DNA of 45,718 nucleotides. Source: Bacteroidales bacterium. GTDB taxonomy: Bacteria > Bacteroidota > Bacteroidia > Bacteroidales > UBA932. The DNA is taken from positions 1-45,718 of the forward strand of contig JAGCUK010000094.1 in the NCBI GenBank assembly GCA_017962925.1, read 5' to 3'. Both the position numbers and the translations under genes were made by a program. Every line of letters starts with the position of its first letter. Position 1 is the first letter of the stretch. The notes under the pieces were generated by a model, which searched no databases, was not told where the DNA came from, and saw only the letters and a list, made by a program, of their open reading frames with translations. Below, one piece after another: positions 1 through 45,718 of this stretch.

Positions 1-11
1 AAACGTCACCA

Positions 12-58
12 CCAGTCCCAGACCCAAAGAATCAAAATAATTAGAGTTTGGCAACCAG
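12..58. repeat. Left copy of 47-bp direct repeat bracketing the R-M island
   Basis: This 47-bp stretch recurs in the same orientation at 3058-3104 with only three differences (44/47 identical). The two copies enclose the whole restriction-modification module. On the minus strand each copy holds the last codons of a reading frame ending LVAKL-stop plus its 3' flank, so the repeat looks like the tail of a gene family rather than a classical att core. Confidence 0.85.
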
Positions 59-211
59 ATCATCGGGCTTGATCTCCAACATTAAGGAAAAAGCAAACCA
101 CCTCTTCCCTAGATCTTTCAGGGAGGCACCTATATGATACACCTTATCGTCAATAATAAGGAACCTGCAGCCCTCGCTGCGGGGTCCTTTTGATAGGGAG
201 TCTATACAGGC
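41..211 (-). pseudogene. C-terminal remnant of an ORF6N-like protein
   Basis: A frame with no usable start is open for 57 codons after an in-frame stop at 212-214 and ends with TAA at 41-43. It reads RFLIIDDKVYHIGASLKDLG, then KRWFAFSLM, and ends DDLVAKL. This block resembles the conserved C-terminus of ORF6N (KilA/RhuM-type, phage and mobile-element associated) proteins that are common in Bacteroidota; the family name is from memory. The N-terminal DNA-binding part is absent, so it is a broken gene. It sits at the left edge of the R-M island, consistent with an insertion or exchange that destroyed a resident ORF6N gene. The region 212-378 holds no other gene, only hairpins. Confidence 0.5.
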
Positions 212-347
212 TCACCCATTCGGCGCATTAAGTCCAAGACGTTATTACGCCATGCTTTTATGAAAACAAAGCTTTTCATAAACAACTCCCTCCTTTTTGC
301 CTTTTGATGGCAATGTCCCATATTTTTTCTTTGTTTACATAAACAAG

Positions 348-375
348 TATCCCATCCGTTTGCTGGGATGGGATA
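348..375 (-). terminator. Hairpin 3' of the methyltransferase gene
   Basis: TATCCCATCC (348-357) pairs perfectly with GGATGGGATA (366-375) around an 8-nt loop, starting 3 nt after the methyltransferase stop. On the transcribed minus strand a smaller dyad at 331-346 and an A-rich run follow. A further AT-rich hairpin is at 258-281. It probably ends the R-M transcript. Confidence 0.6.
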
Positions 376-378
376 ATG

Positions 379-1329
379 TCAAAGGTCTAACGACAACTGT
401 CCGACAGGTGTGGTCTTCTTGTAAGGTTTGCGCGTCTCTCCGGAATATCGGAAAATGGCATCGGCCACGAAATAACCCAGATTGACCGGAACGGCATTCC
501 CTATCATCTGTTCCACATCGGTTTTGGTGCCGTCAAAGGAGAAATCCTCTGGAAAGGTTTGAATCCTGCTGCGTTCCTTAGTCGTCAATGGCCTTATCCC
601 ATCAGTCGATTGAACTGGATCTCCAGGATGTGGCTGATAACCTTGTGGAATAGGTCGGTTAACACCACGAATGGTGGCGCTTGGTTCATCAACGCTGAAG
701 ATACCTCTGCGTACATAACTTCTTGGGTGACGGTAATAATACTTGATGTCGAGTTTGTCTCCGAAATACTCGGCAACCGTCATCTCATGATCGGAAAGTC
801 CTTTGAGGAGTTCTTCCTTCATGAAATCATTATCGACACCGAGTTTTCCAATCATAACGAAGCGTTTACGGCGCTGTGGAACACCGCATCGTGCCGCATT
901 AAGTACTTGGCATGTCGTGCCGTAGCCAGCAGCATGGAACAACTCTAAGGCCTCAACAAGCTTATTCGTTTTGAGAATGCGTTCGACATTTTCCATAACA
1001 AACCATTGAGGGCGTATTGAGGCTACGATTTTCGCATAACAAACAGTAAGATCTCCTCTGCCATTATCCTCGTTGCGTTTACCAGCAGAGGAAAAGTCCT
1101 GGCAAGGAGGCCCTCCAATGATCATATCTGGCTCATATGGCTTAATCTTGGAGACAGACTCTTCGACATTCGACAGGTCAAGTCTGACGGCAGGGTGATT
1201 GAAATTATTGCCGTATACGGCCAGAGCGTCGGGCCAGTTGTCAAAACCAGCCACGACATCCATCCCAGCCTTTTCAAAACCAAGACTGAGTCCGCCGCAA
1301 CCGCAAAATAAATCAACTACTCTCATCAT
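379..1329 (-). CDS. DNA (cytosine-5)-methyltransferase, type II
   Basis: This enzyme transfers a methyl group from SAM to C5 of cytosine and protects the host from the partner endonuclease. It is 316 aa, a typical single-domain Dcm/HhaI-family size. Visible motifs are the SAM-binding DLFCGCGG (residues 6-13), the catalytic GGPPCQDFS with Cys76, MENVE (112-116), QRRKRF (152-157), a short target-recognition region with EPSATIRGVNRPIP, and a terminal GNAVPV. The start overlaps the endonuclease stop in an ATGA arrangement; either of the two leading Met codons could be used. Order is endonuclease then methylase, with Vsr divergent. Base composition is lower in GC than the housekeeping genes downstream, which fits horizontal acquisition. 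The recognition sequence cannot be read directly; a GC-rich site is suggested only by the presumed HindVP-like partner. Confidence 0.95.
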   Translation of the reverse strand: MMRVVDLFCGCGGLSLGFEKAGMDVVAGFDNWPDALAVYGNNFNHPAVRLDLSNVEESVSKIKPYEPDMIIGGPPCQDFSSAGKRNEDNGRGDLTVCYAKIVASIRPQWFVMENVERILKTNKLVEALELFHAAGYGTTCQVLNAARCGVPQRRKRFVMIGKLGVDNDFMKEELLKGLSDHEMTVAEYFGDKLDIKYYYRHPRSYVRRGIFSVDEPSATIRGVNRPIPQGYQPHPGDPVQSTDGIRPLTTKERSRIQTFPEDFSFDGTKTDVEQMIGNAVPVNLGYFVADAIFRYSGETRKPYKKTTPVGQLSLDL

Positions 1330-2429
1330 GCAAAAAGTTCAGGATGACTTACAAGATATGCATCAAAACGACGTTCAGGTCGTAAGAACTTCTGACCATC
1401 ACCAAGAATGATGTTCTTTATTTCGTATTTTGAAATACGGGGATTCTCTAGATGATCACACTTCATCATGGGATTCGTCTGCTTGCCGCTAATGGAGAAA
1501 GCCTTGTCTGTTTTGAATGTGTATGCCAGGGAATTTACAATATCGGTGTAATTGAACCTTCCGTACGATGAGAAATCCCAAAGCATCTTGTATATCCAGA
1601 TAATGGTTCTCTGATTACGGGATATCACATCTTCCGGCTCAACTTCTCTCAAAGCCATCTGTATGACAGAAAGATTAGACCATACAAAAACATCCAAGCA
1701 GTTGTGCTCCAAATCAGTCAGAGCACGGTTCGTCTTCCAAATAGGCTGCAGAATAAGCGGGACCTGCTTTCCAGCCAAGTCAGACGATACATTCAAAACG
1801 GCTTCCTTAATCTTGCTATAATGAGGTATCACCTGATTGGGGGAACTCCAATTCTTGATTTCTTCTCCAATCGTATTTAGGAGTGTATGTAACTTGTTTT
1901 TCTCTCTTTGAGAATCATAGCATGAGCAAATGCTGCATGCCACGAACAGAATCGTTGGAGAACGAACCACAATCTCGCTGCCATATTCTGCATCAGGAAG
2001 GTCCTTCGTTGTTGAATCGGGCAATGTTGTCAACTTAACCTCCAACCCGCTTACCGGACTATTGTTGGAGCGGTCAATCATCACCAAGTCAATCTTTTCC
2101 TTCGCGTCGGCAGTATAGTACCGCTCATAGGGGTAGTAACCTGCCTCATAGTCATAATATGCATTCTCACTGAGTGGGTCAATACCCAGAAGTTTAGTTG
2201 CAGGGATAGATTTGTGGACTATCGCATTATTCTTATCAGTGCAGATGAATACAGGCTCAACGCCTTTTGAACTCATATAGGCCACCAAAGATGCTGGAAA
2301 CGAACTGTTAAACATATTCTTTCCCCAAGCATCCTCGAAACGATAGTCTCTGCTGGAGTATTTTTGTCCGAACAGGCCTGGTTCAACACCGGCTTTCAAA
2401 TAAACTATTTCTTTAACCTTCTTGGCCAT
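1326..2429 (-). CDS. Type II restriction endonuclease, HindVP-like
   Basis: A 367-aa protein encoded immediately before, and overlapping by 4 nt, the C5 methyltransferase, which makes it the cognate restriction enzyme by context. A PD-(D/E)XK nuclease core is visible: Asp114 in KIDLVMID and Glu130/Lys132 in GLEVKLTTLPD. The N-terminal block (PGLFGQKYSSRDYRFEDAWG, then NMFNSSFP) resembles what I recall of the HindVP family (GRCGYC cutters). That assignment is from memory and only moderately secure. A good -7 box lies 29 nt upstream. Composition is AT-rich relative to the rest of the window. Confidence 0.75.
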   Translation of the reverse strand: MAKKVKEIVYLKAGVEPGLFGQKYSSRDYRFEDAWGKNMFNSSFPASLVAYMSSKGVEPVFICTDKNNAIVHKSIPATKLLGIDPLSENAYYDYEAGYYPYERYYTADAKEKIDLVMIDRSNNSPVSGLEVKLTTLPDSTTKDLPDAEYGSEIVVRSPTILFVACSICSCYDSQREKNKLHTLLNTIGEEIKNWSSPNQVIPHYSKIKEAVLNVSSDLAGKQVPLILQPIWKTNRALTDLEHNCLDVFVWSNLSVIQMALREVEPEDVISRNQRTIIWIYKMLWDFSSYGRFNYTDIVNSLAYTFKTDKAFSISGKQTNPMMKCDHLENPRISKYEIKNIILGDGQKFLRPERRFDAYLVSHPELFA

Positions 2430-2457
2430 AAACCAAACAATTCATTTTACATTGTTG

Positions 2458-2465
2458 CAAATATA
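2458..2465 (-). promoter_or_regulatory. -7 box (TATATTTG) of the R-M operon
   Basis: Minus-strand TATATTTG fits the Bacteroidota TAnnTTTG -7 consensus and lies 29 nt before the endonuclease ATG, with only a weak TTTCTG-like -33 upstream. The 87-nt gap between this gene and vsr must also hold the divergent vsr promoter. Confidence 0.6.
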
Positions 2466-2516
2466 GAAAAAAGCAGCCGATTACAGAAATAATGTGTAAC
2501 TTGCGTTTGATTTACC

Positions 2517-3053
2517 ATGCCTGACACCTTGACAAAAGAACAGCGGCACAACGCTATGTCCGCAATCCATTCCTCTTCTACGAAGCCGGAGTTGAAGTTG
2601 CGCCGTGCTCTGTGGAGTCTTGGGTTCCGCTACAGGGTCAATGAAAAGCGGCTGCCAGGGAAACCGGACATCGTGCTGCCCAAGTATCGGACGGTGGTGT
2701 TCATTCACGGATGCTTCTGGCACGGCCACAAAGACTGCAAGTATTACACTGTTCCCAAAACCAACACGGCGTTCTGGACGGCCAAGGTGGCCAGGAACCA
2801 GGAGCGCGATCAGGAAGAGTGGCGACAGCTGGAAGCCAAGGGCTGGTCAGTCATCATTGTCTGGGAGTGCGAACTAAAGAAGGCCGCATTTGAGGAGACC
2901 GTCGGTCGTGTCCGCGACGAGATTCTACTGAATGGTGAAGCGTATCGCTCCGAGCAGGAGGAACGCCGGCTCTTTCGAGAGGCTTGGCGACATATGCGAA
3001 AGATCCAGCGCGAGAGGGAATCGGCCTTGAAAGCAGAGCTCCGGAAGGGCTGA
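2517..3053 (+). CDS. vsr: Very short patch repair (Vsr) endonuclease
   Basis: Vsr nicks 5' of the T in T:G mismatches that arise by deamination of 5-methylcytosine, so it offsets the mutagenic cost of a C5 methylase. The 178-aa protein has the family start (LTKEQRHNAMSAIHSSSTKP), LPGKPDIVLP with the metal-binding Asp51, and FIHGCFWHGH (62-71) with the zinc/catalytic His and Cys residues. It is divergent from the endonuclease/methylase pair, as is common in such loci. It is clearly richer in GC than the two genes beside it, which suggests the module was assembled from parts of different origin. A charged tail (residues 135-178) extends beyond the core. The stop is 4 nt before the right-hand direct repeat. 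Confidence 0.93.
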   Translation: MPDTLTKEQRHNAMSAIHSSSTKPELKLRRALWSLGFRYRVNEKRLPGKPDIVLPKYRTVVFIHGCFWHGHKDCKYYTVPKTNTAFWTAKVARNQERDQEEWRQLEAKGWSVIIVWECELKKAAFEETVGRVRDEILLNGEAYRSEQEERRLFREAWRHMRKIQRERESALKAELRKG

Positions 3054-3057
3054 TTCT

Positions 3058-3104
3058 CCAGCCCCAGGCCCAAAGAATCAGAATAATTAGAGTTTGGCAA
3101 CCAG
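3058..3104. repeat. Right copy of 47-bp direct repeat bracketing the R-M island
   Basis: Matches 12-58 at 44 of 47 positions. Reading the minus strand into this copy from the right gives SKYEIAELVAKL-stop, a tail that differs from the left flank upstream of LVAKL. The two copies therefore belong to different gene remnants with a shared 3' end. No further gene is recognisable between 3105 and 3377; that stretch holds a terminator hairpin and a promoter. Confidence 0.8.
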
Positions 3105-3201
3105 TTCAGCTATCTCGTACTTTGATAATTGAAAACGGAATGAAGGAGTTGGTAACCGCGAATGGTGAATATCCTCTCCTCTGTCGGTACCTTAGGGAAC
3201 T

Positions 3202-3225
3202 GGTCGCAATTTGCGACCGGTTTTT
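3202..3225 (+). terminator. Rho-independent-type terminator
   Basis: GGTCGCAA (3202-3209) pairs with TTGCGACC (3211-3218), most realistically as a 6-bp stem with an AATTT loop, followed by a T-rich tract. It is the only terminator-like structure downstream of vsr on this strand. Confidence 0.6.
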
Positions 3226-3342
3226 GCTTTAAGCTAACAACAACTTCTTTCTTTCCCATAGCCTCAATCTTTTTCACAAAAATAATCAAACGAAAAAAGG
3301 AATAATATTAGATACGATGTTCCTCAAATACAAGATATTTCT

Positions 3343-3350
3343 TATATTTG
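3343..3350 (+). promoter_or_regulatory. -7 box (TATATTTG) for the MFS transporter gene
   Basis: Matches TAnnTTTG and is 28 nt upstream of the ATG. The -33 region is poor, so strength is uncertain. Confidence 0.5.
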
Positions 3351-3377
3351 AAGGATTAGAAAACAAACGTTCAAGAT

Positions 3378-4826
3378 ATGAGTACACAATCGAAACTGAT
3401 GACCAATTGGCGCTGGTGGCTCTGCTCGTTGCTGTTCGTGGCGACGACAGTCAACTACCTCGACCGCCAGGTGCTTTCGCTGACCTACGAGAACTTCATC
3501 AAACCCGAGTTCCACTGGACAGACGACAACTACGGCACTATTACCGCTTTCTTCTCCATCTTCTACGCCATCGCATGCCTGTTCGCCGGCAAGTTCGTGG
3601 ACTGGATGGGAACGAAAAAGGGCTATCTGATCGCCATCGGAGTATGGTCTGCGGGCGCCTGCCTGCACGCCGCCTGCGGATGGGCCACCGGCCTGATCGT
3701 GGGTGAGGACCTCGTGGCCCTGAGGGGCATGGAGGTAGCATCCAACGTCGCCCTGGCCATATCTACTACATCCGTCTATCTGTTCCTGCTCTGCCGAGGC
3801 ATACTTGCCCTCGGTGAGGCCGGAAACTTCCCGGCGGCCATCAAGGTGACGGCCGAGTACTTCCCCAAGAAGGACCGTGCGTTCGCGACCTCCATCTTCA
3901 ATGCAGGCGCATCCGTGGGCGCTCTCGCAGCACCCCTCTGCATCCCCCCGCTCGCAATGAAGTTCGGCTGGGAGATGGCCTTCATCATCATCGGTGCCCT
4001 CGGCTTCATCTGGATGTTCTTCTGGGCATTCATGTACGAGAAGCCGGAGAAGAGCAAGCACGTGAACGAGGCCGAGCTGGCCTACATCCATCAGGACGAT
4101 GCCGAGGAAGCGAAGCCCAAGGCTGAGGTGCAGGAAGAGAAGCAGGTGTCCCTATGGAAATGCTTTGGATTCAAGCAGACCTGGCAGTTCATCACCGGTA
4201 AATTCTTCACCGACGGCGTGTGGTGGTTCTTCCTGTTCTGGGCCCCGTCATACTTCAGCAATCAGTTCAACGCCCCGGTTACCACGCCTCTCGGACAGTG
4301 GCTGATATTCACTCTGTATCTGATAGTTACGGTGGTTTCCATCTTCGGAGGATATCTTCCCAAGATCTTTGTGGAAAAGAAGGGAATGCACCCCTATCCC
4401 GGGCGTATGCTGGCAATGCTGATCTTCGCTTTCTTCCCGCTCTGCGCACTGCTGGCACAGCCTTTGGGAATGAAGTTCAATTCAGCCTGGATTCCGGCAA
4501 TCCTGATCGGCCTTGCGGCCGCCGGGCATCAGGCCTGGAGCGCAAACCTGTTCTCCACCATCGGCGATATGTTCCCGAAGAGCGCGATTGCGACCGTGAC
4601 GGGAATCGGCGCAATGGCAGGCGGCGTAGGTTCGATGTTTATCCAGAAGATTGCCGGACGCTTGTTCACCTATTCGGAGAGTATGGGCGATGCCTTCACG
4701 TTCATGGGATTCAGCGGCAAGCCTGCCGGATACTTCATCATGTTCTGCTTCTGCGGCATCGCCTATCTGCTTGCCTGGAGCATTATGAAGAGCCTTGTGC
4801 CCAAGTACAAGCCGATAGAATTGTAA
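3378..4826 (+). CDS. MFS transporter, anion:cation symporter (hexuronate-type) family
   Basis: A 482-aa inner-membrane protein with about twelve hydrophobic segments. The first helix carries NYLDRQVLSLT, which resembles the ACS-family signature (ExuT/GudP/NanT relatives), and helix 2-3 carries the MFS loop DWMGTKKGYL. A long charged central loop (about residues 225-255, EKPEKSKHVNEAELAYIHQD) separates the two halves. Members of the family import hexuronates, glucarate or related sugar acids with protons. No uronate-catabolism gene lies beside it, so the substrate is open. It stands between the R-M island and a small membrane protein gene 47 nt downstream that may be co-transcribed. Confidence 0.85.
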   Translation: MSTQSKLMTNWRWWLCSLLFVATTVNYLDRQVLSLTYENFIKPEFHWTDDNYGTITAFFSIFYAIACLFAGKFVDWMGTKKGYLIAIGVWSAGACLHAACGWATGLIVGEDLVALRGMEVASNVALAISTTSVYLFLLCRGILALGEAGNFPAAIKVTAEYFPKKDRAFATSIFNAGASVGALAAPLCIPPLAMKFGWEMAFIIIGALGFIWMFFWAFMYEKPEKSKHVNEAELAYIHQDDAEEAKPKAEVQEEKQVSLWKCFGFKQTWQFITGKFFTDGVWWFFLFWAPSYFSNQFNAPVTTPLGQWLIFTLYLIVTVVSIFGGYLPKIFVEKKGMHPYPGRMLAMLIFAFFPLCALLAQPLGMKFNSAWIPAILIGLAAAGHQAWSANLFSTIGDMFPKSAIATVTGIGAMAGGVGSMFIQKIAGRLFTYSESMGDAFTFMGFSGKPAGYFIMFCFCGIAYLLAWSIMKSLVPKYKPIEL

Positions 4827-4873
4827 TTATCCCTGATTTTGAGTATGTTTGTGGAAACTAATAGGAAAAAGAT

Positions 4874-5464
4874 ATGAAAAAATTGGCATTGATGATTGTC
4901 CTGATTGCCGCATCGCTGGTGTCGGCACAGGCACAGATTGCTCCTGGAATGAAGTACAAGGAACTGAAAACCATCTACAATCCCAAAGAGTACATCCCTG
5001 AGTCAACAGACCCCTATAGCCGCGGATGGGCCGGAGTCGGTTCATTCCTGATTCCTGGTCTCGGCCAGGTGATAGATGGCGAAGTCGGCCGCGGCCTTAT
5101 ATTCTTTGGCGCAAACCTTGCCGCATTCTGTGTGTATTCTGTAAATCTTACGAATTTCGCTTCAGTCTGCACCACGGACAGTGCCGGCAACGTTACCGGT
5201 TATACGGATGAGGCTGCAGCCGTCAGATATTCTCGGAATGCGGTTCTCGCGTTATTGGGAATGGGCGTGATCGATATCTGGTCCATTGTAGATGCCATCA
5301 AGGTGGCTAAGGTTAAGAATATGTACTATCAGGATCTCAGGCGTCAAAGGTCGTCTGTTGATTTCGATTTCGCACCGTTCTTTACCTACGCTCCTACCGC
5401 GATTACGGCCTCCGGGTCATCCCTGACCCCCACCGCCGGATTGTCCATGCGCGTTAGCTTCTAG
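4874..5464 (+). CDS. Secreted/membrane protein, DUF5683-like
   Basis: A 196-aa protein with a signal peptide (ends near ...SAQAQ, residue 21). It then has YKELKTIYNPKEYIP, a short membrane module SFLIPGLGQVIDGEVGRG, a second hydrophobic stretch (about 115-135) and DAIKVAKVKNMY. The PGLGQ...G..RG signature resembles the DUF5683/TM2-type proteins of Bacteroidota, whose function is unknown. The protein at 13171-13854 shares the same order of elements (FIPGLGQ, then D..KVAK.KNMY), so the two are paralogues. A hairpin followed by a T-rich run at 5498-5540 lies 33 nt past the stop. Confidence 0.6.
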   Translation: MKKLALMIVLIAASLVSAQAQIAPGMKYKELKTIYNPKEYIPESTDPYSRGWAGVGSFLIPGLGQVIDGEVGRGLIFFGANLAAFCVYSVNLTNFASVCTTDSAGNVTGYTDEAAAVRYSRNAVLALLGMGVIDIWSIVDAIKVAKVKNMYYQDLRRQRSSVDFDFAPFFTYAPTAITASGSSLTPTAGLSMRVSF

Positions 5465-5497
5465 TTCGATATTAACGGCCCTCGTGGCTGGCAAGCT

Positions 5498-5532
5498 GGG
5501 CAAGGTCTCCTTTTATGTGGGGGACCTTGCCC
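5498..5532. repeat. First of two matching hairpins upstream of lysS
   Basis: GGGCAAGGTC (5498-5507) pairs with GACCTTGCCC (5523-5532), and the stem can extend to 13 bp with one wobble. It is followed by GCTTTTCTT, so it can serve as terminator of the preceding gene. The same 11-nt arm sequence recurs in the hairpin at 5561-5595. Confidence 0.8.
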
Positions 5533-5560
5533 GCTTTTCTTGCTTCTACGTTGTTCTAGT

Positions 5561-5595
5561 GGGCAAGGTCTGGCACTTATAATTAGACCTTGCCC
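5561..5595. repeat. Second matching hairpin upstream of lysS
   Basis: GGGCAAGGTCT (5561-5571) pairs perfectly with AGACCTTGCCC (5585-5595) around a 13-nt AT-rich loop. It has the same stem sequence and the same 35-bp overall length as the hairpin 63 bp upstream, but no T-run follows, so a terminator role is less likely. It ends 6 nt before the lysS -33 element. Confidence 0.8.
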
Positions 5596-5601
5596 GCGGC
5601 A

Positions 5602-5631
5602 TTGTAATTTGGCGGCAAATTGTTAAATTTG
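5602..5631 (+). promoter_or_regulatory. Promoter of the lysS operon
   Basis: TTG at 5602-5604, a 19-nt spacer and TAAATTTG at 5624-5631 match the Bacteroidota -33/-7 pattern. The lysS ATG is 19 nt downstream. The spacer and -7 lie in a region with small AAATT/AATTT dyads. Confidence 0.6.
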
Positions 5632-5649
5632 CGGGCAAATTATAATAAA

Positions 5650-7200
5650 ATGGCAAACATCGAGTACAGCGAACAGGAATTGATACGCAGGGAGTCCCTT
5701 GCTAAATTACGTGAACTTGGCATAGAGCCTTATCCGGCTGCATTATATCCGGTCAACGATACCACCAAAAACATAAGCGAGAACTTCGATCCCGAGAAGG
5801 GTAACTTCGCGGACGTGTGCCTCGCAGGCCGCATCATGAGCCGCCGCATAATGGGCGCAGCGTCGTTCGGCGAACTGCAGGACGAGAGCGGCCGCATCCA
5901 GATTTACGTCAAGCGCGATGAAATCTGCCCGGATGAGGACAAGACCATGTACAACACCGTCTGGAAGAAACTGCTCGATATAGGCGACGTAATCGGCATC
6001 AAGGGCTATGCATTCATCACCCAGACCGGCCAGCTCAGCATCCACGTGAAGGAACTCACGGTGCTCAGCAAGAGCCTCCGCGTGCTCCCTATAGTGAAGG
6101 AAGTGGACGGCGTGGTGCACGATGCATTCACCGACCCTGAAATGCGTTACCGCCAGCGTTATGTGGACCTCATCGTGAACCCGCAGGTGAAGGAAACCTT
6201 CATCAAGCGCGCCAAGATCGTGGCCACCATGCGCGAGTACTTCAATGCCGCCGGTTGCCTCGAGGTGGAAACCCCCATCCTCCAGAGCATCCCCGGAGGC
6301 GCCACCGCACGCCCCTTCATCACCCATCATAACGCCCTGGACATCCCCCTGTATCTGCGTATAGCCAACGAACTCTACCTCAAGCGCCTCATCGTGGGCG
6401 GCTTCAACGGGGTGTATGAATTCGCGAAGGACTTCCGCAACGAGGGTATGGACAAGACCCACAACCCCGAGTTCACCTGCATGGAGATATATGTGGCCTA
6501 CAAGGACTACATCTGGATGATGGAGTTCGTGGAGAAGATGCTCGCGAAGGTCTCGATGGCCGTGAACGGCACCACCAAAGTGAAGATAGGGGAGAACGAG
6601 GTCGACTTCGGCGGAGAGTACCGCCGCCTACCCATCCTCGATGCCATCAAGGAATACGCCGGAGTGGATGTGAGCGGAATGGACGAGGCCGAACTCCGCG
6701 CTACCTGCAAGAAACTGAACGTTGAGGTTGAACCCACTATGGGCAAGGGCAAGCTGATTGATGCCATCTTCGGTGAATTCGCCGAGAAGAACCTCATCCA
6801 GCCCACCTTCATTATTGATTATCCCGTGGAGATGAGCCCGCTGACCAAGCGCCATCGCAGCAATCCCGCCCTCACCGAGCGCTTCGAGCTCTTCGTGTGC
6901 GGCAAGGAGCTGGCGAACGCATATTCCGAGCTGAACGACCCTATCGACCAGCTGGAGCGTTTCGAGGAGCAGGCCCGCCTCAAGAGCAAAGGCGACGACG
7001 AAGCGATGTTCATCGACTACGACTTTGTACGCGCTCTCGAATACGGTATGCCTCCTACCTCCGGCCTTGGAATGGGCATCGACCGGCTCACCATGTTTAT
7101 GACCGGCCAGACCGCCATCCAGGATGTGCTCTTCTTCCCCCAGATGAAGCCCGAGAAGATCGTAAAGACAGAAAAAAGTGAAACTGCAGATACCGAATAA
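5650..7200 (+). CDS. lysS: Lysyl-tRNA synthetase, class II
   Basis: Charges tRNA-Lys with lysine in the cytoplasm. The protein is 516 aa from the ATG at 5650 ([20 protein letters not shown]). A TTG-initiated extension of ten codons is possible but has no family support and would start inside the promoter. The N-terminal OB-fold anticodon-binding domain (about 55-150, with [11 protein letters not shown]) is followed by the class II core: motif 1 with [10 protein letters not shown], motif 2 [18 protein letters not shown], and motif 3 GLGMGIDRL. It is the first gene of a compact set (lysS-asnA-lipoprotein-trmH) with 23-, 4- and 4-nt overlaps, so one transcript is likely. Confidence 0.97.
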
Positions 7201-8221
7201 CTACTCCCCCCTGCTGAACCCGCGGCAGACGGAGGGCGCCATCAAGGAGATCAAGGACTTCTTCCAGATGAACCTGGCCTCCGAGCTGCGCCTGCGCCGT
7301 GTTACCGCGCCCCTTTTCGTTCGCAAGGGCACCGGCATCAACGACGACCTTAACGGCGTCGAGCGTGCGGTGAGCTTCCCTGTTAAGGATATGGAGGGGC
7401 AGGTGTGCGAGATAGTGCATTCGCTGGCCAAGTGGAAACGCCTCACCCTGGCGGAGTACGGCATCGAGCCCGGCTATGGCATCTACACCGATATGAACGC
7501 TATCCGCGCGGATGAGGAGCTGGACAACGTCCACTCTCTCTATGTTGACCAGTGGGACTGGGAGCGCGTGATGCTGCCGGGAGAAAGGAATCCGGAGTAT
7601 CTGAAAGATGTAGTCCGCCGCATCTGGTCTGCCATAGTCCGCACCGAGTTCATGGTGTGCGAGAAATACCCCGTAATCACCCCCTTCCTGCCCGAGGAAA
7701 TCCACTTCATCCACGCAGAGCAGCTGCGGAGGATGTATCCGGACTTGAGCCCGAAGGAGAGGGAGGATGCCATCTGCAAGGAGTTTGGAGCGGTGTTCGT
7801 GGCCGGAATCGGCTGCGCCCTCGGCGACGGGCTCAGGCACGATGGGCGTTCTGCCGACTACGACGACTGGAGCACTCCCGCCCAGTGGGATGGGGAGATG
7901 CTGCCCGGCCTGAACGGGGATATCCTCGTATGGAATCCGGTGCTCGGGCATAGCTTCGAACTGTCTTCCATGGGCATCCGAGTGGACCGTGCCGCTCTTC
8001 TGCGCCAGCTCTCCATCGCCGGAGAAGAGAAGAAGGCCGAGCTCTACTTCCATCAGGAACTGCTTTCCGGCCGCCTGCCCCAGAGCATCGGCGGCGGCAT
8101 CGGGCAGAGCCGCCTCTGCATGTTCTTCCTCCGCAAGGCACACATCGGCGAGATCCAGGCTTCCGTCTGGCCCGCAGAGATGATCGCTTCCTGCTCCGAA
8201 AACAACATCCCCCTCATATGA
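7178..8221 (+). CDS. asnA: Aspartate-ammonia ligase (asparagine synthetase A)
   Basis: Makes asparagine from aspartate, ammonia and ATP. At 347 aa it aligns along its length with what I know of E. coli AsnA (330 aa): [52 protein letters not shown] and a terminal IGGGIGQSR. The fold is related to class II aminoacyl-tRNA synthetases. The start chosen is GTG at 7178, 23 nt inside lysS. The next Met is within a conserved helix ([11 protein letters not shown]), so GTG is the more credible start and implies coupling to lysS translation. The stop overlaps the next gene by ATGA. Confidence 0.95.
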
Positions 8222-9153
8222 AAAAGATCCTGCTGCTATGCTTGCTTGCCGTGGCTTTCTGCGGCTGCGGGCGCAAGACCATCATCGGCGTAAGCTTCCC
8301 CGAACCCCCGATTGAGATTGCCGTGAATTCGGATTTCGGGATGGAGCTGATCAATTACTACAATATCCTCCAGCTTCCGGACGGAACCTACAGGATGTAT
8401 TTCTCCGGCAATCCCCTTGATGGCATCGCCGAGAACGAAAGGAAGCAGAACCTCTATTTGGCCGAATCCACCGACGGATTCCACTACGAGCTGAAGTGCA
8501 AGGTGATGGACACAGTGATCGAGCAGTCGGTGTTTATGGTGAAGGACAAGGAGTATCCCTACCGTATGGTCGGCTGCCAATGGATCGGCGAAAAGAGCTG
8601 GGAGCGCGGAGTGTTTCTCTGGAAGTCGAAGGACGGAATCGAGTTCACCGACAGCAAGATGCTCTACGACAAGATTCACGACACCCAAAATGTGATGGTC
8701 ACCCGGGGCAACCGCTGGAAACTCTATTCCCGGATTACCCAGGAGCATTATAAGAACCGTCGTATGACCGTGGCGGAATTCAACAAGAGGGGAGAGCAGC
8801 TGAGCGACACCGAGATACTGGCGGGAGATTTCCTCTATAATAACGCAGCATGCAAGGTGGACAAGCGCTACGACTTGCTTTTCCCCACTTATTATAACAC
8901 TTACGGAGGCACCTCGGATGCCTGTTTCTTCAGGTGCTACCTGGTGGACGGACCTTGGGTGAGGGAGATTCCTTGCGAGCTCAACCGCTGGGTTGAGGCG
9001 GATGAGCACTGGGTGCTTGCCTGCCCGGGTTTTGTCTTCATCAACGGCGAAAGATATCTTGCCTATAACTCCCGCACCCGTTCCCACGAAACCAGCGAAA
9101 CTGGTATGGTCAGCCGCTATAAATTGGTCAAGGCCGTAATTGAGTACGAATGA
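8218..9153 (+). CDS. Lipoprotein with glycosidase-like beta-propeller signature
   Basis: A 311-aa protein with a hydrophobic leader ending AFCGCGRK, probably a signal peptidase II site with Cys19 (a relaxed lipobox), which would place it on the outer membrane or periplasmic side. The body has repeated short blocks (LPDGTYRMYFSGNP, NLYLAESTDGFHYEL, GVFLWKSKDGIEFTDS). These resemble blades of the five-bladed propeller of GH43/GH32/GH130-type proteins. Acidic catalytic residues cannot be assigned with confidence and it may be non-enzymatic. It overlaps asnA and the following methyltransferase gene by 4 nt each, an odd place for an envelope protein between two cytosolic enzymes. Confidence 0.6.
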   Translation: MKKILLLCLLAVAFCGCGRKTIIGVSFPEPPIEIAVNSDFGMELINYYNILQLPDGTYRMYFSGNPLDGIAENERKQNLYLAESTDGFHYELKCKVMDTVIEQSVFMVKDKEYPYRMVGCQWIGEKSWERGVFLWKSKDGIEFTDSKMLYDKIHDTQNVMVTRGNRWKLYSRITQEHYKNRRMTVAEFNKRGEQLSDTEILAGDFLYNNAACKVDKRYDLLFPTYYNTYGGTSDACFFRCYLVDGPWVREIPCELNRWVEADEHWVLACPGFVFINGERYLAYNSRTRSHETSETGMVSRYKLVKAVIEYE

Positions 9154-9950
9154 CCCCGGAGCTTATCACATCTGCCCAGAATCCTAAACTGAAGCGCCTT
9201 CTTGCGCTTCAGGAAAAGTCCCGTTTGCGCCGTTCGGAAGGGGTTTTCGTCGTCGAAGGCCGCCGCGAGTTGGAGCATTGCCTCGCCGCCGGGTTCGAAA
9301 TAGATTCCATTTTTATCTGTCCTGAAATAGATTCGACGGCGGCCAGCCAGGGGGGATACCCCACTGGCCAACCGGTGAAGGTATTCCAGTTATCAAAAGA
9401 TCTTTATTCAAAGGTGGCATATCGCGAGGGAACGGAGGGGATTATCGCAGAGGTCAAGGCAAAGTACCTGACGCTGGAAGATCTGGCACTGAAAGAGAAT
9501 CCGCTGGTGATGGTGCTGGAAGGGGTAGAAAAACCGGGAAACCTTGGCGCCGTTCTTCGCAGCGCCGATGCCGCCGGAGCAGACGTAGTCATCATCTGCG
9601 ACCCCCTCACCGACCTCTACAACCCCAACCTCATCCGCGCCAGCATCGGGGCAGTCTTCACCGTCCCCGTCGTCTGCTGCTCATCGGAGGAGGCCATCGC
9701 CTTCCTGAAGGCCCGCGGAATCCGCATCCTCACCGCGCAGCTGCAGGATTCATCTCCCTACTACAACGTGGACATGCGCACTGGCACGGCGCTGGTGATG
9801 GGCACCGAGGCTACCGGCCTCACGCCTGTCTGGCGCAGCGCTGCCGACGCCCACATCCTCATCCCCATGCTTGGCCGCCTGGACTCGCTCAACGTCAGCG
9901 TCTCCGCCGCCATCCTCCTTTACGAGGCTGTCCGGCAACGAATGGGGTAG
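9150..9950 (+). CDS. TrmH/SpoU-family RNA 2'-O-methyltransferase
   Basis: Transfers a methyl group from SAM to a ribose 2'-OH of rRNA or tRNA. The 266-aa length and layout fit the RlmB/TrmH type with an N-terminal substrate-binding domain (ITSAQNPKLKRL, VVEGRRELEHCL). The SPOUT core has motif 1 EGVEKPGNLGAVLRSADAAG, motif 2 with LVMGTEATGLTP, and motif 3 LDSLNVSVSAAILLYE, which form the trefoil-knot SAM site. The start ATG overlaps the preceding stop (ATGA). The exact RNA target cannot be told from sequence alone; 23S rRNA is most usual for this arrangement. Confidence 0.9.
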   Translation: MTPELITSAQNPKLKRLLALQEKSRLRRSEGVFVVEGRRELEHCLAAGFEIDSIFICPEIDSTAASQGGYPTGQPVKVFQLSKDLYSKVAYREGTEGIIAEVKAKYLTLEDLALKENPLVMVLEGVEKPGNLGAVLRSADAAGADVVIICDPLTDLYNPNLIRASIGAVFTVPVVCCSSEEAIAFLKARGIRILTAQLQDSSPYYNVDMRTGTALVMGTEATGLTPVWRSAADAHILIPMLGRLDSLNVSVSAAILLYEAVRQRMG

Positions 9951-9970
9951 AACGCGCATCTATTTAACAA

Positions 9971-10708
9971 ATGAAGAAAATCGCTGTCATCATATTGCTT
10001 TTTGTCGCAACGGTGGCGAACGGGCAGAAGTTCATGCCAAATGCCTCCGTGGGAGAGTTGTCTTTCGGGGTCGGTGGCTGCGGGCCGATGCAGTCTTCAA
10101 GCGGTCTGGATATGGCTTTGTGGCTGAACTACAGCAAGTACACCAGCAAACATCTCGGATATCGCGTGGGGGCTCGATATATGCCCGAAAACATGCAGGT
10201 TGCCGATCTGATCACTTTCCCGGTAGCCTTTTCGCTCCGTACCGGAATGAGGGAGGGGAATGAGTCCTTGGCTTACGGTGCCATCGCTGCTCTGGATCTC
10301 TTCGATTTTTTCCTTTGGGATAACGACAATATTTTCGTGGATATGATGGCGGCCTTCCTCCTGGCTTTTGTGAACAGGGCAGAGTTCTTTATCGGCCTCA
10401 CGCCGGGCTATATCCTTGGAGAAGATGCTTTGAGAAGGGCGTATTATACGATAGGCGAAGAGAGTTATATCGAGGAAACAGTGGTGAGTTGCCCCTATCG
10501 CTTTTATTGTTCTGCCGAAACAGGAGTCAATATTTCCTGGCGTATCTGGCGCCTGACATTTAATATGGCGCCCTATTTCCAGTGGAATTTTTTGAACAAT
10601 TACCAGAAGACCAGCCGTATTCTTGGCGATCCTTCAGCCACCGTGACTTCCTATAAAACCCCGAACTGGTATTTCGGCATGAATTTCAGCCTCGGGTATT
10701 TGTTTTAG
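9971..10708 (+). CDS. Predicted outer-membrane beta-barrel protein
   Basis: A 245-aa protein with a signal peptide (MKKIAVIILLFVATVANGQ), then alternating aromatic/hydrophobic segments and a final aromatic strand ending FSLGYLF. A C-terminal Phe is typical of outer-membrane barrels. No enzyme motif is visible and the family is not recognised. It starts 20 nt after the methyltransferase stop and could be the last gene of the lysS transcript. The -33 element of the following tRNA promoter overlaps its final codons. Confidence 0.55.
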   Translation: MKKIAVIILLFVATVANGQKFMPNASVGELSFGVGGCGPMQSSSGLDMALWLNYSKYTSKHLGYRVGARYMPENMQVADLITFPVAFSLRTGMREGNESLAYGAIAALDLFDFFLWDNDNIFVDMMAAFLLAFVNRAEFFIGLTPGYILGEDALRRAYYTIGEESYIEETVVSCPYRFYCSAETGVNISWRIWRLTFNMAPYFQWNFLNNYQKTSRILGDPSATVTSYKTPNWYFGMNFSLGYLF

Positions 10709-10728
10709 AAAAATAATTTCTATCTTTG
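10699..10728 (+). promoter_or_regulatory. Promoter of tRNA-Ala
   Basis: TTTG (10699-10702), an 18-nt spacer and TATCTTTG (10721-10728) match the Bacteroidota housekeeping promoter. The mature tRNA begins 12 nt after the -7 box. The -33 lies inside the upstream coding region. Confidence 0.75.
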
Positions 10729-10739
10729 CAGTCCCAATC

Positions 10740-10812
<73 letters not shown>

Positions 10813-10818
10813 CACAGA

Positions 10819-10852
10819 GACCGGTCAAGTTCAATTGGCTGGTCCTTTTTTT
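10819..10852 (+). terminator. Terminator after tRNA-Ala
   Basis: GACC-G-GTCAA (from 10819) pairs with TTGGC-TGGTC (to 10844) and is followed by a run of T residues (10845-10852), a classical intrinsic terminator 6 nt after the tRNA. Confidence 0.8.
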
Positions 10853-10907
10853 GTATATATCCTTAAAAACTTTTACTTTTACAAACTAATTGCTTTTAAC
10901 CAGAGTT

Positions 10908-11459
10908 ATGAAAAGAGTATTTGCAATCCTTGTACTGATTAGTGTATCGATTTTTGCTTTTGCACAGAAATCCGATATTCCTTCCCAGATTTTCCGTAAC
11001 AGAGTTGAGATTGCCGAGAGTTCGGATGAAAACACCACTCCCATATCTGTTTTCTATATGTACGATGAGAGCCCTCGTATGTATTATCTTTCGGTGGGAG
11101 ATCTTGGTGTGGGCACCGATCTTTTGCAGGTCAATTTCGATCCCGTTTATGAGTTGTTCATCCCCCTGGGTGGCACTATCGAAGAGGCTGTCGCAAAGTT
11201 GAATGAAATCAAGGCACTTTATAAGATGCCCAGACGCGAGTCAGTGGAGATGCAGGCGAATTTCGCACCTCTTTATCCCAATGGCGAACTTATAACGGTT
11301 ACGGTTACTTCCAGGCAGATCCTCCTCGGGAAAGCGCTGGAATTCAGTATTCCTACAGGTTCAGAAGGCGTAGTCCGTGCCACCCATATCTACAGGAGTG
11401 ATCTCTTTGGATTGGTGACAGCGCTTAAGATTTATAAGAAACTCCATCCTAAGGAGTAA
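10908..11459 (+). CDS. Secreted protein of unknown function
   Basis: A 183-aa protein from ATG 10908 (MKRVFAILVLISVSIFAFAQ gives a clear signal peptide); the earlier TTG-initiated frame is not needed. The mature part is a mixed alpha/beta sequence without cysteines or catalytic motifs that I recognise. It contains GGTIEEAVAKLNEIKALY and ends KIYKKLHPKE. It lies alone between the tRNA terminator and the convergent smpB, 14 nt from the smpB stop. Confidence 0.6.
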   Translation: MKRVFAILVLISVSIFAFAQKSDIPSQIFRNRVEIAESSDENTTPISVFYMYDESPRMYYLSVGDLGVGTDLLQVNFDPVYELFIPLGGTIEEAVAKLNEIKALYKMPRRESVEMQANFAPLYPNGELITVTVTSRQILLGKALEFSIPTGSEGVVRATHIYRSDLFGLVTALKIYKKLHPKE

Positions 11460-11473
11460 ACGGGGAAGATCGA

Positions 11474-11923
11474 TCAACCCCTTTCCATTTCGCGCCGGGC
11501 ATCTTTCTCCTTGATGCTCTGGCGCTTATCGTATTCTTTCTTGCCTCGGGCCAGGGCGATGTGGAGTTTGGCGTATCCGTTTTCGGCGATATAAAGGCGC
11601 ACGGCGACTATGGTGAGTCCCTTGGTTTTGACTGCCAGGGCCAGATGCTTGAGTTCGCGTTTGGTGAGGAGGAGTTTGCGGTCCCGCATAGGTTCGTGGC
11701 CGTTCCAGCTGCCCCAGAAGTAGGTGGCGATGTTCATCCCCTTCACATAGAGCTCTCCGTTCACGAAGTAGCAGAATGCATCCTGCAGAGACGCTTTGCC
11801 AGCGCGAAGGCTCTTGATTTCGGTGCCGACAAGCACGATACCGGCATCGTAAGTCTCGATGAATTCATAATCGAAACTTGCGCGCTTGTTGCGTATCTGT
11901 ATGCTGCTCTTTGCCTTTGCCAT
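11474..11923 (-). CDS. smpB: SsrA-binding protein SmpB
   Basis: Binds tmRNA and delivers it to stalled ribosomes for trans-translation. The 149-aa length is standard. Recognisable blocks are [54 protein letters not shown] and the basic tail [20 protein letters not shown] that enters the ribosomal A site. The tmRNA gene itself is not seen in the window. The perfect -7 box at 11934-11941 lies only 11 nt from the ATG, so the leader is very short. Confidence 0.97.
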
Positions 11924-11933
11924 AATTGGACTG

Positions 11934-11941
11934 CAAAGATA
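11934..11941 (-). promoter_or_regulatory. -7 box (TATCTTTG) of smpB
   Basis: Perfect TAnnTTTG on the minus strand, 11 nt from the smpB ATG. The -33 position is weak. The box lies just beyond the 3' end of the upstream lipoprotein gene (stop at 11948-11950). Confidence 0.6.
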
Positions 11942-11947
11942 GGAAAT

Positions 11948-12577
11948 CTATCTTAAATTCGCATAGAAGGGATTCTCGGGGTCGCCTCTGAAGTCCAATA
12001 TCGCCTTGTCGATCTCTTCCCCGTTTTTGGTTACGAACATGCGAATTATTCCATTGATATAACTCCACTTATTATAAGAGGAGTAAGAGGATTTGTAGAG
12101 GATGGCTCCGTCGCTCGAGAAACTGCACCCGAATCCGTTGTCTTCCGTCCTCGTGCCTTCCAGAGTCAGGGTCCAGTCGTAGTGGTTCGCGCCTCCTTTG
12201 CCGACCGACATCTTTGCCGTTATGACGTAGTCGGTGGGGTATTTTACGTCGTTGATGGGGTAATCCCCGCTTCTGCTCAGCGTCCAGGTGCTGTCTGCAT
12301 CGGTCTTGCGGATAACCACGCCGTGGATATCGAGTTCATTGTTGTATGTATACTCGTTGCCGACGGCCCAGATATTATTAGCGTTCAGGGCGATAACCTT
12401 TTCCAGGACCTGCAGGTTCTGGATTATCAGATTGTCTGAAACCTGCTGAATATATGCTCTTACATAGGCTCCTGTATACGAACTGTTGCCATCGAATCCG
12501 CGGTCGATATAATTGTAATCCCTGGAGCAGGAAATCATGCCGATCAGGGCAAGCGTAAGTATTGCTAACTTCTTCAT
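11948..12577 (-). CDS. Lipoprotein of unknown function
   Basis: A 209-aa protein with a lipoprotein signal (LALIGMISCSRD, Cys17). The rest is rich in aromatic and beta-prone segments (NNIWAVGNEYTYNNELDIHG, SKADSTWTL-like stretches) and has no recognised motif; it may form a beta-sandwich. It is the last gene of a minus-strand group with the barrel protein (7-nt gap) and the DUF5683-like protein (4-nt gap). The three probably form one envelope operon transcribed from the 13855-13900 region. Confidence 0.55.
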   Translation of the reverse strand: MKKLAILTLALIGMISCSRDYNYIDRGFDGNSSYTGAYVRAYIQQVSDNLIIQNLQVLEKVIALNANNIWAVGNEYTYNNELDIHGVVIRKTDADSTWTLSRSGDYPINDVKYPTDYVITAKMSVGKGGANHYDWTLTLEGTRTEDNGFGCSFSSDGAILYKSSYSSYNKWSYINGIIRMFVTKNGEEIDKAILDFRGDPENPFYANLR

Positions 12578-12584
12578 GGCAGTG

Positions 12585-13166
12585 TCAGATTGTATATTTA
12601 ATACCGACCCGGCACCCGTTGATCAAGGAACCGATGGCGCCTTCCACGAAAAAGCCGACACGCTTTGTGCCGAGGTGGATTCCGATAGGGGAGAGTTCGT
12701 AAATCCAGGCTACGCTGTTGTAGATATGATTGTGCTCTTCGATGTGCCTGTATCCGCCGCCAAGAGCGCATCCTCCGTAAAGGTAGAAATCCCCTCCGGA
12801 GTAATATTTGACTCGCCCCTGTGTCACGAGCAGATAATCGTGGACACGCTTCTTGGTGAGGTTATTGACGTTGTTGACTCCCCGGGTGAATCCGGTTGCA
12901 TTGGAGATGGCAACGCCCACGCCTGCCTGGAATATCTCCCCGATTTGCTTGCTGACATCCACCTGGTAAACCGGAGTGCAACGGTCGAGGACGTAGAGCT
13001 CTCCGTAGATGCCATAAAGGGTCTGGGGGCGGTCGAAGACAAACTCCTTGGATGGTGAGGTGATGAGGCCGGATGCTGCTCCTGCCGATATACGTACGGA
13101 GATCTGTGCGTTGAGGCTCAGAGCGGCCGCCGTGCTGGCTATTATGAGTAAGATCGCTTTTTTCAT
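12585..13166 (-). CDS. Small predicted outer-membrane barrel protein
   Basis: A 193-aa protein with a signal peptide (ends ...SLNAQ, residue 21) and glycine-rich amphipathic strands (SVRISAGAASGLITS, FYLYGGCALGGGYRHIEEH, VGFFVEGAIGSLING), ending in CRVGIKYTI. The pattern fits an 8-stranded barrel of the opacity/OmpA type, with unknown role. It is the middle gene of the three-gene envelope group. Confidence 0.5.
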   Translation of the reverse strand: MKKAILLIIASTAAALSLNAQISVRISAGAASGLITSPSKEFVFDRPQTLYGIYGELYVLDRCTPVYQVDVSKQIGEIFQAGVGVAISNATGFTRGVNNVNNLTKKRVHDYLLVTQGRVKYYSGGDFYLYGGCALGGGYRHIEEHNHIYNSVAWIYELSPIGIHLGTKRVGFFVEGAIGSLINGCRVGIKYTI

Positions 13167-13170
13167 GGCA

Positions 13171-13854
13171 TCAGAAGGTTAATTTTAATGACAGCGGGCC
13201 AGCGCTCAAGCTGACCTTCCTTCTGGACTGACTGTCGTTCAGGTACATGTTCTTGATCTTGGCCACTTTCTGGGCATCGTATATGCCCCATGCCCACAAT
13301 CCAACGGCTGCGATGCCGAAAATCACTCCGGTTTCATTGCTGAATTCGCCGCTGCCGGCTGAGCATGCCATGCATCCTATCGCTGCTGCGCCGATGCAAA
13401 GGCCCCGGACGGTCTCGCCGCAGATGATCTGGCCGAGGCCGGGGATGAAATACGAGCAGACAGCTGCGACAGTCGGACTGTAATACTCCGGCTCCAACCT
13501 ATTATATTGCCGTGCACTGTAGAGGTGTTGATAATCCCGGTACGCCATGCCGGCGGTAATTCCTTCCGGAATCGCGCGTCCGCTGTCCGGAATCTGAAGC
13601 AGCGGCTGTTGCTGTATCTGGGTGAATACATCCTTTTCGCCATTGGAATATTCGATCATCAGAATATTCCTTTTGGCCTCGGTGTAGATGGGACCGTCCA
13701 GATTCGAAAATTTCTTATAGCGGACGTCCTGAAGATTGACCTCGAGCACCTTGGCGATGATCTCTGTTCCGTCCCGCAGGGTTATAAGATCCTGCGCGGC
13801 AGCGTGTGTGCAGAAGGCTGCCAGCAGGATCAGTAATGTGATGATTCTTTTCAT
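13171..13854 (-). CDS. Secreted/membrane protein, DUF5683-like with N-terminal beta domain
   Basis: A 227-aa protein with a signal peptide (ends ...THAAAQ). An N-terminal strand-rich unit (LITLRDGTEIIAKVLEVN, KRNILMIEYSNGEKDVF) resembles the small beta domain often seen at the start of Bacteroidota secreted proteins. A membrane module follows with FIPGLGQIICGETVRG, two further hydrophobic stretches and YDAQKVAKIKNMY. The second half matches the arrangement in the 196-aa protein at 4874-5464, so they are paralogues; this one has the extra N-terminal domain. Function unknown. It is probably the first gene of the minus-strand group. Confidence 0.55.
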   Translation of the reverse strand: MKRIITLLILLAAFCTHAAAQDLITLRDGTEIIAKVLEVNLQDVRYKKFSNLDGPIYTEAKRNILMIEYSNGEKDVFTQIQQQPLLQIPDSGRAIPEGITAGMAYRDYQHLYSARQYNRLEPEYYSPTVAAVCSYFIPGLGQIICGETVRGLCIGAAAIGCMACSAGSGEFSNETGVIFGIAAVGLWAWGIYDAQKVAKIKNMYLNDSQSRRKVSLSAGPLSLKLTF

Positions 13855-13924
13855 ACGAAATGACTTTCTCTGCTAATATAACCCAATTTTTTCAAAACCT
13901 TGCATTTCGGCTGATTGATTTTCA

Positions 13925-13932
13925 TATCTTTG
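13925..13932 (+). promoter_or_regulatory. -7 box (TATCTTTG) of miaA
   Basis: Perfect -7 box ending 8 nt before the miaA ATG. A TTG at 13900-13902 is 22 nt upstream, slightly long for a -33. The implied transcript would start at or within a few bases of the start codon. Confidence 0.6.
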
Positions 13933-13939
13933 TAGTGTT

Positions 13940-14755
13940 ATGCCGAAGTTTCGTAAACCTCTGCCCGCTGCGCTGCCGGATCCGGAAATTATCGACCTGC
14001 AGCAACTATCCGCCGATCTCCGTTCGGGGGCGGTGGAGTTGGTGTGCGTGCTGGGGCCGACTGCATCCGGCAAAACCAAGTATGCCGTGAGTCTGGCTCA
14101 CGAGTTGGCAGCGCTGGGGCTTCCGGCCGAAATCATCTCCGCAGATTCCCGTCAGGTGTATCGGGGGATGGATATCGGCACCGGGAAGGATCTAGCGGAA
14201 TATGGCGACATCCCCTATCATATAATAGACGTGCGCGAGGCGGGCACGCAGTATAATGTCTATGACTTCGTGCAGGATTTCCGCGTGGCGTTCGAGGATA
14301 TCCGCGGCCGCGGCAAGGTGGCTGTGCTCTGTGGTGGCACGGGGCTTTATATCAATGCGGTCACGGCGGGGTATGATTTCCGCTGCAAGAAGCCGCTGAG
14401 TGCGGTTAAAACCATTGCTTCTCCGACGGCTGTCCCTGCGCGCACATATTTCATCGGAACCCTGGTGTCCCGCGAGGTGCGGAATGCTCGGATCGATGCG
14501 CGGCTGAGGGCGCGCCTGGAGGAGGGGATGATCGACGAAATCCGCGGCTTGCTGGAGCAAGGCGTTCCGGCTGAGACTTTGATAGGCTACGGCCTTGAAT
14601 ATAAATTTATTACGCTCTACCTGCAGGGTGAGTTGACGGAGGAGGAGCTGTTCGAAAAACTCTCCACCGCCATCCATCAGTTCGCCAAGCGCCAGATGAC
14701 CTGGTTCCGCGGGATGGAGCGCAGCGGCGTAGTTATCCACTGGGTGGAGGTTTGA
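13940..14755 (+). CDS. miaA: tRNA dimethylallyltransferase, short form lacking insert domain
   Basis: MiaA adds a dimethylallyl group to N6 of A37 in tRNAs reading U-starting codons. Present are the P-loop GPTASGKT (39-46), ISADSRQVYRGMDIGTGK with Asp69, HIIDV, VAVLCGGTGLYINAV, and the C-terminal GYGLEYKFI and AKRQMTWFRG. At 271 aa it is shorter than the usual 290-320. After GYDF (143-146) the sequence jumps almost directly to TYFIGTLVSREVRNARID. The helical insert of standard MiaA, which contacts the anticodon stem and contains the usual LDP..A..I..ND..R..RALE stretch, is missing. Bacteroidota often carry two MiaA copies; this may be the second. Activity on normal tRNA substrates is therefore uncertain. 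The gene ends 3 nt before the msrA fusion. Confidence 0.85.
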   Translation: MPKFRKPLPAALPDPEIIDLQQLSADLRSGAVELVCVLGPTASGKTKYAVSLAHELAALGLPAEIISADSRQVYRGMDIGTGKDLAEYGDIPYHIIDVREAGTQYNVYDFVQDFRVAFEDIRGRGKVAVLCGGTGLYINAVTAGYDFRCKKPLSAVKTIASPTAVPARTYFIGTLVSREVRNARIDARLRARLEEGMIDEIRGLLEQGVPAETLIGYGLEYKFITLYLQGELTEEELFEKLSTAIHQFAKRQMTWFRGMERSGVVIHWVEV

Positions 14756-14758
14756 TTT

Positions 14759-15727
14759 ATGGCAACAAAAGAGATATTTTTTGCAGGCGGATGCTTTTGG
14801 GGCACGGAGCACTTCTTCTCCGGGGTCGATGGTGTGGTTTCCGCGGTGAGCGGCTATGCCCAGGGCTCGCCTTTCTTTGAGGGGCGTCCCTCGTACGAGC
14901 AGGTCTATACCGATACCACCGGCTTCGCGGAGACGGTCCGCGTCTGCTATCGCCCCGAGCGCATCAGCCTGCAGACTCTGGCAGATCTGTACTTCAGCAT
15001 CATCGACCCCCTTAGCCTGAACCGCCAGGGGCATGACGAGGGCACGCGCTATCGCACCGGCATCTACTATTCCGATCCTTCCGACCGCGCTGTTCTGGAG
15101 GATGCTTTTGCTTCGGAGGAGGCGCGCATCGGCCAGCCGCTGGTGGTGGAACTCGAGCCGCTGCGGAACTTCTTCGAGGCGGAGGAGAGGCATCAGAAGT
15201 ATCTGGATAAGAACCCTGACGGATACTGCCATCTGCCGGCGCGCGTGTTCAAGTATCTGCGTCTGTATCAGGACCTTGCGGCGCTTCTGGGGGATGAGCC
15301 GGATCTTATCGCGCGCATGGCGGAGACTGCTTCGCTTATCTACGAGAGGATGAAGTTTTTCTGGGTGGGATTCTATATCGTGCGGGAGGCTGTTGGACAG
15401 GGCGATTGCAAGGCGTCGAAATCGCGTCAGGAACTGGTGCTTGGGCCTTTCCAGGGGCCACCCGCCTGCCTTCGCATCGGCTTCGGCCGCGGCGTCTGCG
15501 GCACTGCCTGGAAGGATGCCCGCACGGTGGTCGTCCCCGATGTCGAGGCCTTCCCCGGCCACATCGCCTGCAGTTCCCTCTCCCGCTCCGAAATCGTTGT
15601 CCCCATCTTCACTGGCATTGCCCGTCCGAAGACTGTCGCTGCCGTGCTGGACATCGACAGCACCACCCCCGCCACCTTCGACCCCACCGACGCCCTCTGG
15701 CTCGAAAAAATCTGCAAACTACTGTAA
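14759..15727 (+). CDS. msrA: Fusion: MsrA plus free-methionine-(R)-sulfoxide reductase (GAF)
   Basis: A 322-aa two-domain repair enzyme. Residues 1-160 are MsrA, which reduces methionine-S-sulfoxide in proteins, with the catalytic GGCFWGTEHFF (Cys12), SGYAQG and RYRTGIYY. Residues about 165-322 are a GAF-fold free Met-R-sulfoxide reductase: FWVGFYIV, GFGRGVCGTAW and FPGHIACSSLSRSEIVVPIF. Its cysteines 237, 247 and 271 are spaced 10 and 24 apart, as are Cys84/94/118 of the E. coli enzyme. Together the domains would cover S-sulfoxides and free R-sulfoxide. No MsrB is in the window. MsrA-MsrB fusions are well known; an MsrA-fRMsr fusion is less usual. The gene follows miaA closely (3 nt) and ends in a palindromic element. 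Confidence 0.9.
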   Translation: MATKEIFFAGGCFWGTEHFFSGVDGVVSAVSGYAQGSPFFEGRPSYEQVYTDTTGFAETVRVCYRPERISLQTLADLYFSIIDPLSLNRQGHDEGTRYRTGIYYSDPSDRAVLEDAFASEEARIGQPLVVELEPLRNFFEAEERHQKYLDKNPDGYCHLPARVFKYLRLYQDLAALLGDEPDLIARMAETASLIYERMKFFWVGFYIVREAVGQGDCKASKSRQELVLGPFQGPPACLRIGFGRGVCGTAWKDARTVVVPDVEAFPGHIACSSLSRSEIVVPIFTGIARPKTVAAVLDIDSTTPATFDPTDALWLEKICKLL

Positions 15728-15759
15728 TTGCTCGTTGCAATTTAGATTCGCTCATTTAT

Positions 15760-15870
15760 CGCCTGGAGGCTATCTTCCGTTCAATCAATAACTTACTGAA
15801 AACAAATCGGCGAATTTGACCGATTTGTTTTCGGCAAAATACTGTAAATCAATCAGTTAATCACCAGGCG
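15760..15870. repeat. 111-bp palindromic element, copy A (REP/BIME-like)
   Basis: Outer arms CGCCTGG (15760-15766) and CCAGGCG (15864-15870). The inner stem CTGAAAACAAATCGG (15796-15810) pairs with CCGATTTGTTTTCGG (15820-15834) with one mismatch and a 9-nt loop. Copy B at 17968-18078 has exactly the same length and the same offsets of outer arms and inner stem. The right arm lies inside the last codons of the threonine-aldolase-like gene. The element also sits between convergent genes, so it may act as a bidirectional terminator. Confidence 0.8.
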
Positions 15871-16881
15871 TAATTCTTCAATCGCTTCATGTGTAGTTGC
15901 CCAGGAGGTGGCGAAGCGAGTGACGAATCTGCCATCCGGGAGTTTCTCCCAAATCTCAAAAGCAATCTTACCCTCCAGGGCTGACATTTGTTCGGATGTC
16001 AGGATGGGGAATTGCTGGTTGGTGGGTGAATCAATAAAGAACGGAATACCCGCGCTTTCGAAGATGGTTTTCACTTTTCCGGCCATCTTGATTGCGTGCT
16101 CGCTGATTTTCAGATAAAGATTATCGGTGAACAGAGTGTCGAACTGAATGCCGAGCAAGCGGCCTTTTGCCAAAAGAGCCCCGTGCATTTTGATATGGGT
16201 GAAGAAGTGTTTCGGGGCATCTCCGTTCGGGAAAACGACAGCCTCTCCACACAGGGCACCGACCTTCGTTCCCCCGATATAGAACACATCGCACAAGCCC
16301 GCCAGAGTCGGGAGATCGATATCGGCCGCCGGGCTCGCAAGGCCATATCCCAGGCGAGCGCCATCGATGAACAAAGGCAGAGAATACTGCTTGCAAACGG
16401 AGGATATATCTTCCAACTCCGCACGTGAGTAGATGGTGCCGTATTCCGTTGGAAATGAGATATATACCATCCCCGGTTGAACCATGTGGGGATATGTTTC
16501 ATCGGCGTAAAAACCCTCAAGCCACGCCTTAAGTTCAGCCGCATCTATCTTCCCCTGATGCTGGGGCAAAGTCAGCACTTTATGGCCGCTGAACTCGATT
16601 GCCCCGGCCTCATGAACAGCGATGTGCCCGGTCTGCGCCGCCAGCACACCCTGGCATCCTTCGAGCAGGCCATCGATGATGGTGCAATTGGTCTGAGTGC
16701 CGCCCACCAGGAAGAAGATATCGGCATCCGGACGGTCGATGGCTTTCCGGATCTTCGCCTTGGCCGATTCACAAAATGAATCTTCGCCATATCCCGGCTC
16801 TTGAATCATATTGGTTTCTGCCAGTCTCTGGAGGATCAGCGGGTGGGCCCCCTCGGTATAGTCGCAAGTGAATGAATACAT
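15853..16881 (-). CDS. Low-specificity threonine aldolase-like PLP enzyme
   Basis: A fold-type I PLP enzyme of the beta-eliminating lyase/threonine aldolase group, which cleaves threonine or allo-threonine to glycine and acetaldehyde. The start chosen is MYSFTCDYTEGAHP (ATG 16881), giving 342 aa; the 16-residue upstream extension is not family-like and would run through the promoter. Key blocks are VGGTQTN (59-65), HEAGAIE, FIDGARLGYG with the PLP-ring Asp, and FYIGGTKVGAL with the Schiff-base Lys206. Its 3' end overlaps the right arm of the 111-bp palindrome. A textbook promoter lies directly upstream. Confidence 0.88.
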   Translation of the reverse strand: MYSFTCDYTEGAHPLILQRLAETNMIQEPGYGEDSFCESAKAKIRKAIDRPDADIFFLVGGTQTNCTIIDGLLEGCQGVLAAQTGHIAVHEAGAIEFSGHKVLTLPQHQGKIDAAELKAWLEGFYADETYPHMVQPGMVYISFPTEYGTIYSRAELEDISSVCKQYSLPLFIDGARLGYGLASPAADIDLPTLAGLCDVFYIGGTKVGALCGEAVVFPNGDAPKHFFTHIKMHGALLAKGRLLGIQFDTLFTDNLYLKISEHAIKMAGKVKTIFESAGIPFFIDSPTNQQFPILTSEQMSALEGKIAFEIWEKLPDGRFVTRFATSWATTHEAIEELRLVIN

Positions 16882-16889
16882 AGTAACTG

Positions 16890-16920
16890 CAAAAATAGCA
16901 AATAGCTGGATATCCGCAAA
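16890..16920 (-). promoter_or_regulatory. Promoter of the threonine aldolase-like gene
   Basis: On the minus strand TTTG (16920-16917), a 19-nt spacer and TATTTTTG (16897-16890) match the consensus fully. The -7 ends 9 nt before the chosen ATG, which both supports that start and implies a nearly leaderless mRNA. Confidence 0.75.
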
Positions 16921-17002
16921 TTTCGCCACAAAAGGAGATGATAAGGCAAACTGCTATTTCTGATAAACCTCTTAATAACCAATCTATTAACTATCGTGAT
17001 AA

Positions 17003-17959
17003 ATGCATGTCGCAAACATTTCGCCACATTTTATGTTTTTGATTGACAGAGAATGGCTTCTTCCCTATCTTGAGCAAAAAATGACTGCTCATCACCTATA
17101 CATGAAAGGGAAGAACTGGTGGGGTATTTTCTATCGGATAGAGGACTGCATAATGTACTTCACCACGTTCAGCGTATTTGCGAAGAGGAGTGAGATGGTT
17201 TTCGTTGCGTTCTCCATAATGTTCAACCATACTCATGCAACCACTCTTAATGAAACGAAGCAACGGATTACACTGTTTCAGCGCCAAGTGGGTGTGTCGA
17301 CGGCGCATACATATAACAGGGAATATGGGCGTGAAGGGCAGTTATGGCACCACTCTTATGGATCATCCTTAAAAATTGCTATAAAACGAATATTGAGCAA
17401 TGTGGCTTATGTGTTCAACAATTCTGTTGCGGGGAAAATGAACAGACGTGCCATTGAAAACAGGTGGACACTGCTTGCCTACTACAAAAACAACCACCCC
17501 TTTTCTGAACCAATTGTCAGGGAGAAATGCAGTATTAATATGAGGCGAGCGATAAAGCTGGTAGATATAACATATGAAAATGATGAGCCTTTGAATTATG
17601 CATTACAGCGTAGACTGTACTCAGGTTTAAGCAAAAAAGAAAAGGCACAAATCGTCGATTATATAATTGTCAAATATAATTTCTTGGATTACGAGGCACT
17701 GGTCGGTCTCTATGGTAGTTTTGAAAATGCAATAATTGCAATAGATTCAAATGCTGGTACTGAATATGATATGGAAGATGATACCGGTGACCACTCTTGC
17801 TATATGAAGATGCTTTCAATCACTCGCCAATTATTCCCGAATATTAAAAAACTGAATGTTGAGAAACTGAGTGATGAGCAAAAGGGAAGGCTAACAAAGG
17901 CATTTTATGCCAACATAATTGTCAAACCCGAAAATATTCGAAAGTTTTTACACCTTTAA
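17003..17959 (+). CDS. RAYT-like (REP-associated, IS200-type) HUH transposase
   Basis: A 318-aa protein whose first half follows the Y1-transposase/RAYT plan. It has an N-terminal FYRI...YFTTFSVFAKR, the HUH-type motif AFSIMFNHTHATT (His76, His78; compare MPNHVHLL in canonical members), and YNREYGREGQLWHHSYGSS with candidate catalytic Tyr104 or Tyr108. LSNVAYVFNNSVAGKM stands in the place of the family's Y(I/V)xxNPVxAGM. Such enzymes process single-stranded palindromic DNA. A helical C-terminal half (about 150-318) is extra. Codon use is markedly AT-rich compared with both neighbours, pointing to transfer. It lies between two 111-bp palindromic elements, and the copy at 17968 starts 8 nt after its stop. 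The HxH motif is intact; whether it is active is unknown. Confidence 0.75.
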   Translation: MHVANISPHFMFLIDREWLLPYLEQKMTAHHLYMKGKNWWGIFYRIEDCIMYFTTFSVFAKRSEMVFVAFSIMFNHTHATTLNETKQRITLFQRQVGVSTAHTYNREYGREGQLWHHSYGSSLKIAIKRILSNVAYVFNNSVAGKMNRRAIENRWTLLAYYKNNHPFSEPIVREKCSINMRRAIKLVDITYENDEPLNYALQRRLYSGLSKKEKAQIVDYIIVKYNFLDYEALVGLYGSFENAIIAIDSNAGTEYDMEDDTGDHSCYMKMLSITRQLFPNIKKLNVEKLSDEQKGRLTKAFYANIIVKPENIRKFLHL

Positions 17960-17967
17960 CCGTTTTA

Positions 17968-18078
17968 TGCCTGGAGCATAAGATATTGATTATTAGCAAC
18001 TTCCTGAAAACAAATCAGTCATTTTTGCCGATTTGTTTTTAGGAAGTCATTGATTATCAAACAGATGCCCTCCAGGCA
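17968..18078. repeat. 111-bp palindromic element, copy B (REP/BIME-like)
   Basis: Outer arms TGCCTGGAG (17968-17976) and CTCCAGGCA (18070-18078) are perfectly complementary. The inner stem TTCCTGAAAACAAATCA (18001-18017) pairs with CGATTTGTTTTTAGGAA (18029-18045) with two mismatches, and TTGATTAT/TGATTATCAA dyads lie between. It aligns without gaps to copy A (15760-15870); the central and terminal blocks are most conserved. It fills the gap between the RAYT gene and the metK 3' end, 3 nt from the metK stop. Confidence 0.85.
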
Positions 18079-18081
18079 AAT

Positions 18082-19368
18082 CTACAGCCCGAAGGCGGTG
18101 CGGAGGGTGTCTACCGCATCCAACTTTTCCCAGCCGAAGAATTGGAGGCCGTTCTGGGTGTAGGGCTCGCGGCCGAAGTGGCCGTAGGCGGCGGTGGGGG
18201 CGTAGATAGGAGCCTTGAGGCCGAAGCGCTTGACGATGGCGGCGGGGCGCAAATCAAACAGCGAGCGCAGTTTGAAGGCGATTTCTGCATCTGAAACTAC
18301 ACCGGTTCCGTAAGAATTCACATAAACACTCACGGGTTCAGCTACGCCGATGGCATAGGCCAGCTGCACGAGGCATTCGGAGGCCACGCCGGCGGCGACA
18401 AGGTTCTTGGCGAGCCAGCGGGCGGCGTAGGCGGCGCTGCGGTCCACCTTCGAAGGATCTTTTCCGGAGAAGGCGCCACCGCCGTGGGCTCCGCGTCCGC
18501 CGTAAGTATCCACGATGATCTTACGCCCGGTGAGACCGGTATCCCCTGCGGGCCCGCCGATCACGAATTTGCCGGTGGGATTCACATGGAGGATGAATTT
18601 GTCATCGAACAATGCGGCCAGTTCTGCCGGCAGAGATGCGACGAGGCGGGGGAGGACAATCTCCCGCACGTCCTTCTCGATCCTGGCGTGCATGGCTTCG
18701 TCGGTGTCGAATTCATCGTGCTGGGTGCTGAGGACGATGGTGTGGACGCGTACGGGGTGATGGGTTTGTCCGTCGAATTCTACCGAAATCTGCGCCTTGG
18801 CATCCGGCCGCAGATACGGCATGACAGCGTCGGCCTTCGGACGGGCAATGCCCGTACTGGCGGCCCCTTGTGGGCCACAGACGGGCCCTTTGCCCGTCGC
18901 GGATTGCTCGTGCCGTATCTGCGCGAGCACCTTCAACAACCTATGCGATAAGGACAAAGCCAGAGGCATATACTCCGGCGTATTCTTGCAGGCATAACCG
19001 AACATCATACCCTGATCCCCGGCGCCCTGATCCATCTCGTCGGAACGCACCACGCCGCGGTTGATATCCGCGCTCTGCTCGTGGATGGTGGAAATGATGC
19101 CGCAGGAAGTGGCATCGAAGCCATATTCTGCCTTGGTGTAACCTATGCGGGCGATGGTTTCGCGCGCAACCTTTTCTATGTCGACATATGCGCTGCTGGA
19201 AACCTCGCCACCAACAATGACAAGCCCTGAAGTGCAAAACGTTTCGCAGGCGACTTTCGCCTCCGGATCCTGGCGCAGGAACTCATCTAGAATAGAATCT
19301 GAAATCTGATCGGCAACCTTGTCAGGATGCCCTTCCGAGACACTCTCGGACGTGAAGAGATAGTTCAT
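18082..19368 (-). CDS. metK: S-adenosylmethionine synthetase
   Basis: Makes SAM from methionine and ATP in the cytoplasm. The 428-aa length is typical of Bacteroidales MetK. Motifs: [20 protein letters not shown] with the catalytic His, [35 protein letters not shown], and the P-loop-like [20 protein letters not shown]. The ATG is fixed by the family N-terminus and by the riboswitch ending on it. Transcription starts from a promoter 61 nt upstream. The 3' end faces the RAYT gene across a palindromic element. Confidence 0.97.
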
Positions 19369-19425
19369 TTTAGCATTTTTTTAAGTTACAGGGGTTGCAA
19401 TCAGTCAAATCCTTCCCCTTTCAGG
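19366..19425 (-). promoter_or_regulatory. SAM-II-like riboswitch upstream of metK
   Basis: In the metK leader an AGGGG/CCCCT stem (19419-19415 with 19394-19390) encloses GGATTTGACTGATTGCAA. It is followed by TGTAACTT, an A-run and ATGCTAAAATG. This follows the SAM-II (metA-type) layout I remember: stem, GAUUUaAcCGuaUUGCAA loop, and a 3' segment ending AGCUAAAAA that folds back as a pseudoknot. SAM binding would sequester the 3' segment, which here contains or touches the start codon, so feedback on translation is expected. SAM-II occurs in alphaproteobacteria and some Bacteroidota. Assignment is by eye. Confidence 0.72.
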
Positions 19426-19428
19426 CTG

Positions 19429-19458
19429 CAAAGGTATAAAAACAAAAGATATTAACAA
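19429..19458 (-). promoter_or_regulatory. Promoter of metK
   Basis: Minus-strand TTG (19458-19456), a 19-nt spacer and TACCTTTG (19436-19429) match the Bacteroidota pattern. The predicted transcript would begin right at the 5' edge of the riboswitch stem. Confidence 0.7.
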
Positions 19459-19468
19459 TGATTGTTAA
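19452..19468. promoter_or_regulatory. 17-bp palindrome in the divergent metK/TonB-receptor region
   Basis: TTAACAAT-G-ATTGTTAA is a perfect dyad that overlaps the metK -33 and lies about 33 bp before the -7-like box of the receptor gene. It is well placed for an operator acting on one or both genes, but AT-rich dyads also arise by chance. Confidence 0.4.
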
Positions 19469-19500
19469 TAACTTTCTGTAGCGCCTATGCAAAAAAATGT

Positions 19501-19508
19501 TATCTTCG
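19501..19508 (+). promoter_or_regulatory. Probable -7 box (TATCTTCG) of the Oar-like receptor gene
   Basis: Differs from TAnnTTTG at one position and lies 36 nt before the ATG at 19545. No clear -33 is seen. Confidence 0.4.
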
Positions 19509-19544
19509 CACCGGGAAATTTCGTATTACTTCATTTATACATTT

Positions 19545-22500
19545 ATGAAAAAATTCTTCAAGAATGTCGCACTCGTAGCAACCATGTTGTTCGCGGGTGT
19601 TGTCGCGTATGCCCAGATGACTACTTCAGCCGTCAACGGGCGTATCGTGGATGAGAGCGGCGAGCCCCTCGCAGGCGCAGTCGTTATCCTTGTTCACACT
19701 CCTTCCGGTTCACAGTATTATGCTGTGGCTAACAACGACGGTCGTTACACTATCGAAGGTGTAAGGCCTGGTGCAGACTTTACTATCGAGGTTTCCTTCC
19801 TTGGATGCCAGACCGTAAAGTACACCGACGTTACCCTGAACCTCGGTGAAACTTACAAGCAGGATGTGACCCTTACCTCCGGCGAGCAGCTCGCAGAGGC
19901 AGTTCTCGTCGTATCTGCTTCCAAGTTCACCACGGAGAAGACCGGTGCCAGCACCAACATCTCCTCCAGGCAGATGACCAGCATGCCTATGATCAACCGC
20001 AGCATCTCCGATGTCGCAAAGCTCTCTCCTTATGCAAACGGAATGAGCTTCGCAGGCGGTGACGGTCGTTCCACCAACTTCACCGTTGACGGATCCAACT
20101 TCAACAACAACTTCGGTCTGTCCGACAAGCTCCCTGGCGGTGGCAATCCTATCTCCCTGGACGCTATCGAAGAACTGCAGGTTGTGGTTGCTCCTTTCGA
20201 CGTCCGTCAGACCAACTTCATCGGAGGCGGTATCAACGCCATCACCAAGTCCGGTACCAACACCGTCAAAGGAACTGTCTACACTTACTTCCAGAATCAG
20301 GACCTCCGCGGTAACAAGATCAATGGTAACGACCTCGGCGACCGTGCGAAGGAGTCCAAGACCGTTTACGGCTTCACCGTGGGCGGCCCCATCATTAAGA
20401 ACAAGCTCTTCTTCTTCTTGAACTACGAGACCACCAAGCAGCCCGGTCAGGTTATCAAGTACCGCGCAAACAAGGGTGGTGAAGCCAATAAGGGCAATGT
20501 CTCCAGGACTACTCTCGACGACCTCAAGACCGTTCAGGAGTACATGAAGACCAAGTACGGATACGATACCGGTTCCTACACCGATTTCCCTGGCGACGAG
20601 TCCAACAACAAGCTCCTTGCCCGTATCGACTGGAACGTGGCTAAGGGCCACAGGGTATCGCTGCGCTACAACTACACCAAGAATACTGCTTGGAACGCCC
20701 CTAACGGAAACTCCTCCGATACCGGCTACCGTCTGAACGGAACCTACCGCGTCGGCAACGAGTCCATGGCTTTCGCAAACAACATGTATTCCATGGACAA
20801 TAAGGTGTCCTCCATCTCCTTCGACTACAACGCGAAGATCAACGACAAGGTTTCCAACCAGCTGCTCGTCACCTATTCCAACATCGAGGATATCCGCGGT
20901 TCCAGCTCTTCCGCATTCCCTCATGTCGATATCATCAAGAAGAACAGCGAGGGCGTATGGCAGCCTTACACGTCCCTCGGTTACGAGCTCTTCACCTGGA
21001 ATAATGGTGTTCACAATAAGGTTTGGACCGTCAAGGACGACGTGACCTATCTCATGGGCAACCACAAGATTGTCGCAGGTTTCAGCTACGAGCACCAGTT
21101 CGCCAACAACGCTTACATGCGTAACGGCGCCGGTTACTATCGTTATGCCTGGACCGATGAGGCCACCATCACCGATGTTCTCAACGGCACTCCCGAGTCC
21201 TTCGCAGTCACTTATGGCTGGAACGGAGAACTCAATCCTAACGCACAGGTCACTTTCAACCAGATCGGCCTCTATGTGCAGGATGAGTGGAACGTGAACG
21301 ATCAGCTCAAGCTCACTTACGGCGTGCGCTTCGACGACCTCCTCTTCGACGAGAGCGATATCGCAACCAACAAGGCGATTGCAGGCTACACCTTCCGCGA
21401 CGGTCTCACGATCGATACCGGCAAGTGGCCTAACAACCGCGTCCAGATTTCCCCTCGCGTAGGTTTCGTTTATGATGTGAAGGGTGACAACACCCTCAAG
21501 TTCCGCGGCGGCACCGGTCTCTTCCAGGGACGTCTGCCTCTCGTGTACTTCACCAACACTCCTACCAACGCAGGCCTCGTTCAGAACTCTGTTCAGTACA
21601 AGTCCACCTGGGCCAGCGGCGACCTTGTCAGCAAGGATGACAAGCTCCACGCATTCGACAGCGGCATGATCACCAACGTCAACGAAATGATCGACAAGCT
21701 CGGCCTCCAGAAGGAGCTCACCGATGCCAACCACGTTGCAGGTAGCACCATGTCCGGTGTTGATCCTAACTTCAAGATGCCCCAGATCTGGAAGACTTCC
21801 CTCGCAGTTGACTACCAGGTCCCTGCAAGCTTCCCTCTCACCGTCACGGCAGAAGGTATCTTCAACAAGACCATCTACGGCGTAGTGGTTGACAACATCA
21901 ACGTTGACAATTGCGACACCTGGGCTCACTTCAGCGGTCCCGACGATCGTCTTATCTATCCTGCCAACAAGGGCCTCATCAACGCTGGCAAGAACGCTCC
22001 TTACCTCACCAACACCACTGAGGGTTACGGCTACATCGGCAACATCACCGTCAACGCCGAGCCTCTCAAGGGCCTGAACGTAATGGCAGCTTACACCCGC
22101 ACCGAGAGCAAGGAAATCTCCGGCCTGCCCGGCAGTGACCCTCTCTCTACATGGCAGGGTCTCTACACCGTCAACGGATCCAACTATGCAACGCTCCAGC
22201 GTTCCCAGTATGTGGTTCCGGACAAGATCATCGCATCCGTCGATTATCACTTCCCTGTTCTCACCGGCCAGTTCGGTTACGACATGGACTTCGGTCTCTT
22301 CTACACCGGCATGACCTCCAGCGGTTATTCCTACTGCTACACCAACGACATAAATGGTGACGGCGTTAACAACGACCTCATGTACATTTATGCCAAGGGT
22401 AGTGACATCAACTGGAAAGATGCATCCACCGCTGATGCAAGCGCAAAGGCCTACGACGCATTCGTCGCTCAGGACAAGTATCTGCGCAGCCACAAGGGAC

Positions 22501-22835
22501 AGTATGCAGAGGCTTATGCCGCTCGTGCACCTTGGGTCAACCGCATCGACTTCCGTTGGGCGCACAACTTCAGCTTCAAGACCGGCAAGCAGGTCCACCT
22601 CCTTCAGTTCACCATCGACCTCCTCAACGCAGGCAACCTGATCAACTCCAAGTGGGGTGTTTACCAGAACAGCGCAATTTGCGGCAATAACCGTATCCTC
22701 AAGTATGAGGGCGTGAATGCAAGCAATGAGCCTACCTTCTCCTGGGCAACCGAGGCTACCAAGACCTACGACTACATTGTCGACAGCAGCCAGTGCTGGC
22801 AGCTCCAGTTCGGTCTGAGGTACAAGTTCAACTAA
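19545..22835 (+). CDS. Oar-like TonB-dependent receptor
   Basis: A 1096-aa outer-membrane receptor (start MKKFFKNVALVATMLFAGVV with signal peptide to ...VAYAQ; the 16 upstream codons are not signal-like). Domains: a carboxypeptidase-regulatory/CnaB-like unit at about 25-110 (VNGRIVDESGEPLAGAVVIL, NNDGRYTIEGVRPG); a plug at about 120-240 (FTVDGSNFNNNFGLSDKLPG, DAIEELQVVVAPFDVRQTNF, GGGINAITKSGTN); then a 22-strand-type barrel ending LQFGLRYKFN. The GGGINAITKSGTN/FFFLNYE pattern resembles the Oar group, whose members are linked in other bacteria to export or surface display of proteins rather than glycan uptake. No SusD partner follows. It is a single-gene unit closed by a strong terminator. 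A metK antisense link is limited to the shared promoter region. Confidence 0.9.
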   Translation: MKKFFKNVALVATMLFAGVVAYAQMTTSAVNGRIVDESGEPLAGAVVILVHTPSGSQYYAVANNDGRYTIEGVRPGADFTIEVSFLGCQTVKYTDVTLNLGETYKQDVTLTSGEQLAEAVLVVSASKFTTEKTGASTNISSRQMTSMPMINRSISDVAKLSPYANGMSFAGGDGRSTNFTVDGSNFNNNFGLSDKLPGGGNPISLDAIEELQVVVAPFDVRQTNFIGGGINAITKSGTNTVKGTVYTYFQNQDLRGNKINGNDLGDRAKESKTVYGFTVGGPIIKNKLFFFLNYETTKQPGQVIKYRANKGGEANKGNVSRTTLDDLKTVQEYMKTKYGYDTGSYTDFPGDESNNKLLARIDWNVAKGHRVSLRYNYTKNTAWNAPNGNSSDTGYRLNGTYRVGNESMAFANNMYSMDNKVSSISFDYNAKINDKVSNQLLVTYSNIEDIRGSSSSAFPHVDIIKKNSEGVWQPYTSLGYELFTWNNGVHNKVWTVKDDVTYLMGNHKIVAGFSYEHQFANNAYMRNGAGYYRYAWTDEATITDVLNGTPESFAVTYGWNGELNPNAQVTFNQIGLYVQDEWNVNDQLKLTYGVRFDDLLFDESDIATNKAIAGYTFRDGLTIDTGKWPNNRVQISPRVGFVYDVKGDNTLKFRGGTGLFQGRLPLVYFTNTPTNAGLVQNSVQYKSTWASGDLVSKDDKLHAFDSGMITNVNEMIDKLGLQKELTDANHVAGSTMSGVDPNFKMPQIWKTSLAVDYQVPASFPLTVTAEGIFNKTIYGVVVDNINVDNCDTWAHFSGPDDRLIYPANKGLINAGKNAPYLTNTTEGYGYIGNITVNAEPLKGLNVMAAYTRTESKEISGLPGSDPLSTWQGLYTVNGSNYATLQRSQYVVPDKIIASVDYHFPVLTGQFGYDMDFGLFYTGMTSSGYSYCYTNDINGDGVNNDLMYIYAKGSDINWKDASTADASAKAYDAFVAQDKYLRSHKGQYAEAYAARAPWVNRIDFRWAHNFSFKTGKQVHLLQFTIDLLNAGNLINSKWGVYQNSAICGNNRILKYEGVNASNEPTFSWATEATKTYDYIVDSSQCWQLQFGLRYKFN

Positions 22836-22856
22836 TCCGTTTTTCGGAATCCTGAA

Positions 22857-22886
22857 AAGCGCGGCTCGACGGCCGCGCTTTTTTTT
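22857..22886 (+). terminator. Intrinsic terminator after the Oar-like receptor
   Basis: AAGCGCGGC (22857-22865) pairs with GCCGCGCTT (22872-22880), loop of 6 nt, followed by eight T residues. The T-run directly abuts the -33 element of the next operon. Confidence 0.92.
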
Positions 22887-22915
22887 GATTTATTCCAAAG
22901 GAATAATTATATTTG
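22884..22915 (+). promoter_or_regulatory. Promoter of the nuclease/TonB operon with spacer dyad
   Basis: TTTG (22884-22887), a 20-nt spacer and TATATTTG (22908-22915). The spacer holds a perfect dyad TATTCC-AAA-GGAATA (22891-22905) exactly between the two promoter elements, where a bound repressor would block RNA polymerase. The leader to the first ATG is about 60 nt and AT-rich. Confidence 0.7.
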
Positions 22916-22982
22916 AGGCTACATTTGAACGAAAGCAACATAATTGAAACAAAACAAATAACAATAATCATTTTTTGCGTAT

Positions 22983-25445
22983 ATGAAACTCAGATCTTTT
23001 CTTGCAATTGCAGCGCTCTCCACGCTGGTATTCGCATCCTGTGTGCCCACGGAAGAGAATCTTGGCGAGGCCAAGGTAACCGTGAGCCCCACCGAAATCA
23101 CCTTCGGGGCCGGTGATGAGCAGCAGCCCGTCACCCTCGTAGCAACCCGCGACTGGCACATCTTCTCCCAGCCGGAATGGGTCGCCCTCGACAAAACCGA
23201 AGGCAGTGCTTCCACCAAAGAACAGACAGTAAAAGTCTCCGTCGAGGCTAACAAGGGCCACGACCGCGAAGGCGAACTTGTCTTCACAATCGGCCTTGCC
23301 AGGGCCAGCCTGATCATCAAGCAGACCGGCGAGCAGGGCGAACTCAAAAAGGGCACTGGCACCAAGGATGATCCCTTCAGTGTGGCCGGCGTGATCGAGT
23401 ATGTGAAGACTCTCGAGGCCGACAAGTCGAGCACCGAGCAGTTCTTCGTGATGGGTAAGGTCTCCACCATTACTCAGGACTTCACCTACAATGTGTCCAA
23501 TGGCAATACCTTTGGCAATGCCCGCTTCAACATCTCCGATGATGGCGCTGCCAGCAACGAGTTTATCTGCTACAACTGCTACTATCTTGGCAACAGGAAG
23601 TTCACGGCAGGCGAGACCGATATCAAGCTCGGCGACAATGTGATTGTATGCGGACTCGTGGTGAACTACAAGGGTAACACCCCTGAATTCGTAAGTGGAA
23701 AGAACTTCGTCTATTCTCTTAATGGCAAGAGCGAAGGTGGCGGAGACGCTGCTACTTCTGCCACTCCTACCGGAACCGGCACCGAGGCCGATCCTTTCAA
23801 TGTGGCTGCAGCAATCAATGCCGCCAAGGTCCTGAAGTACACCGATACCAAGAACTACGAGAAACTCGAAGGCGTCTATGCGGTCGGTAAGATCAGCGCC
23901 ATCAAGAGTCTCTCTTGGGATGCCAGTGCTTCTGATTACTATGGCAATGCCGAGTATTCCATCGTCGATGAGGGTTACTCCTCAGTGCTTGGCGTCTATC
24001 GCGGATTCTACTATAACGGCGAGAAGTTCACCGCACAGGATCAGATCAAGGTCGGTGACGTGGTTCTCGTCCTCGGCGATCTCTGCAATATGTTCGGCAA
24101 CACTCCTCAGTTCACCACCGGCAGCAAGATCATCAAGATCAACGGCGTTGGCAAGGAGATTAAGACCGTAACCGGCACCATCACCGAGACCGTTGCTGCG
24201 GAAGATAACTCCAAGGTCATCGTGGCAGAATCCATTGTGGCTGCCAAGTCCCTCAAGGGTGTGATTGTCACCGACGGCACCACCAACGTGTATGTCTACA
24301 CCGACAAGGCTCCCGAGGCCGCGATCGGCGACAAGGTAAAGATTGAGGCCACCAAGACCACTTACTATGGCCTGCCCGAATTCACCGAGCCCACTATCAC
24401 TGTGCTGAGCAGCGGCAATACCGTTCCTCGCACCGAGCTGAAGGATATCACCAAGACCATCGACTCTTATACCTCTTCCACCACCGATTACCTCACCGCC
24501 ACTGGCACCCTTGTCAAGGAAGGTGACTATTATAATGTAAAGGTGGATGGCGCAACACGCATCATTTCCCCTTCGCAGCTGGATTCTGCAATCGATCCCA
24601 GCAGCCTGCTGAATACGAGAGTTGTAATCACCGGCTACTTCAACACCATCAATGCTTCCAAGAATATCGTCAATGTCATTGCGACCGAGATCAAGGCCGG
24701 CAATCCGGACGAGAAGTATTGCTCTGTCTCCACAAAGGATATCAAGGTCGCCGGTTCTGCCACTGAGGCCAGTTTCACCATCACTGCAAATGCAGCGTGG
24801 ACTGCCACCAGCGACAAGGCCACATTCGTGGTGGATCCCACATCGGGAAGCGCAAATGCCACAGTTAAGGTTACCTTCCCTGCAAATGAGACCGACGAGG
24901 CTGTGGTCGCCAACATCAAGGTCGCCTGCGCAGAGGCCAATGCGGAATACACCGTAGTCATCACCCAGGCCAAGAAGAGCGCGGCCGGAGAAAAGAGCTT
25001 CGTTAAGGTCACTACCGCTCCTTCCAGTTGGGTGGGCACCTATCTCATCGTCAATGAGGATGATAAGGTCGCTTTCGATGGCAAGGGAACTTCAGATGCC
25101 GTCAATCTCAACATTGCAGTAGAAATCGAGTCCGGTGCAATCAAAGCAACCGAGGCGAACCTTGCTTCTACCGTTGCCGTTGAGGCCATGGATGGCGGAT
25201 ATGCGATTAAGGCCGCCAGCGGTAAATACATCTATGGTAAGTCTGCTTCCAACGTTCTGCAATTCGGCGATTCCCAGGTTCTGATAACCATCGCCCTGGC
25301 ATCTGAAGGCAATGCAGAGATTGTAGATAAGTCGGCTGATACCATCTTCATGTATAACGCCAACTCCGACCAGAAGCGCTTCCGCTTCTACAAGAAGACT
25401 TCAACCGCCCCCAAGAAGGTTCATCTCTACAAACTCGAAGACTAA
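22983..25445 (+). CDS. Surface lipoprotein with BACON and repeated OB-fold-like domains
   Basis: An 820-aa lipoprotein (signal ALSTLVFASC, Cys19). Residues about 30-115 form a BACON domain (DWHIFSQPEWVALDKTEGSA ... ASLIIKQTG). Two related repeats follow at about 120-250 and 260-395, each opening GTGT..DPF.VA..I and containing GNA.F.I.D / KVGD.V.V.G..... N.G.TP.F. These look like the OB-fold (DUF6359-type) modules of Bacteroidota. Further OB-like strands are at about 400-580, a second BACON-like unit at 585-665 (ANAAWTATSDKATFVVDPTS) and a C-terminal beta domain ending KKVHLYKLED. OB folds commonly bind nucleic acids or oligosaccharides. As first gene of an operon with two secreted nucleases, nucleic-acid capture at the surface is the inference. 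There is no catalytic motif. Confidence 0.75.
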   Translation: MKLRSFLAIAALSTLVFASCVPTEENLGEAKVTVSPTEITFGAGDEQQPVTLVATRDWHIFSQPEWVALDKTEGSASTKEQTVKVSVEANKGHDREGELVFTIGLARASLIIKQTGEQGELKKGTGTKDDPFSVAGVIEYVKTLEADKSSTEQFFVMGKVSTITQDFTYNVSNGNTFGNARFNISDDGAASNEFICYNCYYLGNRKFTAGETDIKLGDNVIVCGLVVNYKGNTPEFVSGKNFVYSLNGKSEGGGDAATSATPTGTGTEADPFNVAAAINAAKVLKYTDTKNYEKLEGVYAVGKISAIKSLSWDASASDYYGNAEYSIVDEGYSSVLGVYRGFYYNGEKFTAQDQIKVGDVVLVLGDLCNMFGNTPQFTTGSKIIKINGVGKEIKTVTGTITETVAAEDNSKVIVAESIVAAKSLKGVIVTDGTTNVYVYTDKAPEAAIGDKVKIEATKTTYYGLPEFTEPTITVLSSGNTVPRTELKDITKTIDSYTSSTTDYLTATGTLVKEGDYYNVKVDGATRIISPSQLDSAIDPSSLLNTRVVITGYFNTINASKNIVNVIATEIKAGNPDEKYCSVSTKDIKVAGSATEASFTITANAAWTATSDKATFVVDPTSGSANATVKVTFPANETDEAVVANIKVACAEANAEYTVVITQAKKSAAGEKSFVKVTTAPSSWVGTYLIVNEDDKVAFDGKGTSDAVNLNIAVEIESGAIKATEANLASTVAVEAMDGGYAIKAASGKYIYGKSASNVLQFGDSQVLITIALASEGNAEIVDKSADTIFMYNANSDQKRFRFYKKTSTAPKKVHLYKLED

Positions 25446-25448
25446 ACC

Positions 25449-26630
25449 ATGCTTCGCAGGATTGCCAGACCCTTTATTCTCTTTTCGGTGATTGCAGGCC
25501 TCTTCGCCTGCACACCGGCGGAGGATCCCGTCGATTACGAAGCCACCGTGGTGCCCCGCAGCTCCACGGTGTCTTCCGGCGACGGCAGCGTGTTCGTGAC
25601 AATCACAGCTAAGGGCGAATGGTCCATCGAACTGGAGTATCCCGCCGGCGGACCTTCGGACTGGGCCACTATGGATCCTGCTTCCGGCACCGGAAGCCAG
25701 GGCGATGCACGCCTGCGATACAGCGAGAATACGGAAAAGACCGAGAGAAGTGTCACCCTTGTACTGAAATCCTTAGGGGTAAAGGTCAATACTGCCACCG
25801 TATACCAGCAGGGTAAGGACGGAACGTCTCCGTCTGAGCTTGGGGACGGTGCCTTCCCTGCCAAATGGCTGGAATTGCCCGAAACCAAGGCAGGGGACGG
25901 CCGAGTCGTTCTCGCCCACGACATGAGCGGCCAGAGATATTTGAACAGCACCCAGAGCGGAGTGCGCAACTGGTCCTGCTATTGGGACTACAATGAACAC
26001 CTTTCCATCTGGGTGGCCTATCCTCTGAACAAGGCCCTGATCGGCAGCGGCAATCGCACGAATGCGTGGGGGCTGGACCCTATGCTTCCCAGCAACATGC
26101 AGCCGGATCTCAGGGGAGGCTCTTATGGGGGAGGATGGACTCGCGGGCACCAGATTCCATCCGCCGACAGGCTGAACTACGCCGCCAACGTATCCACCTT
26201 CTACGGCACCAACATGACGCCGCAGGACTACGATTTCAACTCCTACATCTGGGCAAACCTCGAAGGTCGCATCCGCAGCTATGCCTCCACAGCCGACACT
26301 TTGTATGTGGTGACCGGATGCGTTTTGGAAGGATCTCACCAGAGCAGCGGCAGCAGTTCTGGCTTCCGGGTGAAAGTGCCTGCCGCCTACTTCAAGGCCG
26401 TACTTCAGAAGAGCACCAGCTCCGCCATCGGCCATAAGGGATACCGCGCAGCGGCATTTTACCTGCCTCACGATACAACCATCTCCCGAGGGAATTTCCT
26501 GGATTACCTGATTTCGGTAGATGAACTTGAAAGTAGGACGGGCATCGATTTCTTCGTGAACCTGCCGGGAGTGCTCGGAAAGAGTGAAGCGGATGCAATC
26601 GAAGCCGAAACCCCGAGTTGGGCGCGTTAA
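25449..26630 (+). CDS. Secreted DNA/RNA non-specific endonuclease (NUC1) lipoprotein
   Basis: A 393-aa lipoprotein (LFACTPAED, Cys21). An N-terminal BACON domain is at about 30-122 (GEWSIELEYP...DWATMDPASG...ATVYQQG). The catalytic domain at about 150-390 is of the NUC1/beta-beta-alpha-metal type: WTRGHQIPSADRL carries the catalytic His234 in the (D)RGH motif (Thr replaces Asp), followed by YGTNMTPQDYDFN with the metal-ligand Asn region. Enzymes of this family cut DNA and RNA without sequence preference. The lipid anchor and BACON domain suggest display at the outer membrane. The start is 3 nt after the preceding stop, so the two are co-expressed. Confidence 0.88.
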   Translation: MLRRIARPFILFSVIAGLFACTPAEDPVDYEATVVPRSSTVSSGDGSVFVTITAKGEWSIELEYPAGGPSDWATMDPASGTGSQGDARLRYSENTEKTERSVTLVLKSLGVKVNTATVYQQGKDGTSPSELGDGAFPAKWLELPETKAGDGRVVLAHDMSGQRYLNSTQSGVRNWSCYWDYNEHLSIWVAYPLNKALIGSGNRTNAWGLDPMLPSNMQPDLRGGSYGGGWTRGHQIPSADRLNYAANVSTFYGTNMTPQDYDFNSYIWANLEGRIRSYASTADTLYVVTGCVLEGSHQSSGSSSGFRVKVPAAYFKAVLQKSTSSAIGHKGYRAAAFYLPHDTTISRGNFLDYLISVDELESRTGIDFFVNLPGVLGKSEADAIEAETPSWAR

Positions 26631-26647
26631 TACGATAAACAATAACC

Positions 26648-27727
26648 ATGATGAAAAAGTATATTTACATCCTTGTCGCGGCACTTCTGCTCGCCATGCC
26701 CTTCAGGGCGGATGCAGGCAAGCACCGCAGTTATGTGATAGGTTTCTACAACCTCGAAAACCTTTTCGATACCTATCACGATGAAGGCAAGAACGACTAC
26801 CAGTATCTTCCCGACGGTCAGAACGAGTGGACCGAAGCGAAGTATGCCAAGAAGCAGCACAATATGGCCAGCGTGATCCGCGCCATGAAAGAAGATAACG
26901 GCTGCTGGCATGCGGTGCTGGGCGTCAGCGAAATTGAGAACCGTCACGTGCTGGACGACCTGGTGAACCAGCCGGAGATCGAAGAAGCCAACTATCAGAT
27001 CGTGCACTACGACAGCCCCGACCGTCGCGGTGTGGACTGCGCGCTTCTCTATCGTCCCGAGATCTTCAAGGTGATTGCCAGCGAGGCCATCCCCTTCACA
27101 TTCGACCCTTCCCGCATCGACTGGAGCCAGTGGACCCAGGAGGAGAAGAATGACTTCAAGACCCGTGACGTGCTCATGGTCCGCGGCACCATCGACGGCG
27201 AGATGTTCGCATTTTACGTGGCCCACCTTCCTTCTCGTCTGGGCGGCAAGGGCGCTGACCTGCGTCCCCGCGGAGCGGAGATTATCTACGATCACGCCAT
27301 GAAGCTGCAGCAGGAATTCCCCGGCATCAAGATAGTCGTCATGGGAGATATGAACGATAACCCCACCGACCGTTCCATGACCGAATTTCTCCGTGGAAAG
27401 GAGAAGATCGACGAGGTGACCGACGAGGACTTCTTCGATCCGTTCCTGAGCATGATCAAGGCCGGTTACAGCTCCCTGTACTATCAGGGCGCCGGCAATA
27501 TCTTCGATATCGTAATGGTCAACAACGCCCTGGCAAATGCCAAGCGCGGAACCTTCCAGATCCGCCCCATAGTGCAGAAGAAGTACTACGGTCGCGTGTT
27601 CAGCAAGCCGTTTATGACCAACCAGAGCGGGCCCTACAAGGGAACCCCGTTCCGCACCTTCTCCGGTGGCGCGTTCGTCGGCGGATATTCCGACCACTAT
27701 CCCACCTATATCGTTGTCTCCAAATAA
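26648..27727 (+). CDS. Secreted endonuclease/exonuclease/phosphatase-family protein
   Basis: A 359-aa protein with a signal peptide (MMKKYIYILVAALLLAMPFRADA; the second Met is also a possible start). The EEP fold motifs are present in order: FYNLENLFD (Asn35, Glu37), GVSEIENRHV with the metal Glu, DRRGVDCALLY, VAHLPSR, VVMGDMNDNPTD and the C-terminal GGYSDHYP. The family includes DNase I-like nucleases, phosphodiesterases and phosphatases. Given the neighbours, processing of oligonucleotides released by the NUC1 enzyme is the simplest role, but nucleotide or phosphoester hydrolysis is equally open. It lacks a lipobox, so it is probably periplasmic or released. Confidence 0.85.
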   Translation: MMKKYIYILVAALLLAMPFRADAGKHRSYVIGFYNLENLFDTYHDEGKNDYQYLPDGQNEWTEAKYAKKQHNMASVIRAMKEDNGCWHAVLGVSEIENRHVLDDLVNQPEIEEANYQIVHYDSPDRRGVDCALLYRPEIFKVIASEAIPFTFDPSRIDWSQWTQEEKNDFKTRDVLMVRGTIDGEMFAFYVAHLPSRLGGKGADLRPRGAEIIYDHAMKLQQEFPGIKIVVMGDMNDNPTDRSMTEFLRGKEKIDEVTDEDFFDPFLSMIKAGYSSLYYQGAGNIFDIVMVNNALANAKRGTFQIRPIVQKKYYGRVFSKPFMTNQSGPYKGTPFRTFSGGAFVGGYSDHYPTYIVVSK

Positions 27728-27735
27728 TTTAGCAT

Positions 27736-30700
27736 ATGATTAAAAGATTATTCATCATAGCGGCATTCGCCCTTGCGGCAGCAGTGAATGCAGGCGCCCA
27801 GGAATATTCTGCCACTGAGCAGGAAGGAAAGGGCGGCTGGTTCGCAGGCGGCGGTGTCGGTGTGAATATCGGCGCAGACGGACTCCGCGGATCGAATCCC
27901 TCCTTCTCCGTCGGCATTCCTGCCATCCAGGCATATGGCGGAAAGTGGTTCTCGCCGGTCTATGGCGCCCGCTTCGGCCTCCAGGGCCTCCACGCCGCAG
28001 GTTTCTACGGGCACAAAGGATTTAACTTCCTTTCTACTCCCATCGACCTGTTCGTGAATATCCCCGGAGTGCTTTTCGGATGGACGAAGGATAACTTCTT
28101 CAACGCCTATCCCTATGTTTCCGTGGTGCCTTCCATCGGTATTCCCAGCGGCTACGGTTCGATAGGCGGCGGTGCTGGTCTGCTCAGTGTGATCCGCATC
28201 CAGGGCCCCTGGTCGGCATATGTCGACCTCCGCGGCACTATCGCCGGTGAGGCGATGACCGGAATCAAGGGCCAAGGTATATTCGGAATGGCCTCGGTGA
28301 CCGCCGGTGTGCATTACGACTTTGACTATGCCACCGTCGCGGCACCTGCACCCTCCGCATCCACCGGCAGCGCAGCACCCGTCCCCGGATCCGATTTCCT
28401 CTCCAAGATTGCCGCCCAGGGCCTGGAAGAACCCAAGCCCGAGCATAGCCAGGCGGCGCTGATAAGCCTCGGAGACTACACCGGCGGCGTCAAAGGTGTC
28501 ATCATCAACCGTTCCACGAAAGAGGCCATCCAAGGAGCGCATGTGCACCTCTTTGCCGGTGCCACCGAACTCACCGACGTGATGACGGATGCCGGCGGCG
28601 CATTTGCGGTCAACGGCCTCGCCAACGGCAGATACAGCCTGGTGATCGATGCTCCCGAGTGCCTCGAGAACCGCGTTGAGGTCACGGTCAACGATGGATA
28701 TGTGAAGAACATGTTCAACATCTCCATGACCGCCATCCAGCGCGTGACGGAGATCGACGACGACTCCTTCGCCCAGTTCGACATGGACGACTCCGGCTAC
28801 AACGATAACCCCACCATCCTCTTCGGCTCCAACGACGTCTTCAATAACATCGCCGGCTACAACTTCAGCTCCGTGCGTTTCCGCGCCCGCGGCTATTCCT
28901 CCGAGAGCCAGGATGTCTACCTCGCAGGAGTGAAGATGAATGATGCCATCACCGGGTACTCGCCCTTCTCCCTCTGGAGCGGTCTGAACGAGGCGATGCG
29001 CACCAAGGAGACCACCAACGGCCTGGAGATTTCCGACTATGGCTTCGGCGGATACAACGGCGTCACCAATATCTTCGGCAACGCCACCAACGTGCGTAAG
29101 GGCATGCGCGGAAGCGTTCTCACCAACAGCACCCTCTATCGCCTGCGTCTGATGGGATCTTACGCCACCGGCCTGATGGATAACGGATGGGCCTTCGCGG
29201 CGAACATCTCCGCACGTCTCGGCGGCAACGACTGGATCGACGGTGTTTACTACCGTTCCTTCGCATACTACCTCGCAGCCGACAAGGTGCTGGACGACAA
29301 CAACAAACTGAGTTTCGTCTTCTTCGCTACCCCCGGCCAGCGCGGTGCTCAGAATGCATCCACCCAGGAAGTTTACGACCTGGTGGGAGACAATATGTAC
29401 AACTCCAACTGGGGCTACCAGAACGGCAAGGTGCGCAACGCCCGCGTCCGCAAGACCAACGAGCCTGTTGCAATTGTGAAGTATGAATACAGCCCTTCCG
29501 ACGAGTTGAACGCCTCCATTACCGCTCTCTACCGCTTCGGCAAGAACGGATACACCGCACTCGACTGGTACGATGCACAGGATCCCCGTCCGGACTACTA
29601 CCGCAACCTTCCCAGCTACTTCTATGATTCCAATCCCGACCTGAACCGCAACAACGATATCAAGTACGGATGGGCGAACGAGGTATGGGGACATGCCAGC
29701 ATGTATCCTGAACTGACCCACATCAACTGGGACCGCTTCTACTATGTGAACCGCATCCAGACGGATGAGAAAGGCAAGAGCCGTTCCAAGTACGTACAGG
29801 AAGAGCGCCACGTGGATCAGCGGGACTTCAACCTCTCCACCAACTTCAAGTATCGTCCTTCAAGCACCTTCGTGCTGACCGGCGGACTGGATGCCCGCAT
29901 CAACCGCACTGAATACTACAAGCAGATAGCGGACCTGCTGGGCGGCGATTACTTCATGGATATCGACAACTTCGCCGAGCGCGACTTCGCGGCAACGCCC
30001 TACAAACTCCAGAACGATCTGGAATACTACATGCAGCACGGCACTGCCAGGACCCTCGGCGTGGGAGATAAATATGGTTATGACTACTACGCCCAGGTGC
30101 GCAACTACGGCGGATGGTTCAATGCCAGGATGACCCAGGGCAACTTCAGCGCCAACCTCGGCGCCCGCCTCGGCTACGAAAGCTTCTGGCGCGAGGGCCT
30201 CATCCGCAAAGGCCTCTTCCCCGGCCTCGATGAGACCGGAAAGAAGATCGTGGTGGATGGCACTACAGTCGAGCCCACCTACGAGCACGACGGCAGCGTG
30301 GTGACATCCTACGGCAAGAGCAAGGTCAATTCCTTCCTCACCTACGCCGCGAAACTCGGCCTGAACTATGTGATCGGCGGCTCGCAGCGAGTGTATGCCA
30401 ACCTCGGGTACTTCAACGACGCACCCAAGTTCAATCAGGCATTCCTCTCGCCCCGTACCCGCAATTCGGTCGTAGACGACCTCACCACCATCAAGACCAC
30501 CTCGGCCGATATCAACTGGCAGTATTCCGCCAACGGAATCAATATCCGCACCACGGCATACTACACCTTGATCAAGGACCAGTCCAAGGTCATGAGCGCT
30601 TATGACGACCTCCAGAATGCTTTCTCGAACTTCGCAATCAACGGAATCGACCAGCTGAACATGGGTATGGAACTCGGCTTTAAGGTTCCCACCTACGTGG

Positions 30701-31314
30701 TTCCCAACCTGTCGCTGCAGGGAGTGCTCGCCGCAGGACGCTACATCTACACATCCAATCCTGTGATGACCCAGACTGTGGATAACAGCGCCGAGGTCAT
30801 CATGGACAAGGTGAAGGTCCCTTACTGGAAGAGCACTTTGATGCCGGACGGCACGGTGAAACAGCACTATGTGCCTTCCACTCCTCAGATTGCCGCCAGC
30901 CTCGGCCTTGCATACAACCGCAACTACTGGTTCATCGATGCCGACGTGGAGTACTTCGGAGAGTCTTATCTGGATATGAATCCTCTCTACCGCACCGACT
31001 CCGCGGTCAACGGCCCCGACAATCAGATCACCGCCGCCGAGATCGAGTACATGACCGATCAGGAACGCTTCGATCCTGCCGTGCTGGTCAACCTCTCCAT
31101 CGGCAAGAGCTGGTACATCCATTACAAGTATCAACTGGGCTTCTCGTTCAATGTCAAGAACCTTCTCAACAACACGAACGTGAAGACCGGCGGATATGAG
31201 CAGACCCGTATGGTGGACAACACCGTCAGCAAGAGCCAGTATTACCGCTTCGATCCGAAGTACTTCTACATGGCCGGCACCAATTATATGTTGAACGTTT
31301 ATTTCAGATTCTAA
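27736..31314 (+). CDS. TonB-dependent receptor with an extra N-terminal barrel domain
   Basis: A 1192-aa protein with a signal peptide (ends ...AVNAGAQ). Residues about 30-195 are a small-barrel-like domain (GGWFAGGGVGVNIGADGLRG, YGGKWFSPVYGARFGLQGLH, SVTAGVHYDFDYATV), followed by an Ala/Pro/Ser linker (200-215). A CnaB/carboxypeptidase-regulatory unit is at about 250-325 (GVKGVIINRSTKEAIQGAHV). The plug is at about 330-460 (FNNIAGYNFSSVRFRARGYS, SQDVYLAGVKMNDAITGY), and a large barrel ends GTNYMLNVYFRF. It is the only transporter of the operon, which suggests it imports the product of the neighbouring nucleases. No SusD-like protein is encoded; the OB-fold lipoproteins may take that place. 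Gaps are 8 nt before and 4 nt after. Confidence 0.87.
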   Translation: MIKRLFIIAAFALAAAVNAGAQEYSATEQEGKGGWFAGGGVGVNIGADGLRGSNPSFSVGIPAIQAYGGKWFSPVYGARFGLQGLHAAGFYGHKGFNFLSTPIDLFVNIPGVLFGWTKDNFFNAYPYVSVVPSIGIPSGYGSIGGGAGLLSVIRIQGPWSAYVDLRGTIAGEAMTGIKGQGIFGMASVTAGVHYDFDYATVAAPAPSASTGSAAPVPGSDFLSKIAAQGLEEPKPEHSQAALISLGDYTGGVKGVIINRSTKEAIQGAHVHLFAGATELTDVMTDAGGAFAVNGLANGRYSLVIDAPECLENRVEVTVNDGYVKNMFNISMTAIQRVTEIDDDSFAQFDMDDSGYNDNPTILFGSNDVFNNIAGYNFSSVRFRARGYSSESQDVYLAGVKMNDAITGYSPFSLWSGLNEAMRTKETTNGLEISDYGFGGYNGVTNIFGNATNVRKGMRGSVLTNSTLYRLRLMGSYATGLMDNGWAFAANISARLGGNDWIDGVYYRSFAYYLAADKVLDDNNKLSFVFFATPGQRGAQNASTQEVYDLVGDNMYNSNWGYQNGKVRNARVRKTNEPVAIVKYEYSPSDELNASITALYRFGKNGYTALDWYDAQDPRPDYYRNLPSYFYDSNPDLNRNNDIKYGWANEVWGHASMYPELTHINWDRFYYVNRIQTDEKGKSRSKYVQEERHVDQRDFNLSTNFKYRPSSTFVLTGGLDARINRTEYYKQIADLLGGDYFMDIDNFAERDFAATPYKLQNDLEYYMQHGTARTLGVGDKYGYDYYAQVRNYGGWFNARMTQGNFSANLGARLGYESFWREGLIRKGLFPGLDETGKKIVVDGTTVEPTYEHDGSVVTSYGKSKVNSFLTYAAKLGLNYVIGGSQRVYANLGYFNDAPKFNQAFLSPRTRNSVVDDLTTIKTTSADINWQYSANGINIRTTAYYTLIKDQSKVMSAYDDLQNAFSNFAINGIDQLNMGMELGFKVPTYVVPNLSLQGVLAAGRYIYTSNPVMTQTVDNSAEVIMDKVKVPYWKSTLMPDGTVKQHYVPSTPQIAASLGLAYNRNYWFIDADVEYFGESYLDMNPLYRTDSAVNGPDNQITAAEIEYMTDQERFDPAVLVNLSIGKSWYIHYKYQLGFSFNVKNLLNNTNVKTGGYEQTRMVDNTVSKSQYYRFDPKYFYMAGTNYMLNVYFRF

Positions 31315-31318
31315 GCGT

Positions 31319-32512
31319 ATGAAAAAGTTATTTATTGCAATCGCGGCTTTCGCAGCCCTTGTTTCCTGCCAGAGTCTGAAAGAAGAATGGCAGCCGGTCC
31401 TGACCTTCGGGAACAACGAACCCGGAGAGATGAAGCTTTGGAAGGAGTCCGACCTGGCCTCCTATGGCTTCAACGGCACCATCACCACCATCAAGGAGAT
31501 GAAGCTCCAGTATAACAAGAAGACCGATTTCGAGAAGAATCGCACCAGCGGCCACACCATTACCGATAACGTATGGATCAAGGGCCAGGTGGTGTCAGAC
31601 GATAAGACCGGTAACCTCTACCGCGAGATTTATCTCCAGGATGCCACCGGTGGGATCGACCTCAAGCTCGGAAAGTCTTCGCTGTACAGCGACTACAGGC
31701 TCGGCCAGTGGGTGTATGTAAAGTGCCAGGACCTCTGCATCGGAGCATACAACGATATGCCTCAGCTCGGTCTGGAGCCAGACAACACCTCCACCAACGA
31801 GTATGAGACCTCCTATATCGACATCCAGGCGATGATCGACACTCACGTGTTCCGCAGCGACTACGACACTCCCGTGACGCCTAAGACCGTTACCCAGGCA
31901 GAGATTACCGCCAGCCTTTCCGCTGGCTTCCAGGGAGACCTCTGGGGCACGCTGGTGAAGGTAGAGGGGTTGAAGTACGGCAACGAGATCTTCGCGCTGG
32001 TTTATCCTCACGGCATCCTCGCCCATAAGAAGGAGAACCCCTACAACCGTATCTTCCTCTCGGACGCCGGAACTTGGGGAATCACCACCTGGAGTATGTC
32101 CAAAGCCAAGTATATTGAATATATCCAGGCAGGCAACTTCGACTCTGCTGTTGTGGGCAGTGGTGCCACCAAGTACGGCAACATCCTCACCAAACCTAAG
32201 GATTATGCCAATCAGATGGGTGAGAGCGTGATCACCGCCTTCGGCCAGGACGCCAATCTTACTTATAAAGAGATGATGATCAAGTACGCCACCGCGAACT
32301 ATGTGTCCCATTACTTCAAGATGGGTTCCACCGAGATACAGGTGCGTACCAGCGGCTATGCCAAGTTCGCCGACCAGGCGCTGGATTCCCGCATCGTCGG
32401 AGGATCCACCGTGGATATCACCGGCATCATCACCATTTACAGCGGTTCGGCACAGATGTCGCTTATCACCGCGCCCGACGACAAAGACAATCCTTCAGTC
32501 AAGATTAATTAA
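31319..32512 (+). CDS. Lipoprotein with DUF5689-like OB-fold domain
   Basis: A 397-aa lipoprotein (FAALVSCQSL, Cys17). The N-terminal half (about 60-165) has WIKGQVVSDDKTGNLYREIY, LQDATGGIDLKLG and LGQWVYVKCQDLCIG, the pattern of DUF5689 modules, which are predicted OB folds in Bacteroidota surface proteins. The C-terminal half ends in another strand-rich unit (VDITGIITIYSGSAQMSLIT) that may be a second OB-like fold. It is encoded 4 nt after the TonB receptor, a position where SusD-type partners are usually found. A role in binding ligand for the receptor is the inference. The stop shares one base with the next start. Confidence 0.75.
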   Translation: MKKLFIAIAAFAALVSCQSLKEEWQPVLTFGNNEPGEMKLWKESDLASYGFNGTITTIKEMKLQYNKKTDFEKNRTSGHTITDNVWIKGQVVSDDKTGNLYREIYLQDATGGIDLKLGKSSLYSDYRLGQWVYVKCQDLCIGAYNDMPQLGLEPDNTSTNEYETSYIDIQAMIDTHVFRSDYDTPVTPKTVTQAEITASLSAGFQGDLWGTLVKVEGLKYGNEIFALVYPHGILAHKKENPYNRIFLSDAGTWGITTWSMSKAKYIEYIQAGNFDSAVVGSGATKYGNILTKPKDYANQMGESVITAFGQDANLTYKEMMIKYATANYVSHYFKMGSTEIQVRTSGYAKFADQALDSRIVGGSTVDITGIITIYSGSAQMSLITAPDDKDNPSVKIN

Positions 32513-34533
32513 TGAAACGCATTTTCACAGTTATTACGCTTGCACTCTCGCTTATGGCTTGCAACCGCACCAACCCTTTCCTCACCGAGTGGGACACTCC
32601 TTACGGGATTCCTCCTTTCGATGAGATAAAGGTTTCCGACTATATCCCCGCCATCAAGGCCGGCATCAAACAGCAGCAGGCTGAAATCGATGCCATCACC
32701 GCCAATGAGGAAGCCCCCACCTTCGAGAATACTATCGCACCGCTGGAACTTTCCGGAAGCATACTCTCCAAGGTCGTGGGAGTGATGTACAATGTGGCCG
32801 AGACCGACCGCAGCGACGCCCTCGACAAGGCAGTGGAGAAGGCTATCCCTCTGATGAGCGCCCACGAAGACAATATCTCCTTCAACAAGGCTCTGTATGA
32901 GAGAGTCGCCGCTGTCTACAATGGCGACCAGAGCTCCCTCACCCGCGAGCAGCAGATGGTGTTGAAGAAGCATTTCGAGGGCTTCGAGCGCGAGGGCATC
33001 GGCCTGCCGGAAGAAAAGCAGGCACGCCTCAAGGAGATCAATGCGGAGATAGCATCCAAGACTCAGGTGATAGGCAATCATATCCTCGCAGAGAGCAATG
33101 CTTTCAAGGAGAAGTTCGGGTTCAGCGTGAGCGCTTTCCCCGACAAGATGACCTCCACCTCCGACCGCGAACTGCGCAAGGCCTACTACGAGGCCTATAC
33201 CACCCGCGGCCATAACGGCAACGAGAACGACAACGCCCTGCTGGTGATCGAGGTGCTGCGCCTGCGTCAGGAGAAGGCTAAGTTGTTGGGATTCCCGAAC
33301 TCCGCTACCTACACCCTCGACAATAAGATGGCCCACGATCCTGCCACCGTCGATAACTTCCTCACCGGCATCATGAAGGCTTCCACCGCCAAGGCGAAGG
33401 AAGAGATTGCCGACATGCAGAAGGTGATGGATGAGGATGTGGCCGCCGGTGTTCTGCCCGCAGGCTCGAAGATCGAGCCTTGGGACTGGTGGTACTATGC
33501 CGAAAAGGTGCGCAAGATCAAGTACGATCTCGATGATGAGGCCGTGAAGCCTTATTTCCAGAAGGATTCCGTGCGTAACGGCATCTTCACGGCAGCAAAG
33601 TGGCTCTACGGAGTGAATGCTGAGCTGCTCGAGGGCGTGCCCGCATATAATAAGGAATGCGTCCAGACCTGGAAGCTCACCTACGACGACGGCTCTCTCA
33701 TCGGCATCTTCACCACCGACTATTTGCCTCGCGACAGCAAGCGCGGAGGCGCGTGGATGAACAACGTCCGCGATCAGTATGTGGATGCCGAAGGAAACGA
33801 CGTGCGTCCCATCATCGTGAACGTGGGCAATCTGGCCGAGAATATGAACGTGGATCAGGTGCAGACCGTCTTCCACGAGTTCGGACATGCTCTTCACGGG
33901 CTGCTGACCAAGTGCCACTACGCTTCCGTGAGCGGCACTTCCGTTACCCGCGACTTCGTGGAGATGTTCAGCCAGTTCAACGAGAACTGGGCCTTCCAGC
34001 CCGAACTGCTTGCCAAGTATGCGAAGAATGCCGAGGGCGAGGTGATTCCTGCCGAGCTTGTGGAGAAGATTAACAACTCCCTCAAGTTCAACCAGGGCTT
34101 CATGACCACCGAACTTGCGGCCGCTTCCATCCTGGATCTCAAGTGGCATGAGCTGGCAGATATCCCCGAGGATATCACCACCCGCGAGCAGGCTACTGCA
34201 TTCATCGACAGCTTCGAGGCGACCATCGCCGAAAAGATAGGGCTGAATCCGGAAATCACCTTCCGCTATCGCACCACCTACTTCAACCACATCTTCTCCA
34301 GCGGTTATAACACGGGCTACTACGGCTACCTCTGGAGCGAGGTGCTGGATAAGGATGCATTCAGCATCTTCGAGGCTTCTCCTAACGGCCCGTTCGACCT
34401 TGAACTCGCGAAGAAGTTCAAGGAAACCTTCCTGGAGAAGGGCGGCAGCGAGGAACCCATGATTCTTTACAAGAGTTTTGCAGGCCGCGAGCCTGATTCC
34501 CAGGCTTTCCTGAAGGGCAGAGGCTTGTTGTAG
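32512..34533 (+). CDS. dcp: M3-family peptidyl-dipeptidase (Dcp-like) lipoprotein
   Basis: A 673-aa zinc metallopeptidase with a lipoprotein signal (LSLMACNRTNPF, Cys17). The helical N-terminal half is followed by the catalytic HEFGHALH at 455-462, preceded by VNVGNLAENMNVDQVQTVF, and by EMFSQFNENWAF with the third zinc-ligand Glu. Near the end HIFSSGYNTGYYGYLWSEV holds the family's substrate-binding Tyr/His loop. Dcp removes C-terminal dipeptides from oligopeptides. The start overlaps the previous stop by 1 nt (TAATG), so it belongs to the same transcript. It may recycle peptides from proteins bound to captured nucleic acid, or be a passenger. Confidence 0.92.
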   Translation: MKRIFTVITLALSLMACNRTNPFLTEWDTPYGIPPFDEIKVSDYIPAIKAGIKQQQAEIDAITANEEAPTFENTIAPLELSGSILSKVVGVMYNVAETDRSDALDKAVEKAIPLMSAHEDNISFNKALYERVAAVYNGDQSSLTREQQMVLKKHFEGFEREGIGLPEEKQARLKEINAEIASKTQVIGNHILAESNAFKEKFGFSVSAFPDKMTSTSDRELRKAYYEAYTTRGHNGNENDNALLVIEVLRLRQEKAKLLGFPNSATYTLDNKMAHDPATVDNFLTGIMKASTAKAKEEIADMQKVMDEDVAAGVLPAGSKIEPWDWWYYAEKVRKIKYDLDDEAVKPYFQKDSVRNGIFTAAKWLYGVNAELLEGVPAYNKECVQTWKLTYDDGSLIGIFTTDYLPRDSKRGGAWMNNVRDQYVDAEGNDVRPIIVNVGNLAENMNVDQVQTVFHEFGHALHGLLTKCHYASVSGTSVTRDFVEMFSQFNENWAFQPELLAKYAKNAEGEVIPAELVEKINNSLKFNQGFMTTELAAASILDLKWHELADIPEDITTREQATAFIDSFEATIAEKIGLNPEITFRYRTTYFNHIFSSGYNTGYYGYLWSEVLDKDAFSIFEASPNGPFDLELAKKFKETFLEKGGSEEPMILYKSFAGREPDSQAFLKGRGLL

Positions 34534-34557
34534 CCGACAGACCCTTCTGCTTATGAT

Positions 34558-34592
34558 AAAGCCCCAAAAGTTCTGCTGACTTTCGGGGCTTT
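34558..34592. terminator. Bidirectional terminator between dcp and gpmA
   Basis: AAAGCCCC (34558-34565) pairs with GGGGCTTT (34585-34592), and CAAAAG/CTTTCG extends the stem partially. A-rich and T-rich flanks allow use from both strands between convergent genes. Confidence 0.8.
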
Positions 34593-34611
34593 AAATTATG
34601 TTGTTGTTTGA

Positions 34612-35358
34612 TTACTTCGCTTTTCCCTGGTTGGCAACGGCTGCCTGTTTGGCGGCGAGTTCGTCGGGATCGGCGAGGTAGTAATCGCGGACGAGATTCA
34701 GGTCATCGTCGAATTCGAACACGTACGGCACTGCTGTAGGGATGTTCAATTTGACTATAGCTTCGTCGGAGATGCCCTTGAGGTGCTTCACGACACCGCG
34801 GAGACTGTTGCCATGCGCGACCACGATGATATTGTCCACAGTCTTGAGCTTGGGGAAGATCTCACACTCCCAGAAAGGCATTACGCGCTCGATGCACTGC
34901 TTGAGTGCCTCGGTACGGGGCACATACTGGTCGGGAACGTCTGCATAGCGGGGATCCTGCGTTGCAGAGTTGGGATCTGCGTCGGGAAGAGGGAGGGGCT
35001 CAACGTCGTAGCTGCGGCGCCAGATAAGCACCTGCTCATCGCCGTACTTGGCTGCTGTCTCGGCCTTGTTGAGGCCCTGCAGCATTCCATAGTGCTTCTC
35101 ATTTAGGCGCCAGGTCTTCTCGACAGGAATCCAGTCAAGGTCCATTGCATCCAGCACGTTGTTGAGGGTCTTCACTGCCCTCTTAAGGTATGAGGTGTAG
35201 GCGATGTCGAACTTGAATCCGGCTTCTTTCAGAGCTTTACCTGCATCCAGGGCCTCCTGAAGGCCCTTTTCACTTAAATCAACATTGGTCCATCCGGTGA
35301 ACCTGTTCTCTTTGTTCCACTGGCTTTCGCCATGGCGTACTAGTACAATATTCTTCAT
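34612..35358 (-). CDS. gpmA: 2,3-bisphosphoglycerate-dependent phosphoglycerate mutase
   Basis: Interconverts 3- and 2-phosphoglycerate in glycolysis. The 248-aa length is standard for dPGM. The phosphohistidine motif [10 protein letters not shown] (His9), [28 protein letters not shown], and [15 protein letters not shown] with the second catalytic His are all present. A promoter with good -33/-7 spacing lies upstream, so it can be transcribed separately from manA. Confidence 0.96.
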
Positions 35359-35390
35359 ATTTAAAATAGATTAATAATCAAACAACAGCA

Positions 35391-35421
35391 CAAAGATAGT
35401 CAAAAATAGCTGTTTTATCAA
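35391..35421 (-). promoter_or_regulatory. Promoter of gpmA
   Basis: Minus-strand TTG (35421-35419), a 20-nt spacer and TATCTTTG (35398-35391), 33 nt before the gpmA ATG. Confidence 0.7.
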
Positions 35422-35423
35422 TG

Positions 35424-35533
35424 AGTCAGAATATCGACATCGGCACTTCGCCGGTCCAGCAGAGGGGCTGTTCGACCCCAAAAAGATGCAGGAAGGTGAA
35501 GGAAGTCTCTTCTGGATTGATCCATAGTGCGAT
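35424..35533 (-). other. Structured GC-rich intergenic segment between manA and gpmA
   Basis: About 110 nt with two adjacent small hairpins, CGGC-ACTTC-GCCG (near 35438-35450) and GGGG-CTGTTCGA-CCCC (near 35464-35479), in an otherwise AT-rich gap. On the minus strand it also contains a 35-codon frame from ATG (MDQSRRDFLHLPASFWGRTA...). No homologue is recognised. It may be a terminator/attenuator for manA, a small RNA, or an interspersed repeat remnant. Confidence 0.35.
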
Positions 35534-36397
35534 TTATAAGTGGGTGGTCAATAGTTTCAGTATGTTGGAGGTGGGCTCGAAGCTGATATCTTTTTCGCCC
35601 AGGACCAGCACGGCCTCTCCGGCTTTGATGGGCGTTCCGCCGATGCGGCCTTCGCCTTCCAGGGCCATCACTATATAGAAGTTGTCCGGCACGGCCGCCA
35701 GGCCTTCAAGATTGACTGTGAGCGGCTTGGTCAGCTCATAGACATCCGTGGTGAAATACTGGCATCTGGCCACTTCCACGCCGGCATTCTCCTTGCGCTC
35801 GTAGGGCGTCTTGTATTCCGGATATACCTTATAATCTATGACATCCTTCGCTTCCTGGGTATGCAGCTGGCGCGGCTTGCCGTCGAGTCCGGGACGGTTA
35901 TAGTCGAAGATGCGGTAGGTGATGTCGGAGGTCTCCTGGATCTCGGCAAGATAGCATCCTCCGCAAATGGCGTGGATGCGCCCTGCGGGCAGGAAGAAGA
36001 CATCTCCCGGAGCCACCTTATGGTCTGCCAGCACCTCGGTGATGCGGCCCTCATCCACCAGGCGTACGTAATCATCCTTGTCGATCTCCTTGGAGAGCCC
36101 GGCAAGCAGATGGGCACCCTCGGCCGCGCCGATGATGTACCACATCTCGGTCTTGCCGCGGCATCCGTGGCGCTGCTGCGCAATCTCGTCGTTGGGATGC
36201 ACCTGGATGCTCAGGTCTTTCTTCGCATCGATGAACTTTATCAGCAGGGGGAATTCCTTGCCGTAGAGCTCGTTGAGGGTCTTGCCCTTTTCCGGGCCCT
36301 CGGCAACCTTGGTTTCGTTGCCCTTGACGCCGGACAGCACCCAGTTTTCGGTGCCCCACACCAGCGTCTTCAGAATAGGTTCGAATTTGTAAATCAT
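35534..36397 (-). CDS. manA: Mannose-6-phosphate isomerase, class I
   Basis: A zinc enzyme that interconverts mannose-6-P and fructose-6-P. The start is ATG 36397 (MIYKFEPILKTLVWGTENW), giving 287 aa. The 50-codon upstream extension overlaps the neighbouring gene and has no family character. The cupin metal site is visible in LSIQVHPNDEIA and RHGCRGKTEMWYI, and the active-site loop in FFLPAGRIHAICGGCYLAEI and DITYRIFDYNR. It is of the short bacterial type that lacks the extra helical domain. It begins 4 nt after the stop of the holin-like membrane protein gene, so it may be co-transcribed with the four-gene minus-strand group starting at rnr. Confidence 0.93.
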   Translation of the reverse strand: MIYKFEPILKTLVWGTENWVLSGVKGNETKVAEGPEKGKTLNELYGKEFPLLIKFIDAKKDLSIQVHPNDEIAQQRHGCRGKTEMWYIIGAAEGAHLLAGLSKEIDKDDYVRLVDEGRITEVLADHKVAPGDVFFLPAGRIHAICGGCYLAEIQETSDITYRIFDYNRPGLDGKPRQLHTQEAKDVIDYKVYPEYKTPYERKENAGVEVARCQYFTTDVYELTKPLTVNLEGLAAVPDNFYIVMALEGEGRIGGTPIKAGEAVLVLGEKDISFEPTSNILKLLTTHL

Positions 36398-36401
36398 CTT
36401 A

Positions 36402-36833
36402 TTATCTTCTCGCCAGCACCCGCAGGAGGATACGAACGGCGCGGAGGCCAACACTGCTCCAGCCGAGATAATCGGTGCTATTGTCTTCCAGGCGCGCCTC
36501 CACGAGCTCCTCGCTGCGCACCAGATCCTTATAATCCTTCTTTCCACTTAAATTATGAGCAAGTTCGTCGCGGAACATCTTCTTGCGGCAAAGCAAGAGC
36601 ACCAGCAGCACCAGCAATAAGGCGCCGCAGACGATGAATGCCCCGAGTGCATAGTTATCCAGCACCTTCCCCAGAAGGAGGATGCCTGCGAAAGCCAGCA
36701 CCGTGAGCAGCAGCAGGGCGACGGCGATAATCAGTATCCACGCCAGCACAGCTGCCAGCACCTTGGATGCGCTGTCGCTACCCTTAAGTTTCAGCTGCTC
36801 GATGCGCAGATCTACATAGCTTTTGCCGTTCAT
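36402..36833 (-). CDS. Small membrane protein (phage-holin-III-like family)
   Basis: A 143-aa protein with an amphipathic N-terminus, then two transmembrane helices (about 27-50 and 60-82, AVLAWILIIAVALLLLTVLA and ALGAFIVCGALLLVLLVLLL) and a charged tail. The layout resembles the holin-superfamily/DUF1469 proteins that are often paired with YtxH-like proteins, and lysis activity is not implied. Its start overlaps the stop of the YtxH-like gene (ATGA), so the two products are probably made together. Function is not established. Confidence 0.65.
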   Translation of the reverse strand: MNGKSYVDLRIEQLKLKGSDSASKVLAAVLAWILIIAVALLLLTVLAFAGILLLGKVLDNYALGAFIVCGALLLVLLVLLLCRKKMFRDELAHNLSGKKDYKDLVRSEELVEARLEDNSTDYLGWSSVGLRAVRILLRVLARR

Positions 36834-37087
36834 ACCGATGCCTCCGCAGATTCGTCCGTTGCCTTTTTGTTGAGAGCGTCCTCTATGGCATCCAGTCCCT
36901 TGGAAACGGCGTCCATCGCGGCGTCAGCCACTTCGCCGGCCTTGTTCTTGGCCTTCTCGGCGATGTCCCCGGCGGCCTGCTTCAGGCGTTCTGCATCCTC
37001 TTTACCCTTGTCGGAAAGAAGATATGCGGCGGCAACCGCACCTATCGCGGCACCTGCCAGAAATCCGAAAAATGAATTGCTTGACAT
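36830..37087 (-). CDS. YtxH-like small membrane/stress protein
   Basis: An 85-aa protein with a Gly/Ala-rich helix (FFGFLAGAAIGAVAAAYLLS) followed by SDKGKED and a long charged amphipathic helix (AAGDIAEKAKNKAGEVADAA). This is the usual YtxH-domain design, found in general-stress and envelope proteins of unknown biochemical role. It overlaps the downstream membrane-protein gene by 4 nt and starts 1 nt after the rnr stop region, forming one transcription unit. Confidence 0.75.
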   Translation of the reverse strand: MSSNSFFGFLAGAAIGAVAAAYLLSDKGKEDAERLKQAAGDIAEKAKNKAGEVADAAMDAVSKGLDAIEDALNKKATDESAEASV

Positions 37088-37088
37088 A

Positions 37089-39122
37089 TTACTTGAGGTT
37101 TTCGATTAATTCATAGTCCAGGAGCCTTTGCTCGAGGTTGGCGTTCTTTACGCGGATGCGCACTGGATCGCCGAGGCGGTAGATCTTGTGAGTACGCTTG
37201 CCCACCAGGCGGTAGCGTTCCTCATCGAATTCGAAGAAGTCTGAGCGGATCTCGCGAAGCGACACCATTCCCTCTACCTTCGAGGGCTCTATCTCCACAT
37301 ACATGCCCCATTCGGTGACGCCGGACACGCGTCCGTCGAATTCCATCCCTACCTTGTCCTGCATGTATTCCACCAACTTGTATTTGATGCTGGTACGTTC
37401 TGCATCCGCTGCCACCACCTCCCGATCGGAGGCGTGCTGGCACTCGATCTCATAGAAGCCCTTGTTGGCGCTCTCCTTGCCTGCCAGATAGAGGGTGAGG
37501 AGGCGATGTACCATAAGGTCGGGATAGCGGCGGATGGGCGATGTGAAGTGGGTGTAGAAGTCAAACGCGAGGCCGTAGTGGCCGATGTTTTCGGTGCTGT
37601 AGCAGGCCTTGGCCATCGAGCGCAAGGCGATATCCTCGAAAGCTGCGAGTTCGGGCTTGCCGGCCGCGGCCTTCATGAGGGCGTTGATGCTCCTGGCAGC
37701 TGCGCGGCCTTCGAAAGCGTTCTCCATTTTGTAGCCGAAGCCCTTTGCGAAGTGCTTGAGGCTTTCGAGTTTTTCGGTGTTGGGTACGTCGTGGATACGA
37801 TAGACGAATGTCTTGGCGTTCTTTGCCGCAACGCCGTTCATCTGCCCTCCGGTCGCCACGAACTCCGCCACCGTGCGGTTGGCCAGCAGCATGAATTCTT
37901 CAATCAGCCAGTTGGCCTCCTTGCTCACTTTCTCATATACGTTGATCGGCCGGCCATTCTCATCCACCTCCACCTTCATCTCGGGCCTGTCGAAATCCAC
38001 CGCACCTGCCTTGAAGCGTTTTTCCTTGAACTTGGCCGCCAGCGAGTTGCAGGCTAAGATCGCTTCGCGGAGGGTAGGGTCTGCGTCGGGGGAATTGCCT
38101 TCTATGATAGCCTGCGCCTGATCATAATCCAGACGGAAATCCGAATTGATGACCGTGCGCCCTATCCACCGGCTCTTGATCTCCGCCTTAGGCGAAATCT
38201 CGAACACCGCCGCATAAGTGAGTTTATCCTCGTTAGGACGCAGGGAGCAAAGCTTGTTGCAGAGCTTCTCCGGAAGCATAGGCACGGTACGGTCTACCAG
38301 ATAAACGCTGGTGCCGCGTTCGCGGGCCTCTTTATCTACTGCCGAGCCGGGCTTTACGTAATAGGATACATCCGCTATGTGCACGCCCACCTCGTAGTTG
38401 CCGTTGTTCAGCTTACGGAACGAAAGCGCATCGTCGAAGTCCTTGGCATCCGCAGGGTCTATGGTAAAAGTGAAAGTGCCCCGGAAATCCTTGCGGCCCT
38501 TCAGGTCGGCGGCGGTGATCTCCTCGGAGATGCTGTCCGCCGCATCCTCCACTTCCTTCTCAAAGCGGTAGGGGAGATTGAACTCCGCCAGGATGGCATG
38601 CATCTCGGCATTGTTCTCGCCTGGCATGCCCAGCACGTCGACTATGTGCCCGACGGGGGAGTAATCCCCACGTCCCCATCTATCCACCACAACAGAAACC
38701 TTCATCCCGCGCTTCGCGCCGAGCCGGGCGCCTTCTTCGGCATCCACCTCTATATCGTAGGGCATGTTCTTGCTCTGCATCATCACCCAGGCCTGAGCAC
38801 CCACGGTGTGGTAGATTCCCACGAACTGCTTGCCGCTGCGCTGCACTATCTCCACCACCTCGCCCTCGCGCTTGCGCACTGCACGCTCTCCTGCGCGGGC
38901 GGCTGCTCTCGTATCTCCCATCTTTGTCACTGCCACCTTCACAATGTCGCCGTCCAAGGCATTCCGGGTCTTGGACGCCTTCACGAAGATGTCATCATCC
39001 TGCCCGTCCACAATCACAAAGATGAACCCCTCGCGGGTCATCTGCACGCGTCCCTCATACACAGGCACGCTCTTTCTCACTTTCCCGGAACCTTTCCGGC
39101 CGCTGCTTTTTCGTTTACTCAT
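37089..39122 (-). CDS. rnr: Ribonuclease R (RNB-family 3'-5' exoribonuclease)
   Basis: A processive exoribonuclease that degrades structured RNA and takes part in tmRNA-linked decay and rRNA quality control. From ATG 39122 (MSKRKSSGRKGSGKVRKSVP) it is 677 aa; the three upstream codons from TTG are not required. A basic N-terminus is followed by cold-shock/OB domains (about 25-150), the RNB catalytic core with TIDPADAKDFDDALSF (metal-ligand aspartates) and EFMLLANRTVAEFV, HFTSPIRRYPDLMVHR, and an S1 domain near the end (GRVSGVTEWGMYVEIEPSKV). A -7 box lies only 7 nt before this ATG. Confidence 0.96.
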   Translation of the reverse strand: MSKRKSSGRKGSGKVRKSVPVYEGRVQMTREGFIFVIVDGQDDDIFVKASKTRNALDGDIVKVAVTKMGDTRAAARAGERAVRKREGEVVEIVQRSGKQFVGIYHTVGAQAWVMMQSKNMPYDIEVDAEEGARLGAKRGMKVSVVVDRWGRGDYSPVGHIVDVLGMPGENNAEMHAILAEFNLPYRFEKEVEDAADSISEEITAADLKGRKDFRGTFTFTIDPADAKDFDDALSFRKLNNGNYEVGVHIADVSYYVKPGSAVDKEARERGTSVYLVDRTVPMLPEKLCNKLCSLRPNEDKLTYAAVFEISPKAEIKSRWIGRTVINSDFRLDYDQAQAIIEGNSPDADPTLREAILACNSLAAKFKEKRFKAGAVDFDRPEMKVEVDENGRPINVYEKVSKEANWLIEEFMLLANRTVAEFVATGGQMNGVAAKNAKTFVYRIHDVPNTEKLESLKHFAKGFGYKMENAFEGRAAARSINALMKAAAGKPELAAFEDIALRSMAKACYSTENIGHYGLAFDFYTHFTSPIRRYPDLMVHRLLTLYLAGKESANKGFYEIECQHASDREVVAADAERTSIKYKLVEYMQDKVGMEFDGRVSGVTEWGMYVEIEPSKVEGMVSLREIRSDFFEFDEERYRLVGKRTHKIYRLGDPVRIRVKNANLEQRLLDYELIENLK

Positions 39123-39128
39123 AACATA

Positions 39129-39136
39129 CAAAGTTA
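39129..39136 (-). promoter_or_regulatory. -7 box (TAACTTTG) of rnr
   Basis: Matches TAnnTTTG on the minus strand, 7 nt from the rnr ATG; -33 not evident. Confidence 0.5.
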
Positions 39137-39159
39137 CTACAAAAATCTTGCATTTTTCT

Positions 39160-39167
39160 TATCTTTG
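39160..39167 (+). promoter_or_regulatory. -7 box (TATCTTTG) of the metallophosphoesterase gene
   Basis: Perfect -7 box 26 nt before the ATG; the -33 region is weak. It is divergent from the rnr promoter within 70 bp. Confidence 0.55.
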
Positions 39168-39192
39168 CTGGAACTAATAATCTAGTTTTGAA

Positions 39193-40371
39193 ATGAAGAG
39201 ATTCTTCTGCCTTCTGGCCCTGTGCCTGACGCTTACTGCCTTGGCGCAGCAGACCCCCGACAAGGTGCGCCCTATCTGCGGCCCCATCATCGAGAACCCC
39301 ACCACCACCGGCTTCACGGTGATCTGGGAAACCAATATGGATGCTATCGGATGGGTGGAGGTGGCTCCGGATGACGGCTCGCACTTCTACAACCGGGACC
39401 GCACCAAGTTCTACGACCTTCGCGGGCACGGCAACCAGGTGATCAGCAACATCCACAAGGTGCGTGTGGACGGCCTCAAGCCGGGCACGAAGTACCGCTA
39501 TCGCATAATGATGAAGGGTGTGAAGAGTTTCGACGGCCCGTCTAATGTGGATTATACCCGCCCGTGGGGGAGCGATGTCTACAGGAAGAATCCCTACACC
39601 ACCAGCACCCTCAAGGAGAACTACGACCAGGTGCGCTTCGACGTTTACAACGACATCCACCAGAAGGATTCCATACTGAATGTGCTGATGCAGGCGGCCA
39701 AGCCGGATGAAATCGATTTCGCGGTGTTCAACGGCGATATGGTGAGTTCGATGGCCTGGAAGGAGAAGATCCGGGAGATGTTCCTCACCACCGGCGCGGC
39801 AAACCTGAAGGGCAGCGTGCCTCTCTTCCTGCAGCGCGGCAATCATGAATTCCGCGGCAAGGACTCGAAGTATTGGTTCGACTATATCGACGGCGAGCAG
39901 TACCACACCGCCAGTTTCGGCAAGTTCTTCTTCATCTTCCTGGACACCGGAGAGGATAAGCCCGACAACGACATAGAGTACGCCGGAACGATGCTTTCTG
40001 AGCCTTATCTGGAAGCGCAGGCAAAGTGGCTGGAGGAGGTGGTGAAGAGCCCCGAGTGCAAGAACGCTGCCGTCCGCATCGTCTTTGGCCATATCCCTCC
40101 CCGCAAAGGAGGATGGCACGGCGACGAGAACATCAACGAGTACTTTGTGCCCATCCTGAACAAGGCCGGCATCAGCCTGATGATCTGCGGCCACCTGCAT
40201 CAGTGGATGGTTTACGAACCCGACGGCAGTGTTTCCGACGCCAATTTCCCCGTAGTAGTAAACAGCAACTGCGAGCGTCTGGAAGTTACGGCCGGCAAGA
40301 AAGAAATTACCCTCAAGGCCTTCAGCCCCGAGGGTAAAGAAACGCACAGCTATAGCTGCAAGACTCGTTAG
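39193..40371 (+). CDS. Secreted metallophosphoesterase (purple-acid-phosphatase-like)
   Basis: A 392-aa protein with a signal peptide (ends ...TLTALAQ). The N-terminal domain (about 25-135) is fibronectin-III-like (TGFTVIWETNMDAIGWVEV, VDGLKPGTKYRYRI), as in purple acid phosphatases. The catalytic domain has the metal-binding series YNDIHQ, FNGDMVSS, QRGNHEFRG, FGHIPPRKGG and CGHLHQWM. The first motif has NDIH where DxH is usual, which still keeps the Asp and His. It would hydrolyse phosphomonoesters or diesters in the periplasm. It converges on the zinc-finger membrane gene with only 6 nt between the stops and no obvious terminator. Confidence 0.88.
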   Translation: MKRFFCLLALCLTLTALAQQTPDKVRPICGPIIENPTTTGFTVIWETNMDAIGWVEVAPDDGSHFYNRDRTKFYDLRGHGNQVISNIHKVRVDGLKPGTKYRYRIMMKGVKSFDGPSNVDYTRPWGSDVYRKNPYTTSTLKENYDQVRFDVYNDIHQKDSILNVLMQAAKPDEIDFAVFNGDMVSSMAWKEKIREMFLTTGAANLKGSVPLFLQRGNHEFRGKDSKYWFDYIDGEQYHTASFGKFFFIFLDTGEDKPDNDIEYAGTMLSEPYLEAQAKWLEEVVKSPECKNAAVRIVFGHIPPRKGGWHGDENINEYFVPILNKAGISLMICGHLHQWMVYEPDGSVSDANFPVVVNSNCERLEVTAGKKEITLKAFSPEGKETHSYSCKTR

Positions 40372-40377
40372 ATCCGT

Positions 40378-42057
40378 TTAGAAGATCAGGTGCCAGAGCT
40401 TGAGAACCAGTTTCCAGGCCCACTTGACGAATACTATCGCCAGCATTATGGCGTAGAATAGTATGATGAACAGGATCTTCAGCACCTGTCCGCCTAGCCA
40501 GAACACCCGCGTAGTAATGGCCGAGAGGCCGAGATAGTTCAGCCCCAGCATCACCACCAGGATGATGGTGGCAATCAGCACATACAACGCCATCCCCTTG
40601 AAAACGTAACCGAATACGGTCGCGTGGCGCTCCTGGCTGTGGTCATCTTCATTCACCGCGAATTTGGCAAACCAGAGCAGCCCCAGGAACAGTATACACT
40701 GCACCGCTGGGACCCATTTAAACGGAGCCCAGTTCGGGTCGTTGATGAAATGGGCGTATCGCAGAACCGGGTTGAGTTCGCTGTAGAAATTATATATGAA
40801 CGGGGTGCCCACCAGGGCTATGAGCCAGAACATCAGGTCATTGCCCAGGTTATACATTATATTCAGGTGCCGTCCTACCCTGGATTCCAAGCCATAGACG
40901 TTGTTATCTATGCCATAGACATTCAGCTTTTCGACCTGCTCCAGCAGTTTTCTGGCCTTCACCGTGCCAACGCCACCTATCTTCTTGTTGGCCTCCTTCA
41001 TCCACTTTTCCGCCAGATCCGTAATGGGAGATGTCTCCGGGAAGAAACGCTCCTCTCCAAGGCCCGAGGATATGCAACCGCTGTAGGTCTTTCCCTGATA
41101 AGTGTACTGCACCCACCATACATCGATCCTATCTATATCCGCTTCCTGGAAAAGTATGTGGCAACCGCCTCCCACGGGGAGAGCGTGCTTGCCTATGTAG
41201 CCGTCGAGCGTGCTGGCGATTTCGCGATCTTCCGCAAACTCACCTTTCTGGATTTGCTCCTCACGGTCGTAGAACAGGCCCCTGCCCCTGCACTTCTCCT
41301 TTTGCTCGATAAGCTCACGCACAGCAGCCACCCTGTTATCTACAAGGTACTCTTCAGCATAGACATTATAGATTTTCTGGTCTATGGCATAGCAGTGGAC
41401 GTTCCGGCCATAGCCGTGGCAAATCGGGCAAGTGACTCTTGTGTCTCCATTGCATGTGGAGCAGTTCACTTCTCCGTCACCTCCGCAATTGCGGCAGGTC
41501 TCGTAATAAGTTACGTTTACATAGCTATAAACAGGTTCCCTGTGCCCGTCCGAATAAACCTTGTCCGCTGTGTGTTGGTATTCGGAACGTGTTTTCTGAA
41601 TCTGCCCGTTCCCGTGACAGACACTGCATCGCTCGGTTCCGGTTCCGCCGCAGTCGGGGCAGATAACCTTACCGGATCCACCGCATCTGTTACAGGTCTC
41701 CACATGATGCGATCCGGGCACTTCGTATGATTTTTCGTCCTTACGGAACTCGTTTGTGGTGAGGAGTTTATAGCTCCATACATCCACGTCCGAGGTCTTG
41801 AAGAAGCGCCGTGTATAGATGTTGCCACCCTTGTATGGGTACTGCCTGGTACTTATGCTACGGCTGTCGTACTGTGTGCGCAGGCTCACCGTATAGATAG
41901 GGCACAGCTCGTATTTCTGAAGGGTTATATGGTCGCCGTAGTCCTCGTAAGGATGTCCTTCACCTTGTGCCGCATAGGCATTCACCAGGTCCCTAACCCT
42001 TTTGCGCGCCGCATCGTCGATGGGGAGCACTTGTCGTCTGATAAATCTGTCTTCCAT
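40378..42057 (-). CDS. Membrane protein with six DnaJ-type CxxCxGxG-like zinc motifs
   Basis: A 559-aa protein. Cys pairs at 122/125, 133/136, 144/147, 188/191, 199/202 and 210/213 form two clusters of three CxxCxGxG-like motifs (CNRCGGSG, CPDCGGTG, CSVCHGNG; CRNCGGDG, CSTCNGDT, CPICHGYG), as in the zinc domain of DnaJ, but there is no J domain. A soluble stretch with WVQYTYQGKTYSGCI follows, then four to five transmembrane helices at about 410-555 (MFWLIALVGTPFIYN, VLIATIILVVMLGLNYLGL, ILFIILFYAIMLAIVFV). The zinc domain is therefore N-terminal and probably cytoplasmic. It is the last gene of a three-gene minus-strand group (Sel1 protein, lipoprotein, this). Function unknown; a role in protein folding or envelope assembly is conjecture. 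Confidence 0.65.
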   Translation of the reverse strand: MEDRFIRRQVLPIDDAARKRVRDLVNAYAAQGEGHPYEDYGDHITLQKYELCPIYTVSLRTQYDSRSISTRQYPYKGGNIYTRRFFKTSDVDVWSYKLLTTNEFRKDEKSYEVPGSHHVETCNRCGGSGKVICPDCGGTGTERCSVCHGNGQIQKTRSEYQHTADKVYSDGHREPVYSYVNVTYYETCRNCGGDGEVNCSTCNGDTRVTCPICHGYGRNVHCYAIDQKIYNVYAEEYLVDNRVAAVRELIEQKEKCRGRGLFYDREEQIQKGEFAEDREIASTLDGYIGKHALPVGGGCHILFQEADIDRIDVWWVQYTYQGKTYSGCISSGLGEERFFPETSPITDLAEKWMKEANKKIGGVGTVKARKLLEQVEKLNVYGIDNNVYGLESRVGRHLNIMYNLGNDLMFWLIALVGTPFIYNFYSELNPVLRYAHFINDPNWAPFKWVPAVQCILFLGLLWFAKFAVNEDDHSQERHATVFGYVFKGMALYVLIATIILVVMLGLNYLGLSAITTRVFWLGGQVLKILFIILFYAIMLAIVFVKWAWKLVLKLWHLIF

Positions 42058-42065
42058 GGCGGCTG

Positions 42066-42590
42066 CTATTTAGGGGTGATAAAGAAGGCCTTGACTACCT
42101 TTGTAGTAAAGATAATCACGAACGCCACCAGAACGATAAAGAAGTAGATCGTGAGGGAGGTGCTGTAGCCCTCTCCGGGTAGGAACATGAGGGTTGCCTC
42201 TACACGCTCGAACGTGCTTGGCTTATAATCGGCCAGAGTCTCGGCAGATGCTTTTGCTGCGGCTTTCTTGGCCTCATCCTTCTTCATCTTGTCCTTTTTC
42301 CGGAGTTTCTCTGCGTACTTTTCGCGAGCGGCTTTTTCCGCCGACTCGGACCACGAGGTCTTGACCTCGGAGAACAATTTTCCGAGAGCGATCTTCTTGA
42401 AAGGAGATGCTATCTCACGGGCTGCAGTTGCTGTGAACAGCGAATCGACAGGAATGCTTTCACTCCTGGTCCTCAAGGCCTCCTGCTGCACCGGGTCGGT
42501 TATCTTCTCCCTCTTATGCTTCTTCGAGCAGGAGGTGAAGCTCACCATAACCGCCAGGGCGAGGATGATTAATATACGTAGTGTTTTCAT
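42066..42590 (-). CDS. Lipoprotein with charged linker and C-terminal transmembrane helix
   Basis: A 174-aa protein with a lipobox (VMVSFTSCSKKHKREK, Cys21). A Lys/Ala/Glu-rich helical stretch (about 80-120, KYAEKLRKKDKMKKDEAKKA) may form a coiled coil. A single transmembrane helix lies near the end (SLTIYFFIVLVAFVIIFTTK). A protein that is lipid-anchored at one end and membrane-spanning at the other is unusual. It is encoded between the Sel1-repeat protein (11-nt gap) and the zinc-motif membrane protein (8-nt gap). No family recognised. Confidence 0.6.
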   Translation of the reverse strand: MKTLRILIILALAVMVSFTSCSKKHKREKITDPVQQEALRTRSESIPVDSLFTATAAREIASPFKKIALGKLFSEVKTSWSESAEKAAREKYAEKLRKKDKMKKDEAKKAAAKASAETLADYKPSTFERVEATLMFLPGEGYSTSLTIYFFIVLVAFVIIFTTKVVKAFFITPK

Positions 42591-42601
42591 AATAATCCGG
42601 T

Positions 42602-44032
42602 TTAAACGTAAGGATCCCAGCGACTGTCGTCTTCTTCGTAGTCGTCGTAATCCTCCGGCAGCCAGTACTTCTCGATCTCATCCTGATACTTTTTCAGCAG
42701 GCCGCGCTTATATGCGATGATGACCTTGCTCTGCGCGGAGTCGTCGCCAAGGCGAAGAGCCTTCAGACGGTAGACCGCCGCATCCTGCTTGTCCTCCTTG
42801 CTGGGCGTGCCCATCTCCAGGATATCTGCGAGCAGGCAGAAGCAGGAAGTATCTCCCAGGTCCATTCCTCTTTCGATGTAGCGGGAGGTTGCTTTGCTGT
42901 CTTTTTCGAAGCCCTGGGCGCCATAGAAGTAATTGTGTGCGAGATAGTAGGCGCAGGTGCCGTCTCCGAGTTTCAGGCCCTGCTCCAAATGGTCTTTGAT
43001 GTATCGTGTGAAGTGCTTCTGGAGTTCCGGAGTTTTCTTCTGGTACTCTTCCTCGTCCAGATCGGCATGCAGGGTATGGCAAAATCCGCATCCGGCCGTC
43101 ATTCCCGCCTGCATCGTCTTGACGAACTCTTCCTCTTCTCCGTGCTGCTGGAACCAGTAGGCAAGCTCATAGTAGCAGCGAAGGCTGCCGTGCTTTATGC
43201 CCTCTTCGTACATCTTTTTTGCCTGTGCGCTTTTCTTCAGGGTATCGTAGGCATAGCCCAGGACTGAATACCATCCAGGGTTGATATCTGTTTCTTCTTT
43301 CAGCAGTTGCTCAACCTCCTTCGCCACTTTCGCAGGCTCTTCCGGTGCGAGGAGTATGCCGGCGATGCGGTTGCGGGCGTATCTCATCTTCGCCGCCTCG
43401 CTGCCACGCTTGATTGCCTCGTCCCGCAGGCGGGCGGATTCTTCCAGGTCGACTCTGTCTTCTGCTGTATCGCCATTGGCGTACATTACGGAGAGGGTGT
43501 TGTATGCATCTGCGATGCCTGCATCCACCGCTTCGCGGATATACTTTTCTGCCAGCTGGGCGGAATCCTCCCTGGGCTTCAGCACATAGTGCCAGCGGCC
43601 GAGGACGAACTTGGCGCAAGGGTCATCCGAGGCCTCAAAGAGTTGGATGTCGCGGTCGTTGAGTTTGATCAGTTGCTCCTTTGTCTGGAACTGGCGGAAG
43701 AAGGCAGGAGTGTTCTCTATCACGAAATCGAGCACCAGGTAGGTGTTGAGTTCGAAGTTGGTGTAGTCGCGTCCGTCCTTGGCCAGGCAGCGGTGGCTCT
43801 GCCCTTCGCGGAGGGTGTAGTCTTCTCCTCCGTAAGTCAGCACCACTTTAGTGTCGTCGACCTCTTTTACGGTGATGCCGCCGAAGAGCCCGCCGGGATC
43901 TTCGTATGACAGCTTTTTGCCGGCTTCCAGGTCGGCTTTGTAGTATTTGGTGCTTTCGCAGAACCAATTGTTGATTCCCGGATCGGCAGGGGAGTAATCA
44001 ACATCGATTATCAGCTGGCTCCAGCATTTCAT
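42602..44032 (-). CDS. Sel1/TPR-type repeat protein
   Basis: A 476-aa protein without a clear signal peptide. From about residue 130 it has degenerate 36-residue helical repeats of the Sel1 kind (AEKYIREAVDAGIADAYNTL, ARLRDEAIKRGSEAAKMRYA, AKKMYEEGIKHGSLRCYYEL, TSRYIERGMDLGDTSCFCLL, AAVYRLKALRLGDDSAQSKV), with the usual A/G at repeat turns. The N-terminal 120 residues are strand-rich and may be a separate ligand-binding unit. The tail is acidic (EDYDDYEEDDSRWDPYV). Sel1 proteins act as adaptor scaffolds. It is the first gene of the minus-strand three-gene cassette. Confidence 0.75.
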   Translation of the reverse strand: MKCWSQLIIDVDYSPADPGINNWFCESTKYYKADLEAGKKLSYEDPGGLFGGITVKEVDDTKVVLTYGGEDYTLREGQSHRCLAKDGRDYTNFELNTYLVLDFVIENTPAFFRQFQTKEQLIKLNDRDIQLFEASDDPCAKFVLGRWHYVLKPREDSAQLAEKYIREAVDAGIADAYNTLSVMYANGDTAEDRVDLEESARLRDEAIKRGSEAAKMRYARNRIAGILLAPEEPAKVAKEVEQLLKEETDINPGWYSVLGYAYDTLKKSAQAKKMYEEGIKHGSLRCYYELAYWFQQHGEEEEFVKTMQAGMTAGCGFCHTLHADLDEEEYQKKTPELQKHFTRYIKDHLEQGLKLGDGTCAYYLAHNYFYGAQGFEKDSKATSRYIERGMDLGDTSCFCLLADILEMGTPSKEDKQDAAVYRLKALRLGDDSAQSKVIIAYKRGLLKKYQDEIEKYWLPEDYDDYEEDDSRWDPYV

Positions 44033-44083
44033 ATCCTTGGCATTTACTCTTATTCGGTAAATATAGGAAAAGAATATGGAATA

Positions 44084-45562
44084 CTACAAATAAATCATCC
44101 TTTTATATTTGATACTTAAATAAATAGCCCTTACAGTCAGATGGGCGAAGTATGCGCCCAAAAGCAGGTGTATGGCCCCCGCTCCGGCGGTCGGCAGGAC
44201 GCGCCCCGCGAACCATACCGCAAAGAAAGCCACTACAGCCCAGATCATGGAATTCCTGATTCCCTTGGAGGCCGTTGCGCCTATGTAGATGCCGTCCCAA
44301 GTGAAGGCTGCGCATCCGGTGAGCGGCATTACCACCAGCCAGGGCAGGAACTGCTGGCAGGCATCCACCACCACCGCATCATCCGTCATCAGATGCAGCA
44401 GCGGCAGCCCAGCGAGCCAGTAGATTAGCATCCATATCCCCGCCACTCCGAAGCTCCAGCGGAACGTGCCTCTCACCGCCGCCCGCAGCATTCCGCCATT
44501 GTTTTCTCCGATGAAGCGTCCGGTCAGTGCCTCCCCGGCATACGCGAACCCGTCAGTGAAGTAAGAGAAGATCATCAGCAGGTTCATCATGATGTTGGCG
44601 CAGGCAAGGAGGATGTCGCCGGATCGCGATGCCAGGACGGTGTAACCGAAATAGATGCCCGTCATGCACAGCGAACGCACGAACAGGTCGGCGTTGATCT
44701 GGAAAAAAGATTTGTTCCCGTTTTCGGCCGTTTTTCGGAACAACACCCCATTTTTCGGGGTACTTGTTCCCATTTTAGGCCATTTTCCGGAACAAACGCG
44801 AATCCGGTAACGGAAGTGGCAGATTGCCAGCGCCAGGATGAACCCTGTCCACTGCGCGATGACTGTGCCGAGGGCGATCCCAGGGAAGCCCAGCCCCTGC
44901 CAGCCGCCTATGCCTAGGGTGAGGATGATGCTGGCGGCGATGTTGACCAGATTGACCGTGAGGTCGGTAATCATGCTGCTGAAGCTGTCCTGCATGCCGA
45001 TAAACCATCCCTTGAGGGCCATCAGGCTCAGGGTCGCGGGGGCCGCCCAGATTCGTATGAGGATGTATTGTGCTGCGAGGATGGCGACTCCGGGGGTGGC
45101 GCTGCGGAACAGCAGGCTCAGCTTCGAAAGGGGCCATCCCAGCACCAGCAGTATCGCCGATATGGTCAGCGCCAGTTTCAGGGCTCGCCACAGGATACTG
45201 CCCTCTTCGGAACTCCGTTCGCTTCGCTCACTCCGGCCCCTCCCATCGCAAGCGACGGGCCCCTCCCCCTGCCCCTTTCCGGGGGTGGACAGGTCCTCAG
45301 AGGGCAGTATCCTGCGGCTCTTTCCAAACGCCTGAGCGGTTAAACCCCCTGTCGAGACGCGGAGAAAACCGAAGTTCCAGTAGATGACGTTTAGGATAAG
45401 GGCAACGACAGAGATCCCGCCGATGAACTCGGCACTGCTGCCAGCCACCGAATGCAGATGCCCGGCTACGGCGGTATCCACCAATCCCACCAGCGGAACG
45501 GTGATGTTCGCCAGAATGCTGGGCAGCGCCAGGCGCAGTATCTCCCGGTCCAGAGCCTTCAC
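44084..45562 (-). CDS. MATE-family efflux transporter (DinF-type) with two sequence inserts
   Basis: A 492-aa inner-membrane antiporter with about twelve helices. Typical blocks are LALPSILANITVPLVGLVDT at the N-terminus, GGLTAQAFG, ALKGWFIGMQDSFSSM and FAYAGEALTGRFIGENNG. DinF/NorM-type members are about 420-450 aa; the excess comes from two hydrophilic inserts, residues 83-124 (RILPSEDLSTPGKGQGEG..., Arg/Ser/Glu-rich) and 256-284 (SGKWPKMGTSTPKNGVLF...). Both map exactly to structured DNA repeats (45191-45314 and 44712-44795), are in frame, and fall in predicted loops between helices. The start is GTG at 45562, directly after the TAA of the DUF1295 gene. The substrate is not predictable. 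Confidence 0.88.
   Translation of the reverse strand: MKALDREILRLALPSILANITVPLVGLVDTAVAGHLHSVAGSSAEFIGGISVVALILNVIYWNFGFLRVSTGGLTAQAFGKSRRILPSEDLSTPGKGQGEGPVACDGRGRSERSERSSEEGSILWRALKLALTISAILLVLGWPLSKLSLLFRSATPGVAILAAQYILIRIWAAPATLSLMALKGWFIGMQDSFSSMITDLTVNLVNIAASIILTLGIGGWQGLGFPGIALGTVIAQWTGFILALAICHFRYRIRVCSGKWPKMGTSTPKNGVLFRKTAENGNKSFFQINADLFVRSLCMTGIYFGYTVLASRSGDILLACANIMMNLLMIFSYFTDGFAYAGEALTGRFIGENNGGMLRAAVRGTFRWSFGVAGIWMLIYWLAGLPLLHLMTDDAVVVDACQQFLPWLVVMPLTGCAAFTWDGIYIGATASKGIRNSMIWAVVAFFAVWFAGRVLPTAGAGAIHLLLGAYFAHLTVRAIYLSIKYKRMIYL
44712..44795. repeat. 84-bp in-frame palindromic repeat element inside the MATE gene
   Basis: Two 32-bp direct repeats (44712-44743 and 44764-44795, 28/32 identical) each begin TTGTTCC and end GGAACAA, so each is an imperfect palindrome. 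They are joined by ACCCC-ATTTTTC-GGGGT, a third hairpin. The repeats are read in different frames (offset 52 nt), which shows the repetition is at DNA level and not of protein origin. Total length is 84 bp, 28 codons, so the frame is preserved. Confidence 0.85.
45191..45314. repeat. 124-bp GC-rich inverted-repeat element inside the MATE gene
   Basis: A perfect 16-bp terminal inverted repeat, CAGGATACTGCCCTCT (45191-45206) and AGAGGGCAGTATCCTG (45299-45314), encloses a GC-rich core. The core contains CCCATCGC-AA-GCGACGGG-type and other short dyads. The segment is read through in frame as residues 83-124 of the transporter and has composition unlike its surroundings. Confidence 0.8.
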
Positions 45563-45718
45563 TTAACGCCAGGGAAAGAACTTGGAAACGGACTTGCAGT
45601 AGCTGTCGTATTCAGGATACTTGCTCGCGCTGATCTGCTCCGACAAGGCAGAACTGCCAAGGAACAACACCACGAGAAGCAGAGCACCGATCACGCTCCA
45701 GTTGAATACTCCTATCCC
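45563..45718 (-). CDS. DUF1295 (steroid 5-alpha-reductase-like) membrane protein, C-terminal part
   Basis: The gene runs off the right edge; only the last 51 codons are present, ending FFPWR-TAA. The visible sequence (NWSVIGALLLVVLFLGSSAL, a membrane helix, then SKYPEYDSYCKSVSKFFPW) matches the characteristic end of DUF1295 proteins (SxxKYPEYxxYxxxVxxFxPW), integral membrane proteins related to steroid 5-alpha reductases. The stop abuts the GTG start of the MATE gene, so the two are probably co-transcribed and translationally linked. Confidence 0.8.
   Translation of the reverse strand, partial: GIGVFNWSVIGALLLVVLFLGSSALSEQISASKYPEYDSYCKSVSKFFPWR

Follow-up and report, generated by a model that had tools for sequence, protein, structure and literature searches.

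A candidate cell-surface system for DNA capture and import in a Bacteroidales bacterium, related to transformation genes of Riemerella anatipestifer

The window analysed here, a whole stretch of 45,718 nucleotides from a Bacteroidales genome, carries six consecutive genes, A to F, that probably encode a cell-surface machine for capturing, cutting and importing DNA, in which the receptor-like protein D and the DUF5689 lipoprotein E are the counterparts of a transformation gene pair of Riemerella anatipestifer, and the EEP-fold phosphodiesterase C forms an ancestral core with them. The comparison with that species (PMC8459023) makes DNA import, beyond degradation for phosphate or carbon, the best-supported step. 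A preliminary description of this DNA had proposed a Sus-like surface system for nucleic acid in which OB-fold lipoproteins replace SusD; the proposal is supported in part, as regards a nucleic-acid surface system with a receptor-lipoprotein pair where SusC-SusD would stand, but the R. anatipestifer transformation genes are a closer precedent. The analysis links two known transformation genes across the phylum to a third, likely nuclease gene, and reveals lineages whose locus has gained a NUC1 nuclease and OB lipoproteins beside this core, which bears on gene exchange among Bacteroidota.

Operon architecture and the flanking enzymes

All six genes lie on the plus strand: A (22983..25445, 820 aa, OB/BACON lipoprotein), B (25449..26630, 393 aa, BACON and NUC1 nuclease), C (26648..27727, 359 aa), D (27736..31314, 1192 aa, a divergent TonB-dependent-receptor-like outer-membrane protein), E (31319..32512, 397 aa) and, as the last gene, F (32512..34533, 673 aa, an M3 family, Dcp/oligopeptidase-like lipoprotein). 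The gaps of 3, 17, 8, 4 and -1 nt given earlier agree exactly with the ORF coordinates, and the motifs RGH (B), NLEN and SDH (C) and HEFGH (F) were all recovered in the translations. The lipobox-like N-termini of A, B, E and F, also noted earlier, and the signal-peptide-like N-terminus of C, on which the lipid anchoring of B and the secretion of C rest, were judged by eye and not with a predictor.

An intrinsic-terminator-like hairpin on the plus strand (22854..22883, 13 pairs, perfect 9-bp arms) sits between the upstream OMP gene and the operon, and directly after it, on the same strand, lies the site TTTG-N20-TATATTTG (22884..22915), which we take to follow the Bacteroidota promoter consensus; three sites of this type occur in the window against 0.28 expected from shuffles, in line with the single promoter proposed for the operon. 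Between both promoter boxes lies an operator-like 17-bp perfect dyad, TTATTCCAAAGGAATAA (22890..22906). A conserved operator was rejected, as an exact search for the 15-bp inner dyad gave no match in 115 loci; the TCCAAAGGA core is kept between the promoter boxes of one close relative (L038), which is too little for a claim of regulation.

Protein A matches BACON_2 (6.8e-12) and BACON (3.4e-10) in Pfam and contains two internal OB-like repeats (23340-23735 and 23751-24176) that are 37% identical. The OB folds ascribed to it earlier were recovered in part: the window protein gives only a weak match to PF01336 (E 0.029), but 9 of the 15 family members, that match included, reach E <=0.05 (best 6.1e-20), so the OB assignment rests on Pfam matches in relatives. 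It is proposed as the DNA-capture protein.

Protein B belongs to the NUC1 nucleases by its Endonuclease_NS domain (PF01223, 7.4e-38) with the RGH motif, and carries a BACON domain as well. It also matches the Serratia nuclease, and its best relative among solved structures is the nuclease 2o3b (E 2e-22), with RGH kept in the alignment. The abstract of the NucM report describes a beta-beta-alpha metal nuclease family, naming Serratia Nuc and EndA (PMC6384898). B shares this family and the RGH motif with EndA of Streptococcus pneumoniae and NucM of Moraxella catarrhalis, as judged at family level, and would, like them, be a cell-associated nuclease next to a DNA importer; unlike them, it combines a BACON domain with a lipobox-like N-terminus and shares an operon with an outer-membrane receptor. 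Two reports describe nucleases of this fold that take part in transformation elsewhere (PMC6384898; PMC3764208).

Protein C is a member of the EEP family Exo_endo_phos_3 (PF19580, 2.1e-90), with the active-site motifs NxEN, ExE, GDxND and SDH conserved in 23/23 EEPs aligned. Solved structures yielded no relative of C at E 0.01 from which a substrate could be read. Protein F matches Peptidase_M3 (2.5e-104); among the loci examined it was seen only in the window's own genus, and by this distribution it is a genus-level accessory.

Receptor D, lipoprotein E and the Riemerella anatipestifer locus

The only Pfam domain of D is CarboxypepD_reg; no plug or barrel was matched in Pfam at 0.01, the same being true of the R. 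anatipestifer protein, NCBIfam returned 0 families, and the match of the D profile to solved structures is confined to the CarboxypepD_reg part. That profile begins to match at 28477, the window protein exceeding its relatives in length by about 200 aa (960-994 aa in 15 same-genus proteins). It also reaches a paralogue carrying Plug and barrel, which argues that D is receptor-like without being of the SusC/RagA-type family, and a tree separates 29 D rows from two receptor paralogues with support 100/100. Protein E contains DUF5689 (PF18942, 1e-42) and stops after it, with no C-terminal second domain, while three rows from other families (L024, L025, L026) run past this part in the alignment; its best match among solved structures (E 0.16) is not meaningful. 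In viral contigs, the D alignment gave 95 pattern matches, 0 of them confirmed, and window E had no relatives.

The pair resembles SusC-SusD in that a lipoprotein comes after an outer-membrane receptor with CarboxypepD_reg and that the same operon encodes degradative enzymes. On the other hand, no carbohydrate enzyme is present, SusD was not matched by any of the six proteins at E 0.01 (Pfam, NCBIfam), and D does not match the SusC/RagA-type receptor profile; membership in that class was therefore rejected.

The adjacent R. anatipestifer genes RA0C_RS04915 and RA0C_RS04920 are both essential for natural transformation, which falls below detection upon markerless deletion of either one (Table 2 of PMC8459023), and the pair is adjacent across Flavobacteriaceae (PMC8459023). 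Strain CCUG25054 of this species encodes one full-length D homologue (622.8 bits; the next best, at 124.8, is partial), one DUF5689 protein and two EEPs, the better of which (318.5 bits) lies beside D. Its gene order is recA (recognised by eye), four genes, comEC (recognised by Pfam), two genes, EEP, D and DUF5689. If the tags are advanced by five per gene, starting at recA (RS04870) and passing comEC (RS04895), the EEP gene becomes RS04910, D RS04915 and E RS04920; this reproduces the published tags and so matches the locus to the transformation pair, the tags having been assigned by gene counting in a strain other than the published one.

Aligned over 948 columns, window D and R. anatipestifer D are 29% identical (327 bits), and the full-length similarity, the tree and the single full-length match identify D, at the sequence level, as the orthologue of RA0C_RS04915. 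Window C scores 178 bits against the R. anatipestifer EEP. Window E scores 52 bits over the DUF5689 part, with low similarity outside it, and is the counterpart of RA0C_RS04920 as judged by position and domain. Both loci thus have a full-length RS04915-type D, a DUF5689 protein directly 3' of it and an EEP neighbour. They differ in that window C lies on the same strand as D, in that A, B and F are added, in that window E lacks the C-terminal second domain (DUF5017 / choice-of-anchor J) described for the R. anatipestifer protein (PMC8459023), and in that ComEC of the window's genome has no OB domain. The EEP gene was not among the genes recovered in the R. anatipestifer screen, and RS04910 is unmentioned in the main text of that report (PMC8459023). 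Passages of the same report state that this species transforms without pilus homologues and leave open how DNA crosses the outer membrane and is converted to single strand (PMC8459023), while excerpts of another describe reduced transformation in tonBA and tonBB mutants, the tonBA mutant keeping iron uptake (PMC8383284).

In the proposed mechanism, A would hold extracellular nucleic acid through its OB and BACON domains, and the lipid-anchored nuclease B would cut it as an entry nuclease comparable to EndA and NucM. E would then pass the DNA to D, whose TonB-dependent-receptor-like barrel may carry it across the outer membrane, presumably powered by TonB, and the exported enzyme C may trim or convert it on one side of that membrane. 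That the cargo is DNA in this organism, and how B and C share the work, is likewise presumed.

Gene order across the phylum

The EEP-receptor-DUF5689 order is the conserved, ancestral core and recurs across the phylum, since E lies directly 3' of D in 55 of the 56 other loci (in the window, 4 nt after it) and C is a direct neighbour of D in 40 of the 53 loci that could be assessed, divergently in 23; the count for C omits three loci truncated 5' of D (G035, G032, G305), and one genus departs from the pattern, C not neighbouring D in 11 of its 14 loci. The set of loci leaves out 7 of 43 full-length phylum matches (G214, G266, G297, G093, G222, G158, G170), the split matches of G262 and G147 and the D locus of G025. 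The larger arrangement is narrower. All 15 examined same-genus loci with a full-length D have B, C, D and E in the same order, which argues against chance, and this order was found otherwise only in family f18, with the proviso that in 16 of the 56 loci the sequence covered reaches no more than about 1.3-1.5 kb 5' of D, so that a B gene further up could be hidden. The full A-to-E order was found only in the window's own genus, and A stands beside the core mainly there. The expectation of a gene order conserved beyond close relatives was therefore borne out for C-D-E but not for A to E.

Three same-genus genomes (G001, G008, G015) lack D and E, and in them the M3 gene follows the EEP gene directly; B is kept in G001 and G008, and A in G008. 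The enzymes can evidently serve without an importer, and the degradative side of the preliminary description retains its footing in these genomes.

Competence genes and alternative readings

The genome of the window contains dprA, the comEC core, and HHH_3 matches comparable with the R. anatipestifer HhH protein RS02645 at domain level only. The presence of comEC and dprA was rejected as proof of competence because nearly all relatives have them, comEC occurring in 40 of 41 with or without D-E. In the window's genome, ComEC has the Competence domain and no DUF4131, the OB domain, which is found in 0/4 own-genus proteins vs 5/5 outside. One report states that standard competence requires a nuclease for removal of the non-translocated strand, and that ComEC variants without the OB domain have not been shown to support transformation (PMC12455585); the stripped ComEC counts against transformation, as far as domain content can tell, without excluding it. 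Unlike standard ComEC, none of the nine Bacteroidota ComEC proteins scanned matched a beta-lactamase-like domain, which leaves room for another nuclease, for instance C or B, to do this. A more tentative extension, which we hold as conceivable rather than probable, is that EEP-receptor-DUF5689 would be the ancestral Bacteroidota outer-membrane DNA translocon, with the EEP as an entry nuclease absent from the R. anatipestifer model; in the own genus, where ComEC is stripped to its channel, the extracytoplasmic processing of DNA may have passed to the surface NUC1 and the EEP enzyme together, and the translocon may later have been lost from some species that kept the nucleases.

The same observations can be read as scavenging only, A, B and C digesting extracellular DNA and RNA and D-E importing oligonucleotides as a source of phosphate, nucleosides or carbon; transformation would then play no part in the own genus. 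The reduced ComEC, the genomes that keep the enzymes without D-E, and an operon that combines two broad nucleases with a peptidase all fit digestion; the need for the D-E orthologues in R. anatipestifer transformation argues the other way, as does the retained dprA and comEC core, though this is near-universal, and we regard this reading as a somewhat doubtful possibility. The operons without D-E would also suit a nuclease module (A, B, C, F) for dispersal of biofilm or host DNA that does no more than share a transcript with an independent DNA importer, and the Moraxella NucM abstract mentions an influence on biofilms as well (PMC6384898). This is unlikely, given that C adjoins D across the phylum, with 23 divergent loci that co-transcription alone does not explain, and that the B-C-D-E order recurs in family f18. 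The EEP fold serves many phosphodiesters, and C has no solved relative at the threshold used, both of which would allow the enzyme to act on phospholipid head groups or inositol phosphates, with D-E importing the product. We consider such a ligand very improbable next to a NUC1 nuclease and an OB lipoprotein and in view of the DNA-uptake phenotype of the D-E orthologues; moreover, in one genome (G029), a second EEP gene lies beside comEC.

Operon layout and the proposed OB folds of A

The six genes described in the preliminary description are borne out, order and spacing included, by the ORFs of the window, all on the + strand and separated by 3, 17, 8, 4 and -1 nt. By Pfam, A (22983-25445) carries BACON domains, B (25449-26630) BACON and NUC1, C (26648-27727) an EEP domain (PF19580), D (27736-31314) CarboxypepD_reg as its sole domain, E (31319-32512) DUF5689, and F (32512-34533) is an M3 peptidase. 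A Bacteroidota-type promoter (22884-22915), assigned by the promoter consensus of the phylum, marks the operon start directly behind a hairpin terminator (22854-22883), and thus the operon is probably separate from the upstream receptor-like gene. A perfect 17-bp dyad (22890-22906) lies between both promoter boxes, and its core, TCCAAAGGA, recurs in the promoter spacer of a relative's locus, L038. The upstream gene itself (19497-22835) encodes an outer-membrane protein with OMP_b-brl_4 and CarboxypepD_reg domains (Pfam), and its relatives sit 5' of A genes in the same-genus loci L030, L033, L035, L037 and L041.

Taken by itself, the window's A gives weak evidence for the proposed OB folds (PF01336, E 0.029), and its family gives firm evidence, with PF01336 found in 9 of 15 members at E <=0.05 (best 6.1e-20, the window's weak match included) and BACON in 14 of the 15 (Pfam, E <=0.05). 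The two internal repeats of A share 37% identity, and an A-type gene adjoins B in 12 of 15 same-genus loci, one other being cut off and none being called in two. At the A position of a locus from family f18, just 5' of the NUC1 gene, a protein (L088:13130-15790) contains DUF5689 (1.7e-23), which hints that A and E are akin.

Correspondence with Riemerella anatipestifer transformation genes

A transposon screen of 3,000 R. anatipestifer mutants for natural transformation has been reported, and markerless deletion of either of the adjacent genes RA0C_RS04915 and RA0C_RS04920, encoding a CarboxypepD_reg outer-membrane protein and a DUF5689 protein, brought transformation below detection (PMC8459023). 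The R. anatipestifer CCUG25054 genome, found via a published comEC primer and then searched for D, DUF5689 and EEP, encodes a single full-length D homologue (622.8 bits), one DUF5689 protein and two EEPs, one of which adjoins D. The order is recA (by eye), four genes, comEC (Pfam), two genes, EEP, D and DUF5689. Stepping tags by five from recA (RS04870) gives comEC RS04895, matching the published tag, and therefore makes the EEP RS04910, D RS04915 and E RS04920, these tags being inferred by counting in CCUG25054, whereas the paper used ATCC 11845, with ORFs below 80 codons not called. Pairwise, the window and R. anatipestifer proteins align with 327 bits across 948 columns for D, 178 bits for C, and 52 bits, in the DUF5689 part, for E.

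As a point against the DNA-uptake reading, the EEP is absent from the genes recovered in the 3,000-mutant screen (PMC8459023). Saturation was probably not reached there, given that RS04920 had no transposon insertion of its own; it was tested by markerless deletion after polar effects were noticed (PMC8459023). One gene past the D-E pair, R. anatipestifer also has an ORF of 1400 aa whose N-terminus looks Cas9-like by eye (L105:14211-18413), followed by two smaller ORFs.

Conservation across the phylum and within the genus

The D profile matched in 93 of 296 phylum genomes (threshold 1e-20), with a single match of at least 540 bits in 43, own genome not counted, and split matches in G262 and G147; the remaining matches were mostly partial. 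Among 56 neighbourhoods (15 same-genus, 4 same-order, 36 of the 43, and R. anatipestifer), 55 have E 3' of D and in the same orientation, at a distance of up to 700 nt (up to 125 nt in 52). C precedes D by no more than 260 nt in 40 of the 53 loci that could be assessed. Genus g23 accounts for 11 of the 13 loci without C near D, C being present in 3 of its 14 loci. C and D share a strand in all 15 same-genus loci and both f18 loci; in the remaining 23 loci with C the two genes are divergent. B stands upstream of C in exactly 17 loci, the 15 same-genus and the two f18 ones, and in none of the others, the upstream view being only about 1.3-1.5 kb in 16 of the 56. F is beside E, or one gene beyond, in 11 of 15 same-genus loci and next to D-E in none of the neighbourhoods examined outside the genus. 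A tree built from 29 D proteins plus two receptor paralogues divides these groups at 100/100; R. anatipestifer falls among family f21, and f18 is the sister group of the own genus. On the simplest reading, the C-D-E core was vertically inherited and B (and A) gained in one lineage. Adjacency of D and E homologues in Flavobacteriaceae has already been reported (PMC8459023); this analysis adds the association with the EEP gene and a broader distribution. The DUF5689 profile also matches in the Bacillus subtilis control genome.

Full-length D occurs in 16 of 25 same-genus genomes and strong E in the same 16, a co-occurrence partly due to linkage and incomplete assemblies. A strong EEP match is kept in four of the nine genomes without full-length D: in G001, G008 and G015 the EEP gene directly abuts the M3 gene and tblastn found no remnants of D or E in these loci, and in G019 a D-like protein is present in shortened form (542 aa) without E. 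B lies upstream of the EEP gene in G001 and G008, with A also in G008, and the G015 contig stops inside the EEP gene. D and E thus tend to be lost together, and such operons suggest that the remaining genes are useful without them. The window's D has 1192 aa versus 960-994 aa in 15 same-genus loci; its extra N-terminal part (27736-28476), 5' of CarboxypepD_reg (residues 252-331), is glycine-rich and beta-barrel-like by eye.

Enzymes, ComEC and a possible role in DNA uptake

From orthology and enzyme content, the operon may serve DNA uptake. The EEP motifs NxEN, ExE, GDxND and SDH are intact in 23 of 23 aligned sequences, and for B the nuclease 2o3b (2e-22) and Serratia nuclease are alignable relatives, RGH being preserved in the alignment reported. 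S. pneumoniae (EndA; PMC3764208) and M. catarrhalis (NucM; PMC6384898) use nucleases of this fold in transformation. Standard competence systems need a nuclease that removes the strand left untranslocated (PMC12455585). A Pfam scan of nine Bacteroidota ComEC proteins found the beta-lactamase-like nuclease domain in none, so a separate nuclease would be wanted. Presence of comEC (40 of 41 relatives) and dprA (37 of 41) is near-universal and hence proves nothing. Counting against a role in transformation, ComEC lacks the OB domain DUF4131 in the own genus (0 of 4, versus 5 of 5 outside, R. anatipestifer included), having 352-394 aa and the Competence channel domain alone (e.g. L108:1680-2738); transformability of ComEC variants without the OB domain is described as not demonstrated (PMC12455585).

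Mutants of R. anatipestifer in tonBA and tonBB show reduced transformation, the tonBA mutant without iron-uptake deficiency (PMC8383284), which fits, and does not prove, a TonB-driven step. D has no Pfam match to a Plug domain, and its profile reaches a receptor paralogue bearing Plug and barrel domains.

No report linking the EEP to RS04915/RS04920, and no description of a NUC1-EEP-receptor-DUF5689 operon, was found in the literature outside bioRxiv and most subscription journals. The kind of system is already known, and the operon carries a testable extra component. A second EEP gene (PF19580; L112:3270-4337) lies beside comEC, convergent with it, in an order-level relative.
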